Both the position numbers and the translations under genes were made by a program. The notes beneath the pieces are model-generated. The model was not told the origin of the DNA. It made no database searches and saw only the letters and a program-made list of their open reading frames with translations. From Oscillatoriales cyanobacterium (lineage in GTDB: Bacteria; Cyanobacteriota; Cyanobacteriia; Cyanobacteriales; Laspinemataceae), in assembly GCA_011390955.1 (NCBI GenBank), contig JAABRM010000046.1, positions 1 through 58,490 of the forward strand: a DNA stretch of 58,490 bases. Reading direction: 5' to 3'. Positions 1 through 58,490 of this stretch are shown here, piece by piece. Position 1 is the first letter of the stretch; each line of letters opens with the position of its first letter.

Positions 1-127
1 GAGGCTCTGCCTCGTGTTTCCTAATTACTATATTAAGTCACTTATTTTGCTCGATTTCCTGTCTGCACTTGACTGGAGGCAGAGCCTCCTGACTGGCATT
101 CCCAGGCAGAGCCGGGGAACGAGTCGA
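1..127. repeat. 127-bp dispersed repeat, copy 1
   Basis: This stretch is repeated, apparently without a difference, at 2273-2399, a direct repeat 2,272 bp apart. Internally it holds several GGCAGAGCCT / AGGCTCTGCC inverted motifs that can form stems, a common style of extragenic repeat in filamentous cyanobacteria. It is cut off by the window start, so its true left end is unknown. The two copies bracket three minus-strand ORFs (244-2156). Confidence 0.9.
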
Positions 128-243
128 CATATCACCAGAATTACCAATCTTTAAAACCTAATAACTCAGCTTGGTCAGAATTTTGCCAAAATTTCTGCCT
201 TTCTGCATGACTCATTATTACATTGGTTCCCACGCGGACTTGT

Positions 244-672
244 TCAGCATTCAAAAGGTGTTGCTTTTCCCCATTCTCTTTCTTGTCTTGTGCAGAAAGC
301 GACGGCGTTTTCTCTGTTGAATTTAAAGGCATATCCATCTTCTCCAGGGGCGATCGTCATTGGCCCTACATACTCCATCCCTATTATATCTCTGTAATAG
401 TCGAAAGCTGAATCTAAGGCAATTAACACAACTAGGGGATTACTTCCTAATGCTGAACAATTTCGCAAACCCACTTGAACCCCATACCAGATTAACCATT
501 TGCCAATCGGTGAAATCAGTCGTTTCGCTTGCTGACCTGTACTAATTGGATTAGCTTCTAAATTTTCAACTTCTAAAATTTCTGGTTGCCCAGGATAGGG
601 ATATAAACCATTGTAATTCCTCTGTGTACCTCTGTGTCTCTGTGGTTGATTCATTACACCTCTTGCTTTCAT
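244..672 (-). CDS. hypothetical protein, possibly degraded
   Basis: This is an open frame of 142 codons with no family I recognise. The middle (around residues 50-105, with GKWLIWYGVQVGLRNCSALG and SAFDYYRDIIGMEYVG) looks protein-like. The first ~20 residues are encoded by the boilerplate repeat that reads CTCTGTG on the plus strand (about 609-650), so the natural start may be lost. A second minus-strand frame (338 to 141, ending GFKDW) overlaps the 3' end in another phase and could be the original C-terminus after a frameshift. It may be a decaying gene or a chance frame; I cannot assign a function. Confidence 0.35.
   Translation of the reverse strand: MKARGVMNQPQRHRGTQRNYNGLYPYPGQPEILEVENLEANPISTGQQAKRLISPIGKWLIWYGVQVGLRNCSALGSNPLVVLIALDSAFDYYRDIIGMEYVGPMTIAPGEDGYAFKFNRENAVAFCTRQEREWGKATPFEC
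609..650. repeat. CTCTGTG-type boilerplate repeat
   Basis: A low-complexity segment built on CTCTGTG/TCTGTGG words. Related segments lie at 2418-2455, 20063-20120, 28862-28922 and 29932-29963. In two of them (20066 and 28866) it is preceded by the same GGCACAAAGACCACGAAGAA sequence, making a partly inverted unit. Noncoding filler that recurs next to gene ends. Confidence 0.6.
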
Positions 673-691
673 AGCGGATCGATCCCCCCAA

Positions 692-715
692 CCCCCCTTA
701 AAAAGGGGGGCTTTT
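692..715 (+). terminator. C6/G6 hairpin followed by CTTTT
   Basis: The arms CCCCCCTT and AAGGGGGG are separated by AAA, and a short T run follows on the plus strand. The same hairpin (different loop) is at 32256-32280 and a weaker relative is at 42936-42952, so it is also an interspersed repeat. It could end transcription in either direction. Function is inferred only from shape. Confidence 0.45.
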
Positions 716-726
716 GAGTTATTCGT

Positions 727-791
727 CCGGTGGGCAAACTATCAAAATTTAATAATTTATCCCAAATATTCATAGGATTTGCCCACCCGAC
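727..791. repeat. TGGGCAAA hairpin repeat, copy 1
   Basis: A ~65-bp element with GTGGGCAAA at one end and TTTGCCCAC at the other and an AT-rich interior (ATTTAATAATTTATCCCAAA). Near-identical copies are at 1051-1117 and, truncated, 1135-1192. The shorter version without the interior is at 19994-20020, 28803-28826, 44748-44780 and 47343-47365. The element supplies the last codons and stop codon of the minus-strand gene at 770-994. Confidence 0.8.
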
Positions 792-994
792 ATTTTCTCT
801 TGTTCTAATAGACTCATTAACTTTTGAGCAGCATCACTATAATCATAAGGCGACCACAGACGATAAGCCACTTCATTATCTAATGATTCTAATCCTTTTC
901 TTTTGGCTAATTCAGCAGTTAAAATTTGAATAATTTCCACTTGATCGGCATCGGATAACTGCCGCAGTTGCTCTAACAATTCAGGATTTGACAT
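770..994 (-). CDS. small hypothetical protein (antitoxin-like)
   Basis: A 74-residue, acidic, helix-rich protein beginning MSNPELLEQLRQLSDADQVE. The start is supported by AAGGTG six bases upstream of the ATG. Small proteins of this look are frequent in cyanobacteria, often as the antitoxin-like half of a gene pair, but no toxin-like partner is adjacent and I do not recognise the family. The last residues (about MSGGQIL) and the stop codon come from the TGGGCAAA hairpin repeat, so the original C-terminus has been replaced or extended by repeat insertion. Confidence 0.6.
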   Translation of the reverse strand: MSNPELLEQLRQLSDADQVEIIQILTAELAKRKGLESLDNEVAYRLWSPYDYSDAAQKLMSLLEQEKMSGGQIL

Positions 995-1050
995 AAAATC
1001 ACCTTGAATTCACGTTTCTATTTTACCACGATTGATAGCTTTAGTTATCC

Positions 1051-1192
1051 GTAGGGTGGGCAAATTATCAAAATTTAATAATTTATCCCAAATATTCATA
1101 AGATTTGCCCACCCTACAGAATTTTTAAATTATCCGTAGGGTGGGCAAAACAATCCCTACCCAAAATTTAATAATTTATCCCAAATATCCGG
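1051..1192. repeat. TGGGCAAA hairpin repeats, copies 2 and 3 (third truncated)
   Basis: The second copy (1051-1117) is a full stem element; the third (1135-1192) begins with the same GTAGGGTGGGCAAAA end and carries the AT-rich interior but lacks the closing TTTGCCCAC arm. Three copies lie within 470 bp, which suggests local duplication. Nothing else is visible between the genes at 994 and 1215. Confidence 0.75.
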
Positions 1193-1214
1193 GGAAAAAG
1201 CGATCGCAATCTAA

Positions 1215-2156
1215 TTAATCATTATTACAAAAGCGATCGATTAACTCCTCACGAGATAACTGCATCAACAAGGGAGTAAACTCTGACGGTGGTAAACTCA
1301 GTAACGAGTCAATAATTCCCGCCAAATCTTCATCAACTGTGCCAAAACGGACACGCAACAAATTATCGACAACCAAACGTTCTCCTTGCTGTAGACCTTG
1401 TTGGACTCCTTGTTGGATTCCTTGTTGTAAACCTTGCTGTAAACCCGACAGTTTTGCGGATTCTAACTGTTGATCGAAAAGAGGAGATAAGCGCATAATT
1501 AATTCTCTATCCTCCAAACTACTACTTTGTTTAGATTCTAAATCGGCTTTTAGTCGATTTAACAGAATAAACGCATTGGCGCGAAAAGGATTATCTGGGG
1601 GAAGCTGTTCAATTTCATTAATAGCTTGCGCCTGAACTTTACCCCGCCCTAAAACCCGCAACCAAAGGGTGTCTAAATTCCGGGGTAATTGGTGAATCAC
1701 CACAATTACAGTTCGCAATTGCGGCGGTAGAAAGTAAACCCCCATTGGCCAATATTCTAAATCTAGGGTAGCACCAAATTCTTGCAACAGGTTTTCCGAC
1801 GCCGTTGGAGTAAGAATCCACAATTTCGGTTTCCCTTCTTCCGCAATACTACCCCGGTTGCGGTTAGCTTCTCGCTGCAATTCCCCCCGAATTTCCAATA
1901 ACTTTAACAGACAATCAGAAATTTCATCGGCAGTCACCGGGTTGCGAAATGGTTCAAAAATTGCCGGAGTAGCGATCGCGCGGGCTAAAATTCCCAACGG
2001 GTCTGGGGGCAATGTGAATTCTGATTTAGGCGAAAACCATAAATCAACTTGTCTGACTTCTCCGGCAACCCGACGAGGGGACTGAATAGTTCCGTAGGGA
2101 GTGAGTAATTCTTCTAGATAATCTTTAGCAAATTGGTCATGGATAAAACGAGTCAC
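1215..2156 (-). CDS. Rpn/DUF4351-like putative PD-(D/E)XK nuclease
   Basis: A 313-residue protein of the type annotated in cyanobacteria as Rpn-family or DUF4351-containing protein. The N-terminal third carries a candidate PD-(D/E)XK core (around QVDLWFSPK). Residues ~240-262 form a run of LQQG/IQQG/VQQG repeats, the glutamine-rich linker typical of this family. The C-terminus (residues ~265-310) holds a helical VDNLLRVRFG...LSLPPSEF segment. Such genes are numerous accessory genes in filamentous cyanobacteria and are often called transposase- or nuclease-like. No partner gene is adjacent. Function is from family resemblance; activity is unproven. Confidence 0.65.
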   Translation of the reverse strand: MTRFIHDQFAKDYLEELLTPYGTIQSPRRVAGEVRQVDLWFSPKSEFTLPPDPLGILARAIATPAIFEPFRNPVTADEISDCLLKLLEIRGELQREANRNRGSIAEEGKPKLWILTPTASENLLQEFGATLDLEYWPMGVYFLPPQLRTVIVVIHQLPRNLDTLWLRVLGRGKVQAQAINEIEQLPPDNPFRANAFILLNRLKADLESKQSSSLEDRELIMRLSPLFDQQLESAKLSGLQQGLQQGIQQGVQQGLQQGERLVVDNLLRVRFGTVDEDLAGIIDSLLSLPPSEFTPLLMQLSREELIDRFCNND

Positions 2157-2527
2157 TGGCTGAGATAGATTAAAATAGTAAAATCATCATTAATTCTATC
2201 ATTAATTATGTGTATTTTTGGCCAAAAAAATAATTCCCTCGTTCCCAGGCTCTGCCTGGGAATGCTTATCTAGAGGCTCTGCCTCGTGTTTCCTAATTAC
2301 TATATTAAGTCACTTATTTTGCTCGATTTCCTGTCTGCACTTGACTGGAGGCAGAGCCTCCTGACTGGCATTCCCAGGCAGAGCCGGGGAACGAGTCGAA
2401 GAGATGCTCCCTGTCTATTCCTCTGTGTATCTCTGTGTCTCTGTGGTCGATCGATCTACCTTTCTATATTATATAATATGATAGACACAGAAAAACACCA
2501 AGACCAACCCTAAAAATAAAATAACCC
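2157..2527. other. intergenic region with repeats upstream of hsdR
   Basis: The 371 bases hold a short palindrome (GGCTCTGCC around 2238-2265), the second copy of the 127-bp repeat (2273-2399) and a CTCTGTG boilerplate segment (2418-2455). A TATATTATATAATATG stretch at about 2464-2479 is the only AT-rich promoter-like sequence before hsdR; no convincing -35 box was seen. Confidence 0.5.
2273..2399. repeat. 127-bp dispersed repeat, copy 2
   Basis: Matches positions 1-127 base for base as far as I can compare by eye. Same orientation as copy 1. Confidence 0.9.
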
Positions 2528-5503
2528 ATGATTGACATTTCCGAGAAAAACTTTGAAGCCACCATAGAACAAAGCCTACTAAATAGCGGCTATCAAAAAC
2601 GCCACTCTAAAGACTTTGATAAAACCCATTGCCTCATTCCCCAAGATGTCGTTAACTTCATCCAAACCACCCAACCCCAGGAATGGGATAAATTTAAATC
2701 CCACTATGGGGAAGATGCGGAAACTAAGCTTTGGCAACGCCTTAGCAACCAGATTAAAAATCGCACCACCTTAGAAGTTTTGCGCCAAGGCATAAAAGTC
2801 ACTGGCTGTAAATTTAAACTGGTTTATTTCCAACCTGCCAGCAACCTAAACCCAGAGACGCAAAAACTCTATCAATCTAATATTTTTACGGTGATTCGCC
2901 AACTTTACTACAGCGATAAAAACCCGAAACAAAGCCTCGACCTCACCCTATTTTTAAATGGCTTACCCATCTTTACTGCTGAACTGAAAAACCCCTTAAA
3001 TGGGCAAACCTTTGAAAATGCCATTAAACAATACAAAAACGATCGCAAACCCCACGAAACCCTATTTAAATTTGGGGTTTGCTTATCTCATTTTGCCCTT
3101 GACCCAGAACTGGTCTATATGACCACGGAACTAAAAGGAACTGATACTTATTTTCTCCCTTTTAACCAAGGTCAAGAAGAAGGCGCCGGAAACCCCCCAA
3201 AAAATATCGATGAGTCCGGTTATCCCAGCGAATATCTATGGACAACTATCTGGCAAAAAAATAGTATCCTCGATTTAATCCAAAACTTTATGACTCTGGT
3301 TAAAGAAGAGGCAAGCGACCAGAAAACCGCCAGCAAAAAACTAATTTTTCCCCGCTATCATCAACTGGATACGGTCAGACGCTTGCTGGCAGATGCCAAA
3401 GTTCACGGAACCGGAAACCGTTACCTAATTCAACATAGCGCAGGTAGCGGCAAAAGCAACACGATCGCCTGGTTAGCCCACGGATTTTCTAGCCTCCATG
3501 ATGCTAATAATAACCGCGTATTTGATTCGGTAATTGTGGTAAGCGATCGCCGGGTCATCGATAGACAATTGCAAAATGCGATCGGTCAATTTCAGCAAAC
3601 CACTGGAGTCGTAGAAAACATCGATCGCACCGGAAAACAACTAAAAAATGCCCTAGAGTCCGGCAAAAATATTATTGTCACCACCCTACAAAAATTTGGG
3701 GTTATCGTCGAGCAAATTCAAGCCTTATCCGGCCAAAAATTTGCCGTTATCATCGATGAAGCCCATTCTTCCCAAAGTGGAGAAAGTAGCCAAAACCTCA
3801 AAAGTGTTTTATCCGCTACTACCCTGGAAACCGCAGAAAAAGAGGATAACAGCCCCGAAGACGATACCGAAGATCGGATTACGGAAGAAGCGAAAAAACG
3901 CGGTTTTATCAAAAACCTGAGTTATTTTGCCTTTACCGCTACCCCCAAAAATCAGACCTTAGAACTGTTTGGCAGCCAACAACCGGACGGCAGTTTTGTG
4001 CCATTTAGCCTTTATTCTATGAAACAGGCGATTCAAGAAGGATTTATTCTCGATGTCTTAGCTAATTATACCACATATCAGAGTTATTTTAAACTATTAA
4101 AAACAATTGAATCTGACCCCAAATACGATCGCCAAAAAGCCGCCTCTCTCCTGCGTAACTTTGTGGAACTCCACGAACATACCATTAAACAGAAAATCGC
4201 GACGATAGTCGAACATTTTCACGACCATATTGCCCAGCAACTCAACGGCAAAGCCAAAGCCATGATTGTCACCCGTTCCAGACTCCATGCGGTCAGATAC
4301 AAACTAGCATTAGATGACTATTTACGCGCCAAACAATTGCCCTATCAATCCTTAGTTGCCTTCACCGGAAAAGTCAATGATGGGGCAGAATTTACCGAAA
4401 CCAGCATGAATACTACCTCAGCAGGCAAAAAAATCTCTGAAAGTGCCACCGCTGAAACATTTAAACAAGATAAATATCGCTTTTTAATTGTGGCGAATAA
4501 ATTCCAAACCGGCTTCGATCAACCCCGATTAATGGCCATGTATGTAGATAAAAACTTAGGGGGATTAATTGCGGTGCAAACCCTCTCGCGGCTGAATCGC
4601 ATTTATCCGGGCAAAGAGTCAGTATTTGTCCTGGATTTTGCCAACGAAGCGGATGATATCCAAACAGCTTTTCAACCTTATTACGATCGCACCTTATTAA
4701 CCGAAGCCACCGACCCCAACATATTATACGATCTGCAAATAAAACTAGATAACTACCAGTTTTATCAACCCAGAGAAATAGAACAATTCGCCCAAATTTA
4801 TTTTAACACCCAGGGAAGCCAAGAAAAACTGTATGCGGTACTGACCCCAACGGGCGATCGCTACAAACAAGCCCCCGCAGAAACCCAGCTTAAATTTTAT
4901 CGCCAACTCAAAGAATTTATTAACCTCTATAGTTTTCTCTCCCAACTATTGCCCAGCCCCGACCCAGAATTAGAGAAATTATACCATTTTTCTCGCTATT
5001 TAATCCGTCTATTGCCCGTTGTTAAAACTACCCTACCCTTAGAAGTCCAGAAAAGTATAGAACTGGAATCTTATCGCCTCAAAGAAACCTATCAAGGTCA
5101 AATTGACCTGAAACAAGAAGTTACAGAAAATACCGGCAATATCTACGGGAAAACCCCGAAAATTGCCAAAGAAGAAATTGCCCCTCTCTCCCAAATCATC
5201 CAAGACATTAACCAACAATTTGGCACAAACTTCACGGAAAATGAGCGAGTATTTCTTGAACAAATGGAAACCACCTTAGATCGAACCCTGCAAACCACCA
5301 TCAGCATCAATGACCGAACAAATATTAAATTAGAATTTGATGACCAAGCCAAAGAACTAATCCAAGAGGCGATCGACTCTCATTTTGAGTTATATAAAAA
5401 ATTTAATGATAATCAAGAATTTAGAGCATTTTTACTCGGTGCTTTATTTAACCGCTTCTTGGAACGTGCTAATCTGGGACAAAAGAGAAAGCCGGTTTCT
5501 TGA
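2528..5503 (+). CDS. hsdR: type I restriction endonuclease subunit R (HsdR), orphan
   Basis: The 991-residue protein is a full-length HsdR, the motor and nuclease subunit of type I restriction enzymes. The N-terminal nuclease domain shows D138 and ELK (E152, K154) of the PD-(D/E)XK site. The helicase domains show Walker A HSAGSGKSN near residue 302, IIDEAH near 407 and FTATP near 467. HsdR normally works with HsdM and HsdS, which recognise and methylate the site, but neither is in this window; the upstream neighbour is an unrelated gene on the other strand. The C-terminal residues RKPVS and the stop codon lie in a hairpin repeat (5486-5518), so the natural end may have been altered. Partner genes may be elsewhere, or this may be a relic. 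Confidence 0.93.
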   Translation: MIDISEKNFEATIEQSLLNSGYQKRHSKDFDKTHCLIPQDVVNFIQTTQPQEWDKFKSHYGEDAETKLWQRLSNQIKNRTTLEVLRQGIKVTGCKFKLVYFQPASNLNPETQKLYQSNIFTVIRQLYYSDKNPKQSLDLTLFLNGLPIFTAELKNPLNGQTFENAIKQYKNDRKPHETLFKFGVCLSHFALDPELVYMTTELKGTDTYFLPFNQGQEEGAGNPPKNIDESGYPSEYLWTTIWQKNSILDLIQNFMTLVKEEASDQKTASKKLIFPRYHQLDTVRRLLADAKVHGTGNRYLIQHSAGSGKSNTIAWLAHGFSSLHDANNNRVFDSVIVVSDRRVIDRQLQNAIGQFQQTTGVVENIDRTGKQLKNALESGKNIIVTTLQKFGVIVEQIQALSGQKFAVIIDEAHSSQSGESSQNLKSVLSATTLETAEKEDNSPEDDTEDRITEEAKKRGFIKNLSYFAFTATPKNQTLELFGSQQPDGSFVPFSLYSMKQAIQEGFILDVLANYTTYQSYFKLLKTIESDPKYDRQKAASLLRNFVELHEHTIKQKIATIVEHFHDHIAQQLNGKAKAMIVTRSRLHAVRYKLALDDYLRAKQLPYQSLVAFTGKVNDGAEFTETSMNTTSAGKKISESATAETFKQDKYRFLIVANKFQTGFDQPRLMAMYVDKNLGGLIAVQTLSRLNRIYPGKESVFVLDFANEADDIQTAFQPYYDRTLLTEATDPNILYDLQIKLDNYQFYQPREIEQFAQIYFNTQGSQEKLYAVLTPTGDRYKQAPAETQLKFYRQLKEFINLYSFLSQLLPSPDPELEKLYHFSRYLIRLLPVVKTTLPLEVQKSIELESYRLKETYQGQIDLKQEVTENTGNIYGKTPKIAKEEIAPLSQIIQDINQQFGTNFTENERVFLEQMETTLDRTLQTTISINDRTNIKLEFDDQAKELIQEAIDSHFELYKKFNDNQEFRAFLLGALFNRFLERANLGQKRKPVS

Positions 5504-5518
5504 ACAAACCGGCTTTCT
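5486..5518 (+). terminator. perfect 13-bp hairpin overlapping the hsdR stop codon
   Basis: The arms AGAAAGCCGGTTT and AAACCGGCTTTCT are perfectly complementary, and the TGA stop codon of hsdR sits in the 7-nt loop. It is a sequence variant of the AGAAACCGGGTTTCT family found across the window. It could stop transcription; a T-run does not follow, so this is by shape only. Confidence 0.5.
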
Positions 5519-5571
5519 GGATTTCTAATATAATAGAATGGATGAATAGAATGGATAACCAGTGAGGTCTA

Positions 5572-5907
5572 ATGATGCCACAAATCACCATTGAAATTCC
5601 CGAAAAGCTTGCTGCAAAAATTACTCAAATGGGCGATCGCCTACCAGAATTACTGGCCCTAAGTCTCGATCAGCCCGCATTACCAGCCCACATCTACCGA
5701 TATATTCTAGATTTTCTAGCCAGCAGCCCCACACCAGAACAAATTGCCGCTTTCAGTCCTACCCCCGAAATGCAAGAACGTCTGCGGCTTTTGCTCAACC
5801 GCAGTCACGCTGGGGAACTTACTGATGCCGAACAAAGAGAACTTGATGAGTATGAAAATATCGAACATTTAGTCATTATGCTCAAAGGGAGAATGCGATC
5901 GGCTTAA
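5572..5907 (+). CDS. conserved hypothetical protein, possible antitoxin
   Basis: A 111-residue acidic protein starting MMPQITIEIPEKLAAKITQM. The first part (ITIEIPEKLA) resembles the N-terminal strand of small DNA-binding antitoxins, and the rest is helical with a DAEQRELDEYE motif. GAGG lies shortly before the tandem ATGATG start, so either ATG may be used. In other cyanobacteria such proteins often precede a small nuclease or toxin gene, but none follows here. No firm function. Confidence 0.55.
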   Translation: MMPQITIEIPEKLAAKITQMGDRLPELLALSLDQPALPAHIYRYILDFLASSPTPEQIAAFSPTPEMQERLRLLLNRSHAGELTDAEQRELDEYENIEHLVIMLKGRMRSA

Positions 5908-5924
5908 ACTGCTTCGGAGCTTTC

Positions 5925-5954
5925 TTGACTATCTTGGCACTATTGGTTTATAAT
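5925..5954 (+). promoter_or_regulatory. sigma-70-type promoter for the DGQHR gene
   Basis: TTGACT at 5925-5930 and TATAAT at 5949-5954 are 18 bases apart. Transcription would begin near 5961, right at the TTG codon (5963) that opens the longest frame, which argues that translation begins downstream at ATG 6032. Confidence 0.6.
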
Positions 5955-5962
5955 AAGTTTGT

Positions 5963-7060
5963 TTGTTATCTAGCAATAGATTTTTTGAGTTATTCGATCG
6001 CAATGATAATGTTGCGGAAGTTACTGGAAAAATGAAAATTACTGCATTTAAAATTATCCAAAATCATAGAGAAATGCTCGTATTCTCTGCTTCAGTAAAG
6101 ATGATTTACGAGCATTTTGATGTATCTCGCAGAATTGAAGATAAACAACAAGGATATCAAAGATCGTTTTCTAGTTCAAGAATTAAAAAAATCAAAAATT
6201 ATATCAATCAAGATCGAGGAATTATCCCTAACTCGATTTTAGTCAATCTAGATCGGGAAAAATATTCTTATTCCGAAAAGGATGGCATACTAAGTTTACC
6301 AGACACAGAATCCCTAGGACTAATCATAGATGGTCAACATCGAGTAAAAGGTTGCTATGAAGCCAATCCAGAATTTCAGTTAATGGTTGTGGCAACCCTT
6401 GGTTTAACTGTTAAAGAACAAGCTCAACTTTTTGTGACAATTAATCAAACGCAAAAAGGTGTTCCGGCATCTCTCTATTTGGATTTAATGAACTTATTAG
6501 AAGGAGAAATTGAGGATTTCGATCGAGAATGCGTGAGTGCAGAAAGACGAGCCACAGAAATTGCTATTCGCTTAAATGAATCAGATGAAAGTCCTTTATA
6601 TCAACTAATTAGAAGAACTGGAGATGCTGGTTTGGGAATTTCTTTAAGTGAATTTGTCAATCAAATTAAAGATCATGTAGAACCTAAAACTGGAAAACTG
6701 GCAAATTATGGGTTTGAACAGCAATATAAAATTTTTGAGATTTATTTTCGGGCGATTAAAGCTGTTTTTTTAGCACAATGGGAAGATGCCGAATCCTATA
6801 TGCTCAAAACCGTTGCTTTTGGTGGGATTATGAAAGCATTTTATGAGATTTTTAACTTAGTGATTCAAACATACCAAGTCTTTAATACAGAAAATACCAT
6901 TAAAGTCATCGATCGGATTAAGGATTTTCAATTCGATAAAGATAATTTGCCTAGTGGGGGAGGTTTTAAAGCCCAAGAGAAAGTTGGAGAAATGCTGGTA
7001 AGCCAATTGAAAAATGCCCTTAGAGAATCGAAATCTTTGATGGCCATCATTGGAGATTAA
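5963..7060 (+). CDS. DGQHR-domain protein (DndB-like)
   Basis: The protein carries the diagnostic DGQHR motif (residues 123-127, in GLIIDGQHRVKGCYEANPE) and the following TINQTQKGV segment of the DGQHR/DndB family. DndB is known as a transcriptional repressor in DNA phosphorothioation (dnd) loci; other DGQHR proteins sit in defence islands with unknown roles. The frame opens with TTG at 5963 (365 residues), but the predicted promoter leaves no leader, so ATG at 6032 (342 residues) is likelier. It is followed after five bases by the gene at 7066, so both are probably one transcript. No dndCDE genes are next to it; an Ssp-like phosphorothioation operon lies 39 kb away. Confidence 0.8.
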   Translation: MLSSNRFFELFDRNDNVAEVTGKMKITAFKIIQNHREMLVFSASVKMIYEHFDVSRRIEDKQQGYQRSFSSSRIKKIKNYINQDRGIIPNSILVNLDREKYSYSEKDGILSLPDTESLGLIIDGQHRVKGCYEANPEFQLMVVATLGLTVKEQAQLFVTINQTQKGVPASLYLDLMNLLEGEIEDFDRECVSAERRATEIAIRLNESDESPLYQLIRRTGDAGLGISLSEFVNQIKDHVEPKTGKLANYGFEQQYKIFEIYFRAIKAVFLAQWEDAESYMLKTVAFGGIMKAFYEIFNLVIQTYQVFNTENTIKVIDRIKDFQFDKDNLPSGGGFKAQEKVGEMLVSQLKNALRESKSLMAIIGD

Positions 7061-7065
7061 ACGTC

Positions 7066-7953
7066 GTGACATTAAATTTTGAAGAAATTGCGATCGCTTT
7101 TAGAAATTGTAATGGTGATGCTAAATTTTCTTTTAAAGAATATCTAAAAACATTATACAAATCCAAGGATGATTATGAGCGAGGATTTATTATTTCCGAT
7201 GCCAATAATTATATATTAACTGATATAGAAAAACTGCTATCAAAAGCTATTTTAAATATTTGTGCGACTGACTATTTAATTAAATGCGGATACTTTAGCT
7301 GGGGATTCGTGACTTCATACTATGCAAATTTTTTTTTGATCCAAGGGTTAAATAGAACCCAACTGAGTTTTACTACTTGGGTAGATCGATCTATAGATTG
7401 TTTGTCTCAAAATTATCAGGAAAAAACAATTCAAATCAAAGCTATCGATCGCTCAACCGATGAACACCAAAGACAGTTTAAAAGGTTTTTTGAAAATTTT
7501 AAGCCTTTTAGAACTCGGACAGGAATCGATCGCTATTGGAATATTGGAATTAGACCTTTAGACTTAGGAAATGAACCAGAAATAAGAAATAAAATTAATT
7601 ATGAAATTTCCGCTGATGCTTTTGATGAATTGGATTTAGATATTCAGGAATTTCAAAAAATCATTACAGATAATACTCGGTCTCCTTTTGACAAACCCAA
7701 AGATCGTTCAGAAAGAGATAATTATGCTCGTAAGGATTTACAATTAGCGATCGCCCGGTTAAGAATGTTAACTTATACTTTGAATGTCATCGCGATTAGA
7801 AATTTAGAATATAAAAGTTATTATCAAAGAAATATGACCAAGAGATTGCAAAGCATTGAAGAAAAATATCGTGATTTAAGTGAATGGATTAATCAATATT
7901 TTCATAATTGGCTAACTTTCGATCCAGACTTGGTGGAAAAAGACGAAATTTAG
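7066..7953 (+). CDS. hypothetical protein coupled to the DGQHR gene
   Basis: A 295-residue soluble protein with a GTG start five bases after the stop of the DGQHR gene. It is rich in charged and aromatic residues, with predicted long helices in its last third (residues ~215-280, RKDLQLAIARLRMLTYTLNVIAI). I recognise no catalytic motif. Tight spacing suggests it acts with the DGQHR protein, and the pair looks like a two-gene accessory module between hsdR and the core gene rsgA. It is low in GC compared with rsgA and dnaJ, which fits acquisition. Confidence 0.75.
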   Translation: MTLNFEEIAIAFRNCNGDAKFSFKEYLKTLYKSKDDYERGFIISDANNYILTDIEKLLSKAILNICATDYLIKCGYFSWGFVTSYYANFFLIQGLNRTQLSFTTWVDRSIDCLSQNYQEKTIQIKAIDRSTDEHQRQFKRFFENFKPFRTRTGIDRYWNIGIRPLDLGNEPEIRNKINYEISADAFDELDLDIQEFQKIITDNTRSPFDKPKDRSERDNYARKDLQLAIARLRMLTYTLNVIAIRNLEYKSYYQRNMTKRLQSIEEKYRDLSEWINQYFHNWLTFDPDLVEKDEI

Positions 7954-7986
7954 ACAAATAGACAACTAAAAATATCTTCGGCCTTG

Positions 7987-9107
7987 CTAAATTTCCTCTT
8001 CCCCGTCCAAATCTGCACATAAATCTTGTAACGTTTGATGCTGCAAACGTCGAGACATCCGTCGATATTTCTTAGACTCCAACTTGGGCTCATATTCCTG
8101 ATGACCAGAACCCTTAGTTTTTACCTTCACGCTAGATTCTGTATGACTCTGATTTTGGAGCGACTCTTGATAAGCGATCGCCTCTAACAAAAACTCCCGA
8201 TAATACTCATAACGCTCCCAATCTCCCCGTACCATACAATTAGGCTCATCCTGGTGCAAACAATCACTAAACTGACAGCCACCCTCAGCCAACCGTTGCC
8301 GCACTTCTGGGAACAACTGACCCAACTCCTGGGGCGTAAAATCAATATCCGGCTGATTAAAACCCGGAGTATCCGCCAAAAGTCCCCCATTGGGCAACTC
8401 AAACAACTCCACATGACGAGTCGTATGACGACCCCGCCCTAATTTCCCTGAAACCTTCGCCACCCGCAAATCAACGTTAGGAATCAACAAATTAATTAAA
8501 CTAGATTTCCCCACTCCGGAAGGCCCAGAAATCACCGTCATTTTCCCCGTCAGTTTCCGGTGAACCGCCTCAATATTTAACCGATTTTGCACGCTAATAA
8601 ACAGAGGATCGTAACCCCACTGCTGCAAGCGTTCTTGATAGTTCCCGCGTTCTGCCTCGGAAACCAAATCGCTTTTATTCAAACACAAACAAACCTCTAA
8701 ACCCGTAGATTCCGCTTTAATTAAAAAACGACTCAACTGATGGGGGTCTAGAGTAGGTTCTTCTAAAGCAAAGACCAATAAAATTTGATTGGCATTCGCC
8801 ACTGGGGGACGATCCAATTCACTCTCACGGGGAAAAACCTGACTAATCGCCCCCCGTCCTCCTTCCCAGTCCGGTTGCTCCACCACCACGCGATCGCCCA
8901 CCATCACTTGCTGACCCAGCTTTTTCAGCAGCGATCGCCGGGTACAGAGCAAAGACCGTGGCAAATCCGTCGTTTCTGCCCCAGGCAGCGGATCCAACTG
9001 CACCTGATAATAATTAGCTTGCACCGCCAAAACCGTCCCCGTCGGGGTCAACGAGAGTTGACCCTCATCCGTACCGGGGGAATTTTGCGGCTGTTGCACC
9101 ATCAAAC

Positions 9108-9111
<4 letters not shown>
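7987..9111 (-). CDS. rsgA: ribosome small-subunit-dependent GTPase RsgA
   Basis: RsgA helps late maturation of the 30S subunit and releases on GTP hydrolysis. The protein shows an OB-fold N-terminus, the circularly permuted GTPase order with NKSD before the P-loop GPSGVGKSSLIN, then DTPGF, and the zinc-knuckle C..CLH....C motif (around CQFSDCLHQDEPNC). The start is set at ATG 9111 (MSLMVQQPQ), because it overlaps the stop of the tusA-like gene as ATGA; an in-frame start at 9165 would lie inside that gene. Last gene of a minus-strand run dnaJ, tusA-like, rsgA. C-terminus is a basic tail (KKYRRMSRRLQ). Confidence 0.95.
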
Positions 9112-10992
<1,881 letters not shown>

Positions 10993-12900
10993 CTAATTTT
11001 TGGGTGTTTCTGACTCTGCTTCTGCTGGTTCAGAATCGTCAGTTTCGGTTTCCGCATTGGCGGTTTCTGGGTTTTCTGCCGCTGGGGAAGTTTCTTTTGT
11101 GTGTACCTCAATACCGACGGAAAACATTGTTTCTTGAAAAGCGGAAATTTTTTCTCGCAAATCTTCGAGGGTGACTTTGGGATCGGCGATCGCCTCTTTC
11201 AGACTGCCCGCTTTTTGCTTAATATCAAGTTTTAGCTCTTTACTCAGCAATTTGACCTGATCTTTCACCGTCGAATCCATATTATTAAATAAACCGATCG
11301 CCTCACTTTTTGCCTCCGCAATTTGTCGGCGCAGCTTATCTTGGTCGGCAAACGCTTCCGCATCTTGGCGCATCTTCTCGATTTCCGCGTTACTCAAGCC
11401 TCCCGTATTGGTAATTTGAATGCTTTGGGCTTTGCCACTGGTTTTATCCTCCGCCACCACATTCAAAATGCCATTAGCATCAATATCAAAGGAAACCTCA
11501 ATTTGGGGAATCCCTTTCGGGGCGGGGGGAATATCACCGAGGATAAACTTACCCAGGCTTTTATTATCTTGTGCCATTGCCCGTTCCCCTTGGAGGACAT
11601 GGATTTCCACGCTGGTTTGGTTATCGACAGCGGTGGAAAAAGCTTGACTGCGACTGGTGGGGATGGTGGTGTTGCGTTCAATAATTTTTGTAAAGACTCC
11701 CCCCAAAGTTTCCAAGCCAAAGGATAAGGGAATCACATCCAACAACAACACATCACTGACTTCACCGCTTAACACCGCCCCTTGAACGGCGGCACCGATC
11801 GCCACTGCCTCATCAGGATTCACCGTGCGATCGGGTTCTCGACCGCCGAAATATTCTTTAATCCCGGCTTGGACAGCGGGAATCCGCGTTGAACCGCCCA
11901 CCAAAACAATCCGACTAATATCATCCGGTTGTAATCCGGCATCTTTAATCGCTTGGGCCACAGGTTCCATCGTGCTTTGCACCAGATGGGCCACCAATTC
12001 TTCAAACTTAGTCCGAGTCAGTTCCATATCCAAATTTTTCGGCCCCATCTCATCAGCGGCAATAAAGGGCAAATTAATGGATGTAGTTTCGTGACTGGAT
12101 AATTCAATTTTGGCTTGTTCCGCCGCCTCGCGAATTCGCTGCATCGCCATCTTATCCACGGACAAGTCAATACCTTCTTGGACGCGGAATTGTTCCACCA
12201 TCCAATTCATCAAACAAGTATCAAAGTCATCTCCCCCCAGATGGTTATTCCCCGCAGTGGATTTAACTTCAAAGATGCCGTCTCCTAGTTGGAGAATGGA
12301 CACATCGAAAGTGCCACCCCCCAGGTCAAACACTAAAATTTTTAAATCTTGGTCTTGTTTATCCAAACCATAAGACAAGGCCGCAGCGGTGGGTTCATTA
12401 ATAATTCGCAGCACTTCCAGACCGGCGATCGTCCCTGCGTCTTTAGTGGCGTGGCGTTGGGCGTCGGTGAAATAAGCGGGCACCGTAATCACCGCTTGAG
12501 TCACCGCTTCTCCCAAATAATTTTCCGCTTCTTGCTTGAGTTTTTGCAGAATAATCGAGGAAATTTCTTGGGGAGTGTATTGAGTCCCGCGAATTTCTAC
12601 ATCTACAGTGTCATCTTTCCCTTTGACGCAGAGGTAGGGAACGCGCGATCGCTCCTCTTGGGTATCATCCCACCGGCGACCAATAAACCGTTTAATACTA
12701 TAAACCGTATTTTCCGCATTGGTGACGGCCTGTCGCTTGGCCAGATGACCGATTAATCGACTGCCATTTTTGCCAAATCCCACAATCGAAGGAGTGGTTC
12801 GTCCCCCCTCCGAATTGGGAATGACAATCGGTTTGCCCCCTTCTAATACGGACACGCAACTATTGGTAGTACCCAAGTCGATGCCAATGACTTTTCCCAT
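10993..12900 (-). CDS. dnaK: molecular chaperone DnaK (Hsp70)
   Basis: A complete 635-residue Hsp70. The ATPase domain begins [20 protein letters not shown] and has the phosphate-binding [10 protein letters not shown] and adenosine-binding VGGSTRIP motifs. The substrate-binding domain and helical lid follow, with an acidic tail ending EAESETPKN. It folds nascent and stressed proteins with DnaJ and GrpE, both encoded on the same strand here. The arrangement and length match the essential DnaK2-type protein of cyanobacteria; which paralogue it is would need a tree. Confidence 0.97.
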
Positions 12901-12984
12901 AGTGATTCGAGTGATTCGGAGGTGGTCTCAAATTTGACAAGATTTAAATCCCAGACTTTTGGCATAACCAGAAGCCTGAAAGCA

Positions 12985-13026
12985 ATAAATAAAAGACCTG
13001 GAGAGAATGCAGCTATTCTCCAGGTC
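12985..13026 (-). terminator. rho-independent terminator after grpE
   Basis: On the minus strand GACCTGGAGAAT pairs with ATTCTCTCCAGGTC around a short loop, followed by TTTTATTTATT. It lies fifteen bases past the grpE stop, so part of grpE transcription ends before dnaK. Confidence 0.8.
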
Positions 13027-13041
13027 TGTTTCTGATTAGAC

Positions 13042-13842
13042 TCAGTTTTCGGTTGCTGGAGTTGCTGGATTTTCCTCAGCAGGGGCAGCCACAGGTTCTG
13101 GGGCCACCGCCACTTTCACCATTGCATGGCGCAAAATCCGCTCTCCGATCGTATAACCGCGCATCAGTTCTTCAACCACGGTGCCTTCGGGATATTGATC
13201 CGTTGTTTCTCGCATTACTGCCTCGTGCAGATTCGGATCGAACTCTTGTCCTTCTGGACGCATGGGAGAAACGCCGAGCTTTTTCAGGGCATCTACCATT
13301 TGTTTGTAAACACTCTGATAGCTTTTGTGAATGTTCATTTCCGCATCATTTTGCGGCTTGATATGCGATCGCGCCCGTTCAAAATTATCGATCGCGGGCA
13401 ACAGTTCGCGGATCGTACCACACTTAGACTGAAGGTCCAGTTCTTCCTTTTCTTTTTCCGTCCGCTTGCGGAAATTATCAAAATCGGCGACTAACCGGGC
13501 GTATTGAGCTTTCAGTTCCTCAACTTGTCCTTTAAGCTCCTCAATTTGGGCTTGATACGCCAGGTTAGACATCATCAAGCTTTCAACGGCAGCCGCTTGT
13601 TCTGCCGCCATAGCTGCGGCAGCGGCCATTTCCTCCGCCGAAACCTTCGGGGCTTCAGTGTCGTCATCGTCAAACTCTTCTTCTCCAGAAAGATCCTGGT
13701 CTGGAACTGAGGGCGGTTGTTTGGCCTCGGTAGAGGTAGTTGGTTCTTCAACCGAGGTCGCATCACTCTGGTTAGATGACTGCTCTAAAGAGTCACCCTG
13801 TTGATTGTCCAGATTTTCTTGCTGCTTGTCCTCTTCGATCAT
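13042..13842 (-). CDS. grpE: nucleotide exchange factor GrpE
   Basis: A 266-residue GrpE with an extended acidic N-terminus (residues 1-85), a long coiled-coil (residues ~95-140, [20 protein letters not shown]) and the conserved beta domain ending [17 protein letters not shown]. It exchanges ADP for ATP on DnaK. It is first of the minus-strand chaperone group. Its C-terminal tail is Ala/Pro/Glu-rich and variable. Divergent pilB lies on the other side, a pairing I recall from other cyanobacteria. Confidence 0.95.
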
Positions 13843-14099
13843 GATTAGCTATTTCCCGTTGCTCAAAATTGCGTTCCCAGGCTGATTCTAAGATTTCTTA
13901 CGATTGTATCTATCGGGCTGAAGGATGTGCCTAGTTTCATCCGCTCTGCCCTAGCATTTAGGATCATATCGCGTTCCGCGAGGTTTTTACTGAACTGCCA
14001 CATCCGAATCTCTGAAGCAAAGGGGAAATAAATCACCAATACGCAACAGGGTGTAGGGGAGCGGGGGTGCAGAGGGGAGTAGGGGCGATCCCCCCGTGG

Positions 14100-14185
14100 T
14101 CGCCCCGGAGCGGGGGTGCAGAGGAGCAGAGGAGCAGAGGAGCGGGGGAGCAGAGGAGCGGGGGAGCAGAGGAGCGGGGGAGCAA
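14100..14185. repeat. GGAGCAGAGGAGCGGGG tandem repeat
   Basis: Purine-rich tandem words GGAGCAGAGGAGCGGG repeated several times. The same sequence is at 40630-40718 and a complementary-strand relative (CCTCCGCACCCCTGCC) at 21369-21421. Frames through it in all phases are translation artefacts. Confidence 0.85.
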
Positions 14186-14186
14186 A

Positions 14187-14385
14187 CAACCAACAACCAC
14201 CAACCACCAACCACCAACCACCAACCACCAACCACCAACCACCAACCAACAACCAACAACCAACAACCACCAACCACCAACCACCAACCACCAACCACCA
14301 ACCACCAACCACCAACCACCAACCACCAACCACCAACCAACAACCAACAACCAACAACCAACAACCAACAACCAACAACCAACGT
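14187..14385. repeat. CAACCAC / CAACCAA tandem repeat tract
   Basis: About 200 bases made almost only of 7-base units CAACCAC and CAACCAA. The tract at 31993-32180 carries the complementary strand (GGTTGTT), and a short piece is at 46139-46182. Together with the preceding purine tract it fills most of the 676-bp gap between grpE and pilB; no gene is present. Confidence 0.9.
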
Positions 14386-14518
14386 TAAATAGTTATGAAT
14401 GTTAGGGTTTTTGTGGAATCCGGTTATAGTGAAGTTGGGGTTGAGATTTTTTGACCGTCACTCAAGTTGTCCTGCCCCAAAATCGATCGTTCACCATCCT
14501 ATATTTGCTTGAGCAATT

Positions 14519-16537
14519 ATGACTTACGCATCCCAACGACAGGCTCTGGTCGTTCAAAGTAATTTTTCTCCGTTTGGGAATAAGCTTGTGCAATCCGGTT
14601 ATGTGAATCATGACCAGATGAAAGAAGCGATTAAACAAAGCCGGGAACTGAAAAAGCCCCTGCTGGAAGTTCTCCAAGAACTGACAGACAAGCCACTGCC
14701 TCCAGAGTTATTAAGGCAGTACAAAGTTCAGCAACTCTTTGAACTGAAGCTGATTTATGCGATCGAAGGCTTCGATCCCGAACTAACCGAAATCAGTCAA
14801 GAACAGCTAATCGATCTGATTGAAAATTTGCTGCCCATTGAAACTTGTCGTCTCCATCGCATTCTGCCCCTATATAAAACCGAAACCAATCCCCCGGCTT
14901 TGGTCGTGGGTATGGTCGATCCAGACAAGTTGGATGCCTTGGATGACCTCAAACGAATCTTGAAACCTCATTCTCTGGAATTCCAGCGTCGGGTAATTAC
15001 CCTCGAAGATTACCAACACATCCTGAATCAATACTTACAAGAAAAACAAGCGGAAGAAGCCGCCCGGAAAAAGCAAGCGCAAGATAAAGCCAACCAAGTC
15101 GATCTCTCCGTCGATCCGAATGCCTTCGCCGATGTGGATATTCAGGAAGCTGACGCTGAGGATCAAGATGACATGGACCTCAACAAGTCTCTGCAAGGAG
15201 CAGAGTCAGCGCCGATTGTGAGGACGGTCAACCAAATCCTGGCCAAAGCTTTAAGCGACGGTGTATCTGACATCCACGTCGAACCTCAAGAAGAATTTCT
15301 CCGGATCCGGATGCGGAAAGACGGGGTACTCCAAGAAATCTACCGGCTGCCGTCGAAAATAATCAACCCCTTGGTGGCTCGCTTTAAAATTATTGCCGAC
15401 CTGGACATTGCCGAACGCCGGAATGCTCAAGACGGTCGGATCCGCCGGATCTTTCAGGGACGCACGGTGGATTTCCGGGTGAATGTTCTCCCCAGCCGAT
15501 TCGGAGAAAAAATCTGTATGCGGATTTTGGATAACTCTTCCACCCAACTCGGTTTAGATACGTTGATTAGCGATCCAGAAGCTTTGGCGAAAGTGCGGGA
15601 ATTTGCCAGTCGTCCTTTTGGCATGATTTTGGTGACGGGGCCGACGGGTTCCGGGAAATCTACCTCTCTGTATTCGGTGTTAGCGGAACGCAATTCCCCA
15701 GAGGTGAATATTTCCACGGCAGAAGACCCGATTGAGTATGCGTTACCGGGGATTACCCAATGTCAGGTGATTCGGGCGAAGGGGTTGGATTTTAACGCCC
15801 TGTTGCGGGCATTCATGCGCCAAGACCCGGATATTATTCTGGTGGGGGAAACGCGGGATCATGAAACGGCCAAAGCAGCTATGGAAGCAGCGTTAACCGG
15901 CCACTTAGTGTTAACCACCTTGCATACTAATGACGCCGCAGGAGCGATCGCGCGCTTAGATGAAATGGGCATTGAACCATTCATGGTGGCAGGGGCGCTG
16001 ATTGGCATTTCCGCACAGCGCTTAATGCGTCGGGTTTGTGGCAATTGCAAAGCGCCCTATCAACCCAGCCCAGAAGATTTGGCTCGATATGGTTTATCCG
16101 CAGCCAAAGAATCAGAGGTTATATTCCACAAAGCTAATTTCATTGCTCCGAGCGAAAGAAAAGCCGCCGAAGAAGCTGGCACCCTTTGTCCCAAATGTCG
16201 CGGTGGTGGCTACAAAGGTCGGGTTGGCGTCTATGAAGTGCTGAAAAACAGTGATGAAATCTCGGCTCTAATCACTCAACGGGCTCCCACCGCTTTGATT
16301 AAAGAAAGAGCAGTCCAAGAAGGAATGGTATCCCTACTGCCCTATAGCCTCAATCTCGTGCGGGAAGGCCATACAACTTTTGAAGAAGTAGACCGGGTGA
16401 CTTTTACCGATACGGGCTTAGAGGCGGAACTCAAAGCCAAGCGGAAAACAGGTCTGACCTGTCAGGCTTGTGGGGCGGGTTTACAACCAGAATGGTTAGA
16501 TTGTCCCTACTGCATGACCCCTCGCTTTAAGGATTAA
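14519..16537 (+). CDS. pilB: type IV pilus assembly ATPase PilB
   Basis: A 672-residue GspE/PilB family ATPase that powers pilus extension in the inner membrane complex. The N-terminal MshEN/T2SSE-N region spans residues ~15-180. The motor domain has Walker A GPTGSGKST (~374-382), the Asp/His boxes and AEDPIEY. Cysteine pairs CGNC and CPKC (~505-570) form the PilB zinc site. An extra zinc ribbon ends the protein (CQAC...CPYC, ~650-668). pilT follows after 111 bases. In cyanobacteria this system drives twitching and gliding phototaxis and DNA uptake. Confidence 0.97.
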   Translation: MTYASQRQALVVQSNFSPFGNKLVQSGYVNHDQMKEAIKQSRELKKPLLEVLQELTDKPLPPELLRQYKVQQLFELKLIYAIEGFDPELTEISQEQLIDLIENLLPIETCRLHRILPLYKTETNPPALVVGMVDPDKLDALDDLKRILKPHSLEFQRRVITLEDYQHILNQYLQEKQAEEAARKKQAQDKANQVDLSVDPNAFADVDIQEADAEDQDDMDLNKSLQGAESAPIVRTVNQILAKALSDGVSDIHVEPQEEFLRIRMRKDGVLQEIYRLPSKIINPLVARFKIIADLDIAERRNAQDGRIRRIFQGRTVDFRVNVLPSRFGEKICMRILDNSSTQLGLDTLISDPEALAKVREFASRPFGMILVTGPTGSGKSTSLYSVLAERNSPEVNISTAEDPIEYALPGITQCQVIRAKGLDFNALLRAFMRQDPDIILVGETRDHETAKAAMEAALTGHLVLTTLHTNDAAGAIARLDEMGIEPFMVAGALIGISAQRLMRRVCGNCKAPYQPSPEDLARYGLSAAKESEVIFHKANFIAPSERKAAEEAGTLCPKCRGGGYKGRVGVYEVLKNSDEISALITQRAPTALIKERAVQEGMVSLLPYSLNLVREGHTTFEEVDRVTFTDTGLEAELKAKRKTGLTCQACGAGLQPEWLDCPYCMTPRFKD

Positions 16538-16648
16538 AGCTTAAAGTTAGTCGGAAAATTGACTAGAGCAAAGGCCATCCTATTCACAATCAAGCAAAAT
16601 TTCGCTAGATAATATAGATAAATAGCGGTAATTGGGGGATAAACAACA

Positions 16649-17755
16649 ATGCCACCACAAGGTTTAGTCATTGAAGACATTTTGGAAGCCTTGATCGAGT
16701 CAGGGGGTTCCGATATCCACATCCAAGCGGGAGCACCGATCTACTTCCGAATTAGTGGTAAATTAACCCCTCAGCCTCAATTTGGTGAAAGTCTGGCACC
16801 AGAAGAGTCGCAGTCCTTAATCTTCCAGATGCTGAACAACCAGCAACGGAAAGAATTAGAACAAAACTGGGATTTAGATAGCGCTTATGGGGTGAAAGGA
16901 TTAGCTCGTTTCCGGCTGAATGTTTACCGAGAACGAGGCTGCTGGGCGGCTTGTATGCGAGCGTTGGGGGCGAAAATTCCCAATGCGGACAAGCTGGGGG
17001 TGCCACAAATTCTCCGGGATCTAACTCACCGTCCTCGGGGGATGGTGTTGGTGACGGGACAAACGGGTTCTGGGAAAACGACCACTTTAGCGGCTTTGCT
17101 GGATTTGGTCAACCGCACTCGTTCAGAACATATTCTCACGGTGGAAGAACCGATTGAGTATGTTTACCCAAATATCAATAGCTTGTTTCACCAACGCCAA
17201 AAAGGTGAAGATACGAAGAGTTTTACCAATGCTCTGAAAGGGGCGCTGCGTCAAGACCCAGATATTATTGTCGTGGGCGAAATGCGGGACTTGGAAACAA
17301 TTTCTCTGGCTTGTTCTGCGGCAGAAACGGGTCACTTGGTGATGGGAACTTTGCATACTAACTCCGCTGCGGGTACTGTCACCCGAATGCTTGAGGTGTT
17401 TCCACCTCAAATTAAACCGGCGATGCAAGCTCAGTTGGGTAACTCTTTGCAGGGCATTTGTAGCCAAAACTTGGTGCAGAAAATTGGCGGCGGTCGGGTC
17501 TGTGCCCAGGAAGTTCTGGTGAATACGGCAGCTATTAGCAACCTGATTAAAGAAGGTAAGTTCAGTCAGATTTATTCGATGATCCAAACCGGGATGAAAT
17601 TAGGGATGCAGACAATGGAAATGGCTTTGGCTAAACATTACAAAGATGGCAAAGTTAGCTGGAGTGATGCGATGGGTAAAGCGGTGGTGCCCGATGAATT
17701 GGTACGATTGATTGGGCCTAATCCAGAGTTGGCTGGAGCCGTGAAGCCAAAGTAG
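16649..17755 (+). CDS. pilT: type IV pilus retraction ATPase PilT
   Basis: A 368-residue PilT, the hexameric ATPase that retracts pili. Walker A GQTGSGKTT is near residue 138, AIRA-like/AETGHLV and Walker B-region GEMRDLETI follow. It is co-oriented with pilB and probably co-transcribed. In many cyanobacteria pilC comes next, but here the next gene is a surface-layer protein behind a terminator, so pilC must be elsewhere. Confidence 0.96.
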   Translation: MPPQGLVIEDILEALIESGGSDIHIQAGAPIYFRISGKLTPQPQFGESLAPEESQSLIFQMLNNQQRKELEQNWDLDSAYGVKGLARFRLNVYRERGCWAACMRALGAKIPNADKLGVPQILRDLTHRPRGMVLVTGQTGSGKTTTLAALLDLVNRTRSEHILTVEEPIEYVYPNINSLFHQRQKGEDTKSFTNALKGALRQDPDIIVVGEMRDLETISLACSAAETGHLVMGTLHTNSAAGTVTRMLEVFPPQIKPAMQAQLGNSLQGICSQNLVQKIGGGRVCAQEVLVNTAAISNLIKEGKFSQIYSMIQTGMKLGMQTMEMALAKHYKDGKVSWSDAMGKAVVPDELVRLIGPNPELAGAVKPK

Positions 17756-17764
17756 TTGGCCGTT

Positions 17765-17880
17765 ATTTATAGCACTTGTCAGATTTATGAAGTACAAAAA
17801 AACCTGTCATTCCCGCGCAGGCGGGAATCTTTGAAAACCTCTGTACTTCATCCGGATAAGAATCGCTATCAGCGATTTGA
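17765..17880. repeat. CATTCCCGC-type interspersed repeat, copy 1
   Basis: The element includes TATGAAGTACAAAAAAACC and TGTCATTCCCGCG with a GCGGGAAT arm, then CTCTGTACTTCATCCGGAT. Relatives lie at 40720-40801 (opposite orientation) and 46230-46326 (one arm changed). The outer arms (GAAGTACA / TGTACTTC) and the inner arms (ATTCCCGC / GCGGGAAT) can form nested stems. Confidence 0.75.
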
Positions 17881-17882
17881 GT

Positions 17883-17965
17883 ACCTCAGTGAGATTGGAA
17901 TTTTATGCCCATTGGTAATTTATTTTTGAGATAAAATTTAAAATTTCCAATCTCTTTACTGAGGA
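17883..17965. other. long imperfect inverted repeat
   Basis: CCTCAGTGAGATTGGAA is mirrored by TTCCAATCTCTTTACTGAGG about 45 bases later, with AT-rich sequence between. It lies between the interspersed repeat and the terminator downstream of pilT. Role unknown. Confidence 0.55.
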
Positions 17966-18026
17966 AATTTACCAGGTTTATGATGCTGAATTCCTAATAT
18001 TTATTCTGATTCAATTTTCTGAGATT

Positions 18027-18051
18027 CCCCTAGGTTGTCCAGGGGTTTTTT
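18027..18051 (+). terminator. rho-independent terminator downstream of pilT
   Basis: CCCCTAGG, loop TTGT, CCAGGGG and a run of six T. It is the only good terminator shape in the 555-bp pilT to surface-protein gap, and would separate these two units. The remaining part (18052-18310) shows nothing I can name. Confidence 0.6.
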
Positions 18052-18310
18052 CATGTTAATTTTTGCTGATTTTGCCGAATTTGCCTAATTTATAGCAGGA
18101 TGCGCGATCGCCAACTACCGGGCGAATCCGATCCAATGGTGGTTTTTTCCTAGATTTTCAGCCAGTTGGCCAAGCGTCTGCTGATGAAGGGCCTCAACAA
18201 TTAAGAATCAGTTGATGGAACCGATCCAGTTGGAAAAGCGACACAAATCTCGATCGATTCTCTACAAACAACAATTAGATTTAAATTGTTGAACGCAAAG
18301 GAAAACCACC

Positions 18311-19978
18311 ATGAAATTCTCTCACCAATCTAATAAAGTTTCTTCTTTCTCTCGCAACGCTTTCTCTCAAGGTCGTCAATTTGGTAATATGACTCTGGCG
18401 GCGAGTTTGGCTATTACGCTCCTCTGTGGCGGCGGTATGACGTTTAGACCAATGGCAGCGAAAGCCCAAACCAATCTCGGCCCGATCGCCCAAGCCACAG
18501 CCCAAGCCACAACTCAGCAAACAATTATCTATGTGAACTCGACTCAAGGGAGCGATCGCTCTGGGGCAGGGTTGAGTGAAGCCACCGCTTATCGCACTAT
18601 TTCTTATGCGCTACAACAAGCAAAAGCGGGGACGATTATTCAACTGGCTAACGGGACTTACAGTGCAGAAACTGGGGAAAATTTCCCCCTGAATATTCCC
18701 TCTAAGGTGGCATTGCGGGGCAATACTTCCAGCAAGGGTCAAGGGGTGATGATTGTTGGGGGCGGTGCTCATGTGAGTGCTTCCTTTGCCCGTCAAAATG
18801 TGACTGTTGTGGCTTTGGATGAGGCGATCGTGGAAGGGGTGACGATTACGAATACCCTTTCGCGGGGGACGGGACTGTGGATCGAACAAGGTAAACCTAC
18901 TATTGCCAACAATACTTTTGCTAATAGTTTGCGAGAAGGTATTTTTGTCACGGGCAATGCACAACCCACGATTTCTAGTAACCTGTTTATTAAGAATGAT
19001 GCCAACGGAATTTCTGTGGCGCGTGCGGCTAAGGGTGTGATTCGCGATAATACTTTCCAAGAAACCGGATATGGGATGGCGATCGGCGATACTTCCGCCC
19101 CCTTGGTGAGTAACAATGGCGTGTTTAAAAATAAGGCGGGTATTGTGATCTCTAGTTCCGCTACGCCAATTCTCCGCAGTAATGTGATTGAAAATAACTT
19201 GGCTGGTGGGGTGGTGGTCATTGGCTCCGCGAATCCGAATTTAGGCACCGTGAATGACCAGGGAAGTAATCGCATTCGCAGTAATGGCAGTTCTGATCTG
19301 TTGAATAGCACCTCGAATCTGCTGTTGGCGATCGGTAATGATATCAACCCCAATGGGATTCAAGGGAATGTGAACTTTGTCCCCGCTGATGTTCAAACCG
19401 CTTTTTCTGATGTGCAAGGTCACTGGGCGCAATCTTATGTCACCGCTTTGGCCAAACGGGGGGTGATTTCTGGTTTCCCCGATGGCACTTATCGCCCCAA
19501 TGAACCCGTGACTCGCGCTCAGTTTGCGGCGATCGTGAATAAAGCTTTTGCCCCCAAACCAACTCGGATTAATAAGGTGTTTGGCGATGTGGCCAGCACT
19601 TTCTGGGGGGCTGATGCGATTCAAACCGCCTATCGTGGTGGCTTCTTGGCTGGTTATCCTGGGGATATTTTCCGCCCCAACCAAGAAATTCCCAAGGTGC
19701 AAGCGTTGGTAGCGTTGACCAGTGGTTTAGGATTGCCTGAAGCCAGTCTGAGCGTGCTTTCTCGGTATTCTGATGCAGTGCAAATTCCTGATTACGCGAA
19801 AAATGCGATCGCCTCTGCAACGGCCAGCCAATTGGTAGTCAACTATCCCAACCTGAGTCAATTCAATCCCAACCAACAAGCCACTCGCGCTGAAGTCGCT
19901 GCCTTTGTTTATCAAGCACTGGTCAATGCCGGACAAGCGGAAGTCATTCCCTCTCCCTATGTCGTTGCCACTCCATAA
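18311..19978 (+). CDS. DUF1565 and SLH-domain surface protein
   Basis: A 555-residue secreted protein. A signal peptide with a hydrophobic core (MTLAASLAITLLCGGGMTF) ends near AKAQT. Residues ~75-360 form a DUF1565/right-handed beta-helix (IIYVNSTQGSDRSG and repeated N-x-G-I turns such as IANNTFANSLREGIFV). Three S-layer homology domains follow (~368-540; FSDVQGHWA, FGDVASTFWGADAI, YSDAVQIPDYAKNAI). SLH domains anchor proteins to the cell wall or outer membrane. The start is the ATG after AAAGGAAAACCACC. Likely an envelope protein; substrate of the helix is unknown. Confidence 0.9.
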   Translation: MKFSHQSNKVSSFSRNAFSQGRQFGNMTLAASLAITLLCGGGMTFRPMAAKAQTNLGPIAQATAQATTQQTIIYVNSTQGSDRSGAGLSEATAYRTISYALQQAKAGTIIQLANGTYSAETGENFPLNIPSKVALRGNTSSKGQGVMIVGGGAHVSASFARQNVTVVALDEAIVEGVTITNTLSRGTGLWIEQGKPTIANNTFANSLREGIFVTGNAQPTISSNLFIKNDANGISVARAAKGVIRDNTFQETGYGMAIGDTSAPLVSNNGVFKNKAGIVISSSATPILRSNVIENNLAGGVVVIGSANPNLGTVNDQGSNRIRSNGSSDLLNSTSNLLLAIGNDINPNGIQGNVNFVPADVQTAFSDVQGHWAQSYVTALAKRGVISGFPDGTYRPNEPVTRAQFAAIVNKAFAPKPTRINKVFGDVASTFWGADAIQTAYRGGFLAGYPGDIFRPNQEIPKVQALVALTSGLGLPEASLSVLSRYSDAVQIPDYAKNAIASATASQLVVNYPNLSQFNPNQQATRAEVAAFVYQALVNAGQAEVIPSPYVVATP

Positions 19979-20130
19979 TCTTCAGTCATTCTTAGGGTAG
20001 GCAAAATATTGCCCACCCTACTACTAGAACTTGACCTGAATGCAAAACAAAATTCACCCCCATTGGCACAAAGACCACGAAGAATATCTCTTTGTGTCCT
20101 TTGTGTCTTTGTGGTTAAATTATCTCTAAA
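19979..20130. repeat. repeat mosaic after the SLH gene, with a sulfotransferase-leader remnant
   Basis: Contains a short TGGGCAAA-type hairpin (19994-20020), then CCTGAATGCAAAACAAAATT (20034-20053), which matches the start region of the sulfotransferase gene at 21490 (ATGCAAAACAAAATTCAC), and then the GGCACAAAGACC/CTTTGTG boilerplate (20063-20120). No gene. Confidence 0.6.
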
Positions 20131-20135
20131 AAGCC

Positions 20136-20164
20136 TTGACAATCTGTTAATAAATGGATAAAAT
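20136..20164 (+). promoter_or_regulatory. consensus promoter of RNA element copy 1
   Basis: TTGACA (20136-20141), 17-base spacer, TAAAAT (20159-20164). The same promoter precedes the other two copies of the element. Transcription should begin about 20171. Confidence 0.7.
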
Positions 20165-20170
20165 ATAATT

Positions 20171-20360
20171 ATCAAAATAATTCAGGTTTATTCGGGCCGG
20201 AAAAACATCCAACAAGCCCAAACGATACCTGGGAGTACCCGGCCCGGAGTGGCGAAAAAATAAGAGCAAAAAGCCCCTACGCTCTCCGGGCCAGGTAAAA
20301 TCCCTAACTCCCCGGCCAAACTCACAAGGGGGAGCCCCGGTGAGGGGCTTCCTCCTGCCC
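20171..20360 (+). ncRNA. candidate structured RNA element, copy 1
   Basis: A ~190-base GC-rich element with no sensible reading frame, directly after a consensus promoter. It has three copies (20171, 23013, 29663) that keep sequence nearly intact while surrounding DNA differs. Visible stems: CGGGCCGG (20193-20200) with CCGGCCCG (20239-20246); GGCCCGGAG (20241-20249) with CTCCGGGCC (20284-20292); GGAGCCCC (20331-20338) with GGGGCTTCC (20344-20352). The first two share bases and exclude each other, as in a switch. A DUF29 gene lies 400 bases downstream. Could be a free small RNA, a leader, an omega/HEARO-type RNA, or a mobile element core; not identified. Confidence 0.55.
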
Positions 20361-20371
20361 AGAAATACCCA

Positions 20372-20540
20372 GAAACCGGGTTTATGCATCGGCAGATCAC
20401 AGTTATCTTTGGGACACACAAAAGAAACCCGGTTTCTTAGTCCTCGCAGCTAACCCAGAAACCCCAGAAACCGGGTTTATGCATCCGCAGATCACAGTTA
20501 TCTTTGGGACACACAAAAGAAACCCGGTTTCTGGGTCTCC
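20372..20540. repeat. AGAAACCGGGTTTCT palindrome array, block 1
   Basis: Four copies of the 15-mer core in alternating orientation, with shared intervening words (TGCATC, GCAGATCACAGTTATCTTTG). The intervening text is nearly the same in both halves (20383-20430 and 20468-20522), so the ~86-bp unit is duplicated. After it, 20620-20660 holds a GTTGGGTT...AACCCAAC hairpin. No gene between 19979 and 20763. Confidence 0.85.
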
Positions 20541-20763
20541 ACTCCCTATTTTGCTTTCTTGTCTATTATGGAATATGTTAGACTGATATAGTGTTTTCAA
20601 ATAAAAATGATACATTATTCTGTAGGTTGGGTTGAGGAACGAAACCCAACATTAGAATCCTTACAGGAAATAAACCGGTTTTTTTCACATATAGCGATCT
20701 CCAATAGCTGGAGAAATCTTACTTGAAATAACTATATATAGAAAAGAAAGGGAGTCAAAATAA

Positions 20764-21255
20764 ATGACAGCTATCCAATCAATCACAACGGCAACAACAT
20801 CCCTTTATGAACAAGATTTTTATCTGTGGTTACAGACAAATATCAACTTATTAAAAGAGGGAAATTTTGCCGAAATCGATTTGGAAAACTTAGTTGAAGA
20901 ACTGGAAAGTATGGGGAGAAGCGATAAAAATGCTTTAAAAAGTAATTTGAAAATACTTTTAATGCACTTACTCAAGTATAAATATCAGAATAAAAAGCGC
21001 ACAAATAGTTGGCTTTACACGATTCGAGAACATCGTCAACGCCTCCGAGATACTTTCAAAACCAGTCCGAGTTTATCTCGTTTTTTTGTAGATATTTTTA
21101 ATGAATCCTATCAAGATGCGAGAGAACTAGCCGCCGATGAAACGGGTTTATCCATCCAGATATTTCCCCCAGAGTCTCCCTTTAGTAAAGAAGAAGTGCT
21201 TAACCCTGATTTTTTACCGACTGATGAGGGTTCAGAAACCGGGTTTCTGTCGTGA
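20764..21255 (+). CDS. DUF29 family protein, copy A
   Basis: A 163-residue DUF29 protein, a family common in cyanobacteria and of unknown function. Typical features are YEQDFYLWLQTNINLLKEG, the DLENLVEELESMG block and LLMHLLKYKYQ. A good Shine-Dalgarno (AAAGGGAG) precedes the ATG. It is a close paralogue of the gene at 23379, including the leader. The last residues (GSETGFLS) and stop lie in the AGAAACCGGGTTTCT repeat, so the repeat now forms the C-terminus. Confidence 0.9.
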   Translation: MTAIQSITTATTSLYEQDFYLWLQTNINLLKEGNFAEIDLENLVEELESMGRSDKNALKSNLKILLMHLLKYKYQNKKRTNSWLYTIREHRQRLRDTFKTSPSLSRFFVDIFNESYQDARELAADETGLSIQIFPPESPFSKEEVLNPDFLPTDEGSETGFLS

Positions 21256-21421
21256 AAATAAAGAAACCCGGTTTCTATAAGTCCTCGCAGATAACCGAGA
21301 AACCGGGTTTCTGTTGTGAAAATTACAGTTATCTGTTTTAAGCAAACAAGAAACCCGGTTTCTTAGTCCTCCGCACCCCTGCCCCTCCGCACCCCTGCCC
21401 CTCCGCACCCCTGCCCCTCTG
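21234..21421. repeat. palindrome array block 2 and CCTCCGCACCCCTGCC tandem repeat
   Basis: Four alternating AGAAACCGGGTTTCT / AGAAACCCGGTTTCT cores from 21234 to about 21364, the first inside the 3' end of the DUF29 gene. Three copies of a CCTCCGCACCCCTGCCC unit follow (21369-21421). The rest to 21489 has no clear promoter. Confidence 0.8.
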
Positions 21422-21489
21422 CTTGTGTACATTAATAGGGGTAGCAATGCCCATCCTACTTTTACTGTTACTTTTACTTCACCTGAAGA

Positions 21490-22320
21490 ATGCAAAACAA
21501 AATTCACTTTATATCTGGTTTACCGCGATCGGGTTCCACCTTACTCGGTGCCATTCTCCGGCAAAATCCCCGATTTCATGCGGGAATGACTAGCCCCGTA
21601 GGAGGATTAGTCGAGCAAATGCTGGCAGCAATGAGCGATCAAAACGAATATTCCGTATTCATATCCGAGGAACAGAAACGGCAACTGATCCACAGCATAT
21701 TTAACACTTACTATCAGCCGCAAGCGGACAAAGCCGTGATTTTTGATACCAATCGCCTGTGGTGTGCGAAATTAAGCTTAATTAACGAACTATTTCCCGA
21801 AGCTAAAATTATCTGCTGTGTCAGAAATATCGCCTGGGTGATGGACAGCATCGAAAGACTAATTCGCCGCAACGCCTTTGACGTTTCTCGCCTATTTAAT
21901 AATCTGGGAGAAAGGGCTACCGTATATAGTCGAACAGAAGCCCTAAGTCAGGGCGGCAGATTAGTTGGATTTGCCTACAGTGCTGTCAAAGAAGCATTTT
22001 ACAGCGAAAATAGCCATAAACTACTCATAGTTGATTACGACCTCTTGGCCAAAGGGCCCCAGCAAACCATCTCCTTAATTTATCAATTTCTTGGGGAAAC
22101 ACCGTTCAACCACGACTTTGAAAATATCGAATACGACGAGCCGGAATTTGACCTAAATCTCAATACCAAAGGACTGCATAAAGTGCGGCAAAAAGTAGCC
22201 TTTCAACCGAGACAAACCATATTACCGCCGGATTTGTTTGAACGCTACAACAGTTTATCTTTTTGGGAACAACCCAGCCCCACCAGGGCTAACTTAATTG
22301 TTGCCAAACCGAAGAATTAG
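21490..22320 (+). CDS. sulfotransferase family protein
   Basis: A 276-residue protein of the bacterial sulfotransferase family, which moves the sulfuryl group of PAPS to a hydroxyl or amine. The 5'-phosphosulfate loop FISGLPRSGSTLLGAIL is at residues 7-23. The conserved CVRNIAWVMDSIERLIRR block near residues 113-130 fits the 3'-phosphate binding region. The acceptor is not predictable; it may be a glycan or peptide. It is isolated between repeat blocks. A copy of its first 18 bases after a similar leader is found at 20039. Confidence 0.85.
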   Translation: MQNKIHFISGLPRSGSTLLGAILRQNPRFHAGMTSPVGGLVEQMLAAMSDQNEYSVFISEEQKRQLIHSIFNTYYQPQADKAVIFDTNRLWCAKLSLINELFPEAKIICCVRNIAWVMDSIERLIRRNAFDVSRLFNNLGERATVYSRTEALSQGGRLVGFAYSAVKEAFYSENSHKLLIVDYDLLAKGPQQTISLIYQFLGETPFNHDFENIEYDEPEFDLNLNTKGLHKVRQKVAFQPRQTILPPDLFERYNSLSFWEQPSPTRANLIVAKPKN

Positions 22321-22358
22321 CGAAGGTTTTAAAATTCAATAACTCAGAAAAATAAAGT

Positions 22359-22625
22359 ATTGGCAGCGGATAGATGAGGGATTGGCAGCGGATATTGGCA
22401 GCGGATAGATGAGGGATTGGCAGCGGATATTGGCAGCGGATAGATGAGGGATTGGCAGCGGATATTGGCAGCGGATAGATGAGGGATTGGCAGCGGATAT
22501 TGGCAGCGGATAGATGAGGGATTGGCAGCGGATATTGGCAGCGGATAGATGAGGGATTGGCAGCGGATATTGGCAGCGGATAGATGAGGGATTGGCAGCG
22601 GATATTGGCAGCGGATAGATGAGGG
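22359..22625. repeat. 35-bp tandem array with TTGGCAGCGGAT cores
   Basis: A 35-base unit made of two ATTGGCAGCGGAT cores around AGATGAGGG. AGATGAGGG recurs eight times at exact 35-base steps (22372 to 22617), giving about 7.6 units. 35 is not a multiple of three, so the minus-strand open frame crossing it is not a gene. Related array at 28930-29021. Confidence 0.95.
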
Positions 22626-22650
22626 ACAAAAGAATTATCTCATACAGAAA

Positions 22651-22880
22651 ATAGTCAGCCCATCCGCTGCCAACCACTATCCAAAAATCAAATAGTCAGC
22701 CTATCCGCTGCCAACCACTATCCAAAAATCAAATAGTCAGCCCATCCGCTGCCAACCACTATCCAAAAATCAAATAGTCAGCCCATCCGCTGCCAACCAC
22801 TATCCAAAAATCAAATAGTCAGCCCATCCGCTGCCAACCACTATCCAAAACTCAAATAGTCAGCCTATCCGCTGCCAATT
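22651..22880. repeat. 41-bp tandem array with ATCCGCTGCCAA cores
   Basis: Six units starting ATAGTCAGCC at exact 41-base steps (22651, 22692, 22733, 22774, 22815, 22856), each containing ATCCGCTGCCAA, the reverse complement of the core in the preceding array. The two arrays thus face each other across a 25-base spacer (ACAAAAGAATTATCTCATAC then AGAAA). Related array at 29037-29530. Confidence 0.95.
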
Positions 22881-22884
22881 TTCT

Positions 22885-22955
22885 GTGGTGCGTTACGGCT
22901 GGAATTAAGGTTAATTGTTGTCTCGAAAGTTAATGGCCAGCCTAACACACCCTAC
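22885..22955. repeat. 71-bp palindromic element, copy 1
   Basis: Starts GTGGTGCGTTACGGCTGG and ends CCAGCCTAACACACCCTAC, whose ends pair imperfectly. Copies at 29154-29224 and 29533-29603 differ by few bases. In two of three cases the RNA-element promoter follows within 30 bases. Confidence 0.85.
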
Positions 22956-22977
22956 CTAAAATTATCTCTAAAAAAGC

Positions 22978-23006
22978 TTGACAAATTGTTAATAAATGGA
23001 TAAAAT
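22978..23006 (+). promoter_or_regulatory. consensus promoter of RNA element copy 2
   Basis: TTGACA (22978-22983), 17 bases, TAAAAT (23001-23006). Confidence 0.7.
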
Positions 23007-23012
23007 ATAAGT

Positions 23013-23202
23013 ATCAAAATAATTCAGGTTTATTGGGGCCGGAAAAACATCCAACAAGCCCAAACGATACCTGGGACTACCCGGCCCGGAGTAGCTCAAA
23101 AAGTAAGAGCAAAAAGCCCCTACGCTCTCCGGGCCAGGTAAAATCCCTAACTCGTTTCCAAACTCACAAGGGGGAACCCCGGTGAGGGGCTTCCTCCTGC
23201 CC
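23013..23202 (+). ncRNA. candidate structured RNA element, copy 2
   Basis: Second copy, differing from copy 1 at a small number of bases (for example GGGGCCGG in place of CGGGCCGG, CTACCCGG in place of GTACCCGG, and GGAACCCC in place of GGAGCCCC in the 3' hairpin). The conserved GGCCCGGAG and CTCCGGGCC segments are intact. A DUF29 gene begins 177 bases after its 3' end. Confidence 0.55.
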
Positions 23203-23212
23203 AGAAATACCT

Positions 23213-23335
23213 AGAAACCGGGTTAACAAGCGAGAAACCGGGTTGCTGTGGTGAAAATTACGATTATCTGTGGGATACAAACAAGAAACCCGGTTTCTGA
23301 GTCCTTGGTGGGGGCACAGAAACCGGGTTTATGCA
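23213..23335. repeat. palindrome array block 3
   Basis: Four AGAAACCGGG-type cores, two of them degenerate (ending GGGTTA and GGGTTGC), between the RNA element and the second DUF29 gene. Confidence 0.8.
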
Positions 23336-23378
23336 TCGGGAAATCTATCATAGAAGAAAAGAAAGGGAGTCAAAATAA

Positions 23379-23870
23379 ATGACAGCAGTCCAATCAATCA
23401 CAACGGCAACAACATCCCTTTATGAACAAGATTTTTATCTGTGGCTACAGACAAATATCAACTTATTAAAAGAGGGAAATTTTGCCGAAGTAGATTTAGA
23501 AAACTTGCTTGAGGAATTGGAAAGTATGGGGAAAAGCGATAAAAATGCTTTAAAAAGTAATCTGCGGATACTCCTCATGCACTTACTCAAGTATAAATAT
23601 CAGCCGGAAAAGCGAACAAACAGTTGGCAATACACTATTATAGAACATCGGATTCGCATCGAGGATACTTTCAAAACCAGTCCGAGTTTATATCGTTTTT
23701 TTGAAGATATTTTTAATGAATCCTATCAATATGCCAGGAAACTAGCCGCTGGTGAAACGGGTTTATCCATCCAGATATTTCCCTCAGAGTCTCCCTTTAG
23801 TAAAGAAGAAGTGCTTAACCCTGATTTTTTACCGGCTGATGAGGGTTCAGAAACCGGGTTTCTGTGGTGA
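23379..23870 (+). CDS. DUF29 family protein, copy B
   Basis: A 163-residue DUF29 protein, nearly the same as the one at 20764 with scattered substitutions (LLEELESMGKS for LVEELESMGRS, YTIIEHRIRIEDTF for YTIREHRQRLRDTF). The leader with AAAGGGAG is also the same. The tail GSETGFLW and stop lie in the AGAAACCGGGTTTCT repeat. The duplicated unit therefore includes RNA element, palindromes and DUF29 gene. Confidence 0.9.
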   Translation: MTAVQSITTATTSLYEQDFYLWLQTNINLLKEGNFAEVDLENLLEELESMGKSDKNALKSNLRILLMHLLKYKYQPEKRTNSWQYTIIEHRIRIEDTFKTSPSLYRFFEDIFNESYQYARKLAAGETGLSIQIFPSESPFSKEEVLNPDFLPADEGSETGFLW

Positions 23871-24146
23871 GAGAAACCCGGTTTCTTAGTCTAAGCAGAT
23901 AACCTCAGAAACCGGGTTTCTTTTCGGGATATCACAGATAACTCTAGGATGCACAAAAGAAACCCGGTTTCTTGGTCTAAGCAACTAACCCAGAAACCGG
24001 GTTTCTTTTCGGCATATTAAAAGTTATCTGTAATTTGCACCACAGAAACCCGGTTTCTTAGTCTAAGCAGATAACCGCAGAAACCGGGATCCGCTGTGGT
24101 GAAAAGTACGGTGATCTGTAGGAAGCATAAAAGAAACCCGGTTTCT
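23849..24146. repeat. palindrome array block 4 (~86-bp units)
   Basis: Forward cores at 23849, 23907, 23992, 24079 and reverse cores at 23872, 23958, 24044, 24132. From 23907 on, the spacing is 85-88 bases for both, so this is a tandem array of an inverted-repeat unit. Spacers carry GTTATCTG and GCAGATAAC words that are also complementary. It and a short ATCCGCTGCC pair (24189-24220) fill the 550-bp gap before the RTX gene. Confidence 0.9.
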
Positions 24147-24479
24147 TAGTCTTGGAAACGCGAATCGCTATTTCAAAATAAAATAGAATGCCCTATCCGC
24201 TGCCCCATCCGCTGCCCACTTAAATTAACACAACTTAACAATTAAACCTTGTAATAATCACTTAACAATCTGCTAAAATCCACCCAGGCAACCAGACAGC
24301 CGCGAAATTTTCCCTCCCATCCCTGCCATTAACGACCTGACTTCAATCGGCGTCGAATCTAACAGGGACATCAGGCAGCAATAATTAATTTGTCGTAAAT
24401 ATAATTAATCAGAGGCATCATCATGTCCACAATCAATCTCACCACTAACGCCAACTCTCCACAAACCGAATATGGCGCC

Positions 24480-24513
24480 GGCGCCCCTGTGTACTAAAGT
24501 ACACAGGGGCGCC
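24480..24513. repeat. perfect palindrome 1 in the adhesin gene
   Basis: Arms GGCGCCCCTGTGTACT and AGTACACAGGGGCGCC, 16 bp, with the loop AA. The T of the left arm and the loop make the in-frame TAA. A GGGGCGC / GCGCCCC hairpin of similar style is at 30372-30395. Confidence 0.9.
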
Positions 24514-27500
24514 GTGAGTTAGTCATCATTGACCCCACGGTATCCGACTATCAAAGCCTCATCGCCCAAATCAAACCCAACACCGAAGTCCACATCCTCG
24601 ACCCCCACCGCGACGGCATCACCCAAATCACCGAAATCGTCACCAACCCTACACCCCACACCCTACACCCTACACCCCTCCACTCCCTCCACATCATCTC
24701 CCACGGCGCCCCCGGAACCCTGTACCTGGGCAACAGCATCCTCAACAGCGAAACCCTACAAACTCGCTACCACAAAGCCATCCAACAATGGCGTCATGCC
24801 CTGGCAGAAAATGCCCACATCCTTATATATAGTTGTAACGTCGCTGCCTCTGAGGGGCAAGCAGAGGCGCATTGCCCTTACAGTTCCCACACCCCAAACC
24901 CTACACCCCTACTCCAAAAACTACACCAACTCACCGTCGCCCATATTTCGGCTTCGAGTACCCCTGTAGGTCACGCCAGCAAAGGCGGAAACTGGAATTT
25001 AGACTACAGTACAGACAACTGCAAACCCGCCTTGGCATTTTTCCCCGAAGTCATAGCCAGCTATCAGGGAATCTTTGGTGATGGCCCTGGAGGTGTCGGC
25101 AGCACTGACGGCACCTCCAGTCTAAAATGGTGGGTCAAAGCTGATGCCGGAACCAGTACAACCACCAACAATACTGGCATTCAAACTTGGACAGATCAAT
25201 CAGGAAACAGCCTTGATGCTACCCAAGGGACTGCGACCAATCAGCCAACCTACTTAACCAATCAAATTAATGGCCTACCTGTTTTAAGTTTTGACAGTAC
25301 CGATGACCTTCTCTCCACGGGCACTCTTCCTGCGGATTTTGCTACCACCGATGTCTCGATGTATATTGTTGCGCTGACAGATGCGGCTGAAAATACTTCA
25401 CCAATCGTGGCAAATCCTGACAATACCAGTAGCCGATTTAATATTCATATTCCTTGGGGTGATAACCTGATTTATTTCGATCACGGGGACATATCGTCTG
25501 GAGGTCGTCTAACAACAAATTTCGGCACTTTAGGCCAGTTCCAAACCTATCATTTTCAAACGATATCGGGAACTGAGCAAAGAATCTATCAAGACGGTTC
25601 ACAATTAGCTACTGATGCTAACGCCAGTTCGTTCGATCCTACTGGAAAAATTCTGGATATTGGCTTTTATAGTAGCACAGGAACTTATTGGGGTGGAGAC
25701 ATCGCCGAGGTCCTGGTTTACAATAGTGCTCTCAATACTGCCGAACGCATCATTGTCGATAACTACCTCAGCGCCAAATATAACCTAACGACAGCAACCG
25801 ACAACTATGCCGGAGATACCGCAGCAAATGGCGACTATGATTTCAATGTCGCAGGCATTGGCCAAGAAACTGACGGCAACAGCACCACTGCGACATCCGT
25901 CGATCTGATTATTGCCAACAATAGCTATCTGCTAGACGATGGCGACTACCTACTACTTGGTCACAACCAAGCTACCAATTCTACAGTCACCACCGATATC
26001 CCCACGGGCACGGATAACCGCTGGAACCGAGTTTGGTATCTGGATAAAACTGATGCAGCCGGAACCACGGGTGGCACGGTTGATTTCACCTTTGACTTCT
26101 CCACTGAGTTGGGGGCAACTCCCAGCGGCAACTATGGATTACTGTATCGCACAGGCACCACGGGCAATTTTGCCTTTGTCACCACGCCCACAGCCACCAT
26201 TAGTGGCAACCAAGTAGTATTCACTGGTGTCGATACCACCAATATCAGCGACGGTTACTATACTTTAGTTTCTGACACCACCACTCCAACCTTATCTTCA
26301 GTCAGCATTGTTTCCGATAATGCTGACACGACCTTAGCTAAAGTTGGCGATACCGTCACACTCACATTTACTGCCTCTGAAGAGTTACAAGCCGATCCTA
26401 CTGTCACCATTGGGGGTCAAACCGCTACCGTCACTAATACCAGTGGCAATACTTACACCGCCACTTATACCCTGCAAAGCAGCGACACCGAAGGAACTGT
26501 TGCGTTTAATGTTGCCTTCACTGATTTTGTGGGCAATGCGGGAACTGCCGTCACCGCAACTACTGACTCAACCACTGTCACCTTTGACAAAACAGTGCCA
26601 ACCTTATCTTCAGTCAGCATTGCTTCCAATAATGCTGACACGACTTTGGCCAAAGTTGGCGATACTGTAACGGCTACCTTTACCGCCAGTGAAACCCTCA
26701 GTGGCACTCCCACTGTCACCATTGGTGGTCAAACTGCCACTGTCACCAATACCAGTGGCAATACTTACACCGCAACTTATACTCTGACTAGCGCCGATAC
26801 CGAAGGGTCGCAAGCAATCAGTATTGATTTAACAGGTGTCACTGATGCTGCGGGCAATGCGGGAACTGCCGTCACCGCAACTACTGACTCAACCACTGTC
26901 ACCTTTGACAAAACAGTGCCAACGGTGAATCTAACTACTGATGCTGCGGATACAGTCAATGCGGCCTTTACAGTAACGGCCACCTTCGATGAAGATGTCA
27001 CCGGCTTTGCATTAGCCGATATTACCGTAGGCAACGGGACGGCCAGTAACTTCTCAGCAGTTAGTACCACGGAATATACTTTTGATGTCACTCCCACCGC
27101 TGATGGTTCCGTAACGGTGGATGTTGCTGCTTCTTCAGCAACGGATGATGCTGGGAATAATAATAGTGTCGCAACTCAGTTAACCCGAACAGCGGATATC
27201 ACTGCCCCAGATGCACCAACTATCAGCACAACGGGTACAACCAACGATAATACTCCCGACATTAACGGGACTGCCGAAGCGGGAAGTACCGTAGCGATTT
27301 TAGTTGATGGCGCAGAAATCGGTACGACTACTGCTGATGCTGACGGCAACTGGACATTTACCCCAACTACAGAGTTAACCGATGGCACGTATAACTTAAC
27401 TGCCACGGCAACCGATACTGCGGGAAATACTTCCACCGCTTCTAGTGAAAGTAGCTTAACTGTAGATGCGACTGCCCCAGATGCACCAACTATCAGCACA

Positions 27501-27590
27501 ACGGGTACAACCAACGATAATACTCCCGACATTGACGGGACTGCCGAAGCGGGAAGTACCGTCACCTTATTCCAAAATGGAATAAGGTGA
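24498..27590 (+). CDS. adhesin fragment: DUF4347 through Ig-like repeats
   Basis: The phase is open from just after palindrome 1 to the TGA in palindrome 2. No ATG, GTG or TTG occurs in phase until TTG 25032, so if the first break is real, most of the DUF4347 domain would be untranslated. Part of the DUF4347 domain (24650-24690) is encoded by CCCTACA-type repeats (PTPHTLHPTPL), which look like a repeat insertion kept in phase. Confidence 0.7.
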   Translation, partial: STQGRRELVIIDPTVSDYQSLIAQIKPNTEVHILDPHRDGITQITEIVTNPTPHTLHPTPLHSLHIISHGAPGTLYLGNSILNSETLQTRYHKAIQQWRHALAENAHILIYSCNVAASEGQAEAHCPYSSHTPNPTPLLQKLHQLTVAHISASSTPVGHASKGGNWNLDYSTDNCKPALAFFPEVIASYQGIFGDGPGGVGSTDGTSSLKWWVKADAGTSTTTNNTGIQTWTDQSGNSLDATQGTATNQPTYLTNQINGLPVLSFDSTDDLLSTGTLPADFATTDVSMYIVALTDAAENTSPIVANPDNTSSRFNIHIPWGDNLIYFDHGDISSGGRLTTNFGTLGQFQTYHFQTISGTEQRIYQDGSQLATDANASSFDPTGKILDIGFYSSTGTYWGGDIAEVLVYNSALNTAERIIVDNYLSAKYNLTTATDNYAGDTAANGDYDFNVAGIGQETDGNSTTATSVDLIIANNSYLLDDGDYLLLGHNQATNSTVTTDIPTGTDNRWNRVWYLDKTDAAGTTGGTVDFTFDFSTELGATPSGNYGLLYRTGTTGNFAFVTTPTATISGNQVVFTGVDTTNISDGYYTLVSDTTTPTLSSVSIVSDNADTTLAKVGDTVTLTFTASEELQADPTVTIGGQTATVTNTSGNTYTATYTLQSSDTEGTVAFNVAFTDFVGNAGTAVTATTDSTTVTFDKTVPTLSSVSIASNNADTTLAKVGDTVTATFTASETLSGTPTVTIGGQTATVTNTSGNTYTATYTLTSADTEGSQAISIDLTGVTDAAGNAGTAVTATTDSTTVTFDKTVPTVNLTTDAADTVNAAFTVTATFDEDVTGFALADITVGNGTASNFSAVSTTEYTFDVTPTADGSVTVDVAASSATDDAGNNNSVATQLTRTADITAPDAPTISTTGTTNDNTPDINGTAEAGSTVAILVDGAEIGTTTADADGNWTFTPTTELTDGTYNLTATATDTAGNTSTASSESSLTVDATAPDAPTISTTGTTNDNTPDIDGTAEAGSTVTLFQNGIR

Positions 27591-27596
27591 CGGTAC
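27556..27596. repeat. perfect palindrome 2 in the adhesin gene
   Basis: Arms GTACCGTCACCTTATTCCA and TGGAATAAGGTGACGGTAC, 19 bp, loop AAA. The sister repeat upstream (around 27280-27330) has no palindrome at this place, so the right arm has replaced normal coding sequence. Confidence 0.9.
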
Positions 27597-28794
27597 GACT
27601 ACTGCTGATACTGACGGCAACTGGACATTTACTCCAACTACAGAGTTAACCGATGGCACGTATAACTTAACTGCCACGGCAACCGATACTGCGGGAAATA
27701 CTTCCACCGCTTCTAGTGAAAGTAGCTTAACTGTAGATACGGCTATTGTTGACACTGGTGTAATACCTGTGGCCCCGGCCCCAACCAGTGAAATTCCCCC
27801 ATTCACCAGCTTGAGTGATGTTCTGGCATCGGATGACACCAGTGATAACCAGACTGACAACACCTCTTTACCCGTACCGCCACCAATTCCGCCTTTCTCC
27901 ACGGTAGATTTAGCCAATATCGCCTTTACTGCCGTCGGAACAGAAAGTGCAGATAATATCGATGGCCAACAAAGCGATGATGTAATTAGTGCTTTGGGTA
28001 GCAATGACTTCATCCGAGGTCTGGAAGGTAATGATGCCCTATTTGGTAACGAAGGCAATGATGAACTTTACGGCAACCAAGGGGCAGACTTGCTCAATGG
28101 CAACGAAGGGAATGACATTATATATAGTGGCCAAGGGAATGATATTGCTTTCGGTGGTCAAGACAACGACCTGATGTATGGCGACCTTGGCAGCGATTCT
28201 CTGTCTGGTGACTTGGGTGATGATAGCCTGTTTGGTGGCCCATCAAATCCCGATTTAGTTTCTGGTGATGCTGGTGATTTGCTGTTGGGTGGTGATGGCA
28301 ATGATTACCTCCAAGGCAATGTCGGTAATGACTCGATTTCCGGTGGAACGGGTAATGATATCGCCTATGGTGGTCAAGGCAATGACCTGATTCATGGCGA
28401 TGCAGGTGCCGATATTTTATATGGCGATAAGGGCAATGATAGCCTAACCGGGAATGCGGATAATGATGTGGTTTATGGTGGTGAAGGTGATGATTATCTC
28501 TGGGGAGAATCGGGGGATGACTTCCTTTATGGCGATGCCGGTAATGATACTTTAATTGGTAACGATGGCACCGACTATTTTGCGATTCAAACCAGTTTTG
28601 GTTCTGATACAGTTCTGGACTTTATTGATGGAACTGACCTGATTGGTTTAGCCGGTGGTCTGACTTTTGCCGATTTGAGTATTACCGGCAGTAATGGTAA
28701 TACCTTGATTTCCAGTAATAATGAATTGCTGGCGACTTTGACTGGTGTTGATGTTGGTTTGATTACTAGCACTGACTTTACTGTGTTGGTGTAA
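27586..28794 (+). CDS. adhesin fragment: last Ig-like repeat and RTX C-terminus
   Basis: After palindrome 2 the homologous sequence continues in the next phase (GTTTADTDGNWTFTP) and stays open to the stop at 28792. About ten RTX nonapeptide blocks (GGNDxLxG style, e.g. LFGNEGNDELYGNQGADLLN) precede a C-terminal domain ending GLITSTDFTVLV, typical of type I secretion substrates. The first methionine-type start is GTG 27769, so independent expression is possible but not indicated. Confidence 0.7.
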   Translation, partial: GDGTTTADTDGNWTFTPTTELTDGTYNLTATATDTAGNTSTASSESSLTVDTAIVDTGVIPVAPAPTSEIPPFTSLSDVLASDDTSDNQTDNTSLPVPPPIPPFSTVDLANIAFTAVGTESADNIDGQQSDDVISALGSNDFIRGLEGNDALFGNEGNDELYGNQGADLLNGNEGNDIIYSGQGNDIAFGGQDNDLMYGDLGSDSLSGDLGDDSLFGGPSNPDLVSGDAGDLLLGGDGNDYLQGNVGNDSISGGTGNDIAYGGQGNDLIHGDAGADILYGDKGNDSLTGNADNDVVYGGEGDDYLWGESGDDFLYGDAGNDTLIGNDGTDYFAIQTSFGSDTVLDFIDGTDLIGLAGGLTFADLSITGSNGNTLISSNNELLATLTGVDVGLITSTDFTVLV

Positions 28795-28929
28795 TTTATT
28801 CCTAGGGTGGGCAAAATTTGCCCACCTGTCCTTTGTGCCAATGGGGGTAAAACTAAACCAATTTCGGCACAAAGACCACGAAGAATATCTCTTTGTGTCC
28901 GGCAGAGTTCTGTGGTAAAATTATCTCTA
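28795..28929. repeat. TGGGCAAA hairpin and CTTTGTG boilerplate after the adhesin
   Basis: A hairpin TGGGCAAAATTTGCCCA (28807-28823) follows the stop and could terminate transcription. Then comes the GGCACAAAGACCACGAAGAA boilerplate shared with 20066, ending AAAATTATCTCTAA, the same sequence that lies just before the promoters of RNA elements 1 and 2. Confidence 0.7.
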
Positions 28930-29021
28930 ATTGGCAGCGGATAGATCACGGATTGGCAGCGGATAGATAACGGATATTGGCAACGGATAGATAACGGATT
29001 GGCAGCGGATAGATAACGGAT
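28930..29021. repeat. TTGGCAGCGGAT array, locus 3
   Basis: Four cores of TTGGCAGCGGAT (one with GCAACGG) separated by AGATAACGG or AGATCACGG, a shorter relative of the array at 22359-22625. It is followed by the same AAAAGAATTATCTCATACAG spacer. Confidence 0.85.
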
Positions 29022-29036
29022 AAAAGAATTATCTCA

Positions 29037-29530
29037 TACAGAAAACAGTCAACCCATCCGCTGCCAATTATCTTATGCAGAAAACAGCCAACCCATCCGC
29101 TGCCAACCACTATTATCAAATAAAATAGTCACCCCATCCGCTGCCAATTATCTGTGGTGCGTTACGGCTGGAATTAAGGTTAATTGTTGTCCCCAAAGTT
29201 AATGGCCAGCCTAACACACCCTACACCTCTTACCCTGAGCTTGCCGAAGGGCTACACCCTACACTTATCCGCTGCCAACTACTATTCTCAAATAAAATAG
29301 TCACCCCATCCGCTGCCAACTACTATTCTCAAATAAAATAAAAAAGCCCATCCGCTGCCAACTATCTCATACAGAAAACAGAAGAGCCCATCCGCTGCCA
29401 ACCACTATTCTCAAATAAAATAAAAAAGCCCATCCGCTGCCAACTACTATTCTCAAATAAAATAGTCACCCCATCCGCTGCCAACTACTATTATCAAATA
29501 AAATAAAAGGGTTTATCCGCTGCCAATTAT
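29037..29530. repeat. ATCCGCTGCCAA array, locus 3, with two 71-bp palindromic elements
   Basis: About ten ATCCGCTGCCAA cores with spacers built from ACTATTCTCAAATAAAATA or ATCTCATACAGAAAACAG. The unit length drifts (about 39-43 bases), unlike the regular array at 22651. The 71-bp elements at 29154-29224 and 29533-29603 bound the second half, and CCCTGAGCTTGCCGAAGGG (29231-29249) is inserted between. Confidence 0.85.
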
Positions 29531-29627
29531 CTGTGGTGCGTTACGGCTGGAATTAAGGTTAATTGTTGTCCCCAAAATTAATGGCCAGCCTAACACACCC
29601 TACGAATAAAATTTGCTCAAAAAATGC

Positions 29628-29656
29628 TTGACAATTTGCCAATAAACTAATAAGAT
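29628..29656 (+). promoter_or_regulatory. consensus promoter of RNA element copy 3
   Basis: TTGACA (29628-29633), 17 bases, TAAGAT (29651-29656). The spacer sequence has diverged from copies 1 and 2 while the boxes and distance are kept. Confidence 0.7.
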
Positions 29657-29662
29657 ATATTC

Positions 29663-29856
29663 ATCGAAAGACTAATTCAGGTTTATTCGGGCCGGAAAAA
29701 CATCCAACAAGCCCAAACGATACCTGGGACTACCTGGCCCGGAGTAGCGAAAAAAGTAAGAGCAAAAAGCCCCTACGCTCTCCGGGCCAGGTAAAATCCC
29801 TAACTCGTTTCCAAACTCACTTCGGGGAGCCCCGGTGAGGGGCTTCCTCTTGCCTA
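29663..29856 (+). ncRNA. candidate structured RNA element, copy 3
   Basis: Third copy. A C-to-U change (CTACCTGG instead of CTACCCGG) turns a mismatch into a pair in the longer stem ACCTGGCCCGGAG with CTCCGGGCCAGGT, while the competing stem keeps a G-U. The hairpin region CACAAGGGGGAGCC is changed to CACTTCGGGGAGCC. No DUF29 gene follows; the next gene is an antitoxin with its own promoter. So the element is not tied to DUF29. Confidence 0.55.
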
Positions 29857-29990
29857 GAAATACCTAGAAACCGAGTTTCTTTTCGGGATATTGCAGTTAT
29901 CTGTTTTAAGCAGAAAAGAAACCCGGTTTCTTTTCTTTGTATCCTTTGTGTATTTGTGGTGAAAAATCCCAATTTTTTTCTCAAATACTA

Positions 29991-30019
29991 TTGACAAACG
30001 CCAAAATTTACTTTAAAAT
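29991..30019 (+). promoter_or_regulatory. promoter of the Phd-type antitoxin gene
   Basis: TTGACA (29991-29996), 17 bases, TAAAAT (30014-30019), start of transcription near 30026 and a leader of about 73 bases. Two AGAAACC cores (29869, 29917) and a CTTTGTG boilerplate lie between RNA element 3 and this promoter. Confidence 0.7.
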
Positions 30020-30098
30020 AGTCTTGTTATTGTCGGAAAGTGTGCCGACATATATATAACTGAGGCGAATCGCTCCATCTCCCATCCCGGAATCAACA

Positions 30099-30323
30099 AT
30101 GCAGAAAGTTGACATTACCCAAGCAACAACTCAGATTTCTTCTTGGCTGAACTCGGCTCTAAATGGTGAGGAAATTATCATTACTCAAAACAATCAGCCG
30201 ATTTTAAAACTGAGCCAGTTTCCCCCTGCGACAAAAAAAAGGCAACGGGGCAGCGCCAAAGGTCAAATTTGGATATCTCCAGATTTTGATGAACCCTTAG
30301 AAGATTTTCAGGAGTATATGTAG
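30099..30323 (+). CDS. Phd/YefM-type antitoxin
   Basis: A 74-residue antitoxin of the Phd/YefM fold (QATTQISSWLNSALNGEEIIITQNNQPILKL). The N-terminal part binds operator DNA and represses the operon; the C-terminal part (EPLEDFQEYM) would wrap the toxin. A toxin start overlaps its stop (TAGTG) but breaks off after 24 codons, so the antitoxin is probably orphaned. Confidence 0.85.
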   Translation: MQKVDITQATTQISSWLNSALNGEEIIITQNNQPILKLSQFPPATKKRQRGSAKGQIWISPDFDEPLEDFQEYM

Positions 30324-30397
30324 TGAAACTCCTCATAGATATAATTATTTCACCTAAGATTAATACAAATGTAGGGGCGCAATGCTTGCGCCCCTGA
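30323..30397 (+). pseudogene. truncated PIN-toxin remnant
   Basis: GTG at 30323 overlaps the antitoxin stop; the frame reads VKLLIDIIISPKIN, like the first strand of VapC/PIN toxins (MKLLLDT...), then runs into a GGGGCGC/GCGCCCC hairpin repeat (30372-30395) and stops. The rest of the PIN domain is missing. Confidence 0.5.
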
Positions 30398-30462
30398 TGC
30401 CTTGTATCAAGCACAATTGAAACAAGTGATTAGTGCGGATATTATCGGTAGTTGTCAATCCC

Positions 30463-30752
30463 AGAAACCGGGTTTCTCTCGTGAAAATTACAGTTATCTG
30501 TGGGTGGCATAAAAGAAACCCGGTTTCTAAGTCCTTGGTGGGGGTTCAGAAACCGGGTTTCTACTGTGGATATCAAAAGTTATCTGTTTTAGGCAAATAA
30601 GAAACCCGGTTTCTAAGTCCTTGGTGGGGGTTCAGAAACCGGGTTTCTACTGTGGATATCAAAAGTTATCTGTGGGATACAAACAAGAAACCCGGTTTCT
30701 TAGTCTTGGGAAGCAAAAAAGAAACCGGGTTTCTTGAAGAAACCCGGTTTCT
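30463..30752. repeat. palindrome array block 5
   Basis: Forward cores at 30463, 30549, 30634, 30720 and reverse cores at 30514, 30600, 30686, 30738, again a period of 85-86 bases; the last pair has shrunk to a tight hairpin with loop TGA just downstream of the fba stop codon, where it could terminate fba transcripts. The array and the preceding hairpin fill the 455-bp gap between antitoxin and fba. Confidence 0.9.
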
Positions 30753-30778
30753 TTGTCCCAAATTAGACGGTTACGACA

Positions 30779-31858
30779 TTAGACGGTTACGGCTTTCTTG
30801 GAAACGGCAGTCAGTTCACCTTTGGCATATTTAGCGGCGAACTCATCCAGAGTCATTTGCTTGATCTTGGTGCCGTTGCCAGAGCAACCAAAGGCTTCAT
30901 AGCGATCGGCGCAAACTTTTTGCATATACTTCATGGCTGGTTTCATGAAGTGACGGGGGTCAAAGTTGGAAGGATCTTTGGCAGCCGCTTCGCGAATAGC
31001 CGCAGTAATGGCTAAACGGTTGTCGGTGTCAATGTTCACTTTCCGCACGCCGCTTTGGATACCTTTTTGAATTTCTTCGATAGGTACACCGTAGGTTTCG
31101 GGGATGTTGCCACCATACTGGTTGATCAGTTCCAGCAATTCTTGAGGCACAGAAGAAGAACCGTGCATCACCAAGTGAGTATTGGGCAGACGACGGTGGA
31201 TTTCTTCGATCCGGCTGATGGCCAGAATTTCCCCAGTGGGTTTGCGGGTGAATTTGTATGCACCGTGGCTGGTGCCGATCGCGACAGCCAGAGCATCCAC
31301 TTGGGTGGCTTCCACAAACTGAACCGCTTCATCGGGGTCAGTCAGCAGTTGATCGTGGCTGAGGGTGCCTTCAAACCCGTGACCATCTTCTTTATCACCT
31401 TTGCCGGTTTCCAGAGAACCCAGGCAACCCAGTTCGCCTTCAACGCTAACACCCACAGAGTGAGCCACTTTTACCACTTCAGCAGTGACGCTGACGTTGT
31501 ACTCAAAGCTGGCTGGAGTTTTGGCATCAGCTTCCAAGGAACCATCCATCATCACACTGGTAAAACCGTGGCGAATGGCAGAGTAGCAGGTAGAAGGAGC
31601 ATTACCATGATCTTGGTGCATGGCAATGGGAATGTGGGGGTAGCTTTCCACTGCTCCCTGAATTAAATGACGCAGGAAGTATTCACCAGCGTAGGAACGA
31701 GCACCACGAGATGCTTGCAGAATTACTGGGCTGTTGGTTGCATCCGCAGCCTTCATAATTGCCAAGATTTGTTCCAAATTGTTGACATTGTAGGCAGGGA
31801 TACCGTAGTTGTTTTCAGCCGCGTGATCCAGCAGCAGTCGCATAGGTACAAGCGCCAT
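30779..31858 (-). CDS. fbaA: class II fructose-bisphosphate aldolase
   Basis: The 359-residue enzyme condenses DHAP with GAP (and with erythrose 4-phosphate in the Calvin cycle). It has zinc-binding motifs [11 protein letters not shown] and [22 protein letters not shown], and the C-terminal NIDTDNRLA. This Calvin-type class II enzyme is the main aldolase of cyanobacteria. AGGAGG stands eight bases before the ATG. The 13-base sequence TTAGACGGTTACG is duplicated across the stop codon. Confidence 0.97.
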
Positions 31859-31865
31859 ATATAAG

Positions 31866-31871
31866 CCTCCT
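31866..31871 (-). promoter_or_regulatory. strong ribosome-binding site of fbaA
   Basis: AGGAGG on the minus strand, ideal anti-16S match, deciding the start at 31858. Confidence 0.8.
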
Positions 31872-31992
31872 GATTACTTGGTTGTGAGCGAGTGGTTTTC
31901 GGACAAGTTTAAATATATACGCTCAATCTTAAGATATTTTTTACATTATGTCGAATTATATCTAAGATTTTTTTACTAGATTTATTCTATAG

Positions 31993-32180
31993 TTACTATA
32001 TTTGTTATTTGTTGTTGGTTATTTGTTATTTGTTGGTTGTTGGTTGTTGGTTGTTGGTTGTTGGTTGTTGGTTGTTGGTGGTTGGTTGTTGGTTGTTGGT
32101 TGTTGGTTGTTGGTGGTTGGTGGTTGTTTGTTGTTTGTTGTTTGTTGGTGGTTGGTGGTTGGTGGTTGGTGGTTGGTGGT
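31993..32180. repeat. GGTTGTT / GGTTGGT tandem tract
   Basis: The complementary strand version of the tract at 14187-14385, made of TTGGTTG and GTGGTTG units. It lies upstream of fbaA. The two tracts are in inverted orientation around a 17.6-kb segment. Confidence 0.9.
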
Positions 32181-32255
32181 TGATGAACAATGAACAAAGA
32201 ACGAAGAATAATGAACAACAGACATCTTGCTTTCATCACGGATTAATCCCCCCAA

Positions 32256-32280
32256 CCCCCCTTCCCAAGGGGGGCTTTTT
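32256..32280 (+). terminator. C6/G6 hairpin followed by CTTTTT
   Basis: CCCCCCTT, loop CCC, AAGGGGGG then CTTTTT, a relative of the element at 692-715. Confidence 0.5.
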
Positions 32281-32282
32281 GG

Positions 32283-32375
32283 AATGAGAGTAATCTTGTC
32301 TAATGAACAAGCAACAATGAACAAAGAACAAAGAACAATGAACAATGAACAATGAACAATGAACAATGAACAAAT
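32283..32375. repeat. ATGAACA microsatellite
   Basis: Repeated AATGAAC / AAAGAAC 7-base words between the hairpin and the tRNA gene. Noncoding. Confidence 0.75.
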
Positions 32376-32382
32376 TAAAAAA

Positions 32383-32454
32383 TGGGTCGCCCGGGATTCG
32401 AACCCGGAACTAATCGGTTAAAAGCCGAGTACTCTACCGTTGAGTTAGCGACCC
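32383..32454 (-). tRNA. trnK-UUU: tRNA-Lys (anticodon UUU)
   Basis: A 72-base cloverleaf on the minus strand. The acceptor arms GGGTCGC and GCGACCC pair perfectly, the D arm is ACTC...GAGT, the anticodon loop is CTTTTAA, and the T arm is CCGGG-TTCGAAT-CCCGG. The discriminator is A and CCA is not encoded, as usual in cyanobacteria. A T-run follows on the minus strand. Confidence 0.97.
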
Positions 32455-32520
32455 GTTGATGTGTTATTTAACACACCTTAATTAAGTTAACACAGGCTGC
32501 GAGAAAAAGCAAGTGTTTTG

Positions 32521-33390
32521 CTAAAAAATTTTGGCGATTAGCTTGATGACGGTTTCAAAGGTGCCGCCCGGTTCTAGGTGAATCAGCCGATCGCCTGTAT
32601 TTAAAGCATTACGCAGCCCGGTCCAGGGTTCCAAACAATAGTAGTCTTTTCCTTGAATGGTCCAAAAGACTAAGGCAGAGTAGGGGGTGTCATAAGCTAA
32701 GGTAATTTGCAAATTCCGACTGGGGTCGGTGACGGTGGCTGAGTGAGCGCTTAACTGAGGAAAGGCGACATCTATTTCGGGCTGGTTGAAGTCAAAGGTG
32801 CCATTGAAGGGGCGATTGGTGCGATCGATATGATCGATATACTCACTGGAGGGAAGGTCAAATTTTAGCTGGGATTTGTCCGCTACGGCAAAGTAGGGAT
32901 GTAATCCGCAGGAAAAGGGCATGGGGTGGTTGCTGAAATTGCTGTAACTCTGGCGAATGGTTAAGGTGTTGCCTTCGAGGATGTAAGTAAAGGCTAGTTG
33001 AAAGTCAAAGGGGTAGAGTCTGAGGGTTTCCGGGTTGCTGACTAGGGTGATGGTCATGCCAGCAAAATTTTTGCTCATGCGTTCGGTGATTTGCCAGGGT
33101 AGATCCCGGGCAAACCCATGCTGTTTGAGGCTGTATTTTTTGCCTTTATATATATAGGTGTTGTCGGGCAAATTGCCGCAAATGGGGAAGAGGATGGGGA
33201 TGCCCCCACGGACCGATAGTTCTGGGTTGGTAAATCTTTCGGCATCAAGATAGAGGATTTCTGTGTCGTTGATGCACCAACGGGTGATGATGCCGCCCCT
33301 TTCGGGGACAACTTCTACCACGGATTTGGCGTCACGATCCATGAGACTGTAGGTTTTATATTGTTTTTGTTCGGCAGCGATCGCAAACAT
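32521..33390 (-). CDS. aldose 1-epimerase family protein
   Basis: A 289-residue galactose-mutarotase-fold protein, of the subgroup including D-hexose-6-phosphate mutarotases. Landmarks are the RGGIPILFPICGN segment, KQHGFARDLPW with the catalytic-type histidine, CGLHPYFAV with a second histidine, and LEPWTG with the glutamate base. It interconverts alpha and beta anomers of free or phosphorylated sugars. No neighbouring sugar operon; monocistronic. Confidence 0.88.
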   Translation of the reverse strand: MFAIAAEQKQYKTYSLMDRDAKSVVEVVPERGGIITRWCINDTEILYLDAERFTNPELSVRGGIPILFPICGNLPDNTYIYKGKKYSLKQHGFARDLPWQITERMSKNFAGMTITLVSNPETLRLYPFDFQLAFTYILEGNTLTIRQSYSNFSNHPMPFSCGLHPYFAVADKSQLKFDLPSSEYIDHIDRTNRPFNGTFDFNQPEIDVAFPQLSAHSATVTDPSRNLQITLAYDTPYSALVFWTIQGKDYYCLEPWTGLRNALNTGDRLIHLEPGGTFETVIKLIAKIF

Positions 33391-33501
33391 TTGATAAGTC
33401 TGTATTGGTATTGGATGATGAAAAAATTACGGCTGGCTATTTTTACTAGCCAACCGTGAGCATTACACAATTAATCCAAAACAGTCAACGGCAAGGAGCG
33501 A

Positions 33502-35502
33502 TTATCCACGAAGATTCGGCAATAGGGGCAGTTGAGTCGGTTTGCGTCCCCCTGTTTTTTTGTTAGTCGCGATCGCCGCACCAGCAGCCACGGCAATGGC
33601 AACCGCTGTCCCCGTAGCGAATGTCAGGTAATTCGATGATTCCGGTTCAGGGCTGATCAAAGCAGGATCGTCGGGGGTTGCCTGGGTTGTTCCTGGTTCC
33701 GGTTCCGGGGGAATGGCAATTTCCAGTCCGTCTTCTGCGGAGGTGAAAGCGCTTTGCTCAAAAGTGCCCGTCTCATCATTGGTGTTGAGGGGAAATGTAA
33801 TGGTTTCGCCATCAGGGGTTTTGGCTATGGTTGAATTGTTCCCGGTTGCACCAGGGATGTTTTCTCCGTTGCCGGTGGGGTTGGCGGCAAAGACGGAATT
33901 TTCTGGATCGGCAATTACTTCGGATGATTTCGCATCCAAAATCATGGGGGAAGTCATCGCTTGGTCAAAGATATTAGAGAACATGGCTAGTTCTGCCAGA
34001 ATGCGATCGCCTCTTTCTCCTTGAACGATTTTCGGTTGATATTTCCGCACTTCCACCGGCAAAAATTCCACCTTCATTTGTTTTTCCCGGACGGATATTT
34101 TTAACACAGCGGTGTCGTAATCACTGCGAGCATTGCCGCCAAAAATAAAATTCCCTAAAGAATAGGCAATGGGACGACCGCGATAAATTTCTGAACCTTG
34201 CAACACATGAGGGTGATGACCCACCACCACATCAGCCCCGCGATCGATCGCGAAATGAGCCAATTTACTCTGCCAAGTTTCGGGATAGTTGGACAATTCT
34301 ACCCCCCAGTGAAAATTGACAATAATCCAATCCACTCGATCGCGAATGGCTTGGATATCTTCGGCAATTCGCGCTTCTAAAGCTGGGTTGGTGCCCGCTG
34401 TGGTTTCCGTCGCCTGGTGATCTTCCCCGGTATAGTAGCCAAAATAAGCAATTCGCTGACCTTTGACTTCCAGAATTTCTGGCCGTCGGGCTTCGGTGAG
34501 ATTCATTCCCGCTCCCACAGAATGAATTCCCGCTTGTTCCAAGGTAGCCAAGGTTTCTTGTAAACCCGCTTCCATATAATCCATTGCGTGATTATTGGCT
34601 AAATTGACAATATCAACCCCGCCATGAGTTAACACCGCCACATCTTCGGGTTGGGCTTTAAAGTTAAAGGTTTTTTCGTATTCCGTTTCGGCGGTAGTCA
34701 GGGTGCCTTCTAAGTTGACCATTGCCACATCTACGTCCCGATATTCCGGCATGGCATCAAAAGCCCACTGATAGTCTTGACCGATTAAGTCCTCAAAGGC
34801 ATAACCCAAGGTGACATCACCGGCAAACATCATGGTGACAGTGGGGTCCGATGGGTTTTTGACATCGGTATGCTGAACGACTTTTACTTCTTCTAAGGCT
34901 GCTTTTACTTGGTTATTTCTACGTTGGTTTTTGCTTTCGTCGGCACGGTCAACGGAGACGGGTGATTTGGGGTTTTGGCGATCTAGGTTGCTGGCTGACT
35001 TGTGCTGAAGCTGAGAGGCGACTAGGGAAAAGCCGATCAGAAACGAGACGATAGAAAACCCGGTGAATAAAAATAAACGATTAATTTTAAAATTAAGTAA
35101 TTTTCTGGCTTGGGCTTGCAAGGCGATGAGGTGGTTTTGTCGCCGTCGGTTGGCTGGGGTGACAATTCGCACCGATTGATGCCAGAGCACGTTGGGCTGT
35201 CCGTTGCCTGACCATAAACCGACAATCCGCACTCCTTCTATGACTTCTGAGTTGAGTCGCCACAGTTGATGACAGATGAACTGAATGATGCGATCGCGCA
35301 TTACGCCGATCGTTTCCGGTTGGTCGGGCAAGGATTCAAACTCGACTTTTAAGGGCAAACAACCCGCTTGAACGGGTTGGGCTCGGACACGGATGCCATA
35401 AGGGGCTAGATAACTATTGATCAGACAGGCGATCGCGCGAAAATTCCCGCCCCGCGCCATTTGAAACATGGAAGGGTAAGCAATAGGATTAAAACTGGTC
35501 AT
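33502..35502 (-). CDS. CapA-family metallophosphatase-fold protein
   Basis: A 666-residue protein. An N-terminal domain (residues ~1-125) is followed by a single membrane helix (~142-162, LFLFTGFSIVSFLIGFSLV). The PGA_cap/CapA domain (~218-480) shows FAGDVTLG, NLEGTLT, NLANNHAMDY, NFHWGVE and VGHHPHV, the metal-binding signature of the family. CapA is needed to anchor or make poly-gamma-glutamate capsule in bacilli; in cyanobacteria the role is unknown. A low-complexity linker and second hydrophobic segment (LTFATGTAVAIAVAAGAAIA) end the protein. GGAG precedes the ATG. Confidence 0.9.
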   Translation of the reverse strand: MTSFNPIAYPSMFQMARGGNFRAIACLINSYLAPYGIRVRAQPVQAGCLPLKVEFESLPDQPETIGVMRDRIIQFICHQLWRLNSEVIEGVRIVGLWSGNGQPNVLWHQSVRIVTPANRRRQNHLIALQAQARKLLNFKINRLFLFTGFSIVSFLIGFSLVASQLQHKSASNLDRQNPKSPVSVDRADESKNQRRNNQVKAALEEVKVVQHTDVKNPSDPTVTMMFAGDVTLGYAFEDLIGQDYQWAFDAMPEYRDVDVAMVNLEGTLTTAETEYEKTFNFKAQPEDVAVLTHGGVDIVNLANNHAMDYMEAGLQETLATLEQAGIHSVGAGMNLTEARRPEILEVKGQRIAYFGYYTGEDHQATETTAGTNPALEARIAEDIQAIRDRVDWIIVNFHWGVELSNYPETWQSKLAHFAIDRGADVVVGHHPHVLQGSEIYRGRPIAYSLGNFIFGGNARSDYDTAVLKISVREKQMKVEFLPVEVRKYQPKIVQGERGDRILAELAMFSNIFDQAMTSPMILDAKSSEVIADPENSVFAANPTGNGENIPGATGNNSTIAKTPDGETITFPLNTNDETGTFEQSAFTSAEDGLEIAIPPEPEPGTTQATPDDPALISPEPESSNYLTFATGTAVAIAVAAGAAIATNKKTGGRKPTQLPLLPNLRG

Positions 35503-35639
35503 TCTCGTTTACTCCGGCAGCTTCTCTATTTTAAAAGATTAAGAGATGAATTCAGTATAAGTGATGATTTTTTCTAGTTGCTATATTATCGCCAAAATGT
35601 TGGTTTTTGGTTATTTATTAGTGGTTATTTGCTTTGAAC

Positions 35640-35704
35640 CCGCAATGATTGCTTTCACCGCCCGCTGCTGAAGCCCCGGAAGCAGCGATAGCGCATCCGC
35701 GCCG
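35640..35704. repeat. GCGATAGCGCATCCGCGCC repeat
   Basis: A GC-rich extragenic repeat (CGATAGCGCATCCGCGCCGC then TACGCGAACGC) of a family typical of filamentous cyanobacteria. It lies at the end of the amidoligase gene and supplies its last codons. A related word, GCGATAGCGTTGCGGAGC, is inside sspC at about 47893-47910. Confidence 0.55.
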
Positions 35705-36691
35705 CTACGCGAACGCCTGAAATAAAATATCTTCCATTAACCCTGCGGCATTGGCGATCGGTTCTGGGTCGATCCACCCCGGAAATATTCTCGCTTCAAA
35801 AGTATTTTTACCGGGGATTTCATAAATAAAATTTTTGAGATTAAAATCGCAATACTTAGAAAGATTTAATTTTTTCAGATGAATTTTCGCTTCTGCCCAA
35901 GGCAGTTCTCTAAATCCTGGGGTATTGACTAATTTAATTAATTCATCGGGCCATTTGCCTAAACGACGACATTTAGGATTAGTGCCAACTTCTGCCCGCA
36001 AGCGATCGCCCTGTTGCCACAAGATATCCACTAGATTACTAAATACTGGCGTGGAACATAAAGGGGTCGCATCAAAATGAAAATGAGTGGCCGCTTCTGC
36101 GGGAATGGTAAAGCCTAAATCGCGGGCAATTTTTAATAATTTTTCCAGTTGCTTAAAATGGTCTGTTTCTATGGGCGGAGTAATCAATTCACAAGGGCGT
36201 TCTCTTTCTCCGGGAAGAGGGGCAGCAATGGCAATGGGGGAACCAATTTCATCGGTGACGCGGCACATTCCTCCGGTTCCTGCTGTCAGTTTTGTGCCAA
36301 ATAATTCCGCGATAGGTTGCAAAACTTCTGATAATCCAGCATCAGGATTTGCTTGTTGTTTGATTAAGTGCAATAATCGCAAATCATCGCTAACAATGCG
36401 ATACCAACCTGGTAAAGGTGGGCAGCTTTTTTCTAAGTCATCTTGCAGGGTGATATCATCGACACAACGGGCAATTAATTGCCCTTGTTCGTTGACTACT
36501 TCAAACCCCATAGTTAGGTTATGAAATACAGTATTTCCGGGAACTTTACTGGGTTCCGACTGGGGGTGAAAAAAGCGCCGGACAATTCCGCCATATTGAT
36601 GGGCGATCGCCAGGGCTAAACTTTGCCGATTTAATCCCTTTGGGGCTAATAGTTCTATTTCAAATCCGATTTTCCAGGTTAATTGTCTCAT
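35705..36691 (-). CDS. amidoligase-family protein (Amidoligase_2)
   Basis: About 328 residues, starting MRQLTWKIGFEIELLAP; GFEIELLAP is the hallmark N-terminal strand of the glutamine-synthetase/gamma-glutamylcysteine-synthetase-like amidoligases. FHFDAT near residue 205 and EARIFPGW near the end complete the usual site. These enzymes form amide bonds between carboxyl groups and amines on peptides or cell-envelope material. It lies upstream of capA on the same strand (about 200 bases apart), which suggests, without proof, a shared envelope-polymer task. A TTG at 36703 is an alternative start. Confidence 0.8.
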   Translation of the reverse strand: MRQLTWKIGFEIELLAPKGLNRQSLALAIAHQYGGIVRRFFHPQSEPSKVPGNTVFHNLTMGFEVVNEQGQLIARCVDDITLQDDLEKSCPPLPGWYRIVSDDLRLLHLIKQQANPDAGLSEVLQPIAELFGTKLTAGTGGMCRVTDEIGSPIAIAAPLPGERERPCELITPPIETDHFKQLEKLLKIARDLGFTIPAEAATHFHFDATPLCSTPVFSNLVDILWQQGDRLRAEVGTNPKCRRLGKWPDELIKLVNTPGFRELPWAEAKIHLKKLNLSKYCDFNLKNFIYEIPGKNTFEARIFPGWIDPEPIANAAGLMEDILFQAFA

Positions 36692-36922
36692 ATTTTTTAT
36701 CAAAAAAATATCCCCAACCTAATTGTAGGATGAGCAATGTCAACTACGCTTCACCTGTGGCAAATCTTGGTGTTTTGGCGCGATTCGCTTGTAAAACTAC
36801 CCCAGAGGGGGCAAAGCGTTACGGGGGGCGATGTCATTTTTTGGTCATAATCGTTGCCTATCTTAGATTATAACAACGAACAAAATAACCCTAACAGGAA
36901 AACCCGAAGAGGAATCAAGACT

Positions 36923-38149
36923 ATGGCGACAAATATCGGTGGATTGCCCGTAAGAGAAGATGTAATTGTCACAATTTCTGGGACGGTTGCTGGGTTCCGG
37001 GAAGATGAATTTCTCCTCCAAGATAGTACCGGACAAATTTGGGTAGAACCGCAAGGTGGTAGCCTGAATGGGTTAAATTTAAATATCGGCGACTCAGTAA
37101 CCGTGGTGGGCGATCGCGATGATTTAGAAGACTTTGATGCCATCAGTATTACGGTTAATAATGCCGCAGGAACTAGCCAACCTATACAACTCATCTCGCA
37201 GAATTCTTCTAATCCTCAGTCTACCATAAATCAACCTATTCCCCAGGCAACAAATGTGAGCATGAATTCGCCGCAAAATATCGGCGAATTACCCGTAAGA
37301 GAAGATGTAATTGTGACAATTTCTGGGACGGTTGCGGGGTTCCGGGAAGATGAATTCCTCCTCCAAGATAGTACCGGACAAATTTGGGTAGAACCGAATG
37401 CCGGAAGTTGGAATGGGTTAAACTTAAATATTGGCGACTCAGTAACCGTGGTGGGCGATCGCGATGATTTAGAAGACTTTGATGCCATCAGTATTACTCG
37501 CAGCAATTCTCCAGTCACCCTGCCGTTCACTTGGGAAAATCAGACTTTAAATAATGGACAACAAGGAACTCTGGAAAATGACTTAATTTTTGGGGACGAA
37601 ATTAATCCCAATACCATCAATGGCAATGATGGCAATGATAATATATTCGGCGGTGAAAATAATGATATCATATCGGGGAATCGCGGCCAAGATTTCCTAA
37701 CTGGGAATAGCGGCAACGATATTCTCTTTGGTGGCAAAGATGATGATACCCTCATGGGGAATCGCGGCCAAGATATGCTATTTGGTAATCTAGGAAATGA
37801 TATTCTTTACGGCGGCAAAGATTCAGATTTTCTGGATGGAGGAGAAGGAAATGATATCCTGAGTGGGGATATGGGACAAGATTTTCTCACCGGCGGGCCG
37901 GGAAGTGATATCTTTGTTTTATCTACCGCAACTGCTGCCGCTGATTTCCCAACAGCCGATCGCATTCTTGACTTTGAAAGCGGGTTAGACCGGATTCAAC
38001 TAAGTCCAGGAGTAACCTTTGCTGACCTCAGTTTAGAAGCGATGGAATTAGGCACAGCAATTCGCGTGACTCAGAGCAATCAAGTGCTGGGAATTGTGGA
38101 TAATTTTAACCCAGGAATGCTAAGTGCTAATGATTTCTTATTGGGCTAG
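36923..38149 (+). CDS. double OB-fold protein with RTX repeats
   Basis: About 408 residues. Two nearly identical OB-fold domains (first at residues ~5-75, second ~120-190) read VREDVIVTISGTVAGFREDE and ...VTVVGDRDDLEDFDAISIT; the copies are 345 bases (115 residues) apart and close in DNA too, so the duplication is recent. RTX-type NDxLxGG repeats (~235-345) and a C-terminal secretion-type domain follow. The start at ATG 36923 is chosen because GAGGA lies ahead of it. The OB-fold is the same type as in the secreted protein at 43446. No signal peptide; RTX tail suggests type I secretion. Confidence 0.85.
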   Translation: MATNIGGLPVREDVIVTISGTVAGFREDEFLLQDSTGQIWVEPQGGSLNGLNLNIGDSVTVVGDRDDLEDFDAISITVNNAAGTSQPIQLISQNSSNPQSTINQPIPQATNVSMNSPQNIGELPVREDVIVTISGTVAGFREDEFLLQDSTGQIWVEPNAGSWNGLNLNIGDSVTVVGDRDDLEDFDAISITRSNSPVTLPFTWENQTLNNGQQGTLENDLIFGDEINPNTINGNDGNDNIFGGENNDIISGNRGQDFLTGNSGNDILFGGKDDDTLMGNRGQDMLFGNLGNDILYGGKDSDFLDGGEGNDILSGDMGQDFLTGGPGSDIFVLSTATAAADFPTADRILDFESGLDRIQLSPGVTFADLSLEAMELGTAIRVTQSNQVLGIVDNFNPGMLSANDFLLG

Positions 38150-38251
38150 AAGATGCCGGAAAGATACCTAAAATATAAGATGATTTACGGGAGGATAAAA
38201 TTAGGCAAAAATTAACCAAGCGGCTTTCTAGGGGGTGTATTCATATTGTAA

Positions 38252-38295
38252 GCATTCAGCGGTTAGGGGTCAGGGGTCAGGGGTCAGGGTTGAGG
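38252..38295. repeat. GGGGTCA tandem repeat
   Basis: Three GGGGTCA units in a row, preceding the response-regulator gene. No other feature in this 253-bp gap. Confidence 0.7.
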
Positions 38296-38402
38296 AAGAG
38301 GCACATTCCTCAAAAGCCGATCGCCGATCCCTGAATGCTTACCTTTGCCCTCTTTGATGGTAATTTGGGATAGTAATTTGGGATGGTAATGTGGTGTAAA
38401 TC

Positions 38403-39083
38403 ATGCGAATTCTCTTAGTTGAAGACGATCCAGAACAACTCGAACCCCTGCATTTTGCTTTAACTCGTTCAGGACATATTGTGGATGCGGTTAACGACGG
38501 GATAGACGCGGAATGGTTAATGGGAGAAAAAGATTACGATTTATTAATTTTAGATTGGATGTTACCCGGAAAAGATGGGGTTTCTCTCTGTCAATTTTAT
38601 CGTCATTTAGGCAAAAATGCCCCGATTTTAATGCTGACTGCGAGAGATACTACGGCTGATAAAGTGCAGGGTTTAGATGCGGGGGCTGATGATTATTTGG
38701 TGAAACCCGTCGATCTAGATGAATTGTTAGCGCGGGTGCGAGCATTGCGGCGGCGATCGCCTCTTTGGGTTGGCGATATTCTTCAATTTAACGATTTATC
38801 TTTGAACCTAGATACAATGTATTTAAATAAAGGAGAAAATCGGATCAAATTGGCCAGTCGCGACTTTCAAATGTTAGAATATTTTATGCGAAATCCGAGA
38901 AAGGCGATCGGACGCGATCGCCTAGAACAAGCCCTGTGGGAATGGGGTGAAGAACCGGAAAGTAATGCGGTAGCAGCCCGCGTAAAACGTCTTCGCAAGC
39001 GTTTGCAAGAATTGGGAGTAGACCACTGGCTAGAAACCGTTTATGGCATGGGTTATCGTCTGGAAAATCCCGAAAAAAACTAA
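38403..39083 (+). CDS. OmpR-family response regulator
   Basis: A 226-residue two-domain regulator. The receiver has the acidic pair E8/D9, phospho-acceptor D51 (LILDWMLPGKDG) and K102-region VKPVDLDELLARV. The C-terminal winged helix (residues ~128-222) binds DNA (KLASRDFQMLEYFMRNPRKAIGR). The cognate kinase gene follows after 44 bases. It resembles RppA-type cyanobacterial regulators, but its targets cannot be told; neighbours with OB-fold domains are candidates. Confidence 0.95.
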   Translation: MRILLVEDDPEQLEPLHFALTRSGHIVDAVNDGIDAEWLMGEKDYDLLILDWMLPGKDGVSLCQFYRHLGKNAPILMLTARDTTADKVQGLDAGADDYLVKPVDLDELLARVRALRRRSPLWVGDILQFNDLSLNLDTMYLNKGENRIKLASRDFQMLEYFMRNPRKAIGRDRLEQALWEWGEEPESNAVAARVKRLRKRLQELGVDHWLETVYGMGYRLENPEKN

Positions 39084-39127
39084 ATATTAAAATCAGGTTT
39101 TAAGCCAAATTAATTACCCATTATTTT

Positions 39128-40609
39128 ATGGAAAGTAGTACCCAAAGTAACTTTTTTATGTCTTGGTGGCATCAACTGCCAATTCGGATTCGAGGAACCC
39201 TAATTATTGCCATTCCGGTCACTTGTCTGTTTGCGGCTTTATCCGCTTTTGCTTGGCTAAAAGTCAGCCTAGTGGAAGATGAAAAATGGGTACAACATAC
39301 GCAAAATGTCCGGTTAGAAACCAAACGATTGCTGAATGCTTTGATTGATGCGGAAACCGGGGTGCGCGGTTATGGTTTGACCCTACGACCGGAGTTTTTA
39401 AACCCTTATGAAAATGCTCTAGAAATTATTCCTGATTCTTTAAAAAAATTAGAAAACCTAGTCACGGATAACCCACAGCAAACTCGCTTGTTGCAAGATA
39501 TTAAATATGTCACCAATGAAAATTTAGCGATATTTTACCAAAAAACCACCCTACAAAGCGAACTAAAAAGAATTCGCGGCAGGACGGATTTATTAGTTCC
39601 CGCTGCTTCTCTGTATGAATGGTTAGAAGAAGGGAAAGCGACAATGGATGAAGCCAGATTATTAATCGATCGCTTCGAGAAAAATGAAGAAAAATTATTA
39701 GAACAACGCCAAGCACATCAGAATTTTTATCGCGAAGTGACTTGGACGATTTTATGTATTGCGGCTGGATTAGGTGCGATCGGCTTTTATTTGTCTATGC
39801 ACTTATTTTACCAACTAGAAAAAGAGTTAGCCAACCGAGAATTGAATTTACAAGCCAGTAATCAACAGTTACAATTAGTTTGCCAGCAACTTCAGCGGTT
39901 TACCGCCAATGCTTCTCACGAATTGCGTACCCCATTAGCCGCTGTTTTGAGTAATGCCCAAGTCGGATTAATGGCATTAGGAGATTTAGAAAAATTAGAA
40001 GAATTAGAAACATCAGAAGATTTAGAAGATAGTTTAGCGGCTCTCCGAAATAGATTGCAAAAAATCGTTAAATTGGCCAAAAATATGAGTAACTTGGTGG
40101 GGCAATTACTATTTTTGGCTCGCCATGAAGGGGGGCTGTCTCCTGAATCTTTCCAGCAGATTAATTTAACGGAAATGGTAGCTAGTTTGTTGGCTGATTT
40201 AATCCCGGAAGCTGAAGCCCATCAATTACAGGTGAAATATGATGGGGTTAAGGATGCCGTTATGGTCAATGGTGAAAAAAGTTTATTGCCACAAGCGATC
40301 GCTAATTTGTTAAATAATGCTTGTCGCTACACTCCTCCTGGTGGTATCATTGAAGTAAGTTTATTCACCGAAAATTGTCAGGCGATCGTGACGGTAAAAG
40401 ATACGGGAATTGGGATTCCCGAATCCGAAATTGCTCATATTTTTGAACGGTTTTATCGTGTCGATCCCAAAGGCGATCGCCATCAAAAAGGCTTTGGTTT
40501 AGGGTTAGCTATTACCCAGCAAATTGTGCAACTACATGGGGGCATTATTGAAGTATTCAGTACCTTAAATCAGGGTTCAACCTTTAAAATATCCTTGCCT
40601 TTATCTTAG
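39128..40609 (+). CDS. sensor histidine kinase with CHASE3-like sensor
   Basis: A 493-residue membrane kinase. First membrane helix at residues ~24-46 (TLIIAIPVTCLFAALSAFAWL), a periplasmic CHASE3-like domain (~47-195, with LIDAETGVRGYGLTLRPEF), second helix ~203-222, then HisKA with the phospho-histidine in FTANASHELRTPLAA (~263) and HATPase with NLLNNACRYTPPGG, DTGIGIPE and GFGLGLAI. It would phosphorylate the regulator encoded just upstream. Signal unknown. Confidence 0.95.
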   Translation: MESSTQSNFFMSWWHQLPIRIRGTLIIAIPVTCLFAALSAFAWLKVSLVEDEKWVQHTQNVRLETKRLLNALIDAETGVRGYGLTLRPEFLNPYENALEIIPDSLKKLENLVTDNPQQTRLLQDIKYVTNENLAIFYQKTTLQSELKRIRGRTDLLVPAASLYEWLEEGKATMDEARLLIDRFEKNEEKLLEQRQAHQNFYREVTWTILCIAAGLGAIGFYLSMHLFYQLEKELANRELNLQASNQQLQLVCQQLQRFTANASHELRTPLAAVLSNAQVGLMALGDLEKLEELETSEDLEDSLAALRNRLQKIVKLAKNMSNLVGQLLFLARHEGGLSPESFQQINLTEMVASLLADLIPEAEAHQLQVKYDGVKDAVMVNGEKSLLPQAIANLLNNACRYTPPGGIIEVSLFTENCQAIVTVKDTGIGIPESEIAHIFERFYRVDPKGDRHQKGFGLGLAITQQIVQLHGGIIEVFSTLNQGSTFKISLPLS

Positions 40610-40811
40610 GGTGTAGGGTGTGAGGCCGCCATCGGGAGCAGAGGAGCGGGGGAGCGGGGGAGCAGAGGAGCGGGGGAGCGGGGGAGCGGGGGAGCAGAGG
40701 AGCGGGGGAGCAGAGGAATTATAGCGCTTATTATCTGGATGAAGTACAGAGGTTTTCTGGATTCCCGCATTCGCGGGAATGACAGTTTTTTTGTAATAAC
40801 ACTGAGAAAAA
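40610..40811. repeat. GGAGCAGAGGAGCGGGG tract and CATTCCCGC-type repeat, copy 2
   Basis: 40630-40718 is the purine tandem repeat also seen at 14100. 40720-40801 is the CATTCCCGC element in opposite orientation to copy 1 (GATGAAGTACAGAGG, ATTCCCGCATTCGCGGGAAT). No gene. Confidence 0.8.
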
Positions 40812-41645
40812 ATGACTAATAACACCAATATTTTACCGTGGGGTAAACTTTTAGACAAAGATGCCGCAGGATTTATTATTAATGATTGCCATGAAGATAA
40901 AATATTGCCCCCGTGGACAAACTTAGTGGCAGAATTGCGTGAAACTTGCGAGAAAGTTTGGTCAAGTCGTTTACAAGGGCTTTATTTACGCGGTTCGGTG
41001 CCTCGCGGTTTGGCAACGATCCAAGTTTCTGATTTAGATAGTTTGGCGATTTTGTCCGGGGAAATTACTGACCAGGATATCAGTTTAGCTAAAGATATTT
41101 CCGAGCAAGTCAATAAACGCTATCTATTTTGTAAAAAAGTAGAGTTGATTCTCTTGAATTTACCAATAATTCAGGAAACTGATTCGATTTGGCCGGGAAT
41201 TATTCAGACCAAAAGCTTAAAAATTGCGGGAGACGATCGCCATTTCAACTTGCTAAATTTGCCCCAGTTTAAGCCCGGATTTGACCTAGTTAACTATGCC
41301 TATACTTGGGAAACTGATTTAGCCAAAACTTTGGATATTTTAGCACAGCTACCACCCCATCATTTAAGGTTTTCCGCTGAGGTGAAAAAACAATGTGGCT
41401 GGATTGCCCGACGCATGGTGCGAACTGGTTTTGAGTTGGTGATGGAAGTAGACCAAAGTTATACCCCGGATTTATATTATTGCTATGAACGTTTTTCGGC
41501 TTATTTTCCTGAAAAACAAGGGGCGATGAAAAAGGCTTTAGAACTGGCGATCGCCCCTTCGGGAAATCGTCCGGGGTTAATCTTATTTCTCCGAGAGTTT
41601 GGTCGTTGGTTAGTATCGGCAGTAAACAGTAAATTTAATCTATAA
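40812..41645 (+). CDS. nucleotidyltransferase-fold protein
   Basis: A 277-residue protein with the Pol-beta-type nucleotidyltransferase core LYLRGSVPRGLAT...SDLDSLAI (residues ~55-80), which has the GS and DxD motifs. The C-terminal helices (RFSAEVKKQCGWIARRMVRTG) resemble the substrate domain of adenylyltransferases. It might transfer a nucleotide to a small molecule or a protein; nothing shows the substrate. It is convergent with the JmjC gene. Confidence 0.75.
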   Translation: MTNNTNILPWGKLLDKDAAGFIINDCHEDKILPPWTNLVAELRETCEKVWSSRLQGLYLRGSVPRGLATIQVSDLDSLAILSGEITDQDISLAKDISEQVNKRYLFCKKVELILLNLPIIQETDSIWPGIIQTKSLKIAGDDRHFNLLNLPQFKPGFDLVNYAYTWETDLAKTLDILAQLPPHHLRFSAEVKKQCGWIARRMVRTGFELVMEVDQSYTPDLYYCYERFSAYFPEKQGAMKKALELAIAPSGNRPGLILFLREFGRWLVSAVNSKFNL

Positions 41646-41646
41646 T

Positions 41647-42888
41647 TTATTCAGAAATAGAACCAGCAGCATCTACCAATAAAATTCCCTGAGTGACCAA
41701 GCGAGTTAACAGGGGAATTACTTCTGTTTCTAGGTCAAGAAATGGCGACCATTCCGCTAAGTCTAGCAGGGTAAATCCTTCAGGACGAAATATTTTTTTG
41801 ACTAAATCCGTGGGTAAACCTTTAATGGTGGCTTGTTTAGCGGCAATAATAATTTGAGTTTGGTTTTCTCCATTGGGTAAATTTTTGGGTAAAATTTGTA
41901 CCGGATGTAATTGAGAGCAAATAAACCGGGTTTCTAGTCCTTGAGCAAAAATTTGGCTACCGAGTTGATGGGGAAAAGAAAATGGCAGCGGTGGTCGATC
42001 GCAATATGCTAAATAATCCAGATAACCGTCGATCGCTTCTGGGGTTTGTAGCCAGGAAATCAGGCGATCGCGCAACTGTTCTAAATGAGCTTTAGCCGCT
42101 GTTTTATTTCCCTGAAAAATTACAGGTAAATTTTCTCGCCATGCTGGATTTTCCGGCAATTCTTGTCCTAACCAAGTCATCCAATCTAACCCGGTTTGAC
42201 AGTCAATTCCTAAAGTTAAATGCAGCGAAGGAGCATATTCTTCTTCCGCAGAATTGCCACAAGCGATCGCATAATGCCAATGTCCCCTGGGAATATATAA
42301 AACATCTCCTGGTTTGAGAATACATTGCAAATAAGGAGGCACATCTGGGGGAATTTGTTCTGCCGATCGCATGGTAGAAATCGGAGAGGCGATCGTTTCT
42401 GGAAAAACAAACCATTCTTTCTCCCCATCAATTTGTAAAATCAGCACTTCATGAGTATCATAATGACAATTAAAGCCTTTTTCTGAGCTTGGGGAACAAT
42501 AGAGATTAATCTGACTCCGATAACCTGTTTCTTGGCGAACATCAGCCACCAATTTCTCTAATTCGGGAATCCGACTATGAACGCTATTAATAATTAAAGT
42601 AGCCCCTTGCTGAAGCAGTTCTAACCAGCGATCGGTTTTAGCGGCTGGGAGGGATTCTCCATCGCGAGCAAATCGCAAATCGGGATAAGGAATTTGATGA
42701 TAATTTAATAAGTGGTTGAGATGCTGCCAATTAAATAAATCCTGGAATTTATCCCGATGATTTCCGGGAATCAATACTGCCCGTTTTGTCCAGTTATCTT
42801 TAAAAAAAGTATCAATTGAATAAGGATATAATAGAGAAGATAAAACTTTCATAAACATTTTCATAACCACTTTCATAAATACTTTCAT
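41647..42888 (-). CDS. JmjC-domain (cupin) oxygenase
   Basis: A ~413-residue Fe(II)/2-oxoglutarate oxygenase of the ribosomal-oxygenase-like group. The iron triad is H-Y-D in FNCHYDTHEV and the later histidine in IPRGHWHYA; EKEWFVFPE matches the jelly roll. Such enzymes hydroxylate protein residues. The N-terminus is peculiar: ATGAAAGT is repeated at 12-base steps, giving starts at 42888, 42876, 42864 and 42852. 42888 is used here because AAGGG lies nine bases before it; a farther ATG at 42906 is also open. Confidence 0.8.
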   Translation of the reverse strand: MKVFMKVVMKMFMKVLSSLLYPYSIDTFFKDNWTKRAVLIPGNHRDKFQDLFNWQHLNHLLNYHQIPYPDLRFARDGESLPAAKTDRWLELLQQGATLIINSVHSRIPELEKLVADVRQETGYRSQINLYCSPSSEKGFNCHYDTHEVLILQIDGEKEWFVFPETIASPISTMRSAEQIPPDVPPYLQCILKPGDVLYIPRGHWHYAIACGNSAEEEYAPSLHLTLGIDCQTGLDWMTWLGQELPENPAWRENLPVIFQGNKTAAKAHLEQLRDRLISWLQTPEAIDGYLDYLAYCDRPPLPFSFPHQLGSQIFAQGLETRFICSQLHPVQILPKNLPNGENQTQIIIAAKQATIKGLPTDLVKKIFRPEGFTLLDLAEWSPFLDLETEVIPLLTRLVTQGILLVDAAGSISE

Positions 42889-42981
42889 AAACAGATACCC
42901 TTGCATCTTACCGCCAGTGGTGACGCCAAGAAATTCCCCCTTTTTTAGGGGGATTTAGGAGGGTTAATAAATTGCGATCGC

Positions 42982-43263
42982 TTATGCTTGACGATTTCTA
43001 CGGGCTTGATTTTGATCGGAATCTTGAGTTTGATCGTAATCTTGAGTTTGATCGTAATCGGCATCAGCCATTAGCATTACATCCCCAGTGCGATCGCTGG
43101 AATTTACTTTCAGGTTCACCACCTCTACTTCTATGGGAGAATTGAGAGCGGTCTGCGGTGAAGCCCCACCGATCGCCGCTTCAACGGGAGAGATTAACAG
43201 AAAACCGGCTTTAGCACTTAAAAGACAAGCCATGAGTAAGTTAGAAGACTTGAGGTAGGACAT
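42982..43263 (-). CDS. small secreted protein with DYDQTQ repeats
   Basis: About 93 residues from ATG 43263, chosen for GGGGAA nine bases upstream and because a clear signal peptide follows (MSYLKSSNLLMACLLSAKAG, cleavage near VEAA). The mature part ends in repeated DYDQTQ units and a basic RRNRQA tail. The divergent neighbour at 43446 is also secreted and ends in a basic RNRNRNR tail. Function unknown. Confidence 0.65.
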   Translation of the reverse strand: MSYLKSSNLLMACLLSAKAGFLLISPVEAAIGGASPQTALNSPIEVEVVNLKVNSSDRTGDVMLMADADYDQTQDYDQTQDSDQNQARRNRQA

Positions 43264-43445
43264 AAAATAAGATTCCCCGTTAGGTAGATTGGTTTTTTGC
43301 TGAACTTGAATTAAGCCTAAATCAAGAATATGACCAAAAGATGACAAATCCTGATGCGGCGTTCCCGTTTAGTCATTTTCTGGTCATATTCGTTTTCTAA
43401 ATTAAATGCGAAAGCCTAAAACATTGTCAAACAATGTAAAACGCG

Positions 43446-43847
43446 ATGAAACCAAAGATTATTACAATTGTTACGTCAGCTTTTACGTCAGCTTTTACTT
43501 CAGCAATATTGACTATGGGAATGAATCCAGTTATGGCACAAATTCCCATTCGCGACTTACAGCGAAATCAGGGGCTAACTATTTCTGGGGTGATTCGTTC
43601 GGTGGTGGGCAATGAGTTTATTCTCGATGATGGGACGGCTCAAATAATTGTAGATGCGGGTCCGCTTTGGTATCATCAATTAAATTTTCGTCAAGGAGAA
43701 CGAGTGATGGTGGTCGGCGAATATGAAGGATATGATTTTGATGCTTTCACCATTACTCGTGAGGATGGGGACATTTTGCAAATTCGTCCTGCTGAAGGCC
43801 CGCCCCCGTGGTCAGGCGATCGCCGGAACCGCAACCGGAATCGATAA
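43446..43847 (+). CDS. secreted OB-fold protein
   Basis: A 133-residue protein. A signal peptide with internal repeats (SAFTSAFTSA) ends at MAQ. The mature domain (LTISGVIRSVVGNEFILDDG ... VMVVGEYEGYDFDAFTIT) is an OB-fold like those of the YgiW/YdeI stress family and clearly like both domains of the protein at 36923. The tail is PPPWSGDRRNRNRNR. A short leader shared with the divergent gene suggests joint control. Confidence 0.8.
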   Translation: MKPKIITIVTSAFTSAFTSAILTMGMNPVMAQIPIRDLQRNQGLTISGVIRSVVGNEFILDDGTAQIIVDAGPLWYHQLNFRQGERVMVVGEYEGYDFDAFTITREDGDILQIRPAEGPPPWSGDRRNRNRNR

Positions 43848-43865
43848 TTATTATTGACTCAAATA

Positions 43866-43953
43866 TGTGAATCATTTATCATCTCTTTGCCTTGGCGAAC
43901 CAAACCTACCTAACCATCCGCGCACGGGAATAGTTAGGTAGAGGTGATTCACA
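43866..43953. terminator. nested stem structure downstream of the OB-fold gene
   Basis: Outer arms TGTGAATCA (43866-43874) and TGATTCACA (43945-43953), inner arms CTACCTAAC and GTTAGGTAG around 43906-43941. It sits between two convergent genes and could terminate both, though no T-run is present. Confidence 0.45.
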
Positions 43954-44006
43954 TTTCAAATAAACATAATTCAATTAAACATAATTCAATGCCACCCTTA
44001 AAATAA

Positions 44007-44591
44007 CTATAATGGCCGATCGCTGATATTTGAGTGAGACAAATCCTGTTCAATCCTGGCCAATTTTAAGGCATTTTCTACAAGTTCATCCTTGCCTAAG
44101 ATAAAGTTTTTTTCTGCCTGAATCTTCGCTTCCCAGGGACTTTCTTTAAACCAAAATTCAGCCAAGGCAACCGCATCATCGTAGGTATATCCCTTTTCAT
44201 AAAAAAAGCAAATACTCGGTTCTGGATCCGATAAAGCTTGAACTTGAGCATCAACTTGATACTGTTCTAAGTAGGCAATGCCTCGCTCCCCAGATAAAAT
44301 TTTTTGACCCATCAATACTTTAGCGTCAACCACCGATTGACCCCAGTAGTTGCCTAAAATTTTGGCATCACAATAAGTATATTTTCCCGAACTAAAAAAA
44401 GCATCTAATTTTTCCTGTAGGGTTTGAGCTAATAATATCTCTGCTATCTCTGCCGAATTATCCGCGATCGCCGGAATATTTTCTATCTCTGGGGCTGCTT
44501 GGGCGGCGGCTTTCGCTGGGGTAGCTGCGACGATTAAAACTGTGGAAATAAACCAGGTAATAAACAGGCTGAAAAGTTTAGTATTTAGCAT
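44007..44591 (-). CDS. secreted hypothetical protein
   Basis: A 194-residue protein with a signal peptide (LFITWFISTVLIVAATPAKAAA). The mature part has two similar helical modules of ~45 residues, FFSSGKYTYCDAKILGNYWG and FFYEKGYTYDDAVALAEFWF, each with a TY(C/D)DA motif; the module repeat may be a small binding fold. I do not recognise a family. Single gene. Confidence 0.7.
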   Translation of the reverse strand: MLNTKLFSLFITWFISTVLIVAATPAKAAAQAAPEIENIPAIADNSAEIAEILLAQTLQEKLDAFFSSGKYTYCDAKILGNYWGQSVVDAKVLMGQKILSGERGIAYLEQYQVDAQVQALSDPEPSICFFYEKGYTYDDAVALAEFWFKESPWEAKIQAEKNFILGKDELVENALKLARIEQDLSHSNISDRPL

Positions 44592-44695
44592 GATGGATTG
44601 TGCCTCACTTTTTTAGTTAGACCAACATACCTCAACCGGATGGCTCAGGCAAAACTTAGCGGCATAACAATTATTATAACCGATGCCTCAATCGT

Positions 44696-44781
44696 CGGGG
44701 TTAAGTGTTTATATTGTCGGGTGGGCAAAAAGTCACCATCATATATGGTAGGGTGGGTAAAATTTTTTGCCCACCCTACGA
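44696..44781. repeat. TGGGCAAA hairpin repeat cluster
   Basis: GTCGGGTGGGCAAAAAGTC followed by a full hairpin GTAGGGTGGGTAAAA / TTTTTTGCCCACCCTAC (44748-44780), upstream of the flavoprotein gene. Confidence 0.75.
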
Positions 44782-44866
44782 ATGTTAGGGGCTGTTGCAT
44801 TAATTTTTGTAAATAGTATTAAAAAATATTTGATAATTTAAGAATGCGATCGCCAAAGTCAATACA

Positions 44867-46138
44867 ATGAGCGATCGTAAGAAAAATACCCAAAATCAAA
44901 CCGATCGAATGAGTTTAAATCGTTTACAAGTTGTGGTAATTGGCGGGGGGGCGGCTGGCTTTTTTGGCGCGAACGCCTGTACCCAAGCCAACCCAAAAGC
45001 GAATGTAATTTTATTAGAAGCAGGACGCCAACCCCTGACTAAAGTGCGGATTTCTGGTGGGGGTCGTTGCAATGTCACCCATGCTTGCTTTGAACCGGCA
45101 GTTTTAGCCCAAAATTATCCCAGAGGGGGCAAAGCGTTACGGGGGGCATTTACCCGGTTTCAGCCTAAAGATATGGTCGCTTGGCTGAACCAGCAGGGGG
45201 TGGAACTGAAAACCGAAGCTGATGGGCGGATGTTTCCGATTACCGATAATTCTGCCACGGTGGTGAATTGTTTGTTAACTGCGGCAAAGAATGCGGGGGT
45301 GGAATTGCGGACAGAAAGCCCGGTGATGGCGGTGTATCCTAGGGACAAAAACCCTGGGTTTGAAATCGAGTTAAAATCTGGGGAAATGTTGGAATGTGAC
45401 AAACTTTTGCTGGCGACAGGTAGCAGTCCACGGGGCTATCAGATCGCTAAATCTTTGGGTCATACTATTGAACCGCCAGTTCCTTCTTTATTTACTTTTA
45501 AAATTCGGGATGCGAGATTGGAAGATTTGGCGGGATTGGCGGTGAAAACAGCGCGAGTCCGCTTGCCAGAGGCGAAATTAGAACAAACTGGCCCAGTGTT
45601 GATTACTCATTGGGGACTTAGTGGTCCGGCAGTGTTGAAACTTTCCGCTTGGGGGGCGAGATTTCTCCACGATCGCCGATATGATACCCCCCTGATGATT
45701 AATTGGTTGCCGGAATATAAGCTAGAAGTTTTGCAAGAACAAATGCAAGCGGTGCGATCGCAACTTCCCCGAAAAGCGATCGCTACCAGTTGCCCTTTTC
45801 CCGTCCCCCGTCGTCTCTGGGAAAGGCTGCTTAATGTGACGGAAATTGACCATGAAAAGCGTTGGTCGGAATTATCTAATAAAGGAATTAATCAATTAAT
45901 CACCGAACTAACTCAAAGTCGCTATCAAATCGTCGGCAAAGGTGAATTTAAAGAAGAATTTGTCACCTGTGGGGGCATTTCTTTAAAAGAAGTCGAGTTT
46001 AAAACAATGGAAAGTCGCCGTTGTCCCGGTCTATTTTTTGCGGGAGAAATCTTAGATATTGATGGAATTACTGGGGGTTTCAATTTCCAAAGTGCTTGGA
46101 CAACTAGCTGGTTAGCGGGGCAAGGGATGGCAAATTAG
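44867..46138 (+). CDS. BaiN/YhiN-type NAD(P)/FAD-dependent oxidoreductase
   Basis: A 423-residue flavoprotein of the HI0933/YhiN/BaiN family. The FAD-binding GGGAAGFFGAN lies near residue 25, GGGRCNVTHA near residue 65, TGSSPRGYQIAKSLGH in the middle, and the C-terminal GEILDIDGITGGFNFQSAW closes the FAD site. The natural substrate is unknown for most members; some reduce bile-acid-like compounds. Codon 15 (MSLNRLQ) is an alternative start. A 29-base piece of the gene (45119-45147) recurs at 36801-36829. Confidence 0.92.
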   Translation: MSDRKKNTQNQTDRMSLNRLQVVVIGGGAAGFFGANACTQANPKANVILLEAGRQPLTKVRISGGGRCNVTHACFEPAVLAQNYPRGGKALRGAFTRFQPKDMVAWLNQQGVELKTEADGRMFPITDNSATVVNCLLTAAKNAGVELRTESPVMAVYPRDKNPGFEIELKSGEMLECDKLLLATGSSPRGYQIAKSLGHTIEPPVPSLFTFKIRDARLEDLAGLAVKTARVRLPEAKLEQTGPVLITHWGLSGPAVLKLSAWGARFLHDRRYDTPLMINWLPEYKLEVLQEQMQAVRSQLPRKAIATSCPFPVPRRLWERLLNVTEIDHEKRWSELSNKGINQLITELTQSRYQIVGKGEFKEEFVTCGGISLKEVEFKTMESRRCPGLFFAGEILDIDGITGGFNFQSAWTTSWLAGQGMAN

Positions 46139-46326
46139 TTAGTTGTTGTTGGTTGGTTGTTGGTGGTTGGTGGTTGGTTGGTCGATCGTAGATACCGGGT
46201 TACTTTAAGAAACCCGGTATCTGCCAGATATAGCACTTTTCAGGGTTATGAAGTACAAAAAAACCTGTCATTCCCGCGCCCGCTAGAATCCAAAAAAAAT
46301 CTGTAATCGAGAGAATAACCGCTATA
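46139..46326. repeat. mixed repeats ahead of the ssp-like operon
   Basis: A short TTGGTTG/GGTTG tract (46139-46182), a variant AACCGGGTT hairpin (GATACCGGGTTACTTTAAG, 46195-46214) and a CATTCCCGC element with one arm altered (46230-46326). The following 90 bases are AT-rich and must hold the operon promoter; TAGACT at 46375 is a possible -10 box, without a clear -35. Confidence 0.65.
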
Positions 46327-46416
46327 AAATTAGATAATTAACTGCCAATTTTTTTAACTTATTAATTTTAGTGCTAGACTAATGAGAAGAAAGTCAACCA
46401 TAAAAAACAAGTAATC

Positions 46417-47340
46417 GTGCTCCAACTCCAATTTGATATGAATCTGCCCGATATCGCTAATCCTGTTAATCCTGTTTTTGCCCGCCATGAGACATTTCAC
46501 CCCCGCTTTGGCTGGATTAAAAAAGGGTTTGATGCGGCGAAAAAAGACCCCGGAGTATTTCTCGCTGATGATGCCACGGTGCGCTTAGGGGTGGGTAAAA
46601 ATATGGTCAATTCTATTCGCTATTGGTGTAAAGCCTTTAAAGTGCTAGAAAATGATTCTCCTACCGAGTTTGGTCATAAATTATTGGGCGATCGCGGTTG
46701 GGATCCGTTTTTGGAAGATCCGGCATCTTTGTGGTTATTACATTGGAATTTGCTTAAGCCAACCTGTGAGGCGGCGGCTTGGTATTTTACCTTTAACCAC
46801 TTTCGGGCGGTGGAATTTTCCCAAAACGATTTGTTTCTAGGAATAGGCGATTATCGCGATACTTTAAAAAATAGTATTGCCGATTCTTCCATTAATAAAG
46901 ATGTCACCTGTATTTTACGGATGTATGCAGAACAAAAAGAAAAAATCGGTGCAAGTGAGGATTCTTTGGACTGTCCATTTACGGAGTTAGGGCTGATTCA
47001 TGCTGCCGGAAATTCGCGGCAATATAAGTTTAGAATTTGCCCTAAACGTAATTTACCAGTGGAAATTATTGTGGCGACTTGTTTAGAATATGCGAATTGG
47101 GTCGGACAAGGGGCGAAAACGATGGCGATTTCTCGTCTTTTATATGATATTGGTAGTCCGGGGATGGTGTTTAAACTAACCGAAAATGCTGTTTGTGATG
47201 CGATTGAAACCGTAGCCCGTCGGGTAAATAAAATTAACCTGTCTGAGACAGCGGGTTTAATTCAATTTTCTTTTAACGATGATCCATTGTTGCTGGCAGA
47301 TGATATCCTAGAAAAGTATTATCGCCCGTTAGCGGGATAA
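46417..47340 (+). CDS. sspB: DUF4007 protein, SspB-like
   Basis: A 307-residue DUF4007 protein (FARHETFHPRFGWIKKGFDA, the family signature, at residues ~21-40; KNMVNSIRYWCKAFKV follows). DUF4007 genes sit beside a large ATPase and a PAPS-reductase-like gene; SspB of the SspABCD-SspE system, a DNA nickase needed for single-strand phosphorothioation, belongs to this group as far as I recall. The frame starts at GTG 46417; ATG 46438 is an alternative. Followed after 44 bases by the ATPase gene, with a hairpin repeat between. Confidence 0.8.
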   Translation: MLQLQFDMNLPDIANPVNPVFARHETFHPRFGWIKKGFDAAKKDPGVFLADDATVRLGVGKNMVNSIRYWCKAFKVLENDSPTEFGHKLLGDRGWDPFLEDPASLWLLHWNLLKPTCEAAAWYFTFNHFRAVEFSQNDLFLGIGDYRDTLKNSIADSSINKDVTCILRMYAEQKEKIGASEDSLDCPFTELGLIHAAGNSRQYKFRICPKRNLPVEIIVATCLEYANWVGQGAKTMAISRLLYDIGSPGMVFKLTENAVCDAIETVARRVNKINLSETAGLIQFSFNDDPLLLADDILEKYYRPLAG

Positions 47341-47342
47341 AG

Positions 47343-47365
47343 ACGTAGGGTGGGCATTGCCCACC
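47343..47365 (+). repeat. TGGGCA hairpin inside the ssp-like operon
   Basis: GTAGGGTGGGCATTGCCCACC: GGTGGGCA pairs imperfectly with TGCCCACC. It lies between the DUF4007 stop and the ATPase start, so it is within the mRNA. Confidence 0.75.
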
Positions 47366-47384
47366 ATGCTTGTGTCCAGAAATT

Positions 47385-50300
47385 ATGACAAAAATGACTA
47401 ATTATTTATCTGATTATTTTCAAATCAACCGACGGTATTCGCGATCGATTAATTTAGAGCGAGATTTAGAAAATATTGATGCCCTCGATGGGTATATTTT
47501 CACCGAAAGATCCCTGGAGTCACTCAGACGAATTTTAACGGGATTTCAGGATGCAAAATCTAACCGCGCTTGGACTTTGACCAGTGTTTATGGCACGGGC
47601 AAGTCAGCATTTGCTCATTATTTATCGGCGGTTTATGCGCCAGAAAATCAGCCGATACGCCAGCGGGCTTTAGAAATTGCTGCCGCATTAGGGCAGAGAA
47701 ACCCGGTTGCCGATCGTCTGCTGGAAAATACGATTCCTGATTCAGGTTTTGTTCGGGCAGTTGTGACGGCACAGCGAGAACCTCTGAGTCATACAATTGT
47801 TAGAGCATTGTATCGGGGTTGTCAGGTTTTTTGGGGTAGCAAAAAAGGCAAAAAACCAGCGATCGCCCAGAAGTTAGCTGAGTTGTGCGATCGCGATAGC
47901 GTTGCGGAGCAATCTCGCGTCAAAGCTGGAGAAATTATAGATAGTAGAAAAATTCCGGCTTTGGTTCAGGAAGTGGCGAAAGCAGCCCAAACCGGGGTGT
48001 TGTTGATTATTGATGAATTGGGGAAAAATTTAGAATTTGTTGCCCAAAATCAAGGCAATGATGATTTATATTTGTTGCAGCAATTAGCGGAACTTCCCCG
48101 GTCAGGTGATTTGCAAATTTATATTATTGGTTTACTGCATCAAGCGTTTGCGGATTATGGGGAAAGATTAGCCTCGGTGCAGCGGAATGAATGGGCAAAG
48201 ATTCAGGGACGATTTGAGGATATCCCGTTTAAAGATTCGGCCAGTCAAATGTTACGTTTAATGGGGCAAGCGATTGAACATTCGCCAGCATCAGAGATGA
48301 GTGATGCTATCTCTAATCAAGCCCAAAAATGGTTTAAAGCATTACCGAGTAATTTGGTTAGTGATGTGACTGACCAGGGCATTGCAGCGGTTTATCCTTT
48401 ACATCCAGTGGCAGCTTTAGTTTTGCCGGAATTATGCACCCAATATGCTCAAAATGACCGTTCTTTGTTTACCTTTTTGACCAGTGATGAACCTTATTCG
48501 TTTCAGAAATATTTACGGGAAACTTCCTGGGATGTGGCGACATTACCCAGTCTGAAGTTAGACCGGATTTATGATTATTTTATTGAGTCGGTGGGGATGG
48601 GGATTACTTCTCGACCGAAGCTGCAACGATGGATTGAGGTTCAAGGTCTGATTAATGATGTGAGTAAGAGTCTTGATGCTGATAGTTTGCGGGTACTCAA
48701 AACCATTGGCACATTAAATATTGTGACGACTACAGGGGCATTAAAGGCAACTCGTTCTCTGGTGACAATGGCAATGTGCGATCGCCCCAACGATCGCCAA
48801 CAATTCGGTTATTGGGAAAAGATAATTGATGGATTATTAAATAAGGGCATTATTACCCATCGTCGCCAAGTCGATGAGTTGCGAATTTGGCAAGGTTCTG
48901 ATTTTAATGTGGATCGGGCGATCGCCGATCTTATGCAGTCGGAACGGGGTACTTTAGTTAATCTTTTATCGGAATTTCGACCATTAAAACCTTTGGTTGC
49001 CCAACGTCATAGTTATGAGACAGGAACGTTACGTTATTTTGAACGGCGATATATTGATGCGAGTACAGATTTATCGCAACTCAATTGTGCGATCGATGGT
49101 TGTGATGGGTTGATGGGATATTGGGTAGATGAAGAATTGGCAACGGATGGCGCAACGGCTGTCAAAAAAGTACCCGCCCAAACCTCAGATGGTAAACCAT
49201 TTATAATGATTTGTGCCGCAAAATTGGAGAATTTACGGTTATGTGTTCGGGAGTTTGTTGCCCTGAAAAAAATTCAAGAGTCAGCCCCAGAATTGCCAAG
49301 TGATGGGGTGGCGCGACGGGAGGTGAGATATCGTTTAGTTCAAGCAGAAGAATTACTCAATGACAGTTTGAGTCAAGGGTTTGATGTGGTGGCAAATCAT
49401 AGTCAATGTTGGATTGATGGTCAGCCGCAACTTTTAAGCCGAGTGACGGATTTGAATGCCAAATTGTCTGAAGTATGCGATCGCATTTATCCCCGCAGTT
49501 TAATTCTATGGAATGAGTTAATTAATCGTCGAGAATTGACGACCCAAGGGGCGGCTGCCAGATTAAAACTGATTTCGGCGATATTAGAACATCAATCAGA
49601 AGAAAAGTTAGGATTAGAAGGATATGGCCCGGAAGTGGCGATTTATTATTCTTTGTTAGCCGATACCGGAATTCATCGCCAAGAAGCTGGGGAATGGGGA
49701 TTTTATCCACCGCGAGAAGAGTCTGGGGTGGGGAATGTTTGGCAGGCGATCGCGGATTTTTGTGGGGAAGCGATCGACAAACAACTGTCTTTAGATTTAC
49801 TCTATCAGCGGCTTGCTGCCCCACCATTCGGGGTGAAACAAGGGGCGATTCCAATTTTGTTGGCTGCCATGATGTTGTATCGGGTGGATGATTTAGGGGT
49901 GTATAAAGATGGGACGTTTATCCCGATTTTGGGATTAGAACATTTTGAGTTATTGGTGAAGTATCCTGGGCGGTTTTCCGTGAAGTCTTTTGAGATGCTG
50001 GGGGTGCGATCGCAGGTCTTTAAAGAACTCGAAGAAATTCTCCGCCGACCGAATGCCAAAATGCCCCCCGGAGTCCGTAATGCCACTTTATTGACGGTGG
50101 TGCGTCCTCTATTTAATTTTGTCAAAAAATTACCGGCTTATACTAAGAATACTAAGCGGTTAAGTCAAGAGGCGATCGCGGTGTTGGCTACTTTACAAAC
50201 CGCCCAAGAACCTGATGAGTTGTTATTTACTTCTCTGCCCCAAGCTTGTGGCATGAAGGCAATAGAACCAGGGGAAAGCGATGATGGTACGACAGCGAAA

Positions 50301-50942
50301 ACTCTGCGGAAAAAATTAGTCCATGCTTTACATGAAATTCAAACGGCCTTCGATTGTCTTTTAACCGAATGTCAAAATCATTTATATGATGCTTTTGGGG
50401 TCAGAAGTAGCGAGACAAAATTGCGAGAAGATTTGCGAGTTCGGGCGAGTTATTTAGCCGGTCAAGTGCTGGAACGTCAGCTAAAAAGTTTTGTCCAAGT
50501 GGCGGTAGATGACACCGCCCCAGACTCAGAATGGTTAGAAGCTTTAGTAATGATTGTGGCGGATAAACCGGCAGAGTCTTGGAAGGATGAAGATGCGATC
50601 GGATTTGAACTGAAACTCAGCGATATTGCCCGACGATTTAAGAATTTGGAAGCTTTACAAAAAGAGGTGGCTGCCAAAGGGCAAGGGTTTGAAGCCCGAC
50701 GCATTACGGTGACTCGTCCTGACGGAGAAGAAGCCCATCAAATTGTTTGGGTAGACCATGAATCGGAGGAGCAAATTGAGGCGTTAGTGGATGAAATATT
50801 GCGAAAACCGCTGTTGCAAAATAACCCGCAGTTACAGCAGGCGTTATTGGCTAAATTAAGCGATCGCATTTTGGGATCTGCCGCTTCTAAGCAAAGCCTG
50901 CCGAAAAGCGATCGCCAAACCCCCCGATCGATCAATATGTAG
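47385..50942 (+). CDS. sspC: large P-loop ATPase, SspC-like
   Basis: About 1,185 residues. The P-loop SVYGTGKSAFAHYL is near residue 68-75 and Walker B GVLLIIDELGK near 205-214, with an arginine-rich AAA-type follow-up. The C-terminal half is helical and has no recognised motif. Large ATPases of this size are the SspC component in Ssp loci and remotely like BrxC. TTG 47370 opens the frame, but ATG 47385 (MTKMTNYLSDYFQ) looks natural. An in-frame GCGATAGCGTTGCGGAGC word at ~47893 looks like a repeat insertion in the coding part. Confidence 0.8.
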   Translation: MTKMTNYLSDYFQINRRYSRSINLERDLENIDALDGYIFTERSLESLRRILTGFQDAKSNRAWTLTSVYGTGKSAFAHYLSAVYAPENQPIRQRALEIAAALGQRNPVADRLLENTIPDSGFVRAVVTAQREPLSHTIVRALYRGCQVFWGSKKGKKPAIAQKLAELCDRDSVAEQSRVKAGEIIDSRKIPALVQEVAKAAQTGVLLIIDELGKNLEFVAQNQGNDDLYLLQQLAELPRSGDLQIYIIGLLHQAFADYGERLASVQRNEWAKIQGRFEDIPFKDSASQMLRLMGQAIEHSPASEMSDAISNQAQKWFKALPSNLVSDVTDQGIAAVYPLHPVAALVLPELCTQYAQNDRSLFTFLTSDEPYSFQKYLRETSWDVATLPSLKLDRIYDYFIESVGMGITSRPKLQRWIEVQGLINDVSKSLDADSLRVLKTIGTLNIVTTTGALKATRSLVTMAMCDRPNDRQQFGYWEKIIDGLLNKGIITHRRQVDELRIWQGSDFNVDRAIADLMQSERGTLVNLLSEFRPLKPLVAQRHSYETGTLRYFERRYIDASTDLSQLNCAIDGCDGLMGYWVDEELATDGATAVKKVPAQTSDGKPFIMICAAKLENLRLCVREFVALKKIQESAPELPSDGVARREVRYRLVQAEELLNDSLSQGFDVVANHSQCWIDGQPQLLSRVTDLNAKLSEVCDRIYPRSLILWNELINRRELTTQGAAARLKLISAILEHQSEEKLGLEGYGPEVAIYYSLLADTGIHRQEAGEWGFYPPREESGVGNVWQAIADFCGEAIDKQLSLDLLYQRLAAPPFGVKQGAIPILLAAMMLYRVDDLGVYKDGTFIPILGLEHFELLVKYPGRFSVKSFEMLGVRSQVFKELEEILRRPNAKMPPGVRNATLLTVVRPLFNFVKKLPAYTKNTKRLSQEAIAVLATLQTAQEPDELLFTSLPQACGMKAIEPGESDDGTTAKTLRKKLVHALHEIQTAFDCLLTECQNHLYDAFGVRSSETKLREDLRVRASYLAGQVLERQLKSFVQVAVDDTAPDSEWLEALVMIVADKPAESWKDEDAIGFELKLSDIARRFKNLEALQKEVAAKGQGFEARRITVTRPDGEEAHQIVWVDHESEEQIEALVDEILRKPLLQNNPQLQQALLAKLSDRILGSAASKQSLPKSDRQTPRSINM

Positions 50943-51004
50943 GGGCAGTGGATGATGGATGCCTGCCCTAAATTATTGCCCTAAATTATTCTGCGAGAAG
51001 TGAC

Positions 51005-51814
51005 GTGACACAGACTAACAAATCCGTAAGACACATCCTTGGTTTATCCGGTGGTAAAGATAGCACCGCCCTTGCTGTCCTGCTGCATAAGGAAATTCCC
51101 AATATGGAATATTTCTTTTGCGACACTCATAAGGAGTTGCCGGAAACTTACGAATATCTCGATCGCATTAAAGCCCGTTTAGGGATTAAAATAGAGTATC
51201 TCAGTGCCAAGCGTGGGTTTGACCATTGGCTAGAGGTGTTTGGGGGGGTACTCCCCTCACCCAAAATGCGTTGGTGTACGGCTCAAATGAAAATTAAGCC
51301 TTTAGAGGATTTCATCGGAGACGATGAGACGATCAGCTATATTGGCATTCGGGCTGATGAAAGTCGAGAAGGCTACATCTCCACTAAGCCGAATATTAAG
51401 CCAGTGTTTCCTTTTAAAGAGCGAGGACTCGTTAAAGCTGACATTATTCGCATTTTGGAAGAAAGTGGGATTGGTTTGCCAGACTATTATCGATGGCGCA
51501 GTCGATCCGGTTGTTTTTTCTGTTTCTTCCAACGCAAATATGAATGGATTAAGTTGGCGGAAGAACATCCTGACCTCTTTGCCGAGGCGATCGAGTACGA
51601 GCAAAACCATGAGAATGGCAGACATTACACCTGGACTCAAGGCGAAACTTTGCTAGAATTACTTGAACGTAAGGAGGAAATTATTGCCGAACATGAGCAG
51701 GCAATGGTTAGAGAAGAACACAAATCGCCAGCCAACCGTTCTTTGGTCGAGGTTTTAGAGTTCGTCTTGGATGAGGAAGATGACGCTTTGCCTTGTTTAG
51801 CTTGTCATTTGTGA
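51005..51814 (+). CDS. sspD: DndC/SspD-like PP-loop Fe-S sulfurtransferase
   Basis: A 269-residue PAPS-reductase-like ATP pyrophosphatase. The PP-loop LSGGKDSTALAV holds SGGKDS at residues 15-20. Cysteines that can bind a 4Fe-4S cluster are C91 (RWCTAQMKIKPLE), C170 and C173 (SGCFFCFFQ), plus C264/C267 in the final PCLACHL. DndC and SspD activate backbone phosphate with ATP so that sulfur can replace oxygen. GTG start with GAGAAG upstream; 62 bases after the ATPase gene and 58 before the effector gene. Confidence 0.88.
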   Translation: MTQTNKSVRHILGLSGGKDSTALAVLLHKEIPNMEYFFCDTHKELPETYEYLDRIKARLGIKIEYLSAKRGFDHWLEVFGGVLPSPKMRWCTAQMKIKPLEDFIGDDETISYIGIRADESREGYISTKPNIKPVFPFKERGLVKADIIRILEESGIGLPDYYRWRSRSGCFFCFFQRKYEWIKLAEEHPDLFAEAIEYEQNHENGRHYTWTQGETLLELLERKEEIIAEHEQAMVREEHKSPANRSLVEVLEFVLDEEDDALPCLACHL

Positions 51815-51872
51815 CTTTTTATATGTCATCGATTTAATTGATCAACTAATTGTTATTGGAGAAAGTATAAAG

Positions 51873-54167
51873 ATGGTTGACATATCCCAGTCTTTTGGAA
51901 CTTCTAGCGAAACAGTATCAAACTTTTTTCAGACACCGGGACTAGCATTCTACATTCCTTTATACCAACGAGAGTATAGTTGGGATAAGAGCAATATCGA
52001 TCAGTTAATGGAAGATATATGTCAAGGAGTTATTAGTCTTCTTGATGCCGAAAAACGAGATACGGTTATCCATTTTTTAGGAACTCTAATTTTGGTAGAA
52101 GAATCTGAACAAAATATTCATCCAAAAGATCAACGAGCCTTGCCAACGCGAACTGATAATGTTATAGACGGGCAGCAAAGAATATCAACGATTGCTTTAC
52201 TGGCTTGTTTGCTGTATCAAAGGCTATATCAAATCAAAAAAAAGTTGCCCAAAAAATTTTTAGAGGATTATAAAATCCAAGAAATAGTTGATACATATCT
52301 AGAATCGCTTATAGAACTATTTTCCTTTGATTTAAAACGAGGATTTCCCCGTCGAAAGCCAGTTATTATTCGAGGGTTTGTTGATTGTTGGACATACGAG
52401 GGTGAAGATAAAAATTATCAGTCTGATGTCGCCTCATTTATCGCGTCGTTTATTCGAGCAGTTGAAGAGAAAAATTCAGATTTTCCAAAAGTTTCTAAGC
52501 ATCCTCGAATTAATTCGATTCTAAAAACAATGAATTCATGGCTAAACAAAGTTGAAAAAGCTTACGAAGAATCAGAGAATGATGATTTTCCCCCAGCCAC
52601 TAAAATAGTCGAGAGCATCGATCAAAGAGATTTGTGGAGCTATGAAAGACAAGAGTTAGCTTCACTTGTTAAACAGGCCGACCAGACTACGAACTTGAAT
52701 GACAAGCGGCTATGTTCTCTAGTCCAATTTTTTGCTTTTTGTCATTACTTGCTTGAACGCTGCTGTTTTACCTTGATTAAACCAGCATCAGATGATTGGG
52801 CATTTGATATGTTTCAATCACTCAATGCTACAGCAACTCCCTTAACTGCTTTAGAAACATTTAAACCATTGGTTGTAAATTATATCAATTCAAGTAACGG
52901 AGACTTTAAAGACTCAAACTCATCAAAGTATTTAAAGAAAGTTGAAGAACTTTTCGATCAATTAAACAGCGAATCAAGTAAAAATAAACTTACCAATGAA
53001 TATCTCACCTTGTTTGCATTAACGTACAATGGAGATAAGCTAACGAGACAATTCAGCGCCCAAAGACAGTGGTTAAATCGAGAATATTATCATTGTGATT
53101 CAGTAGAAACAAGCGAGGCATTTATTCGAGAAATGAGCTATTTGGCTACATATTTAATGGATGTAGATATAGATAAGAACAAGCGAAATAATTTTTCGGT
53201 TGTACCAAGAACAGAAAAAATTCCAGATAGTCTAAAAAAAGAAGCCGCTTTATGTGTTATTTATCTTCAAGACGCAGGACACAAAATGTCTAAGACCGTT
53301 CTGAGTCGTTTCTACTCACTTATCATCAGGGATGATGCCAAAGATGATGCGGCTTTTGAATTTGTTTCCGCTTGTCGAGCAATTGCAGCATTTTTCACTC
53401 TTTGGCGTTCAGCGCTGAAGAATACAGGACTTGACAATGTATATAGAATATTAATGCGAGACAAGATTTCATTTAAAAAAGGTAATGAGAAACTAACCAG
53501 CAAGGATTTAAAGCAATTTTTTATAGATCAACTAAAATTAAAAGAAATTCAGGAAAAAAGCGACTGGAAGAAAAAAGCAATGCAGAAGCTTAAGTACAAG
53601 GAGAGAGAGACTATTTGCAAATTTGTTCTGTTTGTTACGTCCCATGATACTATTCCCGATCCTGATGTTCCTGGTTTGATGAAAATTGGTACACCGGGTT
53701 CTTCTCCATCTTACTTAGAACCAGCAGCATGGATGTCTGAAGCTTATAAAACCATTGAGCATATAGCACCTCAAAAACCTGATTCAGATCAGTCATTAAG
53801 TGAAGAATGGGATACGGAATTGTATGAAAATGATGATTATGATCGTATTGGGAATCTATTGCTTTTGCCTACTAAAATTAATAGTTCTGCTAGTAATAAA
53901 TCATGGGGTGAAAAATATATTTATTATCAGCATTTAGGCGAACAAGATCCAGGTAAATTAAAATTATTAGAACAGCAAGCAAAAGAGCAGGGTATTAATT
54001 TAGACAACACGACAATTGAATCGTTGAGAAAAACTCCACGTCAACACCACATCAAGCCTATCGTTGAACTAGGGTTATCAGGACAATGGGATAAATCATT
54101 AGTAGATCGGCGAACTGAGCGTATATGCGATATCCTTTGGGATCGGATGATGGAGTGGCTGACGTAG
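51873..54167 (+). CDS. sspE: DUF262-DUF1524 nuclease effector, SspE-like
   Basis: A 764-residue protein. The N-terminal DUF262 NTPase/DNA-sensing domain has IPLYQREYSWD (residues ~28-38), FLGTLIL (~68) and VIDGQQRIST (~97-105). The C-terminal DUF1524 HNH-type nuclease has TIEHIAPQ (~627-634) and DRIGNLLLLP...NSSASNKSW (~656-680). This is the architecture of SspE, which senses phosphorothioated DNA through DUF262 and nicks phage DNA through DUF1524; GmrS/GmrD are distant relatives. GGAGAAAG gives a good ribosome site. Last gene of the operon. Confidence 0.88.
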   Translation: MVDISQSFGTSSETVSNFFQTPGLAFYIPLYQREYSWDKSNIDQLMEDICQGVISLLDAEKRDTVIHFLGTLILVEESEQNIHPKDQRALPTRTDNVIDGQQRISTIALLACLLYQRLYQIKKKLPKKFLEDYKIQEIVDTYLESLIELFSFDLKRGFPRRKPVIIRGFVDCWTYEGEDKNYQSDVASFIASFIRAVEEKNSDFPKVSKHPRINSILKTMNSWLNKVEKAYEESENDDFPPATKIVESIDQRDLWSYERQELASLVKQADQTTNLNDKRLCSLVQFFAFCHYLLERCCFTLIKPASDDWAFDMFQSLNATATPLTALETFKPLVVNYINSSNGDFKDSNSSKYLKKVEELFDQLNSESSKNKLTNEYLTLFALTYNGDKLTRQFSAQRQWLNREYYHCDSVETSEAFIREMSYLATYLMDVDIDKNKRNNFSVVPRTEKIPDSLKKEAALCVIYLQDAGHKMSKTVLSRFYSLIIRDDAKDDAAFEFVSACRAIAAFFTLWRSALKNTGLDNVYRILMRDKISFKKGNEKLTSKDLKQFFIDQLKLKEIQEKSDWKKKAMQKLKYKERETICKFVLFVTSHDTIPDPDVPGLMKIGTPGSSPSYLEPAAWMSEAYKTIEHIAPQKPDSDQSLSEEWDTELYENDDYDRIGNLLLLPTKINSSASNKSWGEKYIYYQHLGEQDPGKLKLLEQQAKEQGINLDNTTIESLRKTPRQHHIKPIVELGLSGQWDKSLVDRRTERICDILWDRMMEWLT

Positions 54168-54238
54168 GAATAAATTTAAATAATGCCAAAAATGGAGGTA
54201 TCCTTCGCGATTTAAAATCAAAGCACGATCGCCCCTAA

Positions 54239-54309
54239 TTCAGAAACCGGGTTTCTTGGTTAAATCTCAGCTATGGTTGTAGAAATTATCCCAGAAACCC
54301 GGTTTCTTT
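54239..54309. terminator. AGAAACCGGGTTTCT pair downstream of the ssp-like operon
   Basis: CAGAAACCGGGTTTCTT and, 40 bases on, CAGAAACCCGGTTTCTTTG form a ~15-bp stem between two convergent transcripts; a short T-rich end follows. Likely to end transcription of both. Confidence 0.55.
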
Positions 54310-54314
54310 GTTGC

Positions 54315-54527
54315 TTAATCCAATCGACGTTCTTTAATTTCTTGATAAATTTCTCTAGCGCTTTTATTGCCAAACAGTCGATCTTTAACCTCTAAGTAAT
54401 CTACCTCTTGAGACATGGTTTCTCGGAAGAAGAAGGCAGCTTTAGCAATGCCTAATCCCTCAACAATTGCTTTCATGCCTTCGACTCTCACCGATTTCAT
54501 CTTCGGCACCACTAACTTTTCTCTCAT
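54315..54527 (-). CDS. small hypothetical protein next to UPF0175
   Basis: A 70-residue basic protein (MREKLVVPKMKSVRVEGMKA), with AGGAGG before the ATG. It follows the UPF0175 gene by 25 bases on the same strand. UPF0175 genes usually pair with a PIN-type toxin, but this product is not a PIN domain. Role unknown. Confidence 0.65.
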   Translation of the reverse strand: MREKLVVPKMKSVRVEGMKAIVEGLGIAKAAFFFRETMSQEVDYLEVKDRLFGNKSAREIYQEIKERRLD

Positions 54528-54552
54528 ATCAACCTCCTGTTAAATTTCCTGA

Positions 54553-54801
54553 TCAAATAATATTCTCCGCTTCTCGTAACGTATTCAAATCAGCTTGAAA
54601 ATCTTCGATGTCATAGTTAATGCACAAACCCCGACGGGATAATTGACGTTGAAATTCAATTAAAGGGATACTAGCAAGGCGACAGGCTTGACCCATGCTA
54701 ATTTTATGTTGATGATAAAGGACAATGGCAATTTCTAACTTAATGTCATCGGCTGACATTTGGGCTGATTGGATAATTTCATCGGGAATAACAATATTCA
54801 T
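54553..54801 (-). CDS. UPF0175 family antitoxin
   Basis: An 82-residue UPF0175 protein, an antitoxin-like family common in cyanobacteria and archaea. It has the helix-turn-helix-like KISMGQACRLASIPLIEFQRQL segment. Its usual DUF3368 (PIN) partner is absent. Confidence 0.85.
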   Translation of the reverse strand: MNIVIPDEIIQSAQMSADDIKLEIAIVLYHQHKISMGQACRLASIPLIEFQRQLSRRGLCINYDIEDFQADLNTLREAENII

Positions 54802-54903
54802 ACTTCTTTAAGTGGATTTCTTGAATTATAGGATGATTTGGATCGAGCGATCGCCCAAGAAGAAAGATTGGTTGCGCGATCGAGAGGCGATCGGCGCTTT
54901 TAC

Positions 54904-55251
54904 CTACAAACCCAAAAGAATGCGGATTCTTTCTTCTACTAGACTCATCGTTGCTGCCGAAACCTGACCCCATTTTTGGTCAAATCTTTCTAGGCTAATT
55001 GAGCGGATGTCTTCACATTTAATAAAACTTGTTTGGGTTAATCCTCCTTCAGGAGAATTAACCTCAACGTGGAACGGAATTCCTTTATCTTTAGAGGTAA
55101 TTGGCAAAACAACGGCTAAACCAGATGCCCCCTGATTAAATAAATCGACAGATACCACTAAACAAGGACGCTTACCTGCTTGTTCGTGACCCCTTGTCGG
55201 ATTCAAATCAATTAGCCAGATATCCCCTCTTGATGGTTTTGATAAATTCAT
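54904..55251 (-). CDS. mazF: MazF/PemK-type toxin
   Basis: A 115-residue mRNA interferase. It has the PemK signature RGDIWLIDLNPTRGHEQAGKRPCLVVS, ITSKDKGIPF and IRSISLERF. The start overlaps the antitoxin stop by four bases. It cleaves RNA when the antitoxin is degraded. Confidence 0.9.
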   Translation of the reverse strand: MNLSKPSRGDIWLIDLNPTRGHEQAGKRPCLVVSVDLFNQGASGLAVVLPITSKDKGIPFHVEVNSPEGGLTQTSFIKCEDIRSISLERFDQKWGQVSAATMSLVEERIRILLGL

Positions 55252-55493
55252 GGTTCTAAACCATCAGCTAAAGTGACATCCCAGGCTTCTCTTTCTTCGA
55301 TTTCTCCTGCCCACGCTTCTGGATTATTGCGTAAAGCAGTGTAAGCTTGATTAGCTTCTTCCAAAAATTTCTGTTTTCGGTATTGCTCGATCGCCTTATC
55401 CAGAATTTGCGGGATTGATTCCCCAGAACGGGCAGCTATTTCTTGCAGCATTTTATAAGATGTGTTGCCTATTTCGACTGTACAAAGTTCCAT
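55248..55493 (-). CDS. antitoxin of the MazF pair
   Basis: An 81-residue acidic protein with an N-terminal ribbon-helix-helix-like part (VEIGNTSYKMLQEIAARSGE) and a C-terminal EEREAWDVTLADGLEP tail likely to bind the toxin. Its stop overlaps the mazF start as ATGA. Confidence 0.8.
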   Translation of the reverse strand: MELCTVEIGNTSYKMLQEIAARSGESIPQILDKAIEQYRKQKFLEEANQAYTALRNNPEAWAGEIEEREAWDVTLADGLEP

Positions 55494-55591
55494 TGAATTC
55501 TCTGTTGTTTTTCAAATTAAAAAATAAATAATTTTCTTGATTATATCACAAATTATGAAACCCGGTTTCTTTGTTCCTTGATTGCTTGAGT

Positions 55592-55642
55592 GGTTGAAGC
55601 GCGATCGCTGTTTTGGGACTAGGCAGCGATCGCGCTTCAACC
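55592..55642. terminator. perfect 19-bp HIP1-containing hairpin
   Basis: GGTTGAAGCGCGATCGCTG (55592-55610) and CAGCGATCGCGCTTCAACC (55624-55642) are exact complements around a 13-base loop. It lies just past the vapC stop, in the gap to the mazEF-like pair; each arm contains GCGATCGC. Confidence 0.7.
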
Positions 55643-55649
55643 ATGAAAA

Positions 55650-56054
55650 TTACCAAATTGTCTCCACTACTTTGCAAGAGTGAATCTTAGCGTCTTTGGT
55701 AATTAACGGTAAACCCAAAGAAAGTGCTGTAGCTGCAATAATGCGATCTGGAAGATCGGGGACAACATTTCGCGGAATCTGAGCCATAACATCCACCACA
55801 CTTTCATCGAGGTTTGCGATCGTAAACCGACTATTACCAGAACGCAACTCTTCATCAAGCAACACCTTTAAGTCAGCAGAAATTCGCCATTTTTCCTGTA
55901 AATAGAGAATTTCCACTAAACAAATTGTCGGAATGTAAATAACTATCTCCCCTCGATCGCAAGCATCAAAAACATTATTAGCCTTGGGACTCAAAACCGG
56001 GTTGTCTTCTCAATACCAAATCAAAGAATGAGTATCTGTAACATGAGCTAACAT
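55650..56054 (-). pseudogene. vapC: VapC-type PIN toxin with in-frame stop
   Basis: Read from ATG 56054, the frame gives MLAHVTDTHSLIWY, then TGA (56012-56010), then EDNPVLSPKANNVFDACDRG and an intact PIN domain (VEILYL..., DLPDRIIAATALSLGLPLITKD). The first strand with D (DTH) is a catalytic part of PIN nucleases, so the stop at codon 15 inactivates the protein unless it is read through. The length without the stop is 134 codons, normal for VapC. The start overlaps the antitoxin stop (TAATG). TGG or a one-base neighbour of TGA is the likely original codon. A TTG 55994 restart would lack the first catalytic aspartate. Confidence 0.85.
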
Positions 56055-56290
56055 TAAATATCCTCCCGATGAAAATTGCCCCACATTTCCTCTCTTAATT
56101 GAGCGATTTCTTCAGAGGTGATATTGACTCCACGCCATAGTCCCCGGAGCGATTTACGTTCTGAATAATTAACCCCTGATAACTCTCGTTTAATCTGGGG
56201 AGCTATGTTTGAAATCAAGCGCACCTTGTCCACAGGAGAAAGCTGGTTTGCCAACTGCAAAACTTGTTTTAATGTGATAGTTTCTTTCAT
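56054..56290 (-). CDS. antitoxin of the VapC pair
   Basis: About 78 residues from ATG 56290 (MKETITLKQVLQLANQLSPVDKVRLI), with a C-terminal part rich in glutamate (EEIAQLREEMWGNFHREDI). An earlier ATG at 56320 is possible. It overlaps the toxin start by one base. It may be kept as a repressor or relic because the toxin is broken. Confidence 0.8.
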   Translation of the reverse strand: MKETITLKQVLQLANQLSPVDKVRLISNIAPQIKRELSGVNYSERKSLRGLWRGVNITSEEIAQLREEMWGNFHREDI

Positions 56291-56370
56291 TGTAAAAATA
56301 TCTCTTCGAGCATATCTCACTATTTAATATAATAGCGCAACTGACGCTCGATGGATCGAGAAAATCGCTA

Positions 56371-56490
56371 TGTTGCAAAAGCAACGGAGAACCCGATTTC
56401 TTGGTTGGTTGCCTGGGAACTCAGAAACCGGGTTTCTTTGTTAAATCTCGGCTATGTTGCAAAAGCAACGGAGAACCCGGTTTCTTGATG
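56371..56490. repeat. AACCCGGTTTCTTG repeat block ahead of the protease gene
   Basis: Two cycles of GCTATGTTGCAAAAGCAACG, GAGAACCCGGTTTCTTG-type words and a forward AGAAACCGGGTTTCT core at ~56421. The right part (from 56461) is duplicated at 58367. Confidence 0.8.
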
Positions 56491-56491
56491 T

Positions 56492-56935
56492 TTACAAAAT
56501 TGTTAAATAAGTTTCCGTAGGACTAATCGGCAACGGCTTCAATACTTGACGATTTAAGTCAACTTCTAACCCCAAAGATTCTAAAGGAATTACCCCCAAA
56601 AGCGGGTCATGTCCTCCCGGTAACTCCAAACACTCAAAAGTTCCTTCTCGGTCAAACATGGATATTTTTGCATCTTGGAAAATCCGGGCTTTACCAATCC
56701 CCATTGCCGTAGCTACATCGACTTCTTTGAGGATTTTTAAGCCTAATTGCGCGATCGCCTCTGGGGGTAAACATAAAGTCGTTGCCCCGGTATCAACTAA
56801 GACATTTTTCAAAGTCAGCGATCGCACTTGATCTGCGGTTTTTACCCCAGCTTCGGCCAAAATTTGGTCAGCGCGATTAATAATTGTCAGAGTCGTGAAA
56901 ACTTTACCCATATCCTGCTGATTTGTTGGTTGCAT
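56492..56935 (-). CDS. retropepsin-like aspartic protease
   Basis: A 147-residue single-domain aspartic protease of the retropepsin-like clan: the active-site motif is LVDTGATTLCLP (residues ~46-57), and a hydrophobic LLGVIPLESLGLEVD segment closes the fold. Such small proteases work as dimers. Substrate unknown. The 3' end is duplicated at 58398-58490. Confidence 0.85.
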   Translation of the reverse strand: MQPTNQQDMGKVFTTLTIINRADQILAEAGVKTADQVRSLTLKNVLVDTGATTLCLPPEAIAQLGLKILKEVDVATAMGIGKARIFQDAKISMFDREGTFECLELPGGHDPLLGVIPLESLGLEVDLNRQVLKPLPISPTETYLTIL

Positions 56936-57085
56936 AATCTCCTCCTGAAATAGTTGGAGTAATTCTTTATATTTAGTTTAACATAGAATTTTAAAAAAAT
57001 GACAAAACCTTAATATTTATTAATCTATATAATTTAGGCTAAACTATCAAAATCACAGCAATTTGATTAAACCAATCAACCGAAT

Positions 57086-58264
57086 ATGATAATAAAATCT
57101 CAGCCAATTTATCTCGACTATCACTCTACTACCCCCGTTGACCCCAGAGTAGCCAACCTGATGCTACATTACATGACCACCGCTTATGGAAATGCCAGCA
57201 GCATCGACCATAGCTATGGAGATGAAGCCGAAGAAGGGATTAAAAAAGCCGCCCAACAAATCGCCCAATTAGTCAACGCTAAACCCAAAGAAATTATCTT
57301 TACCTCTGGAGCGACCGAAAGCATTAATCTAGCCATACAAGGGCATATTTTATCCGTAAATCACCAACAATCTAAACTCCCAATTATCGCCGTTTCTCCG
57401 GTTGAACATAAAGCGGTTTTAGATACTTGTCAGGCATTAGCTAAAAAAGGACTAGCGGAAATTATTTATCTGTCAATTGACCAAAAAGGCAGATTAGATT
57501 TAGGCGAAATTGAACAAATCTGTCGCAGCGGGATTTCTCTACTCTGCGTCATGGCCGCCAATAATGAAATCGGCAATATTTACCCTATATTAGAGATTGG
57601 GAAAATTGCCCAAACTTATAAGATCCCCTTTCTCTGTGATGCCTCCCAAGCTGTAGGAAAAATCCCGATTAATTTTGCCGCCTCTAATATCACTTATTTG
57701 GCCATCTCTGCCCATAAATTATATGGCCCTAAAGGTTCTGGGGCTTTAATCGTCAGAAAAGGAATGCAGCTAGAACCGATAATTTTTGGTGGCGGGCATC
57801 AAAAAGGAATGCGATCGGGAACCCTGAATGTTCCCGGAATAGTCGGGTTAGGAGAAGCTTGTGAACTGCGACAGTTGGAAATGGCCAAAGATGAGGCCAA
57901 AATTGCCCATTTGCGCGATCGCCTGCAAAGCTTATTGCTAGAAAAAATCCCCGGTTTAGTCATTAATGGCGATCGCGCCTCTCGACTAGCTGGAAATCTG
58001 CATATATCTATCCCTGGAATTCCCAACCATGCCATTATTGCCAGAGTCCGGCATCAATTAGCCATTTCCACCGGCGCCGCTTGTTCCTCTGGGGTAGAAA
58101 CTCCTTCCCATGTTTTAACCGCATTAGGTTTACCTTCAGAAGCGATCGAAGGTTCCCTGAGAATTGGACTGGGAAAATTTACCACCGAATTAGATATTAT
58201 TCAAGCCGCAGAAATTATCAGCAATGCGGTTGAACAAATCGAGATCATAAACCGGGTTTCTTAA
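57086..58264 (+). CDS. cysteine desulfurase (DndA/SspA/IscS class)
   Basis: A 392-residue PLP enzyme that takes sulfur from cysteine. PLP lysine K211 is in ISAHKLYGPKGSGAL and the persulfide cysteine C333 in ISTGAACSSGVETPSH. The N-terminus YLDYHSTTPVDPRVANLMLH resembles DndA/IscS. In phosphorothioation systems DndA or SspA supplies sulfur to the PP-loop protein; this gene is 3 kb from the sspD-like gene, on the same strand, so it is a plausible SspA. It might instead be a housekeeping IscS or NifS. The last residues (INRVS) and stop come from an AAACCGGGTTTCTT repeat. Confidence 0.9.
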   Translation: MIIKSQPIYLDYHSTTPVDPRVANLMLHYMTTAYGNASSIDHSYGDEAEEGIKKAAQQIAQLVNAKPKEIIFTSGATESINLAIQGHILSVNHQQSKLPIIAVSPVEHKAVLDTCQALAKKGLAEIIYLSIDQKGRLDLGEIEQICRSGISLLCVMAANNEIGNIYPILEIGKIAQTYKIPFLCDASQAVGKIPINFAASNITYLAISAHKLYGPKGSGALIVRKGMQLEPIIFGGGHQKGMRSGTLNVPGIVGLGEACELRQLEMAKDEAKIAHLRDRLQSLLLEKIPGLVINGDRASRLAGNLHISIPGIPNHAIIARVRHQLAISTGAACSSGVETPSHVLTALGLPSEAIEGSLRIGLGKFTTELDIIQAAEIISNAVEQIEIINRVS

Positions 58265-58396
58265 TTAAATCTTGGTTATGATGCAGAATTGCATAAACCC
58301 GGTTTCTTGGTGGGTTGCGTGGGGGAACAGAAACCGGGTTTTTTAACTAAATCTTGGCGATCGTGCAAAAGCAACGGAGAACCCGGTTTCTTGATG
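58249..58396. repeat. AACCGGGTTT repeats between desulfurase and second protease copy
   Basis: Four cores (58249, 58290, 58330, 58379 approximately), with TAAATCTTGG words. From 58367 on the sequence is the same as from 56461. Confidence 0.8.
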
Positions 58397-58397
58397 T

Positions 58398-58490
58398 TTA
58401 CAAAATTGTTAAATAAGTTTCCGTAGGACTAATCGGCAACGGCTTCAATACTTGACGATTTAAGTCAACTTCTAACCCCAAAGATTCTAA
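58398..58490 (-). CDS. partial second copy of the retropepsin-like protease
   Basis: The last 30 codons and stop of a protease whose DNA is identical to 56492-56584 over the visible 93 bases. The rest lies past the window end. The direct-repeat distance is 1,906 bases, so the desulfurase gene lies between two protease copies. Confidence 0.8.
   Translation of the reverse strand, partial: LESLGLEVDLNRQVLKPLPISPTETYLTIL

Follow-up and report, generated by a model that had tools for sequence, protein, structure and literature searches.

The window analysed here, a stretch of 58,490 nucleotides from an Oscillatoriales cyanobacterium, contains three near-identical GC-rich elements and raises the question of whether they are RNA genes, mobile repeats or parts of the genes beside them. 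The original prediction took the element for a structured RNA with a promoter of its own that matches no known RNA. This assignment was borne out by negative Rfam scans, covariation, a wobble bias, conservation between genomes and homologues in a second genus, and we regard it as almost certain that the element represents a constrained, structured and strand-specific RNA gene family. The existence of the family, its fold, its constraint and its promoter box are established at the level of sequence. The RNA may further be a stand-alone, multi-copy and trans-acting small RNA with a common scaffold and paralogue-specific tips, a reading to which we give an even chance.

Table 1 Features of the three element copies in the window
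Feature	Position	Strand	Details
Copy 1 promoter	20136..20164	+	-35 TTGACA 20136-20141, 17-nt spacer, -10 TAAAAT 20159-20164
Copy 1 RNA, modelled part	20180..20360	+	181 nt; cmsearch R1 193.9 bits
Copy 1 helices	P1 20194-20197/20216-20219; P3 rod 20231-20249/20284-20304; P4 hairpin ~20329-20353	+	
REP-like palindromic repeat directly 3' of copy 1 RNA	20371..20437	+	AGAAACC-type arms
Copy 2 promoter	22978..23006	+	TTGACA-17-TAAAAT
Copy 2 RNA	23022..23202	+	181 nt; cmsearch R1 220.3 bits; rod 3' arm from 23127
REP-like palindromic repeat directly 3' of copy 2 RNA	23212..23298	+	
Copy 3 promoter	29628..29656	+	TTGACA-17-TAAGAT
Copy 3 RNA	29675..29855	+	181 nt; cmsearch R1 222.3 bits
REP-like palindromic repeat directly 3' of copy 3 RNA	29866..29931	+	

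The three promoter-bearing elements were confirmed at the predicted positions (Table 1). Over promoter and RNA, copies 1 and 2 are 92.5% identical, copies 1 and 3 86.6% and copies 2 and 3 88.3%, and the RNA segment starts 44-47 nt past the first base of TTGACA. According to the pair tables, copy 1 has lost most of helix P2 (4/6 pairs gone), a loss found also in the copy C108 of the same genome. Copy 2 has intact P1, P2 and rod pairs with one P4 pair broken, and copy 3 has all 42 modelled pairs intact, with U-A in place of a C-A mismatch in the rod. The flanks had been described as different, which stood only in part: in copies 2 and 3 the similarity extends about 380 bp further upstream through repeats. 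Long tandem repeats with GGCAGCGGAT or its complement precede these two copies (window 22380-22880 and 29300-29510). As predicted, no reading frame is common to the copies, a 50-codon TTG-start frame of copy 2 being missing in copies 1 and 3; since none is common to the groups of the family either, a protein-coding element was rejected.

A covariance model built from 21 copies (R1) detected 15 full-length copies in the genome of the window (G000) and seven and nine in its congeners G001 and G002, together with one remnant per genome. Five further R1 matches at E 0.06-0.85 were put down to chance or, once, to a copy's opposite strand. Each genome has a single copy of each of three old paralogues, A, B and C, which hold their places across all three genomes. 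In the aligned sample their mean identity was 55.7-66.0% among themselves and 63.3-69.5% towards six young copies, which shared 91.0% with each other. The copies C27 and 3795 were rejected as orthologues, being identical at 176/180 positions yet without common flanking genes, and concerted evolution of the young copies was dropped since C40a and 6455 share one flank only. The remnants (G000:C53:131437-131577; G001:C72:41-187; G002:C1:3518162-3518308) retain P1, and the promoter where the contig reaches that far, followed by purine-rich GAAAGA-type repeats; the G000 remnant still has the usual 3' end.

Homologues in a second genus, which belongs to another family, were found with a balanced model from 13 copies (R2). 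Two genomes hold three and two copies (E 1e-14 to 1e-16; R1 scores of 63-84 bits), which retain P1, P2, the rod, the linker and P4 with a T-run. Three of them (L180, L181, L182) are flanked on both sides by the word TGACCACACCC, in the manner of direct repeats. Across 388 genomes of the order, R2 found copies in five, the three congeners and the two of the second genus, and class-wide draws of 388 genomes matched G000 only; these searches scored 6-7 candidates per genome under strict filters in a drawn part of the order or class, so that their absences are weak, and one class-wide genome list included neither the congeners nor the two second-genus genomes. Among 14 genomes of the window's own family, convincing matches were confined to the three congeners. 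Weak R2 matches (E 0.0015-0.86) in G005, G007, G008 and G009 of the same family and in G025 of another family were rejected; none of the five has a full rod when aligned, and the four viewed with their flanks resemble gene parts by eye. A DNA search of 59 relatives gave matches in G000, G001 and G002, and in two other genera over 25-27 nt only; the short stretch matched in G036 resembles coding sequence by eye. The literature listings searched showed no description of the RNA family, one of the searches giving only an unrelated LINE-1 paper, and in the passages of PMC5460452 consulted the words 'non-coding' and 'ncRNA' are absent.

In the modelled fold, P1 is a short hairpin at the 5' end and P2-P3 form a long rod capped by a variable apical tip; a single-stranded linker rich in C and A then leads to the hairpin P4. 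Copy 1 has an MFE of -72.6, and the folding z-scores were -3.45 for copy 1, -4.93 for A and -3.79 for the copy 1767. The rod contains a near-invariant GGCCCGGA/UCCGGGYC segment and a C-A mismatch that is mostly retained. P2 occurs as AACGA/UCGUU, AGCUA/UAGCU, AGCAU/AUGCU and AGCGA/UCGCU, the segment after the rod base shows an A-U to G-C change, and in P4 both sides changed in five of ten pairs. The rod base is GGGA/UCCC or AGGG/CCCU, with an indel that leaves the register ambiguous, and P1 (GGGC/GCCC) varies only from C-G to U-G, which is little informative. In the apical region of A, B and the second-genus copies (L047, L049, L179-L183), the word GGGUUAA or GGGUCAA precedes an A-rich stretch; the word is missing in the young copies.

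The fold was supported by paired substitutions in larger alignments of related genomes. In an alignment of 18 sequences from two genera (A8), 15/42 pairs had changed on both sides, in 65 cells, compared with 1-4 pairs and 2-14 cells in slid controls; neither pairs nor cells were reached by any of 500 shuffles, and the number of further pair types was equalled by 125/500. An alignment of 26 sequences (A3) likewise had both-side changes in 15/42 pairs; A3 and A8 were fitted to the model and are thus biased towards its fold. In the unfitted alignment A6 (MAFFT only, 13 sequences), 5/27 pairs had changed on both sides, in 24 cells, with 0-1 pairs and 0-2 cells in the slid controls. Cells and score were reached by 0/500 shuffles, the count of changed pairs by 46/500, and further pair types were not above the shuffles (498/500 reach). 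Given the MAFFT alignment A7, RNAalifold found P1, P2 and the rod without guidance (22 pairs, three of them changed on both sides, covariation term -1.68). G-U cells numbered 54 against 11 A-C cells, which favours an RNA read from the promoter strand. Two finer claims about the fold did not survive. A stem CGGGCCGG:CCGGCCCG had been proposed to compete with another stem for the same bases; it forms 8/8 pairs in copies 1 and 3 and 7/8 in copy 2, but only 6/8 in the young copy 6455 and 4-6/8 in each of the 12 sequences tested from old paralogues, the 1767 type and the second genus, and a competing-stem switch was rejected because the partner strand is unconserved. The rod pair thought to be restored in copy 3 is instead derived, since A, B, C and the second genus all have C-A there.

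Between G000 and G002 the RNAs of the old paralogues have hardly changed (A 202/204, B 197/200, C 199/200; 598/604 in total), that is, by 1-3 bases per RNA, and the tips vary between groups. Fourfold sites of eight nearby gene pairs were identical at 1007/1145 positions compared with these 598/604 (p 8e-20). Identity for A, B and C, respectively, was 76.7%, 35.0% and 25.0% over the first 60 nt beyond the RNA, 76%, 45% and 82% from -200 to -60 upstream, and 98%, 78% and 96% in the promoter stretch; some farther flanks equal the RNA in conservation (A, +200 to +350, 149/150). Copy 2 and the G002 copy 809 agree at 171/181 positions, lower than A, B and C.

On the plus strand between 20000 and 30100, four promoter-like sites match 10 or 11 of 12 positions; three are the promoters of the copies and the fourth, at 29991, lies outside any copy. 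Because the count of all promoter-like sites in this interval is not enriched (21 compared with 18.1 in shuffles), the case for the promoter rests on conservation and not on the site scan. TTGACA is exact in 24/24 full copies of G000 and G002, and a -10 box with at most two mismatches follows at 17 nt in 23/24, the copy 6455 being best at 16 nt. The G001 copies lie outside this 24-copy table; 4/7 of them match the TTGACA-to-P1 pattern. The second genus has TTGACA in 4/5 copies, with TATACT or TATATT at 18 nt in those four, and CAGACA in the fifth. The -35 box is identical in representatives of six groups with spacers averaging 35% identity, and the -10 hexamer is weakly conserved (47% between groups at 17 spacing). 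Within the 25 nt that follow the RNA, five consecutive T are present in 5/24 full copies from the two genomes G000 and G002 (A and C in each, B in G002), in 0/18 young copies and not in B of G000; a T-run also follows P4 in B of G001 and in 5/5 second-genus copies.

In both genera the young copies are surrounded by repeats, as expected of a mobile element. This keeps alive the reading of the element as a non-autonomous mobile repeat that makes RNA (MITE-, REP- or transposon-RNA-like), with a promoter and fold serving its own spread and not host regulation. We consider this rival serious, if on balance unlikely. It would account for 15, 7 and 9 full copies in three genomes and for the near-identical pair C27/3795 without shared flanking genes. 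In 21 of the 60 longest pairwise matches the left boundary recurs 56-76 nt ahead of the RNA, the remainder extending into other repeats or true orthologous flanks, and second-genus copies have flanks in common as well. A REP-like palindrome starts within 30 nt after 16/18 young copies, compared with 512/51522 sampled positions; 809 and C40a have degenerate forms of it. A repeat island surrounds copy 3; the corresponding interval of G002, from an RTX gene (77% identical) to an aldolase gene, measures only about 160 bp, a single comparison in repeat-rich sequence that is not clean. Against this rival, A, B and C are held in place at 98.5-99.5% identity and have no palindrome, and neither a clean empty site nor a target duplication was found. 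The 55 proteins scanned near copies included no TnpB or IscB; the only transposase-like matches among them were the Rpn-type genes next to A and to C, plus a single DDE transposase some 1 kb away from one copy of the second genus. Phage (43) and plasmid (4) records gave short matches only, covering at most 20% of the query among the matches listed and mostly in the AT-rich promoter part, and viral contigs gave no exact pattern match. The REP-like palindrome AGAAACC[CG]GGTTTCT has 38 matches with at most one mismatch in the window (20371-30752 and elsewhere) compared with 0.01 expected, and its clusters occur without the RNA too.

The small-RNA reading has to accommodate further observations that speak against it: the P2 losses in copy 1 and C108, the three remnants, the patchy spread, and neighbours of young copies that are not obviously random. 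In the subset of neighbours scanned, RTX-repeat genes lie near 7/18 young copies (W3, 3795, 4729, 3511, C18, C54, C59) and Uma2 genes near three (C40b, C18, C54). In many of these cases the RTX-repeat (HemolysinCabind) gene precedes the RNA in the same orientation (window 27769-28794; L072, L074, L075, L079, L080, L081). Both readings, small RNA and mobile element, may be true together.

A partnership with Rpn-type PD-(D/E)XK nucleases, which the RNA would regulate or guide while all other copies are spin-offs, appears very improbable. PDDEXK_2 genes adjoin A and C in G000, G001 and G002, out of only three Rpn-like nuclease genes in the 7.2 Mb of G002 and five in G000; A precedes its gene by 135 bp in G002 and by 237 bp in G000, RNA and gene sharing one strand, and C is divergent. 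At G000:C9:3107-5115, two tandem Rpn-like genes (97% identical) stand beside C, where G002 has one PDDEXK_2 match. The nucleases beside A and C are, however, 75% identical paralogues and may thus reflect one old linkage. The three Rpn genes away from A and C gave no convincing RNA match (best 12.6 bits, E 0.034), nor did the 17 of 30 Rpn loci that were searched (best 10.8 bits; 12 also with R1, best 9.4 bits), and a linkage outside the genus was rejected because no RNA was found at those loci. No Rpn gene was among the scanned neighbours of B, of the young copies or of those in the second genus; the association was seen only at A and C.

That the element is a cis-acting mRNA leader of the downstream gene is extremely unlikely. 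A DUF29 gene follows copy 1, copy 2 and the G002 copy 809, and an Rpn gene follows A, but the downstream genes vary by copy, several are on the other strand, and the RNA ends in a hairpin. Copy 1 and its DUF29 gene are extra in G000; the DUF29 stretches of copies 1 and 2 are 96.9% and 90.9% identical to that of G002, so that either copy may be the original. Least credible of all is a structured DNA repeat without RNA product, which would suit the dispersed, palindrome-rich surroundings but neither the strand-specific wobble bias nor the conserved -35 box.

In the small-RNA reading, transcription, targets and a partner are what we infer from these features. Each element would be a stand-alone non-coding RNA gene of about 180-210 nt, with transcription starting at a sigma-70-type promoter of its own and stopping at the 3' hairpin P4; in young copies, which have no T-run, the following palindrome may end transcription. 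The lack of a gene common to all copies among the 55 proteins scanned, the own promoter box and the terminator-like end argue for action in trans. The near-invariant rod suggests a protein or tertiary contact, and the common scaffold would probably be protein-bound. Tips that differ between paralogues and hold between genomes point to separate targets; tip and linker would pair with target RNAs in trans, and paralogues would act on different ones. That such RNAs form a novel kind of ribonucleoprotein particle in filamentous cyanobacteria, with a rigid scaffold, exchangeable tips for different targets, many copies and two old ones beside Rpn nucleases, is an improbable extension. If transcribed, the element would be an RNA family without Rfam entry, which changes far more slowly than fourfold sites and reaches up to 15 copies per genome. 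It would open to study the spread and divergence of multi-copy small RNAs in bacteria, and the question of whether a change of tip retargets a shared scaffold. The combination of promoter box and covariation can tell a gene family from a mere repeat.

With regard to known systems, the statement that the element is not RNase P, tmRNA, 6S or SRP RNA agrees with the covariance scans. Models of 6S, RNase P, tmRNA, SRP and HEARO RNAs are included in the Rfam library, and Rfam 15 at gathering threshold reported only tRNA in the whole window. At E up to 5, 33 matches at four loci did not overlap the element, five further loci gave no match at gathering, and no HEARO model matched. HEARO/omega RNAs of IscB and TnpB elements are structured and dispersed; the present element differs from them in lacking an Rfam match and a TnpB/IscB-type protein among the 55 scanned, and in having its own promoter box and terminator-like end. 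A likeness to REP/MITE-type palindromic repeats lies in the REP-like palindrome at which most young copies end; A, B and C do without this palindrome, which also occurs without the RNA.

Yfr1, in the parts of its description consulted, is an RNA of 54-69 nt with two stem-loops, an unpaired ACUCCUCACAC and a single-stranded C/A-rich stretch before a terminator-like hairpin (PMC2190773). The element resembles this description in its C/A-rich linker followed by a terminator-like hairpin. Its modelled copies measure 178-212 nt as opposed to the 54-69 nt given there, and ACUCCUCACAC occurs in 0/29 copies; identity with Yfr1 was rejected on both motif and length. Yfr2 RNAs are shorter than the element. 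In the excerpt available, they are described as small stand-alone RNA genes with several copies per genome at unconserved loci (PMC6778093). The element is likewise multi-copy at loci that are not conserved, and differs in its lack of an Rfam match, its long GC-rich rod and its occurrence in two genera, whereas Yfr2 is near-universal. The Rfam scans gave no sign of membership of Yfr2, and the multi-copy Yfr2 small RNAs are the known system which the element appears to resemble most closely.
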